From Nitratireductor mangrovi (lineage in GTDB: Bacteria > Pseudomonadota > Alphaproteobacteria > Rhizobiales > Rhizobiaceae), in assembly GCF_007922615.2 (NCBI RefSeq), contig NZ_CP042301.2, positions 4,510,001-4,574,000 of the forward strand: a DNA stretch of 64,000 nucleotides, read 5' to 3'. The notes beneath the pieces were generated by a model, which was not told the DNA's origin, searched no databases, and saw only the letters and a program-made list of their open reading frames with translations. This document shows positions 1-64,000 of the stretch, piece by piece (position 1 is the stretch's first letter; every line of letters begins with the position of its first letter). Both the position numbers and the translations under genes were made by a program.

Positions 1-1
1 C

Positions 2-1357
2 CTGCTGGTGGTGATGGTCGTCATCGGCGTGCGCGTCGCCTTCGCCACCGCGCTGATCGGGCTTCTCGGCCTGTTCCTGATCTTCGCCTTCGACAAGGGC
101 CAGGGCGTCGAGCGCGGCTTCGTCACCGCGCTCAAGATCGCCGGCCAGGTGCCGCATTCGAAGATGTCGAGCCATGTCCTGTCGCTGATCCCGACCTTCA
201 TCCTGATCGGCTATCTGGCCTATTACGCCGGGTTGACGCGTGCGCTGTTCGAGGCCGCCAAGCGCTGGGTCGGCTGGCTGCCGGGCGGGCTCGGCGTCTC
301 GACCGTCTTCGCCACCGCCGGCTTCGCCGCCGTCTCCGGCGCCTCGGTCGCCACCTCGGCCGTTTTCGCCCGCATCGCCATTCCCGAGATGCTGAAGCTC
401 GGCTACGACAAGCGCTTCGCTGCCGGCGTGGTTGCCGCCGGCGGCACGCTCGCCTCGCTGATCCCGCCTTCCGCGATCCTCGTCATCTACGCCATAATCA
501 CCGAAAGCTCGGTAGGCGCGCTGCTTCTGGCCGGCTTCCTGCCCGGCATGGTCTCCGCCCTCATCTATGGCGTCCTCGTCATCGGCCTTGCCAAGGCCCG
601 GCCGGATCTCGGTCCACCGGTGCGCGGCTTTTCCTGGGGCCAGCGTTTCGCCACGCTGCCCGGCGCATTCCCAATCCTGTTCGTCGTCTTCATCATCATC
701 TTCTGCATCTATGGCGGCTGGGGCACGCCGACCGAGGCCGGCGCGCTCGGCGCCTTCGTGGTGCTGGTCATGGCGCTGTGGCGCGGCATGCGCTGGCAGC
801 AGCTCAAGGGCGCGCTGCTGGAATCGGCCAAGCTCACGGCGATGATCTTCACGATGATCTGGGGCGTGCTGATCTATGTGCGTTATCTCGGCTTTGCCGA
901 CCTGCCCGGCACCTTCGCCGACTGGATCGGCGGGCTCGAGCAGTCGCCGATGATCACCCTGCTGCTGATCCTTTGCGCCTATGTCGTGCTCGGCATGTTC
1001 ATGGACGCGATCGGCATGCTGATCCTCACTTTGCCGATCGCCTTTCCCGCCGTGATCGCCCTCAATGGCGGCGACAACGTCACCGCCGCAGCCTCCGCGC
1101 TCGGCATGAATTCGACCGAAGCCGCGATCTGGTTCGGCATCATCGTGGTCAAGATGTGCGAGCTCTGCCTGATCACGCCGCCGATCGGGCTCAACTGCTA
1201 CGTCGTCGCCGGCGTCGCCTCCGAGCGCCACGACATCTCCGTCCAGGATGTCTTCCGCGGCGCCTCGCCCTTCTTCATTGCCGACGTGGTCACCGTCGGC
1301 GTGCTGATCGCCTTCCCCGGCATCGTGCTGTGGCTGCCGCGCCTGCTGCTTGGCTGA
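2..1357 (+). CDS. TRAP transporter large permease (DctM type), 5' end cut by window
   Basis: Large membrane subunit of a tripartite (TRAP) secondary transporter, which uses an ion gradient to import an organic acid delivered by a periplasmic binding protein. The frame is open from base 2 and gives about 451 residues; DctM proteins are usually 425-450 long, so at most a few N-terminal residues are missing and the GTG at 8 is probably internal. DctM hallmarks are visible: a G-x-x-V-A-F-A start, GGTLASLIPPS near residue 150, WGTPTEAGALGA near 245 and ITPPIGLNCYVV near 395, among many hydrophobic helices. Its DctQ and DctP partners would lie upstream of the window. The substrate cannot be read from the sequence. 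It runs convergently into the DUF1850 gene with only 6 bases between the stops. Confidence 0.93.
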   Translation: MLVVMVVIGVRVAFATALIGLLGLFLIFAFDKGQGVERGFVTALKIAGQVPHSKMSSHVLSLIPTFILIGYLAYYAGLTRALFEAAKRWVGWLPGGLGVSTVFATAGFAAVSGASVATSAVFARIAIPEMLKLGYDKRFAAGVVAAGGTLASLIPPSAILVIYAIITESSVGALLLAGFLPGMVSALIYGVLVIGLAKARPDLGPPVRGFSWGQRFATLPGAFPILFVVFIIIFCIYGGWGTPTEAGALGAFVVLVMALWRGMRWQQLKGALLESAKLTAMIFTMIWGVLIYVRYLGFADLPGTFADWIGGLEQSPMITLLLILCAYVVLGMFMDAIGMLILTLPIAFPAVIALNGGDNVTAAASALGMNSTEAAIWFGIIVVKMCELCLITPPIGLNCYVVAGVASERHDISVQDVFRGASPFFIADVVTVGVLIAFPGIVLWLPRLLLG

Positions 1358-1363
1358 GTCCGC

Positions 1364-1753
1364 TCAGTTGGCCGGCATGTTGGCCGACTGCTCATCAACA
1401 CATGGACGCAGCGTGATGGGCGCGCCGGAAGCGCTGCCCAGCGTCCGGCATTCGCCGCCGGCGCAAAGCCGCCAGCCGCCGGCCGTGGCGCCCGAAGCGG
1501 CGAGCACGAGCGCGGGCAGCGGCGGCAGAGCCGGCCGGTAGACCCACCAGCCGTCCGCAAGCACCGCGCCTTCCGGCGGCTCCATGCCGGCGCCCGAGCC
1601 CTGGACCCGTGCCTCTTCCAGCACCAGCCCCTGCGGCGTCACGCGCCAGTCCTCGCGCCAGCTCGTCCGTTCGACCGAATGCGTCCATGACAGGGTGAAA
1701 GCCGTCGCTGCAATCGCCGTGGCCTTGGCGCCGGCGATCAGGCAGAGGCTCAT
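1364..1753 (-). CDS. DUF1850 domain protein of the TAXI-TRAP operon
   Basis: A 129-residue protein with a hydrophobic N-terminus (possible signal anchor) followed by the tryptophan-rich segment FTLSWTHSVERTSWREDW, the typical DUF1850 feature. DUF1850 proteins are commonly encoded next to TAXI-type fused TRAP permeases, and their role is unknown. The ATG at 1753 overlaps the stop of the permease gene by four bases (ATGA), so the two are almost certainly translationally coupled; this fixes the start even though the same frame stays open far upstream. Confidence 0.8.
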   Translation of the reverse strand: MSLCLIAGAKATAIAATAFTLSWTHSVERTSWREDWRVTPQGLVLEEARVQGSGAGMEPPEGAVLADGWWVYRPALPPLPALVLAASGATAGGWRLCAGGECRTLGSASGAPITLRPCVDEQSANMPAN

Positions 1754-3888
1754 TCCGCCGGGCTTTCGTCCGCCGGTTCCGTGGCCCTCGGCGCGGCAGC
1801 GGTCAGGCCGCGGGTACGGTACCAGTGCAGGCCGAGCGCCAGCGCGGCAAGCGCGAAGCCGATCTCGTCGGTCAGTGGCAGCGCCGCGATCAGGGTGAAG
1901 GCCGCCGCCGCGGCGATCACGCGCTCCCAGACCAGCATCGGCGCCCGCAGGAAGCCGATCACCGCCGCCCCCCAGAGCACGATCGAAAGCCCGGCCTTGA
2001 AGATGATGTAGGCGACAGCCGGCACGTAGCCGATCGCTTCGGCCAGCGGGCCGCCGTCCTGGAGCATCAGCGCCGGCGTGTAGACCGCCATGAACGGGAT
2101 CACGAAGCCGGCCGCCGCGACCTTGATCGCCTCGCCGGCGATCTTCAGCCCGTTTTCGCGCGCGATCGGCGCCGCCGCGAAACAGGCCAGCGCCACCGGC
2201 GGCGTCAGGTCGGCGAGGATGCCGAAATAGAACACGAACATGTGGCTCACCAGCAGCGGCACGCCGAGTGCCAGCAGCGCCGGGCCGGCGATGGTCGAGG
2301 TGATGATGTAGTTGGGGATGGTCGGAATGCCCATGCCGAGGATCAGGCAGGTGATCATCGTCAGCACCAGCGACAGGAACAGCGAGGTCTCGCCGACCGA
2401 GACGATGTACTGGCCGAAGGTGTTGGCCACGCCGGTGAGCGTCATGGTGCCGATAATGACGCCGACCACCGCGCAGGCGACACCCACCGGCAGCGCCGTC
2501 TTGGCGCCCTCGGCCAGCGAATCGCGGCACGCCGCCAGCGTGTCGCGGCCGCCGGCCACGAAGATGTTGGCCAGGATCAGGAGTGCCGCCGCCACCAGGA
2601 TGGCGTTGATCCCATAGCGGAAGAAGCTCGCCGCGATCAGGCCGAGCCCGACCCAGAACACGATGCGCAACACCTGTCCGGGCAGGCCGAGCGCCACCGT
2701 GCCGCCGAGGATCAAAAGCACCGTCAGCGACAGGCCGACCGTCCCGGCAAAGAGCGGCGTGTAGCCGGAGAAAAGCAGATAGACGAGGGCGCCGAGCGGC
2801 AACAGCAGATACCAGCCCTTGCGCACCGCGTTGCCGGGGGAGGGCAGCTCGGCTTTCGGCAGGCCCAGCAGCCCGCGCTTGCCGGCCTCCAGATGCACGA
2901 TCCAGAAGGCGGAGGCGAAATAGAGCAGCGCCGGCACGATCGCCGCCGTCACCACCTCGTGATATTCGATGCCAAGCGTCTCGGCCATGATGAAGGCGAC
3001 GGCGCCCATCACCGGCGGCATGATCTGGCCGCCCATCGACGACGTCGCCTCGACCCCGCCGGCGAAGGCGGCGCGGTAGCCGAAGCGCTTCATCAGCGGG
3101 ATCGTGAACTGGCCTGTGGTGACGACGTTGGCAACGCCCGAGCCCGAGATCGTGCCCATCAGCCCGGACGAGATCACCGACACCTTGGCCGCGCCGCCGC
3201 GCGCATGGCCGACCAGCCCCAGCGACACGTCGGTGAACAGCTTGATCATGCCGGCGCGCTCGAGGAACGACCCGAACAGGATGAACAGGAAGATGTAGGT
3301 CGCCGACACATAGACCGGGATGCCGTAGATGCCCTCCGTGCCGTAGGCCATATGGTCGATCACCTGGTCGAAGCCGTAGCCGCGATGGTTGAACGGCCGC
3401 GGCAGGTACTGGCCGAACAGGCAATAGCCGAGGAACAGTCCCGAAATGATCGGCAGCGCGGGGCCCATGATGATCCACGCGGCGGCGAAGACGGTGGCGA
3501 GCGCGACGACCCCGAACACGATGTCGCGTGTCAGCGGGAAGCCGGCGCGCAGGATCAGCGGCTCGTATTCGACATACTGGTAGAGCGCCACCGCGACGCC
3601 GGCGAGCGCAAAACCCCACGCCACGGCGCGCATCGGCCGGCTCCAGCCGCGGGCGGCAGCCACCAGCGGGAAGGCGAGCAGGATCAGGAAGCCGACGTGG
3701 AAGGCGCGCACCACCTGGCTCGCCAGCGTCACCACATGCGCGGCGACGGCGATCTGGTAGAGCGAGAAGGCGACCGCGATCCAGAACAGGATGCGACCCT
3801 CGACCGTCGGCTGGAAACCGCCATGGGTCGGATCGTGGATGGCGGCATCCACTTCCGCTTCCTTCGCGGCGCGGGTTTCGTTCGTCAT
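1750..3888 (-). CDS. TRAP transporter fused permease (4TM-12TM, TAXI type)
   Basis: The 712-residue protein fuses the small (DctQ-like) and large (DctM-like) TRAP membrane subunits, as in the TIGR02123 family that works with TAXI binding proteins. After a soluble N-terminus of about 30 residues it is almost entirely hydrophobic helices. Large-subunit signatures include a G-x-S-S-G/N region (SSGLMGTISGSGVANV) and SSMGGQIMPPVMGA in the middle, and GMGIPTIPNYIITS in the last third. It imports a substrate, probably a carboxylate or amino acid, using a proton or sodium gradient (family knowledge; substrate unknown). It follows the binding-protein gene after a 211-base gap that contains a strong hairpin, and overlaps the DUF1850 gene by ATGA. 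Confidence 0.93.
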   Translation of the reverse strand: MTNETRAAKEAEVDAAIHDPTHGGFQPTVEGRILFWIAVAFSLYQIAVAAHVVTLASQVVRAFHVGFLILLAFPLVAAARGWSRPMRAVAWGFALAGVAVALYQYVEYEPLILRAGFPLTRDIVFGVVALATVFAAAWIIMGPALPIISGLFLGYCLFGQYLPRPFNHRGYGFDQVIDHMAYGTEGIYGIPVYVSATYIFLFILFGSFLERAGMIKLFTDVSLGLVGHARGGAAKVSVISSGLMGTISGSGVANVVTTGQFTIPLMKRFGYRAAFAGGVEATSSMGGQIMPPVMGAVAFIMAETLGIEYHEVVTAAIVPALLYFASAFWIVHLEAGKRGLLGLPKAELPSPGNAVRKGWYLLLPLGALVYLLFSGYTPLFAGTVGLSLTVLLILGGTVALGLPGQVLRIVFWVGLGLIAASFFRYGINAILVAAALLILANIFVAGGRDTLAACRDSLAEGAKTALPVGVACAVVGVIIGTMTLTGVANTFGQYIVSVGETSLFLSLVLTMITCLILGMGIPTIPNYIITSTIAGPALLALGVPLLVSHMFVFYFGILADLTPPVALACFAAAPIARENGLKIAGEAIKVAAAGFVIPFMAVYTPALMLQDGGPLAEAIGYVPAVAYIIFKAGLSIVLWGAAVIGFLRAPMLVWERVIAAAAAFTLIAALPLTDEIGFALAALALGLHWYRTRGLTAAAPRATEPADESPAE

Positions 3889-4058
3889 GGCGATCTAACC
3901 AATATCACGGGGACGGCGCCGGCGATCGCGAAAAAGCGCTTCGCGCGGGGGCTGGTCGCGGGCTCTCGCAGGCATGGCGGTGGCCGGATCGCGTCACCCC
4001 GAGACGGGCCCGCCGGTCGTGCCGGTGGCCGCAACGCGAGTGCGCGGGTGTAGAGCCC

Positions 4059-4087
4059 GCATCCGGCCGCGCGTGGCGGCCGGATGC
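4059..4087 (-). terminator. strong hairpin after the TAXI gene (attenuator-like)
   Basis: A perfect 12-bp inverted repeat (GCATCCGGCCGC / GCGGCCGGATGC) with a 5-base loop starts 13 bases after the TAXI stop codon on the minus strand. No T-run follows, so it looks less like a full intrinsic terminator than an mRNA-stabilising or attenuating stem-loop. Such stems often keep binding-protein mRNA more abundant than permease mRNA. The rest of 3889-4099 shows no gene. Confidence 0.6.
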
Positions 4088-4099
4088 ATGGCCCGGGCC

Positions 4100-5050
4100 T
4101 TACATCAGGCCCTTTTCCTTGTAGTAGCGCTCGGCGCCCGGATGCAGCGGCACCGGCACGCCCTGCGGGCCGGATTCGAGCGTGATCGCCTTGGCGGCGG
4201 CGTGCGCGGCCACCATTTCGTCGAGATTCTCGAACAGCTGCTTGGTCATCTGGTAGGCGGTCTCCTCCGAGACGTCGGCATGCGTCACCAGGATGTTGGT
4301 GATCGCCAGCGTCGGCACGTCCTCGGCCTGGCCTTCATAAGTGCCGGCCGGGATCGTCGCGGCGAGGAACGGCGCGCCCAGCGTCGCGGCGACCGTCTCC
4401 GGCACCGCCACCATGGTGATCGGCAGCGACACCGCCAGATCCTTGATCGAGGCGACGCCGAGACCGGCCGACTGCAAGGTGGCGTCGAGCTGGCGGTTCT
4501 TGATCAGTTCCACCGACTCGCCGAAGGGCAGGTATTCGGTCTTGCCGAGGTCGTCATAGCTCATGCCCATCGCCTCGAAGATGCGCCGGGCGTTGAGTTC
4601 GGTGCCCGATTTCGGCGCGCCGACCGAAAGGCTCTTGCCCTTCAGGTCCTCGAACTTGGCGATGCCGGATTCCTGCGAGGCGACGATCTGGATGTAGTTC
4701 GGATAGATGGCGGCGATGCCGCGCAGCTTTTCGAGCTTCGCCGGGAACCCGGCCTCGGCATCGCCTTCCCAGGCCGATTTCACCGAATCGCCGAGCGCAA
4801 ACGCGATCTCGCCGCGTCCCTGCTGCAAGAGGTTGAGATTTTCCACCGACGCCTTGGTCGACTGCACCTGCGTGCTCACGCCCTCGATGTTTTCGCCGTA
4901 GATTTTCGACAGCGCCACGCCGAGCGGATAGTAGACGCCGGAGGTGCCGCCCGTCAGCACGTTGATGAATTCCTGCGCGGAAGCGGGCACCGTTCCGAGC
5001 GAAAGCGCCACGGCGCCGGCGGCGAGCAGTCTGGCCGATACGAATTTCAT
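4100..5050 (-). CDS. TAXI family TRAP transporter substrate-binding protein
   Basis: Periplasmic binding protein (316 residues) that presents the substrate to the fused permease. The N-terminus is a classical signal peptide (MKFVSARLLAAGAVALSL...) ending in an A-S-A site before QEF. The GGTSGVYYPLG segment just after it is the TAXI-family signature. The ATG at 5050 is preferred over an in-frame start 60 bases upstream because it has a GGGAGG ribosome site and begins the signal peptide. It is the first gene of the leftward operon TAXI-permease-DUF1850, with a sigma-54 promoter about 70 bases upstream. Confidence 0.93.
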   Translation of the reverse strand: MKFVSARLLAAGAVALSLGTVPASAQEFINVLTGGTSGVYYPLGVALSKIYGENIEGVSTQVQSTKASVENLNLLQQGRGEIAFALGDSVKSAWEGDAEAGFPAKLEKLRGIAAIYPNYIQIVASQESGIAKFEDLKGKSLSVGAPKSGTELNARRIFEAMGMSYDDLGKTEYLPFGESVELIKNRQLDATLQSAGLGVASIKDLAVSLPITMVAVPETVAATLGAPFLAATIPAGTYEGQAEDVPTLAITNILVTHADVSEETAYQMTKQLFENLDEMVAAHAAAKAITLESGPQGVPVPLHPGAERYYKEKGLM

Positions 5051-5109
5051 GAGAGACCTCCCTGGTTTCCTCCCTGCCGCCCGGCCGGGGCGACAGCTTG
5101 GGAAACCCA

Positions 5110-5125
5110 AGCATGCTACGTGCCA
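5110..5125 (-). promoter_or_regulatory. sigma-54 (RpoN) promoter of the TAXI-TRAP operon
   Basis: On the minus strand the sequence is TGGCACG-N4-ATGCT, matching the -24/-12 consensus TGGCACG-N4-TTGCW except for one T-to-A change. The GG and GC pairs keep the required 10-base spacing. It faces the TAXI gene and implies a transcription start near 5100, about 50 bases before the ATG. The neighbouring dctD encodes a sigma-54 activator. Confidence 0.78.
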
Positions 5126-5201
5126 GTTCCGTGGGTGGCAGCGAAACCGCTGTGTTCCGGGGCTTTTCGCGGCAACAGGGGGCGTTGCGGCCGGGGTTCT
5201 C

Positions 5202-5253
5202 GGCGGTTTTCCGCCGCAGGGAGGCGACCGCCGGCAATTTTCCGCCGGTCGCC
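5202..5253 (-). promoter_or_regulatory. two DctD-like upstream activator palindromes
   Basis: On the minus strand there are two related palindromes: GGCGGAAAACCGCC (5202-5215), and a second element centred near 5239 with core GGCGGAAAATTGCCGG inside a longer inverted repeat (5223-5253). The first contains GCGGAAAACCGC, close to the GCGGAAATCCGC core recalled for rhizobial DctD enhancers. The centres are about 31 bases apart, near three helical turns, and lie roughly 90-120 bases upstream of the sigma-54 promoter. The second repeat begins a few bases after the dctD stop and could also act as its terminator. Confidence 0.5.
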
Positions 5254-5256
5254 CGG

Positions 5257-6602
<1,346 letters not shown>

Positions 6603-6606
<4 letters not shown>

Positions 6607-8393
6607 TCGGCTGCCTCCCGCACGGCAGCGGCGGCCGGCAGCGAAACGACGAAGGTCGAGCCCTGGCCCTCCTCGCTCTCGAAGGTCAGCGCGCCGCCGA
6701 ACTCGCCGACGATGGCGCGCGAGATCGAAAGCCCGAGCCCGAGCCCTTCGCCGGTCTGCTTGGTGGTGAAGAAGGGTTCGGCGATGCGCTCGCGCAGTTC
6801 CGCCGGGATGCCGGGACCGTTGTCGTGCACCCGGATTTCCACCATGCCGTCGCGTTCCGCCGCCGAGATCTGGATTGCCGGGTCCTCGGTTCCGCTCACC
6901 GCGTCGAGCGCGTTGACCAGCAGGTTCAGCACCACCTGCTCCAGCCTGACCGCGTTGGCCATGACGGTCAGCGCCGGCACAGGTTCGATCACGATGCCGA
7001 CCCCGTCCTGGTCGGCGCGGTGGCGGGCAAGCTCGACCGCCTCGGCAATGCTGCGCTCCACCGAGACCGGTTCGCGCGCGCCCGGCTCCTTGCGCGCAAA
7101 GGAGCGCAACAGCTTGACGGTGCGCTGGATGCGCCGCGCCATCTCGCGCGCTGCCTGCATCTTGCCGCCCGCCGCGCCCGCCTCGCCACGCTCGGCCAGC
7201 ACGCCGGCAGTGGCGAGCGTGTTTTCCAGCGCCGAAAGCGGCTGGCTCACCTCATGCACGATCGCCGCCGACATGCGCCCCAGCGCGGCCAGCTTGGCGG
7301 TCTGGATCAGCGTCGCCTGGGTCGCGCGCAATTCCTCCTCGGCACGGCGCCGGTCCTCGACCTCTCGATGCAATTCGGCCGTGCGCTCCTCAACCCGGCG
7401 CTCGAGCCGGTCATGCTCGTTGAGCTTGGCGCGCACCAGCTGGCGGCGCTGGCGCAGGTAGAAGCCGATCGAGCAGGCCAGCATCCCGGCGAGCGCCGCC
7501 ATGCCGGCCACCAGCAGCGCGCTGGTCTGGATCGGCGCCAGGCTGCGCGCACCGATCAGCCGCCAGCCATCCGCCGGGATCGCGATCGAGCGCAGGATGT
7601 GGCTCTGCGCGTCGGCGCCGATCGCGGTGTCGGCCGGCAGACCCGTGCCATCGCCGAAGATCGGCGTGGCCGTCGCCAGGTCCACCCCGTCATATTTGCG
7701 GGTGCGCGCGATGTCGTCGAGCGCGGTGTCGCTCAGCGCATGCAGCGGCCGGTATTTCCACGGTGCGTGGCCGGTCAGGAACACCACGCCGTCGCTGTCG
7801 GCAAGCACCGCGAAGATCGAGGAATTGCGCCAGGCCGCCTCGATGCCGGCCATGTCGACCTTGACCACGGCGACGCCGATCACGCTGCCGTTCTGGCGCA
7901 CCGCCGAGGACAGGAAATAGCCCGGCTTGCGGGTGGTGACGCCGACCGCATAGTAGCGGCCCTCGCCTTTGGCGAGTGCATCCTGGAAATAGGGCCGGAA
8001 GCGGTAGTTGCGGCCAACGAAGCTGGTCTCCTCGTCGTGGTTGCTTGCCGCCACGGTCAGCCCGTCGGGGGTCATCACATAAAGTTCGTCGGCGCGGGTG
8101 TCGTCGCGCACCTCTGCCAGGTAGCGGTTGGCGCCGGCCGCGGCACCCGTGCCTCCGGTCAGCGCGGCAACGATGCGCCCGTCGCGGCCGACGACCGCCG
8201 GCAGGTAGCGGAAACGCTCGATCTCGCTTTCGACCGAGCGCGCCAGCACCTGCAACTCGTCATCGAGCGTAGTCTGAAGTCCACGACGCCCGGTCTCGGA
8301 CGCGGCCAGCCACGCCGAAAGCGTCGCGGCGGCGATCGCCAAGGCAATCGCGGCCAGTATCGTGATGCGCCCGAGCGGCGGTGGCTTCTTCAT
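6603..8393 (-). CDS. dctB: C4-dicarboxylate-type sensor histidine kinase
   Basis: A membrane sensor kinase of 596 residues with the DctB layout. There is one N-terminal transmembrane helix (about 10-32), a periplasmic double-Cache-like sensor region of about 260 residues (contains DELYVMTPDGLTVAASNHD), a second helix near 295-315, a coiled linker, and a HisKA domain with the phospho-accepting His in AAIVHEVSQPLSAL. The ATPase domain has N-box NLLVNALDAV, DNGPGIP, and GLGLGLSISR. It would phosphorylate the DctD encoded directly downstream. The ATG at 8393 has a GGAG site. The ligand, dicarboxylate or otherwise, is not proven by sequence. Confidence 0.9.
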
Positions 8394-8501
8394 GCTCCTC
8401 CCGTCCGCCTTGCGGCGGGTCGCGCATAGTGCCGCCGCCGGCCCGCAATGACAATCGCTGCCCTGAAGCAGGCCTTGCCGCGACGCAGCCCGCAGTCCGC
8501 G

Positions 8502-9473
<972 letters not shown>

Positions 9474-9481
9474 GATCGTTC

Positions 9482-10282
9482 CTATGCTTCCTCGGGGATC
9501 TGGAGCTTGTGTCCGCATGCCTTGCAGAACACGGCGTCGGGGTCGTGGCGCTGCAGCGCGCATTCGGGGCAGGGGTGGAAGACCTTCGACGGTCGGAAGA
9601 TCGACTGCGCCAGCTTCACGAACAGCGAGATGCCGATGATCATGGTGACGATCGCCGTCAGCTTGCCCCACATGCCCGGCAGCACGATGTCGCCGAAGCC
9701 GGTCGTTGTTACCGTGGCGACAGTGAAATAGAGCGCGTCGACATAGCCTTCGAAGCCGGCGCCGTTGCGGAAGAAGCTCGTATAGACGAAGCCGGTCACC
9801 ACGAACAGGAAGGTGACGAGGTTGACGATCGCGCGCATGGCGTCGCGCCATTCGCCGAGCCCGCGCCGGTCGAGCGGGCGCCAGATGAAGCCGCTGCGCG
9901 ACAGCGACCACAATCGCAGGATGCGCAGGAAGCCGAGATTGGCGAAGGTGTAGGGAAAGAGCAGCGTCACCAGGATGAAGACGTCGACCCAGACCGTCGG
10001 CTGCCGCGCCCAGCGCGCCACGTTCGACGAGGCCAGAGCGCGGGCCAGCGTGTCGGCGGCCAGGAAAGCGGCGATCGTGTAGTCGACCCACAGGAAAGCC
10101 GGTCCCTCGCGCAGCACCGGCGAGATCACGAAGAAGGCGATGACGGCGAGATCGAGCATGATCACCGCCAGCTGGAAACGCAGCGCGGTCGTCGTATGGC
10201 CGTGATAGAGCCGCCTCAGGGTGAGGCGCAGGTTTTGAAGCCCCCCCGGTTCCTCGGCCTTCTCGGCATGTTCCTCGACCAT
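9482..10282 (-). CDS. voltage-gated-type potassium channel with C-terminal zinc ribbon
   Basis: A 266-residue ion channel subunit with about six hydrophobic segments. Segment four carries spaced arginines ([10 protein letters not shown]), as in voltage sensors. The pore loop has the K+ filter TTTGFGD preceded by YFTVATV. After the last helix, the C-terminus holds two CxxC pairs (CPEC and CKAC, 16 residues apart), a rubredoxin/zinc-ribbon-like knuckle not typical of the core channel family. One pore per chain implies a tetramer. It is the upstream partner of cysK and is divergent from the thiamine operon. Confidence 0.85.
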
Positions 10283-10387
10283 CGGCTCCGACTTAGTGCC
10301 TGCCGCGGCGCGCGTCCAGCCTGCTGCTGTCGTTCAAAAAGCCCTGTTGCATCTCGTGCCTGCCCGGTGCTACCAATCCGCCATCGA

Positions 10388-10478
10388 CAGGGGTGCTCCG
10401 TAGTGCCGGGGCTGAGATCGAGGGCGCCAAGCCTTCTGACCCTCAAAGCTGATCTGGGTAATGCCAGCGGAGCGAGAA
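10388..10478 (+). promoter_or_regulatory. TPP riboswitch (THI element)
   Basis: The conserved TPP-aptamer elements occur in order: GGGGTGC (10390), GCTGAGA (10411), ACCC (10439), CTGATCTGGGTAATGCCAGC (10449-10468) and then GGAGCGA to 10475. The aptamer ends only about 8 bases before the ykoF ATG, so the ribosome-binding region overlaps its 3' edge. This suggests TPP blocks translation initiation rather than acting through a distant terminator. It controls the ykoFEDC genes downstream. Confidence 0.95.
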
Positions 10479-10482
10479 GGCC

Positions 10483-11091
10483 ATGTTTTCCGGCGCACAG
10501 CTGTCCATCTATCCGATGTCCGACAATTTCGTCGGCATCATCCTCGGCGCGCTTTCCACGCTCGATCCCTACCGCGACCACCTGCGCATCGAGACCGACG
10601 ACATCTCGACGCTGATCGTCGGCCCGCCCGAACAACTGTTCCCGGCGATGCGCGACCTGTTCGTGGCGGCAAGCGGCGGCGGCATCCATTGCGTGCTCTC
10701 CGCTGCCGTCTCGCGCGGCTGTCCCGGCGAGCCCGACGATCCCGCCTGCACCCCGTCCGAAGGGGTCGGCAACGACCGGCCGCTCGCCGAGCGTATTGTC
10801 GGCGCGCGCGAGGCGGTCGCCAATTCCGCCATCACCGGCCGTCCCGTCGCCGCGCAGTTCTCGCTCTACCCGCTCGGCGGCGCACACCACATGGACGAGA
10901 TCTACGGCTGCATCGATTTCCTCAAGGCATCCGGCGTCTTCGACCGTTCGAAGAACTTTTGCACCAAGCTGCGCGGCGACGCCGGTCCGGTCTTCGCCAC
11001 CCTGGCCGAAGCTTTCCTGCGCTTCGGCGCGCCGGACGGTCACGTGGCGCTCGACGTCACGGTCTCGGCCAACAGCCCGAGCGCGGCCTGA
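10483..11091 (+). CDS. ykoF: thiamine/HMP-binding protein YkoF
   Basis: A cytoplasmic 202-residue protein of the YkoF family, which binds thiamine or its hydroxymethylpyrimidine precursor. The internal duplication of the family is visible: QLSIYPMSDN...I near residue 5 and QFSLYPLGGAHHMDEIYGCI near residue 127 begin the two halves. It is the first gene after the TPP riboswitch and is followed by the membrane and ATPase parts of an ECF transporter. The presumed role is to capture or buffer the imported vitamin or precursor. Confidence 0.9.
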   Translation: MFSGAQLSIYPMSDNFVGIILGALSTLDPYRDHLRIETDDISTLIVGPPEQLFPAMRDLFVAASGGGIHCVLSAAVSRGCPGEPDDPACTPSEGVGNDRPLAERIVGAREAVANSAITGRPVAAQFSLYPLGGAHHMDEIYGCIDFLKASGVFDRSKNFCTKLRGDAGPVFATLAEAFLRFGAPDGHVALDVTVSANSPSAA

Positions 11092-11152
11092 CCGCGCCTG
11101 TTCCGCGCCGCGCCGCTGCGGCGCTTGCCCTTCTCAACCAAGGACCAAGACC

Positions 11153-11734
11153 ATGACTTCCCACAGCTGGACCCTGCGCGAAATCCTCATCCTCGCCGTC
11201 ATCGGCGCCGTCTTCGCCGTGCTTTATCTCGGCTGGGTGCAGGTCTGGCTGGTTGCCCAGGCGATTTTCGGCGCCGTCACCATGGACGTCGTGATGGGCT
11301 TCTGGTTCATCGCCTCCATCATCGCCGCCGCCATCATCCGCAAGCCCGGCGCCGCCTTCCTGGCCGAGGTTCTGGCCGCCGCCATCGAGGTGCTGCTCGG
11401 CAGCCCGGCCGGCCTGCTGCTCGTCGTCTCCGGCGCCATCCAGGGCGCCGGCGCCGAGGCCGTCTTCGCCGCCACCCGCTGGCGCAACTATTCGCTGCCG
11501 GTGCTGATGTTTTCCGGCGTCGGCGCCGCGATCGCCTCCTTCATCTACACCTGGGTGCGCTTCGACTATGGTGCGCTCGAACCGGGCCTGCTGGTCGCCA
11601 TGTTCGCGCTGCGCTGCCTGAGCGGCGCGCTGCTTGGCGGTCTCCTCGGCCATTATGTCGTGGAAGCGCTCTACCGTACCGGTGTGCTTGCCGGCCTGCG
11701 CATCGAGCATGACCGGCGTGCTCCGGCAGCCTGA
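11153..11734 (+). CDS. ykoE: ECF transporter substrate-binding membrane subunit YkoE
   Basis: The S component of the thiamine/HMP ECF transporter: 193 residues with about six hydrophobic helices, starting MTSHSWTLREILILAVIGAVF. The family typically combines a tryptophan-rich N-terminus with short conserved helices. The ATG at 11153 is 61 bases after ykoF. Its 3' end overlaps the start of ykoD by 26 bases, supporting one transcript under the TPP riboswitch. Confidence 0.88.
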   Translation: MTSHSWTLREILILAVIGAVFAVLYLGWVQVWLVAQAIFGAVTMDVVMGFWFIASIIAAAIIRKPGAAFLAEVLAAAIEVLLGSPAGLLLVVSGAIQGAGAEAVFAATRWRNYSLPVLMFSGVGAAIASFIYTWVRFDYGALEPGLLVAMFALRCLSGALLGGLLGHYVVEALYRTGVLAGLRIEHDRRAPAA

Positions 11735-13400
11735 GCCCGCGGCTCCTCCGGCCGCGCCGGCTGCGGACTGCGAGGTCGCGCGCTTCGAGGACTTCGCGGT
11801 GCGTTACCCTTATGCCGGGGCGCGTGCGGTCGGCCCGGTCGATCTCGCCCTCAGGCCGGGCGAGCATGTGCTGCTGCTCGGCGCTTCGGGTTCCGGCAAG
11901 TCGACGCTGCTGCTTGGCCTCACCGGGCTGGTGCCGGCCTCGATCCCGGCCACGGTCGAGGGCCGGGTCGAGCTTTTCGGTGTGGATGTGGCCGGCAGCC
12001 GCCCATCCGACGGGGCCGGGCGTGTCGCGCAGTTCTTCCAGGATGCCGACCAGACGCTCTGCGGCATGCGTGTCGTCGACGAGATCGCCTTTGCCGCCGA
12101 AAACCTCGCCTGGCCCGAAACGGCGATCCACGCTGCCGTCGATCGCGCCATGGCCGCGGTCGGCCTTCCCGCATCCTTTCGCAACCGCCGCTCTGCCACC
12201 CTGTCCGGCGGCGAGAAGCAACTCGTCGCACTCGCCGCCACGCTGATGCCCGACGCGCCGCTCATCGTCTGCGACGAGCCCGCCGCCAGTCTTTCGCCCG
12301 CCGCGGCGTCGCGTCTGCATGCGCTTCTCGGCCGGCGCCGGCCGGACCGCACCGTGCTCGTCGTCGACCATCGCCTCGACGGCCTTGTCGAGGCGATCGA
12401 CCGCGTGATCGTCCTAGACGAGGGCCGCGTGATCGCCGAGGGCGAGCCGCGTTCGCTCTTTCGCGACCATCACGCCACGCTCGAACGGCTCGGCATCTGG
12501 TCGCCGCTCGCCTCCGGGCTCGACGCAGAACTCACCCGCCAGGGCTTGGCGCCCGAGGTCGCGCCCCTGTCGCTGGAAGAGGCGCTGACGCCGCTCGATC
12601 CCGCCCTGCTCGCCCCCGAAAAGCTTGCACGGGCCCGCGAGGCTGTCGCCGCCTTCGTCACGCGTCATCAGCCGCCAGCCGTCGGGGAAGGCGAAGGTGA
12701 CATCGTCGCCGCGCTCGATGGCGCGTCCTGCGCGCCCTTCCTCGGGCCGGTCGTGCTCGAGCGTGTCGACCTGACCATCCGCGCCGGCGAGGTGGTCGGG
12801 CTGCTTGGCGCCAATGGCGCCGGCAAGTCGACGCTCGGCTTCGTGCTTGCCGGCCTGTTGCGGCCGAAGGCCGGCCGCCGGTCCGGCGCCACCGGCGTCG
12901 TTTCGTTCCAGAACCCCGAGGTCCAGTTCACCGCCGGAACGGTCGCCGAGGAGGTCGAGCGCGCCGCCGCCGGCGGAGGCGACGCCATCCCCGCCGCGAT
13001 TCTCGCCGAATGGGGGCTTTCGGCGCTCGCCGCGCGCCATCCCTTCGAGCTTTCGCAGGGCGAAAAGCGCCGCCTGGCGCTTGCCATGGTCGCGGCCGAC
13101 CGGCGTGCGCGCCTCGTCGTCCTCGACGAGCCGCTGGCCGGTCTCGACCGACGTGGCGCCGCCATCGTCGCCGCTGCGATCGAAGCCTTTCGCGCCGAGG
13201 GCAGGGCGGTCGTCGTCGTCACCCACGACATGGATTTCGCCTTCTCGACCTGCCGGCGCGCCGTCCTCCTCGGCGATGGCCGCATCCTGGCCGACGGGCC
13301 GGCCGCCAGCCTTCTGCGTGACGAGGGTCTTCTCGCCGCCGCCGGCCTTGCGCCGCCGCGTATCCTGCCGGCGCTCGACTGGCTCGAGCGGGCCGGCTGA
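11709..13400 (+). CDS. ykoD: ECF transporter dual ATPase YkoD
   Basis: Energises thiamine or precursor uptake. Two ABC ATPase domains are fused in 563 residues. Domain one has Walker A GASGSGKST (near residue 58), signature LSGGEKQL and Walker B VCDEPAASL. Domain two has GANGAGKST, LSQGEKRR and VVLDEPLAGLDRRG. The ATG at 11709 lies inside the end of ykoE; it gives a short alanine/proline-rich leader before the first domain. An earlier in-frame start at 11634 would overlap ykoE by 100 bases and is less likely. The gene is 2 bases from ykoC. Confidence 0.93.
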   Translation: MTGVLRQPEPAAPPAAPAADCEVARFEDFAVRYPYAGARAVGPVDLALRPGEHVLLLGASGSGKSTLLLGLTGLVPASIPATVEGRVELFGVDVAGSRPSDGAGRVAQFFQDADQTLCGMRVVDEIAFAAENLAWPETAIHAAVDRAMAAVGLPASFRNRRSATLSGGEKQLVALAATLMPDAPLIVCDEPAASLSPAAASRLHALLGRRRPDRTVLVVDHRLDGLVEAIDRVIVLDEGRVIAEGEPRSLFRDHHATLERLGIWSPLASGLDAELTRQGLAPEVAPLSLEEALTPLDPALLAPEKLARAREAVAAFVTRHQPPAVGEGEGDIVAALDGASCAPFLGPVVLERVDLTIRAGEVVGLLGANGAGKSTLGFVLAGLLRPKAGRRSGATGVVSFQNPEVQFTAGTVAEEVERAAAGGGDAIPAAILAEWGLSALAARHPFELSQGEKRRLALAMVAADRRARLVVLDEPLAGLDRRGAAIVAAAIEAFRAEGRAVVVVTHDMDFAFSTCRRAVLLGDGRILADGPAASLLRDEGLLAAAGLAPPRILPALDWLERAG

Positions 13401-13402
13401 TC

Positions 13403-14146
13403 ATGTCCGGCCTCCACCCGCTGCCCAAGCTCGTCGTAGCCTTGGTCTGGCTTGCCACCGCGATCCTCGTCTTCGATCTTTGGTTCCAGATCGCGCTGGC
13501 GTTCACCGCCGCGCTGGCGCTGATCCTGCTGGACCGTGTGTCGCCGCTGAAGGTGCTCTTGCTCACCATCCCCTTCATGCTGTTCGGCTTCGGCTTTCTG
13601 ACCACCAGCCTTGTCTTCCGCCAGGAGGCCGATTTCGCGCTCCATGTCGCCGAGGACACGCTGGTCCGTTCGAAGGGCTTCTCCGCCGGCCTCATTTTGT
13701 TCTTCCGCGCGGTCGCCTGCGGCATGGTGTCGATGGCCTTCGCGCTGACCACCGATCCGGGCCGCCTCGTGCGTGCGCTGATGGCCGGCTGGCGCCTGCC
13801 GCCACGCGTCGGCTATGCGCTCTTTTCCGCCTTCGAACTGGTGCCCGATCTCGCCGGCGCCGCCAACGAGATGCGGCTTGCCCGCGCCATGCGCCGCGGT
13901 CGCCCGCCACGCCGCCTGCCGGGCCCTGGCGAGGCCGCCTCGCTGGTCGTGCCGCTGCTCGCCTTCGCCATCCGCCGCGCCGGCCGGGCCGCGATCGCCA
14001 TGGAGGCGCGCGGGCTGGCCCCGAACCGCGCGCGCACCATCATCGACTGCCCGCGCCTCGCCGCGCGCGACGCCATCTTTGTCGCTGTTTCGCTGTCGCT
14101 GCTCGGCCTGCTCGTGGTGCTCGCCGCCCGCGGCTGGGCGATCTGA
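13403..14146 (+). CDS. ykoC: ECF transporter permease YkoC (T component)
   Basis: A 247-residue integral membrane protein coupling the YkoD ATPases to the YkoE S component. It has several N-terminal helices and two cytoplasmic Ala-Arg-Gly-type coupling motifs: ARAMRRG near residue 160 and MEARGLAPNRAR near 200, the latter being the classic EcfT motif. It is the last gene of the riboswitch-controlled unit ykoFEDC. Confidence 0.9.
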   Translation: MSGLHPLPKLVVALVWLATAILVFDLWFQIALAFTAALALILLDRVSPLKVLLLTIPFMLFGFGFLTTSLVFRQEADFALHVAEDTLVRSKGFSAGLILFFRAVACGMVSMAFALTTDPGRLVRALMAGWRLPPRVGYALFSAFELVPDLAGAANEMRLARAMRRGRPPRRLPGPGEAASLVVPLLAFAIRRAGRAAIAMEARGLAPNRARTIIDCPRLAARDAIFVAVSLSLLGLLVVLAARGWAI

Positions 14147-14206
14147 GACGCCGTCGGCGGCATCGCGCCGCACGCGACACCCTGCCCCATGCGCGAATCC
14201 GCCACT

Positions 14207-14234
14207 TTGACCGGGCGTGCCGCGGCTCTATCTT
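14207..14234 (+). promoter_or_regulatory. probable sigma-70 promoter of cydA
   Basis: TTGACC, a 16-base spacer and TATCTT lie 30 bases before the cydA ATG. This is a fair match to the housekeeping consensus. No FNR/FixK-type TTGAT-N4-ATCAA box is visible nearby, so I see no sign of direct oxygen control. Confidence 0.5.
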
Positions 14235-14263
14235 CCTGCTGAACGTCAGAGCCGAGGCCCGCC

Positions 14264-15628
14264 ATGGACCCCCTGCTTCTCTCACGCATCCAGTTCGGCG
14301 CCAACATCTCCTTCCACATCCTGTTCCCGACGATCACCATCGCGCTCGGCTGGGTGCTGCTGTTCTTCAAGCTCGCCTGGAACCGCACCGGCAACGACGC
14401 CTGGATCCACGCCTATTTCACCTGGGTGAAGGTCTTCGCGCTCACCTTCGCGCTCGGCGTCGTCTCCGGCGTCACCATGAGTTTCCAGTTCGGCACCAAC
14501 TGGCCGGGCTACATGGAAACGGTCGGCAACATCGCCGGGCCGCTGCTCGCCTACGAGGTGCTCACCGCCTTCTTCCTGGAAGCCGTGTTCCTCGGCATCA
14601 TGCTGTTCGGCTTCCGCCGCGTCTCCAACCGCATGCATACTTTGGCGACCCTGCTCGTCGCCTTTGGCACCACCATGTCGGCTTTCTGGATTCTGGCCTT
14701 GAATTCCTGGATGCAGACACCCGCCGGCTTCGAGATGCGAGACGGCGTTGCGCACGCCACCGACTGGTGGGCGGTCGTCTTCAACCCGTCCTTCCCCTGG
14801 CGCCTCGTCCACATGCTGATCGCCTCGGGCCTCACCGTCGCCTTCCTGATCGCCGGGCTTTCCGCCCTGCGCCACCTCTGGGGTGACCGCTCGGCCTCTC
14901 TGCGCAAGGCGCTCGCCACCGGGATCGTGCTCGGCGCGGTGTTGATCCCGGTGCAGATTTTTGTCGGCGACCAGCATGGCCTCAACACGCTCGAACACCA
15001 GCCGCAGAAGGTCGCGGCCATGGAGGCCAACTGGGAAACGCGGCCCAATGTCCCGCTTGTGCTCTTCGCCATTCCCGACGAGGCGGCGCGTGAGAACCGG
15101 TTCGAGATCAGCATTCCCGACGGCGCCAGCCTGATCCTGCGCCACAGCGCCGACGGCGTTGTTCCCGGACTCAACGACTATGTCGGCGACCACCCGCCGG
15201 TCCTGCCGGTGTTTTTCGCCTTCCGCATCATGGTCGGCACCGGGCTTCTGATGCTCGCGGTCTCCTGGGCCGGTGCCTGGTATCTGTGGCGCCGGCGCGA
15301 GCTGCCGAAGCCGCTGCTCTGGCTCATGGTGCCGATGGGCCTTTCCGGCTGGGTCGCCACGCTTGCCGGCTGGTACACCACCGAGATCGGCCGCCAGCCC
15401 TGGCTGGTCACCGGCGTCCTGAGGACGGTCGACGCGGTCGGCCCGGTGCCCGGCCCGCAAGTCGCCTTCACGCTCGCCATCTATCTGGCGCTTTATGCCG
15501 TGCTGCTGGTGGTCTATCTCGGCGTGCTCGTCCACCTCGCCCGCAAGGCGGCGAAGGAGGGCGACCCCGAACCGGCGCCGGCTGCCGCCGACCGCGCCCT
15601 GTCGCAACCGGCGAGGGCGACGGAATGA
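14264..15628 (+). CDS. cydA: cytochrome bd-type ubiquinol oxidase subunit I (CIO-like)
   Basis: The catalytic quinol oxidase subunit, reducing O2 to water in the inner membrane with hemes b and d. The 454 residues are short for CydA (E. coli form about 520), as in the short Q-loop, cyanide-insensitive (CioA) branch. The heme ligand His is in RIQFGANISFHILFPTITI at the N-terminus, and the conserved GRQPW stretch (WYTTEIGRQPWLVTG) is present. The partner cydB begins 232 bases downstream, beyond a repeat. No cydDC exporter genes are nearby. Confidence 0.93.
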   Translation: MDPLLLSRIQFGANISFHILFPTITIALGWVLLFFKLAWNRTGNDAWIHAYFTWVKVFALTFALGVVSGVTMSFQFGTNWPGYMETVGNIAGPLLAYEVLTAFFLEAVFLGIMLFGFRRVSNRMHTLATLLVAFGTTMSAFWILALNSWMQTPAGFEMRDGVAHATDWWAVVFNPSFPWRLVHMLIASGLTVAFLIAGLSALRHLWGDRSASLRKALATGIVLGAVLIPVQIFVGDQHGLNTLEHQPQKVAAMEANWETRPNVPLVLFAIPDEAARENRFEISIPDGASLILRHSADGVVPGLNDYVGDHPPVLPVFFAFRIMVGTGLLMLAVSWAGAWYLWRRRELPKPLLWLMVPMGLSGWVATLAGWYTTEIGRQPWLVTGVLRTVDAVGPVPGPQVAFTLAIYLALYAVLLVVYLGVLVHLARKAAKEGDPEPAPAAADRALSQPARATE

Positions 15629-15860
15629 CTGCGATGGGTGCAAGTCCTCGCCATCCCGCGTCCGGGGAGCGTGAAGTTGGTGGCCGGCCTCCAACCCTGA
15701 ATGCGGAAGGGTGCCACGTCGCTGCCGTCCGATCCTCCCCTCCGGAGCGGGGGAGGGGGGCCACGACGTGGTGGAGGGGGCGCGAACCATCTCCCGTTTC
15801 CGGAGGCGGCGCAGGGGGCGCAAGCTTCCATCCCACGCTCGAACAGGACGCTGACACGCC
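15629..15860 (+). repeat. C/G-rich palindromic intergenic repeat between cydA and cydB
   Basis: This 232-base gap splits an operon whose genes are normally a few bases apart. It holds a palindrome of the CCTCCCCTCCGGAGCGGGGGAGG type (around 15738-15763) followed by a GGTGGAGGGGGCGCGAACC motif. Related CCTCCCC/GGGGAGG palindromes occur near 27770, 43285 and 45965. This is therefore a dispersed extragenic repeat, not a gene. The cydB ribosome site lies after it. Confidence 0.7.
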
Positions 15861-16865
15861 ATGACCTATGACTGGCCGACACTGCTGCCGCTGATCTTCG
15901 CCGCGCTGATGGGCCTGTCGATCCTGATTTATGTCGTTCTCGACGGCTTCGACCTTGGCATCGGCATCCTGTTCGCGGTCGCCGGCGATCACGAGAAGGA
16001 CATGATGATCAACGCCATCGGCCCGTTCTGGGACGCCAACGAGACCTGGCTGGTGCTCGCCGTCGGCCTGCTGCTCGTCGCCTTTCCGGCCGCCCACGGC
16101 ATCATCCTTACCGCGCTCTACCTCCCGGTCTTTGCGCTGCTTGTCGGCCTGATCCTGCGCGGCGTCGCCTTCGACTTCCGTGCCAAGGTGCCGGTCCACC
16201 GCAAGGGCCGCTGGAACTTCCTGTTTTTTGCCGGCTCGCTGCTCGCCGCGTTGTCCCAGGGCTACATGCTTGGCGTCTATGTGCTTGGCCTGCGCGCCGG
16301 CCTCGGCGCGATCGCCTTCGGCCTCCTGGTCGCCGCCTGCCTCGCCGCCGCCTATACGGCCATGGGCGCGGCCTGGCTGATCTACAAGAGCGAGGGCGCG
16401 CTGCAGGAAAAGGCGGTCGCCTGGCTGCGCGCAGCCCTCGTTCTGACCACGCTCGGCATGGTCGCCGTCTCGCTTGCCACCCCGCTTGCCAGTCCGCGCA
16501 TCTTTGACAAATGGTTCGTGCTGCCGGAGATGGCCTGGCTGGCTCCGCTGCCGATCGTCACCGGGGCGCTGTTCCTTTATCTCTGGCGGCTGAGCTTCGC
16601 CCTTCCGCGGCCCGACGACCGGCATTCCTTGCGGCCTTTCCTCGCGCTGGCGGTCATCTTCGCGCTCGGTTTCGCCGGGCTCGCCTACTCCTTCTACCCC
16701 TATGTGGTGCCCGACCGGCTGACCATCTGGCAGGCCGCCTCCGCGCCGGAAAGCCTCGCCGTCATCCTCGCCGGCACGCTGGTGGTGCTGCCGGTCATAC
16801 TGTTCTACACCGCCTACGCCTACCGGGTCTTCGGCGGCAAGGCGACCGACCTCAGTTACGACTAG
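15861..16865 (+). CDS. cydB: cytochrome bd-type ubiquinol oxidase subunit II
   Basis: The structural subunit of the bd oxidase: 334 residues with about eight helices. The family N-terminus is clear, with LDGFDLGIGIL (residues about 28-38) and FWDANETWLVL near 55-65, both diagnostic of CydB. It pairs with cydA upstream despite the intervening repeat. No small CydX-like gene could be recognised after it. Confidence 0.94.
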   Translation: MTYDWPTLLPLIFAALMGLSILIYVVLDGFDLGIGILFAVAGDHEKDMMINAIGPFWDANETWLVLAVGLLLVAFPAAHGIILTALYLPVFALLVGLILRGVAFDFRAKVPVHRKGRWNFLFFAGSLLAALSQGYMLGVYVLGLRAGLGAIAFGLLVAACLAAAYTAMGAAWLIYKSEGALQEKAVAWLRAALVLTTLGMVAVSLATPLASPRIFDKWFVLPEMAWLAPLPIVTGALFLYLWRLSFALPRPDDRHSLRPFLALAVIFALGFAGLAYSFYPYVVPDRLTIWQAASAPESLAVILAGTLVVLPVILFYTAYAYRVFGGKATDLSYD

Positions 16866-16923
16866 GGGTTCGTTTCCGGCTTTGCGCAAGGCCGTCCGCC
16901 GCTGCCTTTTTCCGCCCCTCTCC

Positions 16924-16952
16924 TTGATCCGGTCACATGCGGCCTCTTAAAC
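16924..16952 (+). promoter_or_regulatory. possible promoter of the RND/START-protein operon
   Basis: TTGATC, a 17-base spacer and TTAAAC lie 61 bases before the ATG at 17014. This is the best housekeeping-like match in the 148-base gap after cydB. Only the consensus match supports it. Confidence 0.4.
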
Positions 16953-17013
16953 TTCCGGTGGGCGAAGAACAGGGCCACGATTCCCGGCTAGGCCGGCTAT
17001 CGTGTCGGGTTGA

Positions 17014-19287
17014 ATGGGGAAAGGTGAAGGCAGGGCGATCGCCGGCACGCTGGCCTTTTGCTGGCTGGTCCTGCTCGCTGTCGACCTGGCCGCCGGCCTC
17101 GGCATCGCCCGGCTGCGCTTCGACGACGGCCTGCAGGATGCCTTCGTCTCCGACGACGACTGGTTCCGCGACCACCAGCGTTTCGACCGGCTCTTCACCG
17201 GCCCCGACGGCGACCTGGTCGTCCTGTTCGAGGCGCCCGATTTTGCCGCGCCGGAAGCGTTGGAGCGGATATCCGACTTCGTTCTCGAAGCGGGCTTCAT
17301 CGAGGGTGTCGCCGACACCACGTCGATATTCACCCTGCGCCGGCCGCCCGGACCGGGCGGTATGGCCGATCCGATCCTGCCGGCAGTGCTGCCCGACCGC
17401 GACGGTCTCGCGACCCTCCTCGACGAGATGCGCATCACCGCACCGGCGGCGGGCGCGCTGCTGTCGCACGACCGGCGTCTCACCGCCGTCGTCGTCACGC
17501 TTGCCGATGGCGGGCGCAGCCTGAAGACGGCCCGCCCGGTCGCCGCCGCGCTGGCCGGCCTCGCCGATACGGCTCTCGCCGGCTCCGGCATCTCCTATTC
17601 GCTGACCGGGGTCGCGATGCTGCGGGCGGCCATCGTCGACGGCCTTTACCAGGACCTCGTGGTCCTCGTCATCGCCGGTGTGGCGTTTGGCTTCGTTGTC
17701 TGCACCGTCGCCATGCGCTCCCCGCTGCTGGCCCTGCTCGGCACGCTGCCGTCGGCGACGGCGCTCATTCTGGTCCTGGGCGTCTTCGGGGCTCTCGGTT
17801 TCCGCATTTCCGTGCTCACCGTGGCGCTGCCGGTGCTGATCCTGGTCATCTCCTTCGCCGACAGCGTGCACCTGACATTCGAACTGGCGCGCCAGGCGCG
17901 TGCCGGACGCGCCTCGCCACAGGCCGAGTTCGAGGCGCTGCGCCGCGTCGGGCCGGCCTGCGCGCTGGCCTCGCTCACCACCGCGATCGCCTTTGGCGGG
18001 CTGATGGTCTCCGGCTCCACCCTGATCCGCGAACTGGGCGTCGCCGGCCTGCTCGCCGGCATCGTGTCGCTGGTCGCGGTCTTGTTCGTCCATCCGCTGG
18101 TGTTTGCCACCGCGGCCCATTGGCGCGGCCTCGATCGCCTGTTCGCCGGCAAAAAGGGCATCGCGCCCGCTTTCTTCGACTGGCGCGCCCTGCCGGCGCT
18201 TGCGCTCGCCAGCCCCCTGCCGGTGGCGGCAGGCGCCGGCCTCCTGCTTGCCGCTGCGGTCGCCATCTACCCGTCCATCGAGCCGGTCCATTCGCTGCGC
18301 GAAAACATCTACGACGATCGCTCCGTCATTGTCGCGCTCGACCGCATCGACCGGGAACTCGCGCCGGTCAACGCCATCCATATCCCCGTGCGCATCGACG
18401 GCCGGCTCGATGCGGCCGCCTTCGGGCGCGCGCGGCAGGTTCACGACATTGCCCAGGCCACCGCGCCTGACGGCTCGGCGCGCTCGCTCGTCTCGCTGGC
18501 GGCAGGGCTGGCCGATGTCGGTGCCGGCGAACAGGCGGCCCGTGTCGACGCGCTTCTGGCCCGCATGCAGGCGTCGCGGCAGGGCCGGTTCGTGTCGTCC
18601 GACGGCGACTGGGCGCTGGTACGCCTTCACGTTGCCGATGAGGGCGCGCGCGCCACCCGCGATCTTGTCGGGCGCCTTGACGCCGCGCTGGCGGCAGCCG
18701 GTTTTGCCGATCGCGATGTCGTCGCGCGGCCGACCGGCTTTCTGGTGATGTCGTCCTTCGTCAGCGCCCGCATGATCACCGACCTCAACTATTGCTTCCT
18801 CATCGCCGTCGCCGCCTCGGGCCTGCTGATCCTTTTGTGGTCGCGCAATCTGCGCTACGGGCTCGTCGCGCTGATGCCCAACGTCTTGCCGATCGCGCTT
18901 GTCGGGGCCGGGCTGGCGCTTTCAGGCCGCGGTCTGCAGTTCTCCTCGGGCGTGGCGCTCACCATCGCCTTCGGGATCGCCGTCGACGATACCGTCCATG
19001 TTCTGAACCGGCTGCGGCTCAACGCGCCGCCAGGCGAACCGTTCGATCCCGCCGCGCTGCGGCGCGCCATGGCCGAGGTGACGCCGGTTCTGGTCGTCAC
19101 CACGGCGGTGCTTTCGGTCGGATTGACCGCCGATTTCCTGTCCACCGTGCCCACCGCCGCCTATTTCGGCGCGCTGTCGATCCTGGTGCTCTGGCTCGCG
19201 GTCGTCGCCGATCTCCTCGTCCTGCCGGCCTGGCTGCGTCTGATGGGGCCGAGCGAACGCACCGCGCCGGGGAGGCGGTTCGCATGA
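17014..19287 (+). CDS. RND/MMPL-type membrane transporter (HAE3-like)
   Basis: A 757-residue transporter with the duplicated RND fold: an N-terminal helix, a periplasmic domain, a block of about five helices (residues 210-370), a second periplasmic domain and a second helix block. Each block carries the family's charged motif in a helix: ISFADSVHLTFE in the first and FGIAVDDTVHVLNRLR in the second. This resembles the MMPL/HpnN-type exporters of lipids or other hydrophobic compounds rather than tripartite drug pumps, and no adaptor or outer-membrane partner gene is adjacent. It starts an operon whose four other genes overlap or nearly touch; the next ATG overlaps its stop by ATGA. Confidence 0.85.
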   Translation: MGKGEGRAIAGTLAFCWLVLLAVDLAAGLGIARLRFDDGLQDAFVSDDDWFRDHQRFDRLFTGPDGDLVVLFEAPDFAAPEALERISDFVLEAGFIEGVADTTSIFTLRRPPGPGGMADPILPAVLPDRDGLATLLDEMRITAPAAGALLSHDRRLTAVVVTLADGGRSLKTARPVAAALAGLADTALAGSGISYSLTGVAMLRAAIVDGLYQDLVVLVIAGVAFGFVVCTVAMRSPLLALLGTLPSATALILVLGVFGALGFRISVLTVALPVLILVISFADSVHLTFELARQARAGRASPQAEFEALRRVGPACALASLTTAIAFGGLMVSGSTLIRELGVAGLLAGIVSLVAVLFVHPLVFATAAHWRGLDRLFAGKKGIAPAFFDWRALPALALASPLPVAAGAGLLLAAAVAIYPSIEPVHSLRENIYDDRSVIVALDRIDRELAPVNAIHIPVRIDGRLDAAAFGRARQVHDIAQATAPDGSARSLVSLAAGLADVGAGEQAARVDALLARMQASRQGRFVSSDGDWALVRLHVADEGARATRDLVGRLDAALAAAGFADRDVVARPTGFLVMSSFVSARMITDLNYCFLIAVAASGLLILLWSRNLRYGLVALMPNVLPIALVGAGLALSGRGLQFSSGVALTIAFGIAVDDTVHVLNRLRLNAPPGEPFDPAALRRAMAEVTPVLVVTTAVLSVGLTADFLSTVPTAAYFGALSILVLWLAVVADLLVLPAWLRLMGPSERTAPGRRFA

Positions 19288-19799
19288 ACCTGGCCATCGC
19301 ACTCCTCGCGCTTGCGGCCTTTGCCGCCGCGCCGGCTCAGGCCGCCTCGCTCGTCGACGGGCTCGTCGGCGAATGGCGCGGCAAGGGGCTGACCCGGGAA
19401 CGCCCGGGCGCGCCGCTCGAGCGCGCCGCCTGCCGCATGACGGCGCGCGCCGCCGGTGCCGCCCGCATCGAGGTGACCGGCCGCTGCGGCACTGCCGGCG
19501 GCACCGCGCGCTTCGCCATCACGCTTGAAAAACGGTCCGGCGGTCGCGTTGACGCGCACGCCTCCTCGCCGGTCCTTCCCGGCGACGTCGCCTATTCCGG
19601 CACCGCCTCCGGCAACCGCATCGACTTCCGCGCGGTCGCGCCGCTCGAAATTGACGGCGAGGCCTGGTCTTCTCGCGTCGTCTTTGCCTTCAACGGCGCC
19701 GATGCGTTCGCCATGGTTGAAACCGCGACGCGCGCCGCCGACGGCGAACGCCAGACCTTCTTCGACATGCGATACCGGCGCGAGGCAAAGCCGCAATGA
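19284..19799 (+). CDS. small exported protein of the RND operon, unknown function
   Basis: I do not recognise the family. The 171-residue product has a clear signal peptide (MNLAIALLALAAFAAAPAQA, cleavage after AQA). A compact region follows with two cysteines and alternating hydrophobic pattern typical of beta-barrel or lipocalin-like small proteins (GEWRGKG...; VAYSGTASGNRIDF; FDMRYRR). It overlaps both neighbours by four bases (ATGA at each end), so it is co-translated with the transporter and the DUF422 protein. A periplasmic partner or carrier role is inference only. Confidence 0.7.
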   Translation: MNLAIALLALAAFAAAPAQAASLVDGLVGEWRGKGLTRERPGAPLERAACRMTARAAGAARIEVTGRCGTAGGTARFAITLEKRSGGRVDAHASSPVLPGDVAYSGTASGNRIDFRAVAPLEIDGEAWSSRVVFAFNGADAFAMVETATRAADGERQTFFDMRYRREAKPQ

Positions 19800-20716
19800 T
19801 CCCGTCCCTGTCCCGTTCGACCGTCTGCATGCTGCTGGCCTTGACCGCCTGGGCCGGCAATGCCCTTTACGCCTGGGGGACGCTTGACGGGCCGCTCAAA
19901 TACTGGTCGCCGGCCATCGTCGCCGGCGCCATGATCGCCTATCTCGTCATCCATGGCCGCCAGCGCTATTCGGGCGCCCAGCTGCTCGGTTTCGCCGTGA
20001 TCGTCTTTCTCGTCGGCTGGTTCTTCGAGACACTGTCGGTCCTGACTGGCTTTCCGTTCGGCAACTACCACTACACCGAACTGATGGCGCCGTTCCTCGG
20101 CCATGTGCCGGTGTCGGTCATGCCGGCCTATTGCGTCATGGGTTATGCGTCATGGTCGATGGCGCGAATTCTCCTCAACCGCATGCACGGCGAGGCCGAC
20201 GCGGTGCTGCGCTTCGCCGCGCCCGCCGTCGCCGCCTTGCTGATGGTGGTGTGGGACCTTTCCATGGACCCGCTGCGCGCGACCGTCGAACAGCGCTGGG
20301 TCTGGCTCGACGGCGGCCCGCATTTCGGTGTTCCGATGGAGAACTATTTCGGCTGGGCGCTGGTCACGTGGATCATGTTCCAGGCCTTTGCCCTGTTCAT
20401 CGCGCCGGGCTCGCCCGCCGCCACGCGCCTTCCGGCCCGCGAGGTCCGCCGCTACTGGCTGTCCGTCCCGGTCATCTATGCCGCCTTCGCCGTCGAATAT
20501 GTCCTCAATCCCCTGCTCTTCGAAGAATCCGGCCGCGTCGCAATGGTCGAAGGCATCGAATTGCCGGTCGGCGATATCTATGCCGAGGTCGCGGTTCTCG
20601 CCGCGACCTCGATGCTGCCGCTGGCGCTGCTCGGCGCCCTGTTCGTCCGCCGCGCCTTCAGCGCCGGCGAGGGCACCGGGCATGCGGCGTCGCTGCCGGT
20701 CAGGAGAGGCCGCTGA
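19796..20716 (+). CDS. carotenoid biosynthesis (CruF/DUF422)-like membrane protein
   Basis: A 306-residue polytopic membrane protein of the COG2324/DUF422 family, which includes the carotenoid 1',2'-hydratase CruF and bisanhydrobacterioruberin hydratase. Visible family traits are W-F-F-E-T-L-S-V-L-T-G-F-P-F-G near residue 78, NYHYTELMAPFLGHVPV, MDPLRATVEQRWVW near residue 160, and GVPMENYFGW near 180. No crtB, crtI or other carotenoid gene is in the window. The substrate may therefore be another isoprenoid or hydrophobic lipid, which would fit the MMPL-like transporter and START proteins in the same operon. That link is inference. Confidence 0.8.
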   Translation: MIPSLSRSTVCMLLALTAWAGNALYAWGTLDGPLKYWSPAIVAGAMIAYLVIHGRQRYSGAQLLGFAVIVFLVGWFFETLSVLTGFPFGNYHYTELMAPFLGHVPVSVMPAYCVMGYASWSMARILLNRMHGEADAVLRFAAPAVAALLMVVWDLSMDPLRATVEQRWVWLDGGPHFGVPMENYFGWALVTWIMFQAFALFIAPGSPAATRLPAREVRRYWLSVPVIYAAFAVEYVLNPLLFEESGRVAMVEGIELPVGDIYAEVAVLAATSMLPLALLGALFVRRAFSAGEGTGHAASLPVRRGR

Positions 20717-20717
20717 C

Positions 20718-21386
20718 ATGGCTGTTCTCGGCCGAAAAGTGCACGGGTTCCCGCCCCGGATGTTTCGCGCGCAGGAGAACGAGACCGGTCGAGCAGCCGG
20801 GCAGGCGCCCGATTTCGACCTTGGCGGCGAATGGCTGCTCGACGCGCGGCCGGAGGAACTCACCGCGATCATCCTGTCGCCGGAGACGCTCCATCGCTGG
20901 TGCGGCGCCGTCTACATGGAGAGCGAAACGCTTTCCCGCGGCAGGCCGGACGGCCTTGGCATGACCATTCGGGTCTTCGCCAAGGGGTTTTTGCCGCACT
21001 CCTTCTTTTTTATCGGCCGCATCGTAGACCTCGTCGAGCACCGCTACATGAAGATCGCTGTCGCCGGCGATTTTGAAGGTGTCAGTGAAATGTGGGCCGA
21101 GCCCGTGGACTTCGCCCGCTGCAGGGTAACCTTGCGCTGGCAGGTGGAGGTCCGCCATCCCTATGTGCGCTTTTTCGTTCGCCTGCTGCGTCCCGTCTTC
21201 GCCTGGAACCATCGCTGGTCGGTGGAGCGGGCCTGCCGCCTGCTGCAGGCCGAGGTCGACCGCCGGCGCGGCGGTGCTGTCGGCGAACCCGCCCGTCCGA
21301 CTTTTCCGCACAATCTGCCGCCGGTGCGCCGCTGGCTCACCCGGCGCGCGGCGCGCAGCGGTCGCACGCGGAAGGCCGCGACATGA
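20718..21386 (+). CDS. START-fold (SRPBCC-like) protein, paralogue A
   Basis: A 222-residue soluble protein beginning one base after the DUF422 stop. It appears to be a SRPBCC/START-type ligand-binding fold: W-x-L ... P-E-E-L-T-A-I, H-x-W-C, D-G-L-G-M-T-I-R, KGFLPHSFFF, IAVAGDFEG and VRHPYVRFFVRL occur in the order expected for such domains. The C-terminal 40 residues are strongly basic with a TFPHNLPPVRRW motif. It is closely related to the next gene. The specific family name is not known to me; hydrophobic-ligand binding is inferred from the fold and context. Confidence 0.72.
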   Translation: MAVLGRKVHGFPPRMFRAQENETGRAAGQAPDFDLGGEWLLDARPEELTAIILSPETLHRWCGAVYMESETLSRGRPDGLGMTIRVFAKGFLPHSFFFIGRIVDLVEHRYMKIAVAGDFEGVSEMWAEPVDFARCRVTLRWQVEVRHPYVRFFVRLLRPVFAWNHRWSVERACRLLQAEVDRRRGGAVGEPARPTFPHNLPPVRRWLTRRAARSGRTRKAAT

Positions 21387-22021
21387 TCGCCGGCACCACT
21401 GAAAAGCCGGATTTTGACGTCGTCACCACATGGCGCCTCGAGGCAGAGCCCGAGGAACTCACCGCAATCGTGCTCGACCCCGACCTCATCCATCTCTGGT
21501 GCCCGAGCGTGTTCCTCGATTCCGAACTGGTCGAGCGCGGCGGCGCCGACGGGCTCGGCATGACGATCAGGCTCTACACCAAGGGCTTCCTGCCGCATTC
21601 CTTCTTCTTCGTCGCGCGCATCGTCGACCTGGTGCCGCACCGGTCGATGACCATCGCCGTCGTGGGCGATTTCGAAGGCCGCGGCGAGATGTCGGTCGTG
21701 CCCGGTCCGGATGGCATCTGCGATGCGCGCCTGCGCTGGCGGGTCCGGGTCATGCACCCCTATGTCCGGCGGTTCGTGCGCCTGTTTCGCTTCGCGTTGG
21801 TCGCCAACCACAAATGGGCGGTGCGTTACGCCCGCCGCCTCATGCAGGAGGAGGTTTTCCGCCGCCGCCGACGCTCCAACGGCTTCACGCGGGCGCAGGC
21901 GACCTTCCCGCACAATCTTCCGTTCTTTCGCGCCTGGCAGCGCCGCCGCGCCGCCCGCCGCGGCTGGATCGAGCCGCCGCCGGCCGAGGCGATCGCCGAG
22001 CGATCAGCGGACGCGCGCTGA
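21383..22021 (+). CDS. START-fold (SRPBCC-like) protein, paralogue B
   Basis: A 212-residue paralogue of the preceding gene, overlapping it by ATGA. Shared motifs include EELTAIVL, H-L-W-C-P, DGLGMTIR, KGFLPHSFFF, RIVDLVPHR, GDFEG, HPYVRRFVRL and ATFPHNLPFFRAW, ending in a basic tail. By eye roughly half the residues match paralogue A. Two adjacent, divergent copies suggest a heterodimer or two ligands. It is the last gene of the rightward operon; the ECF41 operon converges on it 19 bases later. Confidence 0.72.
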   Translation: MIAGTTEKPDFDVVTTWRLEAEPEELTAIVLDPDLIHLWCPSVFLDSELVERGGADGLGMTIRLYTKGFLPHSFFFVARIVDLVPHRSMTIAVVGDFEGRGEMSVVPGPDGICDARLRWRVRVMHPYVRRFVRLFRFALVANHKWAVRYARRLMQEEVFRRRRRSNGFTRAQATFPHNLPFFRAWQRRRAARRGWIEPPPAEAIAERSADAR

Positions 22022-22040
22022 CCATACTTGCCGGCGGTGC

Positions 22041-22919
22041 TCAGGCCTGCAACCGCGCCAGCTTGTCGGGATTGCGCACGATATAGATGGTGCGGATCCT
22101 GCGATCCGCGTCGACGTCGAAGGCCAGCGTGTGGTCGAGCGCGCCATTGATGCGGATCAGCAGCGCCGGCTGGTCGTTGATGGTTGTCGGCTCGGCGCTC
22201 GTCTCGGTCCCCGCCGGCAGCTTGCCGGCGATGCCGACCAGGAAGCGGCTGACCGCGTCGGCGCCCAGGATCGGGTTGAGCGCCGCCAGCACCTTGCCGC
22301 CGCCATCGCCGATCAGTTCGGCATCCTCCGCCAGCAGCGCCTTCAGCCGCGCCGGGTCGCCATCCTCGACCGAGGCACGGAACACCGTCACCAGCCGCTC
22401 GACCTCCTCGCGGCTCGGGCGATAGCGCTGCCGCGCCTCGCCGAGCGCGCCGCGCGCCCGCGAGACGAGCTTGCGGCAGGTCTGCGGCGAACGTGCCAGC
22501 GTCTGGGCGATCTCCTCATAGGAAAGCTCCCACAGATCGTGCAGGAAGAAGGCCGCCCGTTCGGCGGGCGACAGTCGCTCCAGCGCGCGCATCACCGCGA
22601 ACGAGATGTCGAGCGCGGCGTCCTCGCTCGGCTCCTGGCCGGTGCCGGCCAGCGGCTCGGGCAACCAGGGCCCGACATAGATCTCGCGCCGCGCCGCCGC
22701 CGATTTCATGCGGTCGAGGCAGAGCCGTGTGACGATGGTCGACAACAGTCGCGGCGCGTCGCGGACCTCGCCGGCGCCCTCGAAGCGCAGCCACGCTTCC
22801 TGCACCACGTCCTCGGCATCGGCGACCGAGCCGAGATGCCGGTAGGCGAGCCGCAACAGCCGCGTCTTGGCGGCCATGAAGGCGACAAGCCGCTCCGTGC
22901 CCGCTTCGGCGTCGCTCAT
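22041..22919 (-). CDS. ECF41-family RNA polymerase sigma factor
   Basis: A 292-residue extracytoplasmic-function sigma factor with regions 2 (LRLAYRHLGSVADAEDVVQEAWLRF) and 4 (LSYEEIAQTLARSPQTCRKLVSRAR). It also has a C-terminal SnoaL-like domain of about 110 residues. That domain carries the two ECF41 hallmarks, DGGGK near residue 200 and NPDKL at the C-terminus, which are known to regulate the sigma factor in place of an anti-sigma protein. ECF41 genes sit beside carboxymuconolactone-decarboxylase-type partners, as here. The ATG at 22919 overlaps the upstream stop by ATGA. Confidence 0.92.
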   Translation of the reverse strand: MSDAEAGTERLVAFMAAKTRLLRLAYRHLGSVADAEDVVQEAWLRFEGAGEVRDAPRLLSTIVTRLCLDRMKSAAARREIYVGPWLPEPLAGTGQEPSEDAALDISFAVMRALERLSPAERAAFFLHDLWELSYEEIAQTLARSPQTCRKLVSRARGALGEARQRYRPSREEVERLVTVFRASVEDGDPARLKALLAEDAELIGDGGGKVLAALNPILGADAVSRFLVGIAGKLPAGTETSAEPTTINDQPALLIRINGALDHTLAFDVDADRRIRTIYIVRNPDKLARLQA

Positions 22920-23476
22920 CCCGCCTCCATCTCCTCTTTTCGGCGTTCTTCCGCCGCCGCGGCCGCAACCAGCGCCTGCACCACCGGTTCGCAGGTCGCC
23001 GCATGCCCCATGCCGCGCTTCAGGAGCGGGTAGAATTGGCCGGCGAGCGTGGCCGCCGCAAGACCCGCCGCCGCGCGCGCGCCGAAGCGCGCCTTCGCCT
23101 CGGCGCTGATCTCGGTCAGTTCCGGTGCGTTTTCGGCGACCGCGTCGGCAAGCTTTATCGCCAGCGCCATGTCCGGGTCCGGCCGGCCGTAGCCGACCAC
23201 CGGCAACAGCCGCTCGCGCGATATGCCGGCTTCCTCGGCCATGGCGATCGCCAGCCGCAGGCACGGGCCGCAATCGGCCCGCATCGTGCTCCTGACCTTG
23301 GCCGCGTAGTAGAGCGCCTTCGGCGCGCCGAAATCGTGGCTCAGGAACAGCGTTGCCAGCATCAGCTTGAAGCCGCCGGCGGTGTCCTCGTCGACTAGCT
23401 CGCGCATATAGGTTGCGTCGTAGCCGTATTGCCGTTCGAACCTCGCGATCATTCGCTTGAGAAGCGCCTTCATCAT
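22916..23476 (-). CDS. carboxymuconolactone decarboxylase/AhpD-like partner of ECF41
   Basis: A 186-residue mostly helical protein with a CxxC pair (ADCGPCLRLAIAMAEEAG, near residue 68) in the position where AhpD/CMD-like proteins carry their redox cysteines. I cannot name the subfamily exactly. Genes of the CMD, oxidoreductase or epimerase type are the standard neighbours and targets of ECF41 sigma factors. Translational coupling on both sides (ATGA with the sigma gene, and again with the membrane protein upstream) supports this role. Confidence 0.72.
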   Translation of the reverse strand: MMKALLKRMIARFERQYGYDATYMRELVDEDTAGGFKLMLATLFLSHDFGAPKALYYAAKVRSTMRADCGPCLRLAIAMAEEAGISRERLLPVVGYGRPDPDMALAIKLADAVAENAPELTEISAEAKARFGARAAAGLAAATLAGQFYPLLKRGMGHAATCEPVVQALVAAAAAEERRKEEMEAG

Positions 23477-23862
23477 GTCCGCGCCTCCTTCGTCACATTG
23501 CGCGGTGCCAGCGCGATCGCCAGCGGCGCCAGCCCCGGCACGACGATGATCAGGAAGTCGCGGACCGCCGCCAGCGGCGCGATGCCGTGCAGCGCCATCT
23601 CGGCCAGGTGCAGCCCGGCATGGCCGCCGAGAAAGGCGGCCGCCGGCCAGATGACGGCGTCGCCCGCCTCGCGCCGCGCCGCCAGGAACAGCGCCAGCGC
23701 CGCGGCGATGAAGCCGAAACCGATATCGCGCACGAAATGAACGTTGAGCGGGCCGGTATGCTCGACGTCGGGCACGTTGGCATACCAGAGGCCGGGATCG
23801 GCGAGCATGATGAGGCCGTTGGCCCCGTGATAGACGAAAAGTACGTAAAGCAGGACACGCAT
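23473..23862 (-). CDS. small four-helix membrane protein, first gene of the ECF41 operon
   Basis: A 129-residue protein with about four hydrophobic helices (starts MRVLLYVLFVYHGANGLIML; ends in a short charged tail). I recognise no named family. The ATG at 23862 has a strong AGGAGG ribosome site 8 bases upstream, and the gene is the first after an ECF41-type promoter. It is therefore the most direct candidate target of the sigma factor encoded two genes downstream. Confidence 0.75.
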   Translation of the reverse strand: MRVLLYVLFVYHGANGLIMLADPGLWYANVPDVEHTGPLNVHFVRDIGFGFIAAALALFLAARREAGDAVIWPAAAFLGGHAGLHLAEMALHGIAPLAAVRDFLIIVVPGLAPLAIALAPRNVTKEART

Positions 23863-23885
23863 GGCAGGTACCTCCTGCGTGTCAT

Positions 23886-23912
23886 GACGAGGCAGCTCCG
23901 GTTTCTGTGACG
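23886..23912 (-). promoter_or_regulatory. ECF41-type promoter
   Basis: On the minus strand the sequence reads CGTCACA, a 16-base spacer, then CGTC. The described ECF41 target is TGTCACA-N16-CGTC; only the first base differs. It lies 24 bases before the ATG of the membrane protein gene at 23862, and implies that the ECF41 factor drives its own three-gene operon. Confidence 0.8.
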
Positions 23913-23970
23913 CCGCCGGGGCTCTTTTTTTGCCCGACGATTGGTCGCGAGGTGACGGGGCGGGCTGCGG

Positions 23971-24276
23971 TCAGTTGGCCTTGAAGATCGGCACCTCCAG
24001 CCGTGGCGGTGGCGTCAGCGCCCGGCGGCGCTGCTCGGCGTTGAACTGCCGCCGCTCGGCGTCGTGGATGCGGCGTTTCTGCTCGGCCTCCAGGATTTTC
24101 AGCTCGACCTGGTTCTGGATCTGCCGCGCCCGCAGCCGCTCGATATCGGCCTTGGCGTCATCAAGCGCCGCCGCCGGCCCGCTCGCAATCGCCGCCGCCG
24201 CGGCAAGCGCGAACGCCGCCATCGTCTTGACGCCGGCGGTTCGCGCGGAGTTCGACTTCGGGGTGTTGCTGATCAT
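23971..24276 (-). CDS. small exported coiled-coil protein, unknown
   Basis: A 101-residue product with a signal-like N-terminus (AFALAAAAAIASGPAAALDD) and a charged, glutamine/arginine-rich helical region of about 50 residues (DIERLRARQIQNQVELKIL...) predicted to form a coiled coil. It ends with a proline-rich tail. An alternative start at the internal Met 18 residues later would give a tidier signal peptide. It stands alone between the ECF41 operon and the 7TM kinase. Coding is supported by composition and the signal, not by homology. Confidence 0.55.
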   Translation of the reverse strand: MISNTPKSNSARTAGVKTMAAFALAAAAAIASGPAAALDDAKADIERLRARQIQNQVELKILEAEQKRRIHDAERRQFNAEQRRRALTPPPRLEVPIFKAN

Positions 24277-24345
24277 GCCCCATCATATAGGCGGTCAGGC
24301 CTTTGCCGCCACCGGCGCTGCGCGCTTCGTCCGCGCTTCGTGATG

Positions 24346-26337
24346 TCAGGCCGCCGCGCTCGCCCTGCGCGAAAGCGGGATCTCGATGGTGACGCCGCTG
24401 CCGTGGCGGCGACCGCGCGCCAGCTTCAGTCGCATGCCGTGCTTGGCGGCAAGCTCGCTGGCGATCGCCAGCCCGTAGCCATGGCCGTCGGCGGTGTCGC
24501 GGTTGTGTTCCAGCCGCGCGTGTCGTTTGCGGGCCTGCTCGAACTCCGCCGCGCTCATGCCGGTACCGGTATCGTGAACTTCGATACGCACCGTGTCGCC
24601 GGCGCGCCGCGTCCCCATCAGGATGCGCCCGTTTGTCGTATATTTGATCGCGTTGGAGACGATGTTCGACACGCAGCGCATCAGAACCAGCGGCTCGATC
24701 TCGACCTCGCCCGAACCGGGCACGAAAACGAAGTCGAGACCCTTTTCGCGCGCGTCGGGCAGAAACATCTCGTGGATGCTGGCCAGCACTGCCTGCAGCC
24801 CCAGCCCGGCATCCTCGCCGCCGTCACGCCCATGCGAGGCGATCTCGTCGTGTGCATGCGCTTCCTGCGAGCGCTCCAGCTGCTGCGCCACCAGCCCTTC
24901 CAGATAGGCGAAGCTGGCCTTGATGGTCTCCTCGCTGTCGCTGGCATCTCCCTTGCCGGCGATCAGCTTGCGTACATTGAGGCGAAGCGCATGCAGCGGC
25001 TGGCGCAGGTCGTGCACGGTGTTGTAAAGCTGCTCGTCGCGGCTTTTCGCCATCGATTCGGCGAGCGCATATTGCTCTTCCAGTTCGCGCATGCGCTCGT
25101 TCAGCACCAGGTTGCGCTGGGCTTCGACGAGGCTCGCCTTGAGCGCCCGCTGCCGCGACTGGCGCAGCTGGTTGTAGCGGTCGGCAATCGCGAGCCCCAT
25201 CATGGTGGCGTCGAACACCATCACAACGCGCATGGAATCATACTCGAACTGCTGCGGAATCTCGATGCCGAGCCAGTGGCGCAGCGTCATGATGACGACC
25301 GAGATGGCCGCGCCGGTCCAGGCAACGACGAAGAACCGCACTTCCTTGAACCGCGTCCGGGCCGCGACAAGACCGGCCGCCGTGTTGAGCGCGATTGCGG
25401 CCAGCGCCATCAGGATCAGCACCTTCTTGATCATCTGGTGGTCGAGGAAGAAGGCCGACAGGTCCATGGCGACCGTCGCCAGGATCATCGCCAGCAGCAG
25501 CTTGTCGACCCGCGGATGGTAGCGCCGCGTCTGCAGGAAGATGCGCGCGAAAATGCCGCCGAAGATGATGAAGCCCGATCCGGTGGCGATCGAGGCGAAG
25601 GCGTTGAAGGTCGGCAGCCCCGGCCAGATGTACTGGAACGCTACGCCGTCGGCGTGCATCAGGAACAAAAGCGTGCAGCCGGCTTGCGCCACATAGGCGA
25701 GGAACACCACGTGGCGGAAGATCAGCATCGCGATCAGGGCGATGATGACCAGCAGCATGGTCATGCCGTAGAAGACGAAGTTTCTGGCGGTGCGATTGGT
25801 TGAGATCGCGGCGAAGCTGTCGGCGGTCTCGAAGCTGAACGACAATTCCGATGAGCCGCCCGACCAGTAGCGCACCAGGATCGTGGCCGTTTCGTCCGGA
25901 CCGATTTCGAACGGCGCCACCAGTTCCGGATAGGGAATCGGCCGTGTGGCAAAACCGCTTGTCGGGTCTTGGCTCAGCACGTTCTCGATCGTGCCGTCGT
26001 CGCGCGCCACGAACACGTCGATCATCTGCATGAAATTCTCGGCGAAATAGATGCGCCAGCGGTTCTCCTCGGCCAGTTCGTTGCGGATCGCCACCCGCAG
26101 CCAGACGCGCGACTTGGTGTAGCCGAAATCCGGTGTCTTCGTCGTCACCGGCCGGAACAGCCCGGCATCGGCGGCCAGCATTCCCTCCACGCTGCGGTCC
26201 CAGTCGGCGTCGAGGTAATAGTCGATGCGGCCTTCGAGCTGCTGTTGGGTCACGCGCCCGTCCAGCTCCACCGGCCCAGATTGCGCGGCGGCGCCTTGCA
26301 CCGCGGCAGCGAGCACCAACAGCATTGTCGCAAGCAT
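24346..26337 (-). CDS. 7TM-DISM sensor histidine kinase
   Basis: A 663-residue membrane kinase. A signal peptide is followed by a periplasmic 7TMR-DISM extracellular domain (residues about 30-200; SRVWLRVAIRN, WRIYFAENFMQMIDVFV). Seven transmembrane helices follow (about 215-415), then a coiled coil, a phospho-acceptor region with VHDLRQPLHALRL, and an ATPase domain (N-box NIVSNAIKYT, HDTGTGM, HGYGLAIASELA). The ATG at 26337 begins the signal peptide. Longer readings run into the divergent regulator gene and are rejected. Its partner is probably the LuxR-type regulator starting 51 bases away on the other strand. Confidence 0.88.
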   Translation of the reverse strand: MLATMLLVLAAAVQGAAAQSGPVELDGRVTQQQLEGRIDYYLDADWDRSVEGMLAADAGLFRPVTTKTPDFGYTKSRVWLRVAIRNELAEENRWRIYFAENFMQMIDVFVARDDGTIENVLSQDPTSGFATRPIPYPELVAPFEIGPDETATILVRYWSGGSSELSFSFETADSFAAISTNRTARNFVFYGMTMLLVIIALIAMLIFRHVVFLAYVAQAGCTLLFLMHADGVAFQYIWPGLPTFNAFASIATGSGFIIFGGIFARIFLQTRRYHPRVDKLLLAMILATVAMDLSAFFLDHQMIKKVLILMALAAIALNTAAGLVAARTRFKEVRFFVVAWTGAAISVVIMTLRHWLGIEIPQQFEYDSMRVVMVFDATMMGLAIADRYNQLRQSRQRALKASLVEAQRNLVLNERMRELEEQYALAESMAKSRDEQLYNTVHDLRQPLHALRLNVRKLIAGKGDASDSEETIKASFAYLEGLVAQQLERSQEAHAHDEIASHGRDGGEDAGLGLQAVLASIHEMFLPDAREKGLDFVFVPGSGEVEIEPLVLMRCVSNIVSNAIKYTTNGRILMGTRRAGDTVRIEVHDTGTGMSAAEFEQARKRHARLEHNRDTADGHGYGLAIASELAAKHGMRLKLARGRRHGSGVTIEIPLSRRASAAA

Positions 26338-26388
26338 TGGCAAAGCTTTCAGAACCCGGTCAAATAGGCGGCCGAATGGGGGAAAGAC

Positions 26389-27006
26389 ATGCCGAAGACC
26401 GTCGTCATCGCCGACGATCACGCCGTCACCGTCGACGGCATGCGCGCTGCGATCGAGGCCATGGCCGAGATAGACGTGGTCGGCACCGCCGCCAACGGCA
26501 TCGAGGCGATCGCGCTGGTCAAGAAGTTCCGGCCCGACGCCGCTTTGCTCGACTTTTCCATGCCCGGCGCCAACGGCCACGAGGTCTTCGTCGAGGCGCG
26601 GCGCTGGTCGCCGCAGACCCGCTTTGCCGTCATCACCGGCCTCTCGGTGCCGGCGCGCTTTCGCGAACTGGTCGATGCAGGCATCGCCGGCATCTTCCTC
26701 AAGAACATGGAGCCCGACGAGATTTGCGCCGGGTTGCGCCGCATCCTGGCCGGCGAGACGGTCTATTCCGACGACGCCCGCGCCGCGCTCGACGGCATGT
26801 CGCGCGCCGAAAGCCTCACCGCGCGCGAGTTCGAGGTGTTGCAGGGCATTGCCCGCGGGCATTCCAACGGCCAGATCGCCGACGGCCTCAGCGTCAGCCC
26901 CAAGACCGTGGACAGCCACCGCACCAGCCTGATGCGCAAGATGGGCGTTCACAGCACCGCGACCCTCCTTGTCATGGCGATGCGCAACGGCCTGATCGAC
27001 GTCTGA
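26389..27006 (+). CDS. LuxR/NarL-type response regulator
   Basis: A 205-residue two-domain regulator. The receiver has D-D-H near residue 9 and phospho-acceptor Asp in ALLDFSMPGANG (near 54). The C-terminal LuxR helix-turn-helix is LTAREFEVLQGIARGHSNGQIADGLSVSP followed by KTVDSHRTSLMRKMGV (written here in two parts). It is divergent from the 7TM-DISM kinase with a 51-base shared gap, the usual layout of a two-component pair. Targets are unknown; the exported protein gene downstream is one possibility. Confidence 0.92.
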   Translation: MPKTVVIADDHAVTVDGMRAAIEAMAEIDVVGTAANGIEAIALVKKFRPDAALLDFSMPGANGHEVFVEARRWSPQTRFAVITGLSVPARFRELVDAGIAGIFLKNMEPDEICAGLRRILAGETVYSDDARAALDGMSRAESLTAREFEVLQGIARGHSNGQIADGLSVSPKTVDSHRTSLMRKMGVHSTATLLVMAMRNGLIDV

Positions 27007-27236
27007 TCCCCGCCGCGCACGGCGTTTCGCGCCATGCGTTCATTCTTGCCGCGAAACGGCACCGAGGCAAATTGGGGTGATCACCTGATATTGCCCGCCC
27101 GCTTCTCCGACTAGCTTCCCCCACGTCAGCAACGGCCTGCGGGCCGCACGAATTTCCGGCGCCGCGCCAGTGTGCGCAGCCGCGCCGCACCGAGGTTGGG
27201 ACGAAGACTGCGAACTGCAATCGAAGGAGAAACACC

Positions 27237-27647
27237 ATGTCGACCATCAGCACCAAACTCGCCGGAACCGCCATCGCCCTCGCCGCCGCGCTTGCCGGCA
27301 CCGCGCTTCCGGCCGCGCCGGCTTTCGCCTCGGAGCACTGCAAGAAGGTCTACCTCAAGGTGGTCAACCGCACCGGCTCCGAGATCAAGGTCATCGACCT
27401 CGACTACTGGGATCCGAGCTCCAACAAATGGCGCTCCGAGCCGACCAAGAACGAGGTCATCCCCAACGGCCAGGTCTGGCAGGAGACGCGCCGCCTCGAG
27501 CGGGTCAATGCGGAGCGCACCCGGCTGCGCGTCGAATACCGCCTGCCCAAGTCGAAGGGCTTCGGCAATTGGGGCAAGAAGCAGCGGGGCTATTCGGGCT
27601 ACGCCACCTGCAGCCGCGGCAAGGTCTATCAGGTCGTGCTCAACTAG
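27237..27647 (+). CDS. small exported basic protein, unknown
   Basis: A 136-residue product with a clear signal peptide (cleavage probably after PAFA, before SEHCKK). The mature part of about 105 residues has two cysteines, one near each end, that could form a disulfide, and many lysines and arginines. The alternating pattern (KVYLKVVNRTGSEIKVIDL) suggests a beta-sandwich. I recognise no family. The ATG has a GGAG site in GAAGGAGAAAC. A strong intrinsic terminator follows. The 230-base upstream gap shows no feature I can name. Confidence 0.72.
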   Translation: MSTISTKLAGTAIALAAALAGTALPAAPAFASEHCKKVYLKVVNRTGSEIKVIDLDYWDPSSNKWRSEPTKNEVIPNGQVWQETRRLERVNAERTRLRVEYRLPKSKGFGNWGKKQRGYSGYATCSRGKVYQVVLN

Positions 27648-27702
27648 CCGCCGCCAGCACCTTCGCCCGGACCGGCCGCGCCGCCGGTCCGGCCCCTATC
27701 CG

Positions 27703-27733
27703 AGACCCGCCATCGCGTGATGGTGGGTCTTTT
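27703..27733 (+). terminator. Rho-independent terminator
   Basis: A 12-bp stem (AGACCCGCCATC / GATGGTGGGTCT, one G-T pair) with loop GCGT runs directly into a T-run. It lies 56 bases after the stop of the exported protein gene. Confidence 0.88.
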
Positions 27734-27766
27734 CGCCTGCTGCCAATCGCGACGGAAGTGACGGCC

Positions 27767-27818
27767 TCCTCTCCCCTCGGGGAGAGGGTGGCCGCGGAGC
27801 GGCCGGGTGAGGGGGCTT
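27767..27818 (+). repeat. C/G-rich palindromic intergenic repeat
   Basis: Two adjacent hairpins, CTCTCCC...GGGAGAG and GGCCG...CGGCC, followed by GGTGAGGGGG. This is the common extragenic palindrome type of Mesorhizobium-like genomes and is related to those near 15750, 43285 and 45965. Confidence 0.7.
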
Positions 27819-27874
27819 CTACGCATGTCAGGAGACTTTTCCAGCCAGGCCTCCATCGATCCCTCACATCCCGC

Positions 27875-27918
27875 TTGACTCACGCATATCCCACCGGTTA
27901 TGGGTCAAATCCATAGCC
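27875..27918 (+). promoter_or_regulatory. promoter with overlapping ArsR-type operator
   Basis: TTGACT, a 17-base spacer and TTATGG form a plausible promoter. Overlapping its -10 is the near-perfect inverted repeat GGTTATGG-N7-CCATAGCC (27896-27918), placed 20 bases before the arsR-family ATG. Such placement is expected of an autorepressor site. Confidence 0.55.
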
Positions 27919-27938
27919 ACGGGGTTATTGATTGCGAA

Positions 27939-28262
27939 ATGCCCAGCACCCAGGACCGGCTTTTTGCCACGCTCGCCGACCCGACCCGGCGCGCCATCTT
28001 CGAGCGCCTGTGCCGCCACGGCGAGCAGACGGTGGCGGTGCTGACGGCCGCGGCCGGGGTTTCGCAGCCGGCGGTTTCCAAGCATCTTGGCGTGCTCAAA
28101 CGGGCCGGGCTGGTGCGCCACCGCGCCGCCGGCCGCAACGCCCACTACAGCGCCGACCCGCGCGGCCTGGCGCCGCTGGTCGACTGGATCGGCAGCTACG
28201 GCGCGTTCTGGAACGACCGCTTCGACGACCTCGAGGACCTGCTCAAGAGGATGGACAATTGA
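27939..28262 (+). CDS. ArsR-family transcriptional regulator
   Basis: A 107-residue winged-helix repressor: ATLADPTRRAIFERLCRHGEQTV opens the domain and GVSQPAVSKHLGVLKRAGLV is the recognition region. It has no metal-site cysteines of the CxCxxC type, so it belongs to the non-metal group usually paired with AHSA1 proteins. The Met at 27939 is preferred over one 39 bases earlier because the earlier start falls in the operator. Its stop overlaps the TTG start of the next gene. Confidence 0.88.
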   Translation: MPSTQDRLFATLADPTRRAIFERLCRHGEQTVAVLTAAAGVSQPAVSKHLGVLKRAGLVRHRAAGRNAHYSADPRGLAPLVDWIGSYGAFWNDRFDDLEDLLKRMDN

Positions 28263-28669
28263 CCGAAGCCGAGACCGAAACGCGCTCCATCGTCGTCGAG
28301 CGCGAGATTCCCCATTCGCCCGAGAAGATCTGGCGCGCGCTCACCCAGCCCCATCTGATCGAGGAATGGCTGATGAAGAACGATTTCAAACCCGAGCGGG
28401 GCCACCGCTTCAGCCTCACCGCCGACTGGGGCGGCGTCGAGGCCGAGGTGCGCACCATCGAGCCGCCCGCGAAGCTGTCCTACTCATGGAACACCAAGGA
28501 TTTGCGCAGCGTTGTCACCTGGACCCTGACGCCGACGGCCCAAGGCACGCGCCTGCGCATGGAGCAGACCGGCTTCCGCCATGACCAGGAGCCCTATTTC
28601 CGCGGCGCGACGGCGGGCTGGCAACGCTTCCTCGCCGCGCTCGAAAACGTTCTGGCGCGTATGGACTGA
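28259..28669 (+). CDS. AHSA1-type SRPBCC protein
   Basis: A 136-residue Activator-of-Hsp90-homologue-1-like START-fold protein. Typical features are VEREIPHSPEKIWRALTQPHLIEEW at the N-terminus (first helix and strand), TWTLTPTAQGTRLRMEQTGF and a final GWQRFLAALENVL. The start is a TTG overlapping the arsR stop (TTGA); no ATG is available at a sensible place. ArsR/AHSA1 pairs are frequent in rhizobia, and the ligand is usually unknown. Confidence 0.85.
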   Translation: MTEAETETRSIVVEREIPHSPEKIWRALTQPHLIEEWLMKNDFKPERGHRFSLTADWGGVEAEVRTIEPPAKLSYSWNTKDLRSVVTWTLTPTAQGTRLRMEQTGFRHDQEPYFRGATAGWQRFLAALENVLARMD

Positions 28670-28760
28670 CGTCCCGGCAGGGCAATGGATCAACCGGCGC
28701 GCCGAGCGGTGCCCGCGACGATCGGCGTCGCCCGCGACACCAATTCAATAAGGCAAGGAC

Positions 28761-29204
28761 ATGACTGCAGACGACGCACAGGACCATCCCTCCCGGCTGA
28801 TCGACGCCCGCATCGAACAGCTCTCCGACTGGCGCGGCGCCATGCTCGCCCGCCTGCGCGCCCTGATCCACAAAGCCGATCCCGAAATGGTCGAGGAAGT
28901 GAAGTGGAAGAAGCCCTCCAACGGCATGCTTGGCGTGCCGGTCTGGGAGCATGACGGCATCATCTGCACCGGCGAGACCTACAAGGACAAGGTCAAGCTG
29001 ACCTTCGCCAACGGCGCCGCGCTCGCCGATCCGCAAGGCTTGTTCAACTCAAGCCTCGACGGCAACGTCCGCCGCGCCATCGATTTCTCCGAGGGTGACA
29101 CCGTCGACGAGGACGCCTTTACCGCCCTCATCCGCGCCGCCGCCGCACTGAACGCCGCCAAGGCCGCCGCCCGCCACCCTTCGCGCAAGGGGAGGCCGAA
29201 ATGA
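28761..29204 (+). CDS. DUF1801 domain protein
   Basis: A 147-residue protein of the DUF1801 (YdhG-like) type, with LRALIHKADPEMVEEVKWKK and a following aromatic/glycine stretch. It ends in an alanine/lysine-rich tail. It probably belongs to the ArsR/AHSA1 transcript, 91 bases upstream, and its stop overlaps the ATG of the small membrane protein gene (ATGA). The function of the family is not established. Confidence 0.82.
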   Translation: MTADDAQDHPSRLIDARIEQLSDWRGAMLARLRALIHKADPEMVEEVKWKKPSNGMLGVPVWEHDGIICTGETYKDKVKLTFANGAALADPQGLFNSSLDGNVRRAIDFSEGDTVDEDAFTALIRAAAALNAAKAAARHPSRKGRPK

Positions 29205-29419
29205 GCTGGAGCAGCGCCATCCGCCAGGTCCACCGCTGGACCTCGATCCTATTCACCCTGATCGTCGCCGGCATCTTCGCCACGCTCGGGCTGGGCCGCG
29301 AGCCGGTCGAGTGGGTCTATTACCTGCCTCTCTTCCCGCTTTTCGTGCTCCTGCCGACCGGGCTCTATATGTTCGCGCGGCCTTACATTGGGCGGCGACG
29401 CCCGCTCGAACAGGAGTAG
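29201..29419 (+). CDS. small two-helix membrane protein
   Basis: A 72-residue product with two hydrophobic helices (SILFTLIVAGIFATLGL and YLPLFPLFVLLPTGLYMF) and a basic end. It is sandwiched between two DUF1801 genes, overlapping the first by ATGA and 4 bases from the second. This tight packing supports it as a real gene. No function is known. Confidence 0.75.
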   Translation: MSWSSAIRQVHRWTSILFTLIVAGIFATLGLGREPVEWVYYLPLFPLFVLLPTGLYMFARPYIGRRRPLEQE

Positions 29420-29423
29420 CGCC

Positions 29424-29894
29424 GTGGCCACCCGCGCCCCCGACGGCAGCAAGGCTATGAAGCCGGGCAAGTCCGGCGCGCGGTCGTCGGGTGAGGTGGT
29501 GCTGCTTTCCGGCGGCAACCCGCAGATCGCCAAGGGTTATGGCGACGCCCCGGTCCAGGCCTATATCGCCGCCATGCCGGGCTGGAAAAGCGCCGTCGGC
29601 GCCCGTCTCGACACGATCATCGAACGCACCGTGCCCGGCGTCGAAAAGGCGGTGAAATGGAACTCGCCCATGTATGGGATGAAGGGCGAGGGCTGGTTCC
29701 TCGGCCTCCATTGTTTCACCCGTTACGTCAAGGTCGCCTTCTTCCGCGGCGCCCGGCTCGATCCCGTGCCGCCGGTCGGCTCGAAGCACAAGGAGGTGCG
29801 TTATCTCCATATCCACGAGGACGACGAATTCGACGAAACGCTTTTCGCCGACTGGGTCCTGCAGGCCAGCCGCCTGCCCGGCGAGAACATGTGA
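29424..29894 (+). CDS. DUF1801 domain protein, second copy
   Basis: A 156-residue protein. The DUF1801 core runs from AYIAAMPGWKSAVGARLD to the C-terminus, with VPGVEKAVKWNSPMYGM, HCFTRYVKVAFFRGA and HIHEDDEFDETLF recognisable. The start is GTG at 29424 with an AGGAG site, 4 bases after the membrane protein stop. It is distantly related to the gene at 28761 but not a recent duplicate. Confidence 0.85.
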   Translation: MATRAPDGSKAMKPGKSGARSSGEVVLLSGGNPQIAKGYGDAPVQAYIAAMPGWKSAVGARLDTIIERTVPGVEKAVKWNSPMYGMKGEGWFLGLHCFTRYVKVAFFRGARLDPVPPVGSKHKEVRYLHIHEDDEFDETLFADWVLQASRLPGENM

Positions 29895-29912
29895 AACCGG
29901 CGTAAGAAAAGG

Positions 29913-30356
29913 CTACCGTGCCTCGCTGTCGAGCCAGATCGTCACCGGGCCGTCATTGACGAGCGCCACCTGCATTTCGGCGCCGAACACCCCGTTCTCT
30001 ACCGAGATCCCGAGCCCGCGCAATTGAGCGGAAAAATGCTCGTAGAGCCGTTTGCCGTCCTCGGGCGCGGCGGCGGTCGAAAAGCCCGGCCGGTTGCCCT
30101 TGGTCTCGGCTGCAAGCGTGAACTGGCTGACCACCAGCGCCGCCCCTCCGGTGTCGAGGACCGAGCGGTTCATGCGGCCGTCCTTGTCGCGGAAGATGCG
30201 TAGTCTGGCGATCTTGCCTGCCAGCCATTCCGACTGCGCCTCGCCGTCGCCGCGCATGGCACAGACCAGCACCAGCAACCCGGGGCCGATCTCGCCGACG
30301 GTCCCGCCGTCGACCATCACCGAGGCGGAGGCAACACGTTGGATCAGCGCACGCAT
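29913..30356 (-). CDS. dtd: D-aminoacyl-tRNA deacylase
   Basis: Removes D-amino acids (and glycine mis-charged on tRNA-Ala) from tRNAs in the cytoplasm. At 147 residues it has the normal length. Key motifs are [13 protein letters not shown] at the N-terminus, the SQFTLAAET catalytic loop, and the cross-subunit GxPxG region, here N-R-P-G-F-S near residue 88 and V-N-D-G-P-V-T near the end. It is convergent with the DUF1801 gene, 18 bases apart. Confidence 0.95.
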
Positions 30357-30532
30357 GGTCTTCCTCCGGCTCGCCACGTCGCGGCCAAGCACGGCCGCAT
30401 TGTCACGGCAAGGCGTAGAAAAAGCGCCCCGACGGCGCAAGCGGAATAGTGGGTCGATCCACGCGGACACGAGGCCCTGCGGTGCGGGATCGGACCGCCC
30501 CGCGCGTTTGCGCGCATCGACGCGCCGCCGGC

Positions 30533-30790
30533 TCACGCTTTCCGCATCCGCCTCAGCCATGGGCCGAGGTGGAAGGCGCTCATCAGGAGATACATCGCCG
30601 CCATGCCGGTGAGCGGCGAGCCGCCGCACATCACCATGGCCGGATCGCTCTCGGCGACGGCGCTGGCTGCCGCCATCGCTGCGAAGGTCGGCGCCGCCGC
30701 CAGGCCCAGCCAGTCGGCGGCCCGGGCCAGGGCGGGCTGACGGGGAACCGTGCCGTCCCCCGCCCGCCGTAAACGCACCGCGCCGGTCAT
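30533..30790 (-). CDS. small membrane protein after DUF899 gene
   Basis: An 85-residue product with hydrophobic stretches ([19 protein letters not shown] and [17 protein letters not shown]) separated by a C-G-G-S-P turn. The ATG overlaps the DUF899 stop by ATGA, so it is likely co-translated. I recognise no family. The frame is open far upstream but only as antisense/shadow reading. Confidence 0.62.
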
Positions 30791-31560
30791 CCGGCGCTCT
30801 TTTCGCGCATGGCCGCCTCGCCGGCATCCGACACCGCGACCCACTTCTCGTCGGGCGCGGCGTCCGGCTCGTAGCTGTCGTGCCAGTTCCACCATTTGTA
30901 GGGCGGCGTCTGCGGGTATCCGGGAGGCGAATCCTCCCACGCCTCCTGGCGCCCGAGCGGCGTGATGTCGAGGTAGTTCCAGGTGTTGCCCATCTGCTCG
31001 TCGCCGCGATTGTCGACGAAATAGGTGCGGAACACCTTGTCGCCGTCGCGGATGAACACGTTGGTGCCGTGCCATTCGCCGACGCCGAAATCGGCATCGA
31101 AATCGTCGGTGATGGTCACCCACGGCATGCGCCAGCCCATGCGCTGCTTCAGCCGGGCGATGTCGGCCTGCGGCGCGCGCGAGGCAAACACCAGCGTCGT
31201 GTCGCGGGCGTTGAGATGCGCCACATGGGCAACCTGGTCGGCCACCATCGAGCAGCCGCGGCAGGCATGGTCGGGCCAGCCGAACACGCCGGGCTCGAAG
31301 AAGGCGCGGTAGACGATCAGCTGGCGCCGGCCTTCGAACAGGTCGACAAGGCTTGCCCGTCCCTGCGGCCCCTCGAACATGTAGCTCTTTTCGACCGCCA
31401 GCCACGGCATGCGCCGGCGCTCCGCCGCCAGCTTGTCGCTGGCCCGCATATGGGCCTTTTCCTTGACCAGCATCTCCTGCCGCGCCGCTTCCCATTGCTC
31501 TTTCGACACCACCGGCGGCGTCTGCATGCCGGCGGTCCCGTTTCCGGTTGATGCGTTCAT
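30787..31560 (-). CDS. DUF899 thioredoxin-like protein
   Basis: A 257-residue member of the DUF899 family, whose fold is thioredoxin-like. Diagnostic segments include [49 protein letters not shown] (C-x-x-C-S in the active-site position) and [11 protein letters not shown]. The C-terminus holds [13 protein letters not shown] and a tryptophan-rich stretch. The ATG at 31560 has an AGGAG site 8 bases upstream. It is divergent from the HWE kinase, with a 181-base shared promoter region. Confidence 0.9.
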
Positions 31561-31684
31561 CGTGAAAACCTCCTGATTGGGGCGGAGGGCCATGCCTCCG
31601 CCGCTCGCTGCTGGGTTCGCGGGAAGCGTTGTGCCATCGCCCTTCAGCCGGACGTGAGTAACAAAAGTGTCGAGATTTTTCGGC

Positions 31685-31709
31685 GGAACCTTTTCGCCCC
31701 TTCTGCGTT
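31685..31709 (+). promoter_or_regulatory. EcfG-type general stress promoter
   Basis: GGAAC, a 16-base spacer and CGTT match the sigma-EcfG consensus of alphaproteobacteria exactly. It ends 32 bases before the ATG of the HWE kinase gene and points towards it. Confidence 0.72.
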
Positions 31710-31741
31710 GCCTGTTGTTGGCGTCAGAAGGGGGAACGTCC

Positions 31742-34700
31742 ATGAGAGCGGAGCCGACGGCATCGCCGGTCTTTGCGGGCAAGGGTTATGAGGCGCTGTG
31801 CGCGCTCGACCAGGAGGTGCTCGATGCGCTGCCGGTAGCTCTCTACCTGTGCTCTGCCGACGGCATCATCCAGCGTTTCAACCGGCAGGCCACGCAGCTC
31901 TGGATGCGCACGCCCGAAGCCGGCGGTCTCGACGAGCGCTTTTGCGGCTCGTTCCGGCTCTACGATCTTGCCGGCCGGCTCCTTCCCCATGACCGCACGC
32001 CGATGGAAACCGCGCTCAGAACAGGCGAGCCGCAGCAGGATCGCGAGCTCGTCATCGAGCGCCCGGATGGTTCGCGCATTACGGTACTTGTCGACATTCG
32101 CCCGCTGCGGGATGAGCGGGGTCGCATTCTCGGGGCGGTCAACTGTTTTCGGGATGTCACCATGGCGAGGCAGGCCGGAGATTTGCTGCAACGGCTGGAG
32201 CAGCGTCAGCAGGCAGTCCTCGATAGCATCCCGGCCGCGATCTACACCACCGACGCCGACGGGTATGTGACCTACTTCAACCGTGCTGCTGCTGATGTCG
32301 CGGGTCGCGAGCCGGAGCTCGGGAAGGACAGATGGTGCGTCAGCTGGCGCCTGCGCGACAAGGACGGTTCCGAAATTCCGCACGACGAATGCCCGATGGC
32401 GGTTGCGCTCAGGGAGCGCAAGCCGGTGCGCGGAGGCGAGTTGATGGCCGAGCGCCCGGACGGCACGCTTGTCCCGTTCCAGCCCTATCCCACCCCGCTT
32501 TTCGACGCCGCTGGCAGGTTGACCGGCGGCATCAACATGCTCGTCGACATGTCCGACCAGCAGGAAGCACGCAGGAAGCTCGACGAAACCGAGGCGCGCT
32601 ACCAGCGGATTTTCAACGGCGCCCACGTCTCCATATGGGATCAGGATTTCTCGAGGCTTGTCGCCCGGCTGCAGGAGTTGCGGGCGGAAGGGGTCGACGA
32701 CATTCGCGGCTATTTCAAATCCAATCCAGAAGCGCTCGCCGCGGCGATCCGGCTGATCCGCGTGCGCGACGTCAACGACTACACGCTGGAAATGTTCGAG
32801 ATCGCCGAAAAGGCCGACCTGCTCGCTGGTGATTTTGGCGGCATCATCCTGCCCGAGACGGACGACGTGTTCATCGAAGAGATCGTCGCGCTGTGGGAAG
32901 GGCGCCGGCGGTTCGAAGGCGAGGCGCCCTTGCGAACCCGCGGCGGCCGTCGCATGGACGTGCAACTGACCATCGCCTGGGAAGGCGAGAACTATGAACA
33001 CGCGCTGGTCAGCATCCTCGACATTTCCCGGCAGAAAGCGGCCCAGCGCCGGTTCGAGGTCCTCAACAGCGTCGCCCACACCGTGTCGAGCAACCTCGAT
33101 CTGGAGCACGTGGTCCAGGCCGTCACCGACAGCGCCACCAAGCTGTCGGGCGCCCAGTTCGGCGCGTTTTTCTACAACGTGACCGACAGCAGCGGCGAAA
33201 AGTTCATGCTGTACGCGCTGTCGGGCGCCCAGCGCGAGGCCTTCGACCGCTTTGGAATGCCAAGGAACACCGCCATTTTCGAACCGACCTTTCACGGCAC
33301 CGGGATCGTGCGTTCCGACGACATCCGCCAGGACCCGCGCTACGGCCGCAACGCTCCGCATCGCGGCATGCCGGAAGGGCACCTGCCGGTCGTCAGCTAT
33401 ATGGCGGTGCCAGTGGTCTCGCGTAGTGGCGAAGTCCATGGCGGCCTGTTTTTCGGTCACCAGGAAGCAGGCGTCTTTTCCGCCGAAACGGAGGCAACAA
33501 TCGCCGGTATCGCCGCCCACGCCGCGATGGCGATCGACAATGCCCGCCTGCTGCGCACGGCCCAGGATCAGCTGGAACAGCGCCAGCGCGCCGAGCTTTC
33601 CGCGCAGCAGCTCGCGTCGATCGTCGAATCGTCGCAGGACGCGATCGTCAGCAAGAACCTTCAGGGTATCGTCACCAGCTGGAACCAGGGTGCGGAACGC
33701 CTGTTCGGCTACACGGCCGACGAGATCATCGGCAAGCCGGTGACGACGCTGTTCCCGGAGGAACTGCTCGACGAGGAGACCGGCATTCTCGACCGCATCC
33801 GCCGCGGCGAGCGGATCGAGCATTACGAGACGGTACGGCAGGCAAAGGACGGCCGGCGGATCGACATCTCTTTGACCATCTCGCCGGTCAAGGACGCCGA
33901 AGGCCGCATCGTCGGGGCGTCCAAGATCGCCCGCGACGTTTCCGAACGCAAGCGCGCCGAGCAGGCGCTGGCGCGGCGCATGGCGGAGCAGGCGGCGCTC
34001 TACTGCCTCACCGACCGTCTCTATCACCGCGCCAGCCTGGAAGACGCGTTCGATGCCGGACTTGATGCGATCACTGGCGCGCTTGGATGTTCGCGGGCGG
34101 CCATCCTGCTGTTCGACAAGGCCGACGTCATGCGTTTCGTGGCCTGGCGTGGCCTGTCCGAAGAGTATCGGCACGCCGTCGACGGCCACTCTCCGTGGAC
34201 TGCCGAAGCCAGCGACGCAGAGCCGATCTACCTTTCGAGCCTTGATGAGGGTGACCTCGATGCCGGCCTGCGGGCGGTGATCGAAGCCGAGAACATCCAT
34301 GCGCTGGCCTTCATTCCGCTTTTCAGCGGCGGCCGTGTCGTCGGCAAGTTCATGGCCTACTACGACGAGCCGCATCTCTTCAGTGAGGAAGAGGACGCCG
34401 TCGCCGTCACCATCGCGCGCCAGCTCGGCTTCACCGTGCAGCGCGTCCGCGCCGATGAGGCCCGACGCCGGGCCGAGGCCGAACTCCGGGACAATCAGGA
34501 ACGCGAACGCAAACGCGCGGCGGAATTGCAGGCAATCATGGAGTCGGTTCCCGCGGCGATCTGGATCGCCCGCGATCCGGATGGCCGCATGATCGACGGC
34601 AATCGCACCTCCTACGAACTGCTCGGTCTGCCTCCCTCGGTCAATTCCTCGCTCTCCGCGCCGGAGGGCGAGCGGCCGGATCACTTCGAGGTCAGGGTCA

Positions 34701-35917
34701 ATGGCCGCACGCTCACGGTCGACGAACTGCCGGTCCAGCGCGCTGCGCGCGGCGAGGAAATACGGGGCTTCGAGGAGGAAATCAGATATGCCGACGGCCG
34801 TTCGCGTTTCCTGATCGGCAATGCGACACCGCTCACCGACGACGACGGCACGCCGACCGGGGCGGTCGCGGCTTTCGTCGACATCACCGAGCGGCGGGAG
34901 GCCGAGATCGGTCTGCGCGACAGCGAGCAGCGTCTGCAGATGGCGCTCGAGGCGGGCGGCATGGGCGCCTGGGAATGGGACCTGGTCTCGGGCAGCGTGA
35001 TCTGGTCGCCCTCGCTGGAGGTCATTCACGGGCTTGAGCCGGGCTCGTTCGGCGGCACGCTCGACGATGTGAAGCGGGAGATACACCCTGACGATGCCGC
35101 ACAGGTTGCGGCCGCCATCGAGGCCACCCTGCGCGACAGGACGCCCTACCACGTGGTCTACCGGGCCGTGCTTCCGGACGGTTCCATGCGCTGGCTCGAA
35201 GCCTTCGGCCAGTGCGTCGAAGACGCGGATGGCTCGCTGAAGAAGCTGATCGGCATCTGCATGGACATCACCCGGCGCAAGGAGGAAGAGAGCCAGCGCG
35301 AGACCCTGATTGCCGAACTCAGCCATCGGGTGAAGAACACGCTCGCCACCGTTCTCTCCATCGCCCGGCAGTCGATCGTCCGGGAAGACGATCCGCGCCG
35401 CGCCTACCATTCCTTCGAGGCGAGGATACGGGCACTGGCGCAGACCCATGGCCGGCTGGCGGAGGCGCAATGGTCCGGCGTCTCGCTGCGCACCATGCTG
35501 GAAGACGAACTCGCGCCCTACCGCAACGACGAGGTCGGCAATGTCCGCCTTGACGGGCCAAGCGTCTCCCTGCCGCCCAAGCAGGCGCTTGCCCTCGGGC
35601 TGGCGATTCACGAACTGGCGACCAACGCCGCGAAGTACGGCCCCTTCAGCAGTGACACCGGGCGCGTCGAGGCCGAATGGGAACTCAGGGGCGATCGTCT
35701 GCATTTCGAATGGGCCGAGCGCGGCGGGCCCCGGGTCGCACCGCCTGCGAGGGTCGGCTTCGGTCGCACGCTGCTGGAAAAGGTGCTTGCACATGATCTC
35801 AGCGGAAACGTAGAGATAAGCTATGCTCCCGAAGGCGTCAGATGTTCGATCACGGTGCCGGGCGTGAGCGCGGGCGGCCCGAATGAGGGCGTTCAGGACG
35901 GGGCACGGGCCGGATGA
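31742..35917 (+). CDS. multi-PAS/GAF HWE-family sensor histidine kinase
   Basis: A 1391-residue protein without obvious transmembrane helices. Domain order by eye: PAS (about 20-140), PAS (150-280), PAS-like (290-440), GAF (440-620), PAS (630-760), GAF (765-930), PAS (945-1060), PAS_3 (1065-1180), then an HWE kinase core. The phospho-acceptor His (about 1195) is in AELSHRVKNTLATV; the ATPase part has IHELATNAAKYG and the HWE-defining W-x-E in FEWAERGG. HWE kinases feed the PhyR-NepR-EcfG stress pathway in this group. Start ATG 31742 follows a GGGGGA site; an earlier in-frame start would overlap the promoter. It overlaps the receiver gene by ATGA. Confidence 0.9.
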   Translation: MRAEPTASPVFAGKGYEALCALDQEVLDALPVALYLCSADGIIQRFNRQATQLWMRTPEAGGLDERFCGSFRLYDLAGRLLPHDRTPMETALRTGEPQQDRELVIERPDGSRITVLVDIRPLRDERGRILGAVNCFRDVTMARQAGDLLQRLEQRQQAVLDSIPAAIYTTDADGYVTYFNRAAADVAGREPELGKDRWCVSWRLRDKDGSEIPHDECPMAVALRERKPVRGGELMAERPDGTLVPFQPYPTPLFDAAGRLTGGINMLVDMSDQQEARRKLDETEARYQRIFNGAHVSIWDQDFSRLVARLQELRAEGVDDIRGYFKSNPEALAAAIRLIRVRDVNDYTLEMFEIAEKADLLAGDFGGIILPETDDVFIEEIVALWEGRRRFEGEAPLRTRGGRRMDVQLTIAWEGENYEHALVSILDISRQKAAQRRFEVLNSVAHTVSSNLDLEHVVQAVTDSATKLSGAQFGAFFYNVTDSSGEKFMLYALSGAQREAFDRFGMPRNTAIFEPTFHGTGIVRSDDIRQDPRYGRNAPHRGMPEGHLPVVSYMAVPVVSRSGEVHGGLFFGHQEAGVFSAETEATIAGIAAHAAMAIDNARLLRTAQDQLEQRQRAELSAQQLASIVESSQDAIVSKNLQGIVTSWNQGAERLFGYTADEIIGKPVTTLFPEELLDEETGILDRIRRGERIEHYETVRQAKDGRRIDISLTISPVKDAEGRIVGASKIARDVSERKRAEQALARRMAEQAALYCLTDRLYHRASLEDAFDAGLDAITGALGCSRAAILLFDKADVMRFVAWRGLSEEYRHAVDGHSPWTAEASDAEPIYLSSLDEGDLDAGLRAVIEAENIHALAFIPLFSGGRVVGKFMAYYDEPHLFSEEEDAVAVTIARQLGFTVQRVRADEARRRAEAELRDNQERERKRAAELQAIMESVPAAIWIARDPDGRMIDGNRTSYELLGLPPSVNSSLSAPEGERPDHFEVRVNGRTLTVDELPVQRAARGEEIRGFEEEIRYADGRSRFLIGNATPLTDDDGTPTGAVAAFVDITERREAEIGLRDSEQRLQMALEAGGMGAWEWDLVSGSVIWSPSLEVIHGLEPGSFGGTLDDVKREIHPDDAAQVAAAIEATLRDRTPYHVVYRAVLPDGSMRWLEAFGQCVEDADGSLKKLIGICMDITRRKEEESQRETLIAELSHRVKNTLATVLSIARQSIVREDDPRRAYHSFEARIRALAQTHGRLAEAQWSGVSLRTMLEDELAPYRNDEVGNVRLDGPSVSLPPKQALALGLAIHELATNAAKYGPFSSDTGRVEAEWELRGDRLHFEWAERGGPRVAPPARVGFGRTLLEKVLAHDLSGNVEISYAPEGVRCSITVPGVSAGGPNEGVQDGARAG

Positions 35918-36285
35918 AGTGCGTGGAAAAGGGCGTTCTCGCGGGCAAGAGCATTCTCATCGTCGAGGACGAGGCGCTGCTGGCCCTGGGCCTTGAGCAG
36001 GATCTGCAGGACGCCGGCTATCAGACCGTCGGCCCCTACCGCACCCTCGCCGATGCGCGCCGCGCCGCGTCGGAGGAGACGATCGACGCTGGCATCCTCG
36101 ACATCAACCTCAACGGCGAGCTGTCTTATCCGGTCGCCGAGCAGCTGCTGCGGCGCGGCATCCCGTTCCTGTTCGTCAGCGGCTACGGCGGCGAAAGCAT
36201 TCCCGAGGACTTTCGCCATTTCCCCCGCCTGGCCAAGCCGTATGACCCGGCCGACCTGATGCGCCGGCTCAAGGAACTCGCCTGA
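35914..36285 (+). CDS. single-domain response regulator (FATGUY-like receiver)
   Basis: A 123-residue stand-alone receiver. It has acidic residues in VEDEALL (near 18-20), phospho-acceptor D in GILDINLNGEL (near 63) and the conserved Lys in AKPYDP. The segment IPFLFVSGYGG resembles the F-x-x-T/S-G-Y 'FATGUY' signature of alphaproteobacterial receivers such as SdrG and MrrA, which act in stress phosphorelays. It overlaps the HWE kinase by ATGA, which makes the kinase its natural partner. It has no output domain. Confidence 0.88.
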   Translation: MKCVEKGVLAGKSILIVEDEALLALGLEQDLQDAGYQTVGPYRTLADARRAASEETIDAGILDINLNGELSYPVAEQLLRRGIPFLFVSGYGGESIPEDFRHFPRLAKPYDPADLMRRLKELA

Positions 36286-36459
36286 GGCGGTGCCCGGGAG
36301 TGGAAACCGGTTGCCGTACGGTATTGCGTAAGGGCAAGACGTTCGAAAGGCCGGTTCCGCCGCATCAACGCAAGCGGTACCGAGCAGCGATTGCATGCTC
36401 CCGTTGCCGGGCCGGTCGAGTTCGGCGGTGACGCCTCAAGCTCTGTTCCGGACCAGCCA

Positions 36460-36640
36460 TGTCCCAGACGCTCGCGGCTCGTCATTGCGAAAAGCAGCTC
36501 AACATTGGACTATTTCGGCGGCGATAGGCCGCGGCCAGCGCCGGCCGATGGTTCCCGGCCGCGGGAGAAGAAATCCCGGCCGCGCACGTGTCGCTGCCGT
36601 CATCGCCTCCGCGGTCATTTCCGCGTCGTCACCGGTTCTT
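36460..36640 (+). repeat. diverged direct repeat, copy 1 (ankyrin-gene leader)
   Basis: This part of the 375-base gap after the receiver gene resembles 37407-37592. Matching blocks in the same order are CATTGCGAAAA, TCAA-N2-TTG, TAT-N-TCGGCGG, GGGAGAA-N-AA, and then a stretch aligning with codons 1-15 of the SnoaL-like gene (CACGTGTCG...GCCGTCATCGCC here; GAACGTGTCG...GCCTTCATCGCC there). No intact reading frame with a start remains, so the latter part looks like a decayed copy of that gene's 5' end. The first 170 bases of the gap show nothing recognisable. Confidence 0.6.
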
Positions 36641-36660
36641 GCCACCAGGAGCTCGCCACC

Positions 36661-37353
36661 ATGCACCGTATCTTCGCTTGCCTTTTCCTGGTTTGGGTCG
36701 CCACGGCCTTCGCCGGCGCCGCACACGCCCAGGTTCCGCCGTCGCCGGCTGAAATCGCTGCCTATGACGGGCTGCACCGCGCCGCGCATGAGGACGACGC
36801 CGAGGCCGTCGCGCGGCTCGTCGCGGCGGGCGCCGATCCCGACGCCCGCGACGGCTCGGGCCGTACCCCGGCCCATGTCGCCGCCTTCGCCTCCAGCGAC
36901 GACGCGCTCATTGCGCTCGCCGCGGCCGGCGCCGACATGAACGCGCTCGAGAACGGCGTCTATGACGTGGTCACCATCGCCGCCGTCGCCGACGATCCCG
37001 AAATGGTCTCGCTGGCGATCGAACTCGGCAACCGCGCCGACCTCGTCACCAGCATCTATGACGGCACGGCGCTGATCGCGGCCGCCCATCTCGGCCATCA
37101 CGAGGTCGTCCGCCGCCTCGTCGCCGGCGGCGCGCCGCTCGACCATGTCAACAACCTCGGCTGGACGGCGCTGATGGAAGCCGTCGTGCTCGGCGACGGC
37201 GGTCCCGACCATGTCGCTACCGTCCGCGTGCTGGTCGGGGCCGGGGCCGATACCGGGATCGCCGACCGCGACGGCGTCACCCCGCTTCGCCATGCCGAGG
37301 CGCGTGGCTATGCCGAGATCGCCGCCATCATCCGTGCCGCCCCGCCGCGCTGA
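36661..37353 (+). CDS. exported ankyrin-repeat protein
   Basis: A 230-residue protein with a signal peptide (MHRIFACLFLVWVATAFAGAAHA) and about five ankyrin repeats, the clearest being DGLHRAAHEDDAEAVARLVAAGADP and GTALIAAAHLGHHEVVRRLVAGGAPL (key turns G-x-T-P/A and L-L-x-x-G-A). It probably acts in the periplasm by protein binding; the partner is unknown. The ATG has a CAGGAG site. Its leader derives from the duplicated segment shared with the SnoaL-like gene. Confidence 0.88.
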   Translation: MHRIFACLFLVWVATAFAGAAHAQVPPSPAEIAAYDGLHRAAHEDDAEAVARLVAAGADPDARDGSGRTPAHVAAFASSDDALIALAAAGADMNALENGVYDVVTIAAVADDPEMVSLAIELGNRADLVTSIYDGTALIAAAHLGHHEVVRRLVAGGAPLDHVNNLGWTALMEAVVLGDGGPDHVATVRVLVGAGADTGIADRDGVTPLRHAEARGYAEIAAIIRAAPPR

Positions 37354-37406
37354 CCTCGTTGCGCCGACTGCTCCGCTGGCGTCGCCGTTTCAGGCGGCGA
37401 CGCCCT

Positions 37407-37592
37407 TGTCCCGCATGCCGGCGCGGCTCTGGCCCATTGCGAAAAACTGTTCAATCTTGAATTATCTCGGCGGGTGACAACCACGGGCAGGGCCGCGTCG
37501 CCGCCGGGCCAATGGCGCCCGCCACGGGAGAAAAAGATGCCGAGCCGCGAACGTGTCGACGCCTTCATCGCCAGCGTGGTTTCCGGCGACCA
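37407..37592 (+). repeat. diverged direct repeat, copy 2 (SnoaL-gene leader and 5' end)
   Basis: The intact counterpart of 36460-36640. It contains the leader with CATTGCGAAAA and TCGGCGG, the GGGAGAAAAAG ribosome site and the first codons of the SnoaL-like gene. The shared leader may carry a common promoter for the two genes. Confidence 0.6.
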
Positions 37593-37911
37593 TGTCCGCG
37601 CCATCGCCGACTTCTACCACGACGACGCCACCATGCAGGAAAACCTCGCCGAGCCGCGCCGCGGCCGCGAGCTTCTGATGGCGCATGAAAAGCGCGCGCT
37701 CGACCGGCTCGAAAGGATGCACACCCACGCCCCGCTGGCCGTGCTGGTCGACGGCGACCTTGTCGCCATCAACTGGGTCTTCGACGCCACCGGCCGCGAC
37801 GGCGTCACCCGCCGCCTGGTCGAGGTCGCCCTGCAGCGCTGGCGCGGCGACCGTATCGCCGCAGAGCAGTTCTTCTACGACACCGCCTCGGCCTGGCGCG
37901 TCGTCGACTGA
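37537..37911 (+). CDS. SnoaL/NTF2-like protein
   Basis: A 124-residue protein of the NTF2-like fold: VDAFIASVVSGDHVRAIADFYHDDATMQEN at the N-terminus (split helix and W/Y-x-x-D-A pattern), then GRELLMAHEK and VALQRWRGDRIAAEQFFYD near the C-terminus. Members bind or isomerise small molecules; no catalytic assignment is possible here. The ATG at 37537 has the site GGGAGAAAAAG. It is convergent with the VHL-like gene. Confidence 0.8.
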   Translation: MPSRERVDAFIASVVSGDHVRAIADFYHDDATMQENLAEPRRGRELLMAHEKRALDRLERMHTHAPLAVLVDGDLVAINWVFDATGRDGVTRRLVEVALQRWRGDRIAAEQFFYDTASAWRVVD

Positions 37912-37954
37912 CGCGCGCCACCGCCCCGCCCCCGCACCCCTGGCCTCGACGGCG

Positions 37955-38344
37955 CTAGTCGAAGTCGCAGCCGCCGGCGTCGATCCCGATCACCTCGTCG
38001 AACAGGACCCGCGCATTGCAGCTTTCCGCCGTGTCGGCCCATATCGGCCCGAAGCACTGCTCGCCGTCCGGGGTCACCAGTTCCACGAACCAGCGGTGCC
38101 CTTCATAGGTGCCGAAGCCGATCTCCTCGAACGGCTGCACCAGCGCGTATTCCTGCAGCAGGCCGTCGAATCCCGCCCAGTAGACGTAGAAGGCATATTG
38201 GGTATCGTTGTAGAAGCTGATCCCGGTCGCCGCGTTGCTGGCCGGCGAGGGGTCCTGGCTCGGCTCGCATTTCTGCGCCAGTGCCGGCGCAATGCCGGCA
38301 ACCGCCGCGGCGAGCCCCGCGGCCAGCATGATCCTGAGCGACAT
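37955..38344 (-). CDS. exported protein resembling the VHL beta domain
   Basis: A 129-residue product with a signal peptide (cleavage after ALA, before QKCEPS). The mature part has [20 protein letters not shown], a following [20 protein letters not shown] and [18 protein letters not shown]. This order matches the beta domain of the von Hippel-Lindau protein: F-x-N-x-T/S ... V-x-W-x-x-F-D-G ... Y ... P ... T-Y/F-x-G-H-x-W. Four cysteines probably form disulfides in the periplasm. No elongin-binding helix is present. The match is by eye from memory of the human sequence. Confidence 0.7.
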
Positions 38345-38498
38345 CCCGATCCACCTTTCCTGGAAAGAACCGCGCCACACGGCGCGGCTTTCGCAGATTG
38401 CCGCGGCCGCCGGCGAAAGCAAGCGCCTGTTGCCGCCGCTGTCGCGCTTTCTTTTTCCGGCTTTGCCTTCCGCGCTGCGCCTGCTAGATGCGCGCCTC

Positions 38499-40304
<1,806 letters not shown>

Positions 40305-40307
40305 GCG

Positions 40308-40399
40308 GTCGGGCCGCAGGCCCGACGCATAGACCCAGTGAGTCTATGCGAGCGAAAATCCGGGTGGGAGCTGCCGGAGGCAGCGGGTCCCACCCCGGG
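40308..40399 (+). other. cluster of three strong hairpins after lepA
   Basis: Starting 4 bases after the lepA stop: GTCGGGCC/GGCCCGAC with a 3-base loop (40308-40326), GCATAGAC/GTCTATGC with a 7-base loop (40327-40349), and a nested hairpin CCGGGTGGGA/TCCCACCCCGG enclosing GCTGCC/GGCAGC (40360-40399). No T-run follows any of them. It could be an mRNA end structure, a dispersed extragenic element or an RNA. I see no gene in 40305-40591. Confidence 0.6.
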
Positions 40400-40434
40400 C
40401 GTCTATGACACGCGATGACTTCCTTCCTCGTTGA

Positions 40435-40516
40435 GGGGGGGGCGAGCTGCCGGTTCGCGAAGCGAATCCGTCGTGCCGGTGGCCGATGGAAGGCCGGCGA
40501 GCGCCGGGACGGTGCG
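40435..40516 (-). repeat. inverted copy of the 140-bp repeat, left of the AT-rich cassette
   Basis: On the minus strand this matches the part of the 43291 repeat running from GCGTCCCGGCGCTCGCC to GGCTGCTCGCCCCCC, with only a few differences over about 80 bases. Conserved parts include the complement of GGTTCGCGAAGCGAATCCGT and GCCGGCGAGCGCCGGGAC. It is opposite in orientation to the copies at 43291-43612. Confidence 0.75.
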
Positions 40517-40591
40517 TAGCACGGCGCTGCGATGTCACTCTTCCGGTAGCGACAGTCTCGCTGGCGCGGGCGTACACCAGCTCATCCTATG

Positions 40592-41329
40592 CTAACCCCG
40601 TCGCCAAACTTCGGGATGCAGAGCGCTGATTGCCTTAAGCCGTTTAAGGCGCTCTTTGTCTTCCTTAATGTCATTGACGCCTGAATCGCCGCCGTCAAGC
40701 GGGGACTTAGACGCCATCCGCAGCAACTCGTCGATCTCCTCAGCCGCACCTTGGACGGCCGATGAAGCGTCCTTTACGGCTCTAAATGCTCGGGCCTTGA
40801 TCTCTTTGGGCAAGCCATCCATAGGAAATTTTCTTAAGCTATGTACGCCGCCGGCGACGTATTCTTCGCACTCAGTAAGTCGCCTTCGTAGGTCTCTAAG
40901 ACGTCGCAGCGAGCTCCTATTCAGAGCGACCGCGTCAATTGTGAACTCACCTATGGCCGTCTTCCCCTCGACCCGCAGCTCGGAGACCGAAAAATGCCTC
41001 TCGCGCTGGTCCCAGTCCGGTCTAAATATACGATATCCCAAATTCTTGATCTTTTCGGAAAGCAATCGCGCACCTTTTCGTGTATTGCACTCATCACAAC
41101 AGTAAAGCAAGTTTTCGTATTCGTTTATCAGGTCAGGGCGATGTTTTTGGGATTCGTAATGATCTATGGTAAAGCGAATAGCTGTTGCTTCAGATTCCGA
41201 CATTGTGCAATATGCACAGGAAAAAAAGAAGTCTCGTCGAAGTAATGGTTTGTAATCTTGATATTTCATTCCGGTTGGAGCTTGGGAGCGTACAACATCA
41301 GCGCCTTTTTCTACGACCTCATTCGGCAT
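40592..41329 (-). CDS. HNH endonuclease-like protein of the AT-rich cassette
   Basis: A 245-residue protein. Residues about 37-90 hold the HNH core with zinc knuckles: CAYC (near 38), the central D-H in FTIDHYESQ, and CDEC followed by N-x-R-K-G (LLYCCDECNTRKG). This is the layout of TIGR02646/PtuB-type and McrA-like HNH nucleases. The C-terminal half is helical and charged, without a known domain. The start follows the TAG of the preceding gene with no spacing, so it is the third gene of a tight operon. Base composition is markedly more AT-rich than the flanks. Confidence 0.82.
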   Translation of the reverse strand: MPNEVVEKGADVVRSQAPTGMKYQDYKPLLRRDFFFSCAYCTMSESEATAIRFTIDHYESQKHRPDLINEYENLLYCCDECNTRKGARLLSEKIKNLGYRIFRPDWDQRERHFSVSELRVEGKTAIGEFTIDAVALNRSSLRRLRDLRRRLTECEEYVAGGVHSLRKFPMDGLPKEIKARAFRAVKDASSAVQGAAEEIDELLRMASKSPLDGGDSGVNDIKEDKERLKRLKAISALHPEVWRRG

Positions 41330-41794
41330 CTAGCGCTTCCCCTTTTTCATAAATCGCTCCAATTCCGAACGAAGCGCGGATAGTTCTTTACCCAGTCGCT
41401 CGTACATATCAATCTTAGATTCAATTGCATCTAAGTGAAGTCCATGTCTTGCGTCCTCTATCCGGTCTAGCGACCAATCGACATAGGTTAGTCTGTTTTG
41501 TTCTTGCCGGCTAAGTCCGGTTTCAAATTTTTTCTGTACAAGCTGATGTCTTTCTTCAAGAAGATTGTTTCGTTCAGATTCAGATATTTTCGAAGCATTT
41601 ATTCGACCAGCGGCGCGAGCGCTGGCGGCTCTGGCGAGTCGTTCGACGCTAGTCCCCCTGAATTCAAGTGCCTCTGGCTCGGGGGAATCGTCTCCGACCC
41701 AGCTTGCTTCCCCTGATCTAAACGGAGAAGTAGAACCTTCGGAATCAAGTGGATCAATGTCAAGAGTTAGTTGTCGATCGGAGGATCTCTTCAT
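41330..41794 (-). CDS. coiled-coil protein of the AT-rich cassette, unknown
   Basis: I recognise no family. From the ATG at 41794 the product is 154 residues: a polar, acidic N-terminal 60 residues, likely disordered, then a helical region with heptad-like patterns (ERNNLLEERHQLVQKKF; DMYERLGKELSALRSELERF) and a lysine-rich end. Alternative ATGs at 41818 and 41833 would lengthen the overlap with the upstream gene; at 41794 the overlap is 35 bases. Codon use is AT-rich. It may be an adaptor or antitoxin-like partner for the nuclease; this is inference from gene order only. Confidence 0.68.
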   Translation of the reverse strand: MKRSSDRQLTLDIDPLDSEGSTSPFRSGEASWVGDDSPEPEALEFRGTSVERLARAASARAAGRINASKISESERNNLLEERHQLVQKKFETGLSRQEQNRLTYVDWSLDRIEDARHGLHLDAIESKIDMYERLGKELSALRSELERFMKKGKR

Positions 41795-42554
41795 CAAATC
41801 GGTTCCCTTCACCCACATCTTCGAAGTATGCAAGCGCTGAACGCCTAGCTCGTTCCAATTCTTCCTTCAATACGTCTTTCGTTATCGGTTTTATTTTTCT
41901 GTAATTTCGTTGCCAATCAAGTTTGACGGAAAGCATAGTATTTTCTTGGTCGTCACTTTTTTTAATTTGATGGATGCATCTATCAGTGTGCTCATCATTA
42001 TTATCAACTATGCCAGTTATGTTAACGGAGAATCCTCCTGTTACGTCTATCCATGGCCGCCGAAAATAGGTAATCAATCGTGTCAGGCCAGGTGGCAAGT
42101 CCTTCTCATCAACATCTGTAGTGCTAACTATGCCAGTTCTTGTGATGTGTCGTTCCTTGCTGCGCGGCAGGCATAATGTCGCCTCCACGAGGCGGTCTAG
42201 GATGGTTGGGAGGAGCGTCGTGTAGGGTTGTGCGGACGACAGTAACTCGCCCACGGGGAGCCCCCCGCTTACCGATCTGAAGCGCATCTTATGTTGAAAA
42301 TTGACAAAAACGCGGTGAAAATCGATCCCGTACTTAAAACCGTCGTCTCCGGAAAACTCAAAGGCAAAAGGTTCATTCTTTTCGACCGTTATATTTGTTG
42401 GTGTATCTGCCGCTATCTTGTTTAATAGGGGAGATAAACTATCAAGTAGAGAACTGCCTGATGCAAAGTGCGGTTCTAGTCCAAATCCAGCGCTTGGCAC
42501 CGAGAATAATTTATCGCACCAACTCACTATTCGCCTCCGTTCTTCGGTCCGCAT
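41760..42554 (-). CDS. unrecognised first protein of the AT-rich cassette
   Basis: A 264-residue soluble protein without a recognisable motif. It mixes strands and helices, with aromatic segments such as FAFEFSGDDGFKYGIDFHRVF and WIDVTGGFSVNITG, and ends in a charged helical stretch (DVLKEELERARRSALAYFEDV). The overall look recalls the sporadically distributed TIGR04255-type proteins, but I cannot confirm that. The ATG at 42554 has a GAGG site; an in-frame start at 42728 would add a GC-rich, low-complexity leader and is less likely. It is the first gene of the leftward three-gene unit. Confidence 0.65.
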   Translation of the reverse strand: MRTEERRRIVSWCDKLFSVPSAGFGLEPHFASGSSLLDSLSPLLNKIAADTPTNITVEKNEPFAFEFSGDDGFKYGIDFHRVFVNFQHKMRFRSVSGGLPVGELLSSAQPYTTLLPTILDRLVEATLCLPRSKERHITRTGIVSTTDVDEKDLPPGLTRLITYFRRPWIDVTGGFSVNITGIVDNNDEHTDRCIHQIKKSDDQENTMLSVKLDWQRNYRKIKPITKDVLKEELERARRSALAYFEDVGEGNRFDEEILRSTTNS

Positions 42555-42660
42555 GATAGCCTCGTGTTCTGGCGCGCTCAAGGTAGGCTCGCTCCGCGGA
42601 GAACGAACAAATGCGTATCCGGGGGAGCTACGCCTTCCGTTTTGCGTTCGAATGTGAAGG

Positions 42661-42676
42661 CGGAAATTTCCGGAAA
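42661..42676. promoter_or_regulatory. overlapping palindromes upstream of the cassette
   Basis: CGGAAATTTCCG (42661-42672) is a perfect 12-bp palindrome that overlaps a second, TTTCCGGAAA (42667-42676). They lie about 110 bases before the first cassette gene and could be an operator. Confidence 0.4.
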
Positions 42677-42836
42677 ATCTTGCACACCGAAGAACTTTAT
42701 CCACGCCCTTCCCACCCTCTCGTATCATCCCCCTCGATCGCCGCGCGGGAAACGGATGCGCACCGAGCCTCCGGGCGGCGTCCGGCGCCGGACCGGTGGT
42801 GCTACGGTGGCATCACTGGAGGATGACTCCCCAGGT

Positions 42837-43019
42837 CCGGGCCCCAGGGTGAGGTGCGGGGCCGACAGGGTTCCGGTCGCGAGGCCACCGGCTTTGCGAG
42901 TGCCGTGTGTTCTGAGGCGAACGTGCGGCAACGCGCACCTGCACATCCGGGCAAGCACGCCGGGCGGGCGGCCGCGAGGTCGCACGTTACACTTAGATGA
43001 GCGACCGGACGGCCGCCCG
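42837..43019 (+). other. hairpin-rich non-coding stretch right of the cassette
   Basis: Three stems follow each other: GGCCCC...GGGGCC (about 42840-42868), GTGC...GCAC (about 42921-42936) and a large one at 42965-43019. The last has outer arms CGGGCGGCCG/CGGCCGCCCG, a 3x3 internal loop, inner arms GGTCGC/GCGACC and a 17-base loop; TCTTCCCCTTT follows. No convincing reading frame covers it. It may be a structured RNA with its terminator, or an extragenic element. The rest of 42677-43290 contains a CTCCCCACCCGTGGGGGAG palindrome near 43210 and no gene I can support. Confidence 0.45.
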
Positions 43020-43290
43020 TCTTCCCCTTTCAATGGCCAGACGCGTTTCGCGGGCGTGGTCGCGACGGCGCATGCCGCAAGGCCGACGGGCCGTCGCGCC
43101 TCATGGCGCGCCCCCGCGGAGGCCAGCGAGCCGAAAGGCGAGCGCACGGCCGTGAGCGAAAGGAGAAAAGCGTGTGCACAGGAATGGCGAAACGAGCGCG
43201 GCCGGCCAATCTCCCCACCCGTGGGGGAGATGTCCGGCAGGACAGAGGGGGGCGCGAAGGGGCACCGGCCTCTCCGCGAATCCTCCCCCG

Positions 43291-43612
43291 CTTCGCAGGG
43301 GAGGATCGGCGCCCGCATCTCCGGCGTTGGCCGGGTCCCCGCTGCCTTCGCAGCGTCCCGGCGCTCGCCGGCCTTCCGTCGTGCCACCGGCACGACGGAT
43401 TCGCTTCGCGAACCGGCTGCTCGCCCCCCGCTTCGCAGGGGAGGATCGGCGCCCGCATCTCCGGCGTTGGCCGGGTCCCCGCTGCTTTCGCAGCGTCCCG
43501 GCGCTCGCCGGCCTTCCGTCGTGCCACCGGCACGACGGATTCGCGTCGCGAACCGGCTGCTCGCCCCCCGCTTCGCAGGGGAGGATTGGCACCCGCATCG
43601 CCGGCGTCGGCC
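43291..43612 (+). repeat. tandem 140-bp C/G-rich repeat (2.3 copies)
   Basis: Units start with CTTCGCAGGGGAGGAT at 43291, 43431 and 43571, an exact 140-base period; the third is cut after about 40 bases. Within each unit is the perfect palindrome CCGTCGTGCC-ACC-GGCACGACGG. Copies one and two differ at only a couple of positions. A reverse-oriented relative lies at 40435-40516, on the other side of the AT-rich cassette. Reading frames through it are low-complexity and not genes. Confidence 0.88.
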
Positions 43613-43704
43613 ACCCTCGCCGCCACCCCCTTCAAAACACCTTTTCCACCGGGGAAAAAGTCCTTGATACCTTTTACGAATTGACGCCTTCCGCTGCCTT
43701 GTGT

Positions 43705-43716
43705 TGAACGCGTTCA
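43705..43716. promoter_or_regulatory. palindromic operator candidate before glcB
   Basis: TGAACGCGTTCA is a perfect 12-bp palindrome 54 bases before the glcB ATG. It overlaps the -10 position of a weak promoter candidate (TTGACG at 43681, 17-base spacer, TTGAAC). Size and placement suit a LacI- or GntR-type repressor. Confidence 0.42.
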
Positions 43717-43769
43717 CTTTCATGTCAGGCAATGCTGGCGTTGCGGGCCGGCCCGGAAAGCGAGGCGGG

Positions 43770-45947
43770 ATGAGCGAGCGGATCGAGATCGAGGGCCTGA
43801 AGGTCGACCGGGTGCTTTTTGATTTCGTGGTCGGCGAGGCCCTGCCGGGCACCGGCGTCGAGCCGCCAAAATTCTGGGCCGAGCTGTCGCGCATCGTGCA
43901 TGAGCTGACGCCGAAGAACCGCGCGCTCCTGAAAAGGCGCGACGAGCTGCAGGAAAAGATCGACCGCTGGCACCGCGACAATGGCGCCCCGTCCGACCTT
44001 GCCGCCTACAAGGCGTTCCTGACCGACATCGGCTATCTGAAGCCCGAGGGGCCGGCCTTCTCCGTCACCACCGCCCATGTCGATCCCGAGATCGCCGGCA
44101 TCGCCGGCCCGCAGCTGGTGGTGCCGGTGATGAATGCGCGCTACGCGCTCAACGCCGCCAATGCACGCTGGGGCTCGCTCTACGACGCGCTTTACGGCAC
44201 CGACGCCATTCCCGAATCCGACGGCGCCGAAAAGGGCGAGGCCTACAATCCGCGCCGCGGCAACCGCGTCATCGCCTGGGCGCGCGCCTTCCTCGACGAC
44301 GCCTGCCCGACCGGGGCCGGAGATTATGGCTGGGCCGCGATCCGCGGCCTCAGGGTCGAGAACGGCCGCCTCGTGCTCGACTTCCCGGCCGCCTCCGCCG
44401 GCCTCGCCGACCCGGCGCAGTTTGCCGGCTACACCGGCGCGACCGAGGCCCCGAGCAGCGTCTACCTGAGAAAGAACGGCCTCCACATCCAGGTCGTCAT
44501 CGACCGCAGCCACCCGATCGGCGCCAACGACCCGGCCGGCATCGCCGACGTCGTGCTGGAGGCCGCCGTCACCACGATCATGGACTGCGAGGATTCGGTC
44601 GCCGCCGTCGATGCCGAGGACAAGGTCGTCGCCTACCGCAACTGGCTCGGCCTGATGCGCGGCGACCTTGCCGAGGAGGTCACCAAGGACAAGACCTTCG
44701 TGCGCCGGCTGAGGCCCGACCGCGAGCTTTCCGCGCCCGACGGCTCGAAGGCGACGCTGCCCGGCCGCTCGCTGATGCTGGTGCGCAATGTCGGCCACCT
44801 GATGACCAATCCGGCGATCCTCGACCGCGACGGCGCCGAGGTGCCGGAAGGCATCATGGACGCCATGATGACCGGCATGATCGCGCTACACGATGTCGGC
44901 CCGCGCGGCCGCCGCGCCAATTCGCGCGCCGGCTCGGTCTATGTCGTCAAGCCCAAGATGCACGGGCCGGAGGAGGTGGCCTTCGCCGTCGAGCTGTTCG
45001 GCCGCGTCGAGGCTGCGCTCGGCATGGCCAGAAACACCATCAAGATGGGCATCATGGACGAGGAGCGCCGCACCACGGTCAACCTCAAGGAGGCGATCCG
45101 CGCGGCCGCCGAGCGTGTCGTCTTCATCAACACCGGCTTTCTCGACCGCACCGGCGACGAGATCCACACCTCGATGGAGGCCGGGCCGATGATCCGCAAG
45201 GGCGACATGAAGCAGGCCGCCTGGATTGCCGCCTACGAGGCCTGGAACGTCGATATCGGGCTCGAATGCGGGCTCGCCGGCCACGCCCAGATCGGCAAGG
45301 GCATGTGGGCGATGCCGGACCTGATGGCCGCCATGCTCGAACAGAAGATCGGCCATCCGAAGGCCGGCGCCAACACCGCCTGGGTGCCGTCGCCGACCGC
45401 CGCCACGCTGCACGCCACCCATTACCACAAGGTCGACGTCGCCGCCGTGCAGGAAGAGCTCAAGGAGCGCCCGCGCGCCAGCCTCGACGACATCCTGTCG
45501 GTGCCGGTCGCCACCCGGCCCAACTGGTCGGAGGAGGACAAGCGCCAGGAACTCAGGAACAACGCGCAGGGCATTCTCGGCTATGTCGTGCGCTGGATCG
45601 ACCAGGGCGTCGGCTGCTCCAAGGTGCCCGACATCAACGATGTCGGCCTGATGGAGGACCGCGCCACCTTGCGCATCTCCTCCCAGCACATGGCCAACTG
45701 GCTGCATCACGGCGTCGTCTCCAAGGACGAGGTGATGGCGGTGATGAAGGAGATGGCCGCGGTCGTCGACCGCCAGAACGAGGCCGACCCGAACTACCGG
45801 CCGATGGCGCCCGATTTCGAGGGCTCCATCGCCTTCCAGGCCGCCTGCGACCTCGTGTTCAAGGGCCGCGAGCAGCCGAGCGGCTACACCGAGCCGGTGC
45901 TGCATCGCCGCCGGCTGGAGCTGAAGGCGCAGCGCGCCGCCGGCTGA
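43770..45947 (+). CDS. glcB: malate synthase G
   Basis: Condenses glyoxylate with acetyl-CoA to malate in the glyoxylate shunt or glycolate use. The 725 residues match the long G isoform (A isoform about 540). Recognisable stretches include [15 protein letters not shown] (metal/catalytic acid region), [51 protein letters not shown] and the C-terminal [20 protein letters not shown] with the family's Asp base. ATG 43770 has a GGCGGG site. It stands alone between the repeat region and tsaB; no isocitrate lyase gene is present. Confidence 0.96.
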
Positions 45948-45959
45948 GAGGAGGCGCCG

Positions 45960-46020
45960 CTCCCTCCCCCTTGAGGGGAGGGTGGACGGGCAGGGCCCGG
46001 CCGGGTGGGGTCCCCTCCAC
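45960..46020 (+). repeat. C/G-rich palindromic intergenic repeat after glcB
   Basis: CCCTCCCC-CTTGA-GGGGAGGG followed by GGCCCGGCCGGGTGGGGTCCC. It is another member of the dispersed palindromes noted near 15750 and 27770, and may help terminate glcB transcription. Confidence 0.65.
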
Positions 46021-46091
46021 CGGCACGCCAGGCGGCCCCTCGCACCATCGTCGCGCTTGTTTGCCGGGCGGCTTTTGCCTATGCGGGTGCG

Positions 46092-46775
46092 ATGAAGGTG
46101 CTTGCCATCGACACCGCCGCCGAGCTCTGCGCGGCCTGCGTCTTCGACGCCGCCGCCGGCGTCGAACTCGGCCGCTCCGTCCGCGACATCGGCAAGGGCC
46201 ATGCCGAGGTTTTGATGCCGGTGATCGCCGAAGCGCTCTCCGAAGCCGGCACGGCGTATGACGGCCTCGGCGCCGTCGCGGTCGCCGTCGGACCGGGCTC
46301 CTTCACCGGCGTCAGGATCGGCGTCGCCGCAGCCCGCGGCCTTGCCCTTGCGCTCGGGATTCCCGCGACCGGCGTCACCACGCTCGCCGCCATCGCCCAT
46401 GAGGCCCGCCGCGCCTATCCCGGCCGCGCCGTCCTCGCCGTCATCGACGCCAAGCGCGACGAGCTCTACGCCGCCCTCTTCGACGCCGAAGGCTCCGAGA
46501 CCGCCCCGCCCTTCATCACCCATGCCGCCGAGGCCGCCGCCCTTGCCCGCGACGCCGACGCCGTGCTCGCCGGCTCCGGCGCTGCCCTCGTCGCCGCCGT
46601 TCCCGGCGCACCTCCCTTCGCGATCGCCGCCGAGACCCGCACCGCCGACATTTCCGCCTATGCCGCCTGCGCCATCGCCGCCGGCTTTTCCGGCAACAAG
46701 CCCAAGCCGGTCTATCTGCGTGGCGCCGACGCCCGTCCGCAATCCGGCTTCGCCCTGCCGCGCAAGGGGGCCTGA
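46092..46775 (+). CDS. tsaB: tRNA t6A synthesis protein TsaB
   Basis: Scaffold/partner of TsaD in making threonylcarbamoyl-adenosine at tRNA position 37. The 227 residues show the ASKHA-type start MKVLAIDTAAELCAACVFD, a KGHAEVLMPVI stretch and the diagnostic VAVGPGSFTGVRIGVAAARGLA. The ATG at 46092 gives the family N-terminus; the upstream in-frame extension is not conserved-looking. The stop overlaps the rimI start (TGATG). Confidence 0.95.
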   Translation: MKVLAIDTAAELCAACVFDAAAGVELGRSVRDIGKGHAEVLMPVIAEALSEAGTAYDGLGAVAVAVGPGSFTGVRIGVAAARGLALALGIPATGVTTLAAIAHEARRAYPGRAVLAVIDAKRDELYAALFDAEGSETAPPFITHAAEAAALARDADAVLAGSGAALVAAVPGAPPFAIAAETRTADISAYAACAIAAGFSGNKPKPVYLRGADARPQSGFALPRKGA

Positions 46776-47269
46776 TGCGCACCACCTTCTTTCCCGGCCG
46801 CAAGCGCGAATACGCCATGGAGCCGCTGCGCCCCGTGGATGCTACCGCCCTTGCCAACCTCCATCAGGACGGCTTTGCGCGTCCCTGGAGCGACGGCGAG
46901 TTCGCCGCCCTGCTCGAGCAGGAGCCGGTCTTCGGTTTCGCCGCCCGCGAGGTCGGCCGTCCCAAGGCGCCGCCGTCGGGCTTCGTGCTCGCCCGCCTCG
47001 CCGCCGGGGAAGCGGAGATCCTGATGATCACCGTCGCCCGCGCCGTCCGCCGCTCCGGCATCGGCTGGTCGCTGATGGATGCCGTCCTGCGCGAGCTTCA
47101 CGCCCAGCGCGCCGAAAGCCTGTTCCTCGAGGTCGACGAGACCAATCACGGTGCCATCGCGCTCTACCGCCGCCTCGGCTTCATCCAGGTCGGCAACCGG
47201 CCCGGCTATTACGAAAACCCGGGCGCCGGACGCAGCGGCGCGCTTGTCATGCGCCGCGATCTTCGCTAG
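46775..47269 (+). CDS. rimI: ribosomal-protein-alanine N-acetyltransferase (RimI-like)
   Basis: A 164-residue GNAT acetyltransferase; the classic substrate is the N-terminus of ribosomal protein S18. The acetyl-CoA site appears as ITVARAVRRSGIGWSLMDAVL (R-x-x-G-x-G/S), followed by LEVDETNHGAIALYRRLGFIQVGNRPGYYE, typical of RimI (here in sequence order). It is translationally coupled to tsaB, an arrangement common in this order. Confidence 0.9.
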   Translation: MRTTFFPGRKREYAMEPLRPVDATALANLHQDGFARPWSDGEFAALLEQEPVFGFAAREVGRPKAPPSGFVLARLAAGEAEILMITVARAVRRSGIGWSLMDAVLRELHAQRAESLFLEVDETNHGAIALYRRLGFIQVGNRPGYYENPGAGRSGALVMRRDLR

Positions 47270-47324
47270 CGCTCCGCCGGCGGCTGCGGCGCCTTTCGCA
47301 GAAAATTCAGGGGACAGCACAACG

Positions 47325-48146
47325 ATGATGGGGATGGTCCGCGCCGGACTTGTGCTTGTGGTGCTGATCCCGGCAACGCTCCTCGCCGCCGGCGTGCAGA
47401 TGGTCGCGCTCGCCACCGGCTTTCCCGACCGCGGCCTGATGCCGATGCTCTGGCACCGCATGGCGCTGCGTCTCGTCGGCATCCGCTTGCATCTCAGCGG
47501 CGAACCCGCAACCGACCGGCCGCTGCTGATCGTCGCCAATCACGTCTCCTGGACAGACATACCCGTGCTCGGTGCGCTGATGTCGCTCGGCTTCGTCGCC
47601 CGCGCCGACATGGCCGGCTGGCCGATCTTCGGCTTTCTCGCCAAGCTGCAGCGCAGCATCTTCGTCGAGCGCGACCGCATCCGCACCTCCGCCGCCCAGA
47701 CCAGGGAATTGGGGGAGCGCCTCGCCGAAGGGGATGTCATGGTGCTTTTTGCCGAGGGCACGACGTCGGACGGCAACACACTGTCGCCCTTCAAGAGCAC
47801 ACTCATCGGCGCCGCGCAGGCCGCACTCGCCCAGGTTCAGGAAAAGAAAGGCGGCCCGGCCTCGGTTCGCGTCCAGCCGGTGACCATCGCCTATACGCGC
47901 CTGCACGGCATGCCGATGGGACGTTACCACCGCCGCCATGCCTCATGGATCGGCGACGCCGACCTCATCCCGCATGTCGGCCAGCTGATCCGCGAGGGCG
48001 GCATGGATGTCGAGGTTCATTTCGGCGAGCCGGTCGAGGTGACGCGCGAGAGCGACCGCAAGAAGGTCACGCGCCAGATCGAGGCCGAGATAAGGGAACG
48101 GCTGACTCAGGCGCTGCGCAACCCGCGCCCGTCCTCGCGGGGCTGA
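47325..48146 (+). CDS. plsC: 1-acyl-sn-glycerol-3-phosphate acyltransferase (PlsC-like)
   Basis: A membrane-associated acyltransferase of 273 residues making phosphatidic acid or acylating a related lysolipid such as an ornithine-lipid precursor. There is an N-terminal hydrophobic anchor. The catalytic NHVSWTD block (H-x4-D) is near residue 70, with the substrate motif FAEGTTSDG near 145 (E-G-T-x-S). Two adjacent ATGs (47325 and 47328) are possible starts. The 3' end overlaps the convergent PDE gene by 40 bases. Confidence 0.87.
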   Translation: MMGMVRAGLVLVVLIPATLLAAGVQMVALATGFPDRGLMPMLWHRMALRLVGIRLHLSGEPATDRPLLIVANHVSWTDIPVLGALMSLGFVARADMAGWPIFGFLAKLQRSIFVERDRIRTSAAQTRELGERLAEGDVMVLFAEGTTSDGNTLSPFKSTLIGAAQAALAQVQEKKGGPASVRVQPVTIAYTRLHGMPMGRYHRRHASWIGDADLIPHVGQLIREGGMDVEVHFGEPVEVTRESDRKKVTRQIEAEIRERLTQALRNPRPSSRG

Positions 48147-49978
48147 TCGCCGCAGGCTTCCGTGAGCGCTCGGTATGTGTCGATGTCGCCTGGCCTGCCG
48201 GTGAAGTAGCCCTGGATCAGGTCGCAGCCCTCGGCGCGCAGGAAGTCGAGCTGTGCCTGGCTTTCGACCCCCTCGGCCGCGACCTCGAGCTCGAGCGCGT
48301 GACCGAGCCCGACGATGGAGCGGATGATCGCCGCCGAGTGCTTCATTCGTCCGAGGTTCGCCGTGAAGGAACGGTCGATCTTCAGCGTCGAAAGCGGAAA
48401 CGCCTGCAGGTAGGAGAGCGACGAATAGCCGGTGCCGAAATCGTCGAGCGCGATCCTCACCCCGATCGCCCGCAATTCGTGCAGCACCGACATTGCCTGC
48501 TCGAAATCGTGCACCATCACGCCTTCGGTGATCTCCAGCTCCAGCCGTTCCGGCGGCAGTCCGCACTCGTCCAGGATCGTGGCGACGCGCACGGCCAGCG
48601 TGTCGCTGCGGAAGTGGACCGGCGAGATGTTCACCGCGATGCGCAGCGGGTTGACCCAGCTCGCCGCCTCGCGGCAGGCGCTGCGCAGGATCCATTCCGA
48701 CATCTCGACGATCGTGTTGTCTTCCTCGGCAAGCGGAATGAAGCTCGCCGGCGCAATCAGGCCGCGGCTCGGGTGGTTCCAGCGCACCAGCGCTTCGAAC
48801 GCCGCCACCGCGCCGTCGCGGCCATACTGCGGCTGGTAGTGAAGGGTCAGCGCGTCCGTCCGGAGGGCGTCACTCAGTTCGTTTTTCAGCGTATGTTTGT
48901 CGCGCGCGGCCATCTCGGCGTCGGCGTCGAAGAACACGATTGGTTCGCCGGCGTGGCGCCTGGCCCGCGCAAGGGCCGAACTGGCGTTCGCGAGCAGCGT
49001 GGCCCCATCCGCGCCGTCGGCCGGAAACACCGCGCAGCCGACTGCTATGCTTTGCCGGCGATCGCCAGGCTTGCGGGTTCCCGCTGCGGCCGCAGTACAC
49101 AGTTTTTCTGCAAAACGGCGCAGTTCCTTGCGTCCGCGCGGCGTGCGGATGACGAAGGCGAAGGTGTCCGCCGCGATGTGAAAGAGCGTGGCGTTTCCAC
49201 CAGCCTCGCGAAGCCGCGCCGCGATTGCCTTCATGGCTTCATCGCCGGCTGCATGCCCGAACATGTCGGTGATGTGGCCGTGACCGACCAGGTCGACCTT
49301 CATGACGGCGAAGGGGCGGCGTGACCCTTCGCGTTCGGTCAGGAGGTTCGAGAGAAAATCCGAGAAGGCGGCACGGTTGGGCAGGTCCGTCAGGGGGTCG
49401 TGTCGGGCCAGACGCGCCGCTTCGCGTTCGGCCTGTTTGCGCGCCGAGATGTCGAGTAGCACGTTCACTGCGCCGATCAGTCGGCCGGAGCTGTCGTGGA
49501 TCGGTGTCGGGAACGGTGCGAATGGCACCCGCGTGCCGTCCGGGCGCTCGGCGATCGCCTCGGCGCCGCGCACCGGCCGCTCTTCCCGGATGGCCTGCGC
49601 CATAGGGCAGTCCTCATGCGCCAGCGGCGCGCCGTCTGAACGATAGAGCTGCTTCGTGATGCACCAGCGGTCGACGCCGAGCTTCGGCTCCCGGCCGGCG
49701 AAGGTGACGGCGGCCTTGTTGAAGTAGGTGATGCGGCCGGTGATGTCGGTGGCGTAGACAGGCGTCGGCAACAAGTCGAGCATCGCGCGCACGGCGACCT
49801 CGTCGGGCTGCTCGGGCGCCGAAACGCTGCCCGCCCGGCGTGGTGCCGCGTGATGCGTCACGATGTGCGAAAGCGCGGTTGCAACACGCTCGGACGAAAG
49901 GCCGAGCCCGCCGAGTGACAGCGGTGCGCCGTCCCGCAGCGCGGTGGCTATGCCGGCCGATACGCTCACGAAGCCCAC
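48107..49978 (-). CDS. PAS-GGDEF(degenerate)-EAL cyclic-di-GMP phosphodiesterase
   Basis: A 623-residue cytoplasmic signalling protein. The PAS domain (about 65-185) has YVRW-like DRWC and EDCPMA motifs. A GGDEF-fold domain (195-355) keeps D-x-x-G-H-x-x-G-D (FGHAAGDE), but the GGDEF signature itself reads A-A-D-T-F, so it should not make c-di-GMP. The EAL domain (365-610) is intact: FEALVRW, NISPVHF, LEITEGV, LDDFGTGYSSLSYL, LKIDRSF and AEGVES. Net activity is predicted to be c-di-GMP hydrolysis. It is divergent from the chemoreceptor genes and convergent with plsC. Confidence 0.92.
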   Translation of the reverse strand: MGFVSVSAGIATALRDGAPLSLGGLGLSSERVATALSHIVTHHAAPRRAGSVSAPEQPDEVAVRAMLDLLPTPVYATDITGRITYFNKAAVTFAGREPKLGVDRWCITKQLYRSDGAPLAHEDCPMAQAIREERPVRGAEAIAERPDGTRVPFAPFPTPIHDSSGRLIGAVNVLLDISARKQAEREAARLARHDPLTDLPNRAAFSDFLSNLLTEREGSRRPFAVMKVDLVGHGHITDMFGHAAGDEAMKAIAARLREAGGNATLFHIAADTFAFVIRTPRGRKELRRFAEKLCTAAAAGTRKPGDRRQSIAVGCAVFPADGADGATLLANASSALARARRHAGEPIVFFDADAEMAARDKHTLKNELSDALRTDALTLHYQPQYGRDGAVAAFEALVRWNHPSRGLIAPASFIPLAEEDNTIVEMSEWILRSACREAASWVNPLRIAVNISPVHFRSDTLAVRVATILDECGLPPERLELEITEGVMVHDFEQAMSVLHELRAIGVRIALDDFGTGYSSLSYLQAFPLSTLKIDRSFTANLGRMKHSAAIIRSIVGLGHALELEVAAEGVESQAQLDFLRAEGCDLIQGYFTGRPGDIDTYRALTEACGDQPREDGRGLRSA

Positions 49979-52331
<2,353 letters not shown>

Positions 52332-52450
52332 TGAGAGGTGCCGATCGATATCGCGTCGTGCCGGCCGCCTCGCTGGCCACGAAAAGACTGCGCCGCGGGC
52401 GCGTACGCATTCGAGTCTTCGAGACCTTTCCGGTCGCAAACCATCGCTGA

Positions 52451-54382
<1,932 letters not shown>

Positions 54383-54409
54383 GCGAACCCGGTCACGTTG
54401 AATTGCAAG

Positions 54410-54439
54410 CCGCGCCCTCCGGGGCGCGGTTTCGTTTTT
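54410..54439 (+). terminator. Rho-independent terminator after chemoreceptor 2
   Basis: An 8-bp stem CCGCGCCC/GGGCGCGG with loop TCCG is followed by TTTCGTTTTT. It lies 37 bases after the stop codon. Confidence 0.88.
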
Positions 54440-54514
54440 GAGGAACGGCACCGGGGAGGCGCGGTGAGCCGCACCCCCTGTCCAATTCCTGCGAAAACCG
54501 TTAGAAGCCCGGCC

Positions 54515-55912
<1,398 letters not shown>

Positions 55913-55944
55913 ACGCTGTTGCGGGGCAAGCCCGGGAGACCTGT

Positions 55945-56985
55945 TTGAGCGCCGGCACCAATCTCAAGTTCAGCCCGTCCGGGGCATCGGACAAGGCTCA
56001 CATCGTCCTGACCTTCGACAACAACAAGCATGCGAGCGCCCTCTACGGTCAGTTCGACCAGAACCTCGCCCGCATCGAGCAGCAGCTGTCCGTGGACATC
56101 AGGTCGAAGGGCAACCAGCTCTCCATCCAGGGCGAGGCGAGCGCGGCCGAGCAGGCCCGGCGCGCGCTCGACTATCTCTACGAACTGGCCCAGAAAGGCA
56201 TGGATCTCTCCGGGTCCGAGGTCGACGGTGCGGTCCGCATGGCGATCGCCGCCGACGACCAGCTGAGCCTGCCGACGCTCGAGAAGAAAGGCCGCATGGC
56301 GACCGCGCAGATCACCACCCGAAAGCGCACGATCCACGCCCGCACGCCCAACCAGGACGCCTATATGCGCGCGCTCGACCGCGCCGAGCTGGTGTTCGGC
56401 ATCGGCCCGGCCGGCACCGGAAAGACCTATCTCGCCGTTGCCCATGCCGCCATGCTGCTCGAGCGTGGCCTGGTCGAACGCGTCGTGCTGTCGCGTCCCG
56501 CGGTCGAGGCCGGGGAACGGCTGGGATTCCTGCCGGGCGACATGAAGGAGAAGGTCGATCCCTATCTCAGGCCGCTTTATGACGCGCTCTACGACATGAT
56601 GCCGGCCGACAAGGTCGAGCGCGCTCTCGCCGCCGGGGTCATCGAGATCGCGCCGCTGGCCTTCATGCGCGGCCGCACGCTGGCCCACTCGGCGATCATC
56701 CTCGACGAGGCGCAGAACACGACCACCATGCAGATGAAGATGTTCCTGACCCGGCTTGGCGAGGGCGGACGCATGATCGTCACCGGCGACCCGACGCAGA
56801 TCGACCTGCCGCACAACGCCAGGTCCGGCCTGGTCGAGGCCCTGCATGTGCTGGAGGATGTGCCGGGCATCGTCACCGTGCGCTTCGAGGACAAGGACGT
56901 CGTTCGCCATCCGCTGGTGGCCGAGATCGTGCGTGCCTATGACCGCCACGGTGTCGTGCGCGGGCAGGGCGAGGGGAACGTTTGA
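55945..56985 (+). CDS. ybeZ: PhoH-like ATPase (YbeZ)
   Basis: A cytoplasmic P-loop ATPase/nucleotide-binding protein of 346 residues, partner of the RNase YbeY. Walker A GPAGTGKT is at residues 154-161 and Walker B IILDEAQN near 250, with the PhoH-specific [10 protein letters not shown] just before it and TGDPTQIDL after. The start is a TTG at 55945 (TTGAGCGCC), since no ATG is available near the conserved N-terminus. The stop overlaps the TTG of ybeY. Confidence 0.93.
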
Positions 56986-57524
56986 ACGGCGCCGCCGGCG
57001 AAAGCTCGGCTCGCGGTGGTATCGACATCGACATCGCGGTCACGGTCGAGGCTGGCGACTGGGCTCCGGTCGAACGGCTGGAGCCCCTGGTCCGGCGCGC
57101 GGTCGACGCGACGGTCGGGGACCTCACTCCGAGTTTCGGCCTGACCGGTTTGCAAGCGACGGAACTGGGCGTCACCTTTACCGACGACGAAGCGATCCGG
57201 CAATTGAACGCCCAATGGCGCGGCAAGGACAAGGCGACCAACGTCCTGTCGTTCCCGGCCTTCGCCAATTTTTCGGCCGCCGGCGTTCCGCCCCTGCTCG
57301 GCGACATCGTGATTGCCGCCGAAACGGTCAGCTGCGAGGCCGCCCTGGAAGGCAAGCCGCTCGATCACCATCTCAGCCACCTCGTGGTTCATGGTCTGTT
57401 GCATCTCCTGGGCTATGATCACGAGACCGACGCCGAGGCGGAGGTGATGGAAGCGGCCGAGCGGCGCATCCTCGCGGTGCTTGCCATTGCCGACCCCTAT
57501 GCGCTAACTGATCCGAGCGATTGA
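56982..57524 (+). CDS. ybeY: rRNA maturation endoribonuclease YbeY
   Basis: A zinc-dependent single-strand endoribonuclease in 16S rRNA maturation and ribosome quality control. The zinc motif H-x3-H-x5-H is intact (His137, His141 and His147 in [14 protein letters not shown]). The 180-residue length is normal for alphaproteobacteria. The start is TTG overlapping the ybeZ stop (TTGA), so the pair is co-translated. Confidence 0.95.
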
Positions 57525-57534
57525 CAGTACGACG

Positions 57535-58596
57535 ATGAACCAGCGTGAACAGGCCGTGCCCGAGGGCGGCGGCGATGCACAGCCTTCCGGACCGGCCGAA
57601 GACGTTCCCAGTACCGGCGGGGAGGAGCGGTCGAATGGCGGCCTCTCCGCTTTCCAGCGTTTCCTGAACCTTTTCCGGTCCCGCAACGGCTCGACCTTGC
57701 GCGAGGATATCGCCGACGCGCTGGCCGAAGGCGAGGCGCATGGCGCCACCTTCTCGCCAGCCGAACGCGCCATGCTGCACAACATCCTGCGGCTGCGCGA
57801 GGTCCGGGTCGAGGACGTCATGGTGCCGCGGGCCGATATCGAATCGGCCGAACTGTCGACCTCGCTCGGCGACCTTTTGCGCATGTTCGAGGAATCGGGC
57901 CATTCGCGCATGCCGGTCTACGCCGAATCGCTCGACGATCCGCGTGGCATGGTTCACATCCGAGACGTCGTCGCGCATTTGACCAGGACGGCGCGGGCGA
58001 AAAAGACGCGCGGCGCCAGGAAGGCCGTGGACAAGACCACCGGCCTCGACCTCGGCAATGTCGACCTCTCGCGCACAATCGGCGAACTGAACCTCATCCG
58101 CCCCGTGCTGTTCGTGCCGCCGTCGATGCTGGCATCCGACCTGATGAACCGCATGCAGGCCGCGCGCACGCAGATGGCGCTGGTCATCGACGAGTATGGC
58201 GGCACCGACGGGCTGGTCTCGCTGGAGGACATCGTCGAGATGGTCGTCGGCGATATCGAGGACGAGCATGATGACGAGGAACCGCTGATCACCAAGGCCG
58301 GTGACGGGGTCTTCGTGGTCGATGCCCGCGCCGAGATCGACGATGTCGCCGAGGCGATCGGCGAAGGTTTCGCCGCTGGCGAACACAGCGAGGATGTCGA
58401 CACGATCGGCGGCATCATCTTCAACGCGCTCGGCCGCGTCCCGGCGCGCGGCGAGGTGGTGCAGGCCATTCCCGGTTTCGAGTTTCATGTACTCGACGCC
58501 GACCCGCGCCGGGTCAAGCGCGTGAGGATCGTCCAGGGACGATCTCCGGTCAGGCGCGGGCGCGCGGCCAAGGAAACGCCGGTGGAAAGCGGGTGA
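57535..58596 (+). CDS. corC: CorC/hemolysin-C-type CBS-domain protein
   Basis: A 353-residue soluble protein with two CBS domains (RVEDVMVPRADIESAELST near residue 85 and FVPPSMLASDLMNRMQAART near 190). A C-terminal CorC_HlyC domain follows (VDTIGGIIFNALGRVPARGE). Members are linked to magnesium/cobalt efflux or to ion transporters. The name hemolysin is historical. It starts 10 bases after ybeY in the conserved block. Confidence 0.9.
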   Translation: MNQREQAVPEGGGDAQPSGPAEDVPSTGGEERSNGGLSAFQRFLNLFRSRNGSTLREDIADALAEGEAHGATFSPAERAMLHNILRLREVRVEDVMVPRADIESAELSTSLGDLLRMFEESGHSRMPVYAESLDDPRGMVHIRDVVAHLTRTARAKKTRGARKAVDKTTGLDLGNVDLSRTIGELNLIRPVLFVPPSMLASDLMNRMQAARTQMALVIDEYGGTDGLVSLEDIVEMVVGDIEDEHDDEEPLITKAGDGVFVVDARAEIDDVAEAIGEGFAAGEHSEDVDTIGGIIFNALGRVPARGEVVQAIPGFEFHVLDADPRRVKRVRIVQGRSPVRRGRAAKETPVESG

Positions 58597-58670
58597 CCAT
58601 CGGCGCCGCTCGCGGCGCCGGATGTCGCGCTGCCGCTTGGCAGGGAACAACGACGAGGACGGGGTAGCTC

Positions 58671-59573
58671 ATGCCGACACGCAAGCGGATATTTTTCACC
58701 GGCGGGTCGGGCAAGGCCGGCCGGCATGTCGTCCCCTACCTGCTCGATCGTGGCCACCGCGTCGTCAATATCGATCTCACGCCGCTTGACCATCCGGGCG
58801 TCGACAACCTGACCGCGGACATCACCGATTCAGGGCAGATGTTCAACGCGATGACGTCCTACGCCAATTTCGACGAGCTCGAACCCGGAACGGGCGTTCC
58901 CGCCTTCGACGCGGTGGTGCATTTCGCCGCCATTCCGCGCATTCTGATCCACCCCGACAACGAGACCTTCCGCGTCAACGCGGTCGGCACCTACAACGTC
59001 ATCGAGGCGGCGGTTAAGCTCGGCATCCGCAAGATCGTCATCGCCTCCTCCGAGACCACCTACGGCATCTGCTTCGCCGACGGGCTGGCCGACCCGGATT
59101 CGCTCCCGCTCGAGGAGGACTACGACGTTAGTCCGCAGGATTCCTATGCGCTGTCCAAGGTCGTCAACGAAAAGACGGCCCGCGCCTTCGCCCGTCGCTC
59201 CGGCTTCGACATCTACGCGCTGCGCATCGGCAATGTCGTCGAGCCGCATGAATATGCCGAACTGTTTCCGGCCTATTTCGCCAATCCCGCGATGCGCCGG
59301 CGCAACGCGTTCTGCTATATCGACGCCCGCGATCTCGGCCAGATCGTCGATCTCTGCCTGCAAAAGGACGGTCTGGGGTTCCAGCTGTTCAACGCCGGCA
59401 ACGACACCAACGGCATGAACATCCCGACCGCCGAACTCGCCGAGCGCTTCTTTCCCGGCGTGCCGGTCACGCGCGAAATGGGCGAACACGAAGCGCTCTA
59501 TTCCAACCGCAAGATTCGCGAAGTCCTGGGCTTCCGGGAACAGCACGACTGGCGCAAATATGTGAAGGTCTGA
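58671..59573 (+). CDS. NAD-dependent epimerase/dehydratase (extended SDR)
   Basis: A 300-residue Rossmann enzyme. The cofactor loop is TGGSGKAG (G-x-x-G-x-x-G) at residues 9-16, with the acidic NAD-selecting D in [10 protein letters not shown]. The catalytic Ser is in [10 protein letters not shown] and Y-x-x-x-K in [11 protein letters not shown]. The substrate may be a nucleotide sugar or uronate, but this is not determinable. It sits between corC and lnt, a position not usual for this gene type. Confidence 0.88.
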
Positions 59574-59692
59574 CCGGGCGTCGGAATTCGCGTTGTGGGC
59601 CACGTCCCGTCCGGCTCCGCGCAATCCACGTTTGGCAGCTTTCGGCGCGGTTGCTACACCTCGGGCAGCTGATTCGCTTACTGGACGCCTTG

Positions 59693-61288
59693 ATGGAAGA
59701 CCTTGCCGCGCGCCTGATCTTGCTGTGGGGATGGCGGCGGGCGCTGGTTGCCTTCCTCGCCGGGGCGATCGCCGTGCTCGGCCAGGCGCCGTACGACTTC
59801 TTTCCCGCCTGTTTCGTTTCCTTCACGGTGCTGGTCTGGCTGCTCGACGGCGTCGCGCCCGAAGAGGGCGGCGGATTAGCCGCTCGCTGGAGGGCGTCCT
59901 TCGCGGTGGGATGGTGGTTCGGGTTCGGCTATTTCCTGGCCGGGCTGTGGTGGGTCGGCCAGGCTCTGCTGGTCGATGCCGACCAATTCGCATGGGCGCT
60001 TCCGCTCGCCGTGCTCGGCCTGCCGGCGGTGCTGGCCCTGTTCTATGGTGTCGCCACCCTGCTTGCCAGGCTCGCCTGGAGCGAGGGCCTGGGCCGTGTC
60101 GCGGCGCTCGCCGCCGGCTTCGGTATCGCCGAATGGCTGCGAACCTTCGTTCTGACCGGATTTCCCTGGAATGCGATCGGCTATGCCGCCATGCCGCTGC
60201 CGCTGCTGATGCAGTCGGTCCAGCTCGTCGGACTGGCCGGCATGAACGTGCTGGCCGTCTTCATCTTCGCCGCGCCTTCCTTGCTGGCCGGGCGCCAGCA
60301 TCTCCGCATCGGCCTGGCGGCGTGCCTGCTTCTTGCCGCCGCCCATGCCGGCTATGGCTACCTCCGGCTTGCCGCCGTGCCCGACCCGGCAGAGGCGAAG
60401 AGCCTTCCGGTGCGCATCGTCCAGCCGTCAGTGTCGCAGGCCGGCAAGTGGGATGTCGGCGAACGGACCCGCATCATGGAGACGCTCCTGTCGCTGACCC
60501 GGCGGCCGCCATCGCAAGGCCGGCCGAAGCCCGAACTGGTCGTCTGGCCCGAAACCGCCGTACCCTTCGTCATTACCGAACGTCCCGAGGCGCTCGCCGC
60601 CATCGGCGAGGCGCTCGATGCCGGCCAGACCCTGTTTTTGGGTGCGGTGCGCTCGGAGGCAGCTGCGACCGGTGGAGAGGAACCCCGCTACTACAACGCG
60701 GTGGTCGCGATCGACGGCAGTGGCGAGATCGTCGATGCCGCCGACAAGGTACACTTGGTTCCCTTCGGCGAATATCTGCCATTCGAAGCGACGCTGAAGC
60801 TGGCCGGTCTCAGCACCGTCGCCGAGACGGTTGGCGGTTTCTCCGCCGGCTCCGCGCGCCGCACCCTCGAGGTGCCGGGCGGTGTCGTTGCCCTGCCGCT
60901 GATCTGCTACGAGATCATCTTCCCCGATCTGCTCGATGACGGTGCCGCGGTGGCCGACATCATCGTCAACGTGACCAACGATGCCTGGTTCGGCGACACG
61001 CCGGGCCCCTATCAGCATTTCCGTCAGGCGCAGGTGCGGGCGGTCGAGGCCGGGCTGCCGCTGATTCGCTCGGCCAACAACGGCATTTCGGCGGTTCTCG
61101 ACGACAAGGGACGGGTCCTTGACGCCTTCGCGCTGGACGCTGTCGGCATTCTCGACGTCGAACTGGCCGTTCCGGCGCGTTCCGGCACCCCTGACTGGCC
61201 ACCGGCGTTTAATGGGTTCTTGATAATATTGTTCTTTGCAACCATGGCTTGTGGTATGAATCTGACCCAGAGGCTACGGTCAACTTGA
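59693..61288 (+). CDS. lnt: apolipoprotein N-acyltransferase
   Basis: An inner-membrane enzyme adding the third acyl chain to lipoproteins. The 531 residues have N-terminal helices, then a periplasmic nitrilase-like domain with the catalytic triad Glu ([10 protein letters not shown]), Lys ([15 protein letters not shown]) and Cys ([11 protein letters not shown]), and a last helix at the C-terminus. ATG 59693 gives [16 protein letters not shown]; an earlier in-frame Met 42 bases upstream is less likely. Confidence 0.95.
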
Positions 61289-61344
61289 GAGGGTGAAAGC
61301 CGCTAAAGGCAGGCATACATTGCCAAATCGCCGTCTTTTCCCCT

Positions 61345-61365
61345 GCCCGAAATGGGGCTTCGGGC
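61345..61365 (+). other. hairpin in the leader of the XRE regulator gene
   Basis: GCCCGAA/TTCGGGC with a 7-base loop, about 55 bases after lnt and before the regulator. It has no T-run and its role is unknown. Confidence 0.4.
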
Positions 61366-61420
61366 GCTTGGGGAACAGTTGGAGCCAAGAGACAAGCCCG
61401 TGCCAAACGGCGAGGTACCT

Positions 61421-61837
61421 ATGCCTGACAACAAGAAAAAACCAAACCCGATCGACATACACGTCGGGAGCAGGGTCCGCTTGCGCAGGAACATGCTCGG
61501 GATGAGCCAGGAAAAGCTTGGCGAAAGTCTCGGGGTGACCTTTCAGCAGATCCAGAAATACGAAAAGGGAACCAACCGCGTCGGCGCCAGCCGGCTGCAG
61601 GCCATCGCGACGATCCTCAACGTCCCGGTGTCGTTCTTCTTCGAGGACGCGCCGGTCGAATCGGCTCCCGGTGCCAAGGGTTTTGCGGAGGACCGCTCGA
61701 CGAACTATGTCGTCGATTTCCTCGGCAGCACCGAGGGCCTGCAGCTCAACCGGGCCTTCGTAAAGATCGCCGACTCGCGCGTCCGCAGAAGGGTCATCGA
61801 CCTCGTCAAGGCGCTGGCGGCCGACGAAGAAAGCTGA
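61421..61837 (+). CDS. XRE-family transcriptional regulator
   Basis: A 138-residue Cro/CI-type regulator. The helix-turn-helix spans about residues 22-76 (MSQEKLGESLGVTFQQIQKYEKGTN, described in parts). The C-terminal 60 residues (NYVVDFLGSTEGLQLNRAF; VRRRVIDLVKAL) form a helical dimerisation tail common to rhizobial homologues. Its position just before metK is conserved in this order, suggesting a link to methionine/SAM metabolism, though this is unproven. ATG 61421 is used. Confidence 0.9.
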   Translation: MPDNKKKPNPIDIHVGSRVRLRRNMLGMSQEKLGESLGVTFQQIQKYEKGTNRVGASRLQAIATILNVPVSFFFEDAPVESAPGAKGFAEDRSTNYVVDFLGSTEGLQLNRAFVKIADSRVRRRVIDLVKALAADEES

Positions 61838-61928
61838 AGCCCGCGGGGATTTTCCTCAAAGCGTTGGTTTGTCCGGCCTGGAGGTGTTTTCGAGGCCGGA
61901 TTTGCCCCCTTTTGCCCCTTGCGCATCC

Positions 61929-61957
61929 TTGACGATGGTTGCGGGACTTCGCTAACA
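61929..61957 (+). promoter_or_regulatory. metK promoter candidate
   Basis: TTGACG, an exact 17-base spacer and CTAACA lie 57 bases before the metK start. A stem TCCGGCCT/AGGCCGGA near 61874-61902 precedes it and may end the regulator transcript. I found no SAM riboswitch motif here. Confidence 0.5.
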
Positions 61958-62013
61958 GAACCCCGCATCGCGGCAATCCCGCCGCCTTCTTTTCATTCTT
62001 GAGGGGTAAACCC

Positions 62014-63312
62014 GTGGCACGTAAGAACTACCTTTTTACCAGTGAATCCGTTTCGGAAGGTCATCCCGACAAGGTGTGTGACCGCATCTCCGACGAAATC
62101 GTCGATCTCGTCTACAAGGAAGCCAGGAAAGCCGGAATGGACCCCTGGAAGGTGCGTGTCGCCTGCGAGACGCTCGCCACGACCAACCGCGTGGTCATTG
62201 CTGGCGAGGTCCGCGTGCCGGAAAGCCTGATCAAGAAGGACAAGACCGGCAAGGTCATGCAGGACTCCTTCGGCAATCCGCTTGTCAACCCGTCGAAGTT
62301 CCGGTCGGCCGCCCGCAAGGCCATCCGCTCGATCGGCTACGAACAGGACGGTTTCCACTGGAAGACGGCCAAGATCGACGTGCTCCTGCACGGCCAGTCG
62401 CCCGACATCGGTCAGGGTGTCGACAATTCTTCCGATAGGCAGGGCGAGGAAGGCGCGGGCGACCAGGGCATCATGTTCGGTTATGCCTGCCGCGAGACGC
62501 CGGACCTCATGCCCGCGCCGATCTACTACTCGCATAAGATCCTCGAACTGCTCGCCGAGGCGCGCAAGTCGGGCGAGGGCGACGCCGCCAAGCTTGGCCC
62601 GGACGCCAAGAGCCAGGTCACCGTGCGTTACATCGACGGCCGGCCGGCCGAGGTGACGCAGATCGTGCTCTCGACCCAGCACCTCGACGCCTCCTGGGAC
62701 AACAAGAAGGTCCGCTCGGTCGTCGAGCCCTATATTCGCGAGGCGCTCTCGACCGGCGGCATCACCATCTCCGACGACTGCAACTGGTACATCAACCCGA
62801 CCGGCAAGTTCGTCATCGGCGGTCCCGACGGTGATGCCGGCCTCACCGGCCGCAAGATCATCGTCGACACCTATGGCGGCGCGGCCGCCCATGGCGGCGG
62901 CGCCTTTTCGGGCAAGGACACCACCAAGGTCGACCGCTCGGCCGCCTACGCGGCGCGCTACCTGGCAAAGAACGTGGTCGCCGCGAAGCTTGCCGAGCGC
63001 TGCTCGATCCAGCTTTCCTACGCGATCGGCGTCGCGCAGCCGCTGTCGGTCTATGTCGACATGCATGGCACCGGCAAGGTGGCCGAGGAAGTGGTGGAAA
63101 AGGCGATCCGCGAGGTCATGGACCTGTCGCCGGGCGGCATCCGCCGCCATCTCGACCTGAACAAGCCGATCTACGCCAAGACCGCGGCCTATGGCCACTT
63201 CGGCCGCAAGCCCGGCCGTGACGGTTCCTTCTCCTGGGAGAAGACCGACCTCGTCAAGGCGCTCAAGGAAGCCGTCGGCAACGAGGAAGCCAAGGCGCGT
63301 CTGGCCGCCTGA
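62014..63312 (+). CDS. metK: S-adenosylmethionine synthetase
   Basis: Makes SAM from methionine and ATP. At 432 residues it is longer than the E. coli enzyme (384), as is usual in alphaproteobacteria, which carry small insertions. Motifs are [13 protein letters not shown] at the N-terminus, [12 protein letters not shown] (ATP loop), [21 protein letters not shown] and GGGAFSGKD. The start is GTG at 62014 with a GAGGGG site; the in-frame extension upstream overlaps the promoter. Confidence 0.97.
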
Positions 63313-63324
63313 GCAGCATCAACG

Positions 63325-64000
63325 ATGGAGGGGGAGCGGGGGCGCCGGTCGACCGAAGCGTTTTTCGGCCGGCGCAAGGGCAAGACCATCAGGCCGCGCC
63401 AGGCCGCGCTCCTCGACCGCCTGCTGCCGGCGCTGCTGATCGATCTCGACGCCCCGCCGCCGCCGCTTGGCAACCTCTTCGGCCCCCAGGTGGCCGAGGT
63501 CAGGCTGGAGATCGGGTTCGGCGGCGGCGAGCACTTTCTCCATGAAAGCGGCCGCCATCCGGCGGTCGGCTTCATCGGCGTCGAGCCTTTCGTCAACGGC
63601 ATGGCCAAGTTCCTGGCCGCGTTCGACGAGGACCCGCGCTCGAACATCCGCCTTTACGACGACGATGCCACGCGGCTGCTCGACTGGCTGCCATCCGCCA
63701 GCATCGCCAGCATCGATCTTCTCTACCCCGACCCCTGGCCCAAGAAGCGGCACTGGAAGCGGCGTTTCGTCAACGATGCCAATCTCGACCGCTTCGCCCG
63801 CGTTCTGCAGCCCGGCGGCCGCTTCCGCTTCGCCTCCGACATCGACAGCTATGTCAACTGGACCCTGCATGCGTGCCGCCGTCATCCGCGCTTCGAGTGG
63901 CAGGCCGAAACCGCCGCCGACTGGCGCACCCCCTACGAAGGCTGGCCCGGCACCCGCTACGAGGCCAAGGCGATGCGCGAGGGCCGGACACCGGCCTATC
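63325..64000 (+). CDS. trmB: tRNA (guanine-N7-)-methyltransferase, 3' end cut by window
   Basis: Methylates G46 of tRNAs using SAM. 225 residues are visible from ATG 63325 ([19 protein letters not shown]), just 12 bases after metK; the gene runs off the window. The SAM-binding E-I-G-F-G-G-G-E-H is near residue 64. The diagnostic [18 protein letters not shown] segment is near residue 134, and SDI-x-x-Y and GTRYEAKA follow. Only a few residues should be missing. Confidence 0.95.

Follow-up and report, generated by a model that had tools for sequence, protein, structure and literature searches.

A rare three-gene unit in Nitratireductor mangrovi that joins a PtuB-type HNH nuclease to two undescribed protein families

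Three leftward genes of Nitratireductor mangrovi, named A, B and C, form a self-contained, co-inherited unit between lepA and glcB. They were examined in a window of 64,000 nucleotides (positions 4510001-4574000 of a single 4.86 Mb contig). The trio is a PtuB-based system with two undescribed partner families; profile matches and the predicted fold both place C among PtuB-type HNH nucleases. By analogy with characterized PtuAB systems, it is proposed that C serves as the effector, that A and B stand in the regulatory place of PtuA with no ATPase involved, and that the whole defends against viruses; this reading was given a probability of roughly 0.5. The features of the locus are as follows.

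41760..42527, minus strand: gene A, 255 aa from GTG 42527 (264 aa from ATG 42554), undescribed family
42534..42538, minus strand: GGAGG, likely ribosome-binding site of A judged from the sequence, 6 nt upstream of the GTG
41330..41794, minus strand: gene B, 154 aa, probably helical as judged from its sequence, start inside A
40592..41329, minus strand: gene C, 245 aa, PtuB-type HNH nuclease (profile and predicted fold) with its own C-terminal helices
41075..41218, minus strand: HNH motif of C, residues 38-85, CxYC ... DHY ... NL ... CxxCNxxK, bases derived from residue numbers
40421..40519, no strand assigned: dispersed genomic repeat on the lepA side, from the genome search
43285..43612, no strand assigned: dispersed genomic repeat on the glcB side, tandem 140-nt units, inverted relative to the lepA-side copy

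The genes are minus-strand ORFs; the last 35 nt of A are shared with the start of B, and the ATG of C abuts the stop of B. All three were taken as real genes because database proteins match each of them (A = 133, B = 4, C = 147, each query counted). For A, a length of 255 aa is likelier than 264 aa, since family members begin at SWCDKL after an M, V or L, and since GGAGG lies 6 nt before GTG 42527. GC content was 0.457, 0.475 and 0.499 for A, B and C vs. 0.659-0.740 in the seven flanking genes measured, and GC3 was 0.447, 0.390 and 0.502 vs. 0.857-0.930 in the same flanking genes. The trio is the most AT-rich 2 kb in the window. An earlier note, made from the letters of this DNA, had called the three genes one operon-like unit of foreign, AT-rich composition; the ORF coordinates, the complete trios found elsewhere and the GC3 contrast all agree with it.

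The flanking genes are lepA (38235-40304, ending at 40304) and glcB (43701-45947, ORF from 43701). The island is flanked on both sides by copies of a dispersed repeat, in opposite orientations; a genome search with this repeat gave seven matches including the query, two more of them inside the window and others elsewhere in the genome, and recombination between repeats may have aided insertion. No tRNA was found within the 64-kb window. Five glcB loci were inspected in four related genomes, three from the genus and one from the family; none had lepA nearby, so that an empty site could not be read there, and the lepA-glcB junction may be particular to this lineage.

Ten relative loci were fetched, six of them through the search with A (five on chromosomal contigs, one viral) and four, all on viral contigs, through the search with C. 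The earlier note would have been refuted by the three genes not occurring together elsewhere, but they do: A-B-C was whole and in order at 8 of the 10 loci (4 chromosomal and 4 viral contigs), and the protein distances among nine trios were correlated (A-B r = 0.84, Mantel P = 0.003; A-C r = 0.76, P = 0.013; B-C r = 0.76, P = 0.012). At the two incomplete loci the contig ended 76 nt past A (L005) or inside A (L007). The genome of L005 also holds, on a separate contig (L013), a family-C piece with one stop, possibly from a decayed or assembly-split trio. Start codons in the trio comparison were chosen by hand; L006 had no usable start for either A or C, L046 none for A and L048 none for C. The start of B lies inside A in 9 of 9 trios (overlap 11-35 nt), and where C was given a start (seven trios) the B-C spacing is -20 to +6 nt. 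The ribosome-binding site and start of B are contained in the conserved end of A, which points to translational coupling. Gene B is diverged, at 25-40% identity to the B of the window, yet it was found in all eight complete relative trios; in the viral collection a search with B confirmed three loci, each on a contig already in the trio set, and among 201 relatives B was present in 1, its own genome. Across the fetched loci A, B and C were the only genes to recur.

The unit is rare and moves horizontally. Gene A was present in a single genome in each of three surveys, covering 385 genomes of the class, 61 relatives (with none in three others of the genus) and 397 genomes from the order to which the Mesorhizobium relative belongs; in every survey that genome was the one at the center of the comparison, in keeping with the sporadic distribution claimed earlier. 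A match to C was obtained in 96 of the 385 genomes, at 370 bits in its own genome and at most 37 bits, over the HNH core only, in the others; in the genomes carrying A, C was found in 5 of 5 (310-358 bits). The GC content of the trio was below that of its flanks at 9 of 9 loci. No match to A was found in 50,697 phage records or 72,556 plasmid records, and for C the plasmid records gave two partial matches, covering 33-48% of the length at 31-41% identity. The trio is carried on viral contigs, in a collection made up of viral contigs only, so that its presence there means carriage and not enrichment. On L046 the trio has endolysin and tail genes nearby, on L047 transposase and major head genes, and on L048 tape measure and integrase genes; L007, where the trio is cut off, carries head and recombinase genes. 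Ten neighbors on viral contigs were scanned and two had no match, one of these being the sole protein of L049; one chromosomal trio (L003) lies ~0.8 kb from an integrase. The trio neighbors scanned with Pfam or PHROGs were metabolic or phage genes. As 5 of the 10 fetched loci are on viral contigs, the chromosomal copies might be remnants of a phage-derived set with a phage function such as packaging or homing, a reading judged very unlikely.

Gene C matched Pfam PF01844 (HNH) with E = 2.7e-5 and 24.7 bits against a cut-off of 21.4, bearing out the HNH nuclease that the earlier note had placed among the three genes. PADLOC PtuB profiles matched it down to 2.1e-15, and the NCBIfam scores were below cut-off (PtuB 27.3 vs. 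150 bits; TIGR02646 28 vs. 52.15 bits). The catalytic residues of the HNH motif are conserved in the C family. The structural model of C was moderate (pLDDT 74.9, pTM 0.56). Its nine best PDB fold matches were PtuAB complexes, the matches including 9u9y_H, 9nnb_J and 9vh1_F (retron PtuB effector; model of C moderate), and the Foldseek superpositions were loose (TM 0.32-0.37, rmsd 9.5-18).

Compared with Septu, C thus resembles the PtuB HNH nuclease by profile and fold, but the trio lacks the PtuA ATPase and has two other proteins instead, and C carries ~100 extra C-terminal residues, modeled as long helices, past aligned residues 10-145. An AAA_21 search of five trio genomes for a PtuA-type ATPase gave, among the matches listed, none within 40 kb of a trio. 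Because the ATPase is missing, the trio is not a member of Septu, although by analogy it may well work in a similar way. The earlier note had set the locus apart from Septu; the absence of PtuA stands, but the distance was overstated, C being PtuB-type and nearer to Septu and retron effectors than thought. The fold of C, from its moderate model, also matches the PtuB effector of retrons Ec78 (Eco7) and Ec83, whereas the three-gene unit has neither a reverse transcriptase gene nor PtuA. CBASS Cap5 has an HNH core in common with C but a lower fold score (best 6.5), and the three-gene unit has no cyclase.

Gene A had no match in Pfam, NCBIfam or PADLOC, and 41 members of its family scanned against families gave just scattered hits, each in one member. 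Its predicted structure was confident (pLDDT 93.1, pTM 0.88), with helices near the start, then antiparallel strands and a long C-terminal helix; there was no clear match among solved PDB structures, and no known sensing domain was found. In 120 listed relatives of A, PPG was conserved in 120, a DRCxH-like motif in 117 and a DWQR-like motif in 118. The latter two fall on consecutive strands of the predicted structure (189-199 and 207-223), which are read as a candidate functional site. Gene B gave only sub-threshold hits in Pfam and none in NCBIfam or PADLOC; it is probably a helical protein, on the evidence of its sequence.

In the proposed system A and B would do the regulatory work done by the ATPase PtuA in Septu and the Ec78/Ec83 retrons. 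A is proposed as a sensor or gate, possibly TIGR04255-like (see below), and B as a linker between A and the additional helices at the C terminus of C. Translational coupling would let A, B and C be made together and form a complex that would stay inactive until a phage product, or a change caused by infection, activates C; active C would then cut nucleic acid, either phage DNA or host tRNA, as reported for some PtuAB. Such cutting would stop phage multiplication, probably at a cost to the cell. According to PMC11555353 and PMC13096335, PtuAB requires both partners for growth arrest, the H and N residues of PtuB are essential, infection is aborted, and the substrates reported are tRNA-Tyr or nicked DNA.

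The small, tightly coupled operon with the nuclease last, found on viral contigs and on chromosomes, could also be a toxin-antitoxin-like addiction module, with C as nuclease toxin and A and/or B as antitoxin, that stabilizes a prophage or island and protects from phage as a by-product. A typical type II pair needs fewer genes than the three conserved here, two of them for large or slowly replaced partners, and a 255-aa globular A with conserved motifs fits such a pair poorly. According to PMC11555353, the PtuAB effector acts as a toxin in retron Eco7, but PtuB by itself was not toxic in that work. An addiction module is considered unlikely. In a restriction-like arrangement, A and/or B would recognize foreign or modified DNA directly, C would cleave it and the cell would survive. 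HNH nucleases occur in many DNA-cleaving systems, and nicked phage DNA is reported as the target of Septu PtuAB (cited in PMC11555353). The unit has no methyltransferase, however, and Pfam, NCBIfam and PADLOC showed no known domain for DNA recognition in A or B; tRNA is the target of some PtuAB according to PMC11555353 and PMC13096335. Restriction was judged quite unlikely.

If the ATPase-free defense system proposed here is real, the PtuB nuclease is a portable effector with at least two kinds of controller, the need for the ATPase of PtuA can be tested by comparison, two nameless protein families gain a role, and sporadTIGR04255 gains its first functional hypothesis. The trio is undescribed in titles and abstract openings on HNH, three-gene and PtuAB systems and on PDC names, and neither TIGR04255 nor TIGR02646 is named in the literature searched (preprints and most subscription papers being outside the scope of both).

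A link of A to sporadTIGR04255 was first suggested by a like order of strands and helices, judged by eye. The first untrimmed profile comparisons gave nothing (probability 0.25%; later 1.2-2.4%), and scores rose once gap-rich columns were trimmed and divergent relatives added. Aligned locally with 28 TIGR04255 proteins, the trimmed A profile scored 27.1 (P = 0.0027, probability 11%, 207 columns) vs. a decoy maximum of 23.3, with a control against C at 21.4 over 41 columns. Global hhalign gave 23.3 (P = 2e-4, probability just 22%, 224 columns) vs. a decoy maximum of 17.9 and controls of 1.4 and 6.3. The trimmed alignment beat 100 of 100 block-shuffled decoys. Plain HMM scores were weak (E < 1 for 17 forward A, 3 reversed A and 1 C protein), and in the opposite direction forward and reversed sequences were mixed. 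A does not reach the curated TIGR04255 cut-off (30 bits) and has no NCBIfam match; the family was absent from the matches of the 41 A members and had 0 matches in the own genome. Remote homology of A to sporadTIGR04255 is tentatively suggested by the profile alignments.

TIGR04255 was found at 28 places, and wider stretches were fetched for 20. In 16 of these 20 loci its gene comes first in a series of three touching genes on one strand, a layout also seen for 8 of 32 control ORFs of the same loci. An often-seen position at the head of three touching genes is common to the TIGR04255 gene and A, but A went undetected in plain searches and neither B nor C is among the other cassette genes. What stands second and third in the cassettes (L104-L123) varies, most of these genes being without a Pfam family, and in ten cassette proteins scanned no Pfam nuclease domain was found. 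It is possible, though doubtful, that A and TIGR04255 form one superfamily heading undescribed three-gene systems (sensor, overlapping second gene, exchangeable effector), in which the trio of the window would be a branch with a recruited PtuB nuclease, run without any ATPase.

PADLOC gave one match among ten TIGR04255-locus proteins, the phage-defense candidate PDC-M32A (E = 7.7e-7). The matching protein is a second gene with a GWDG motif (L121:3992-4477, minus strand), a hint that TIGR04255 cassettes may be defense-related. A QTCDI/SNSCDI/TQDCDL-like motif is common to one gene in cassettes L050, L105, L111, L113 and L117, and in L050 and L111 that gene is preceded by a helix-turn-helix-looking gene (Pfam HTH_3 in L111).
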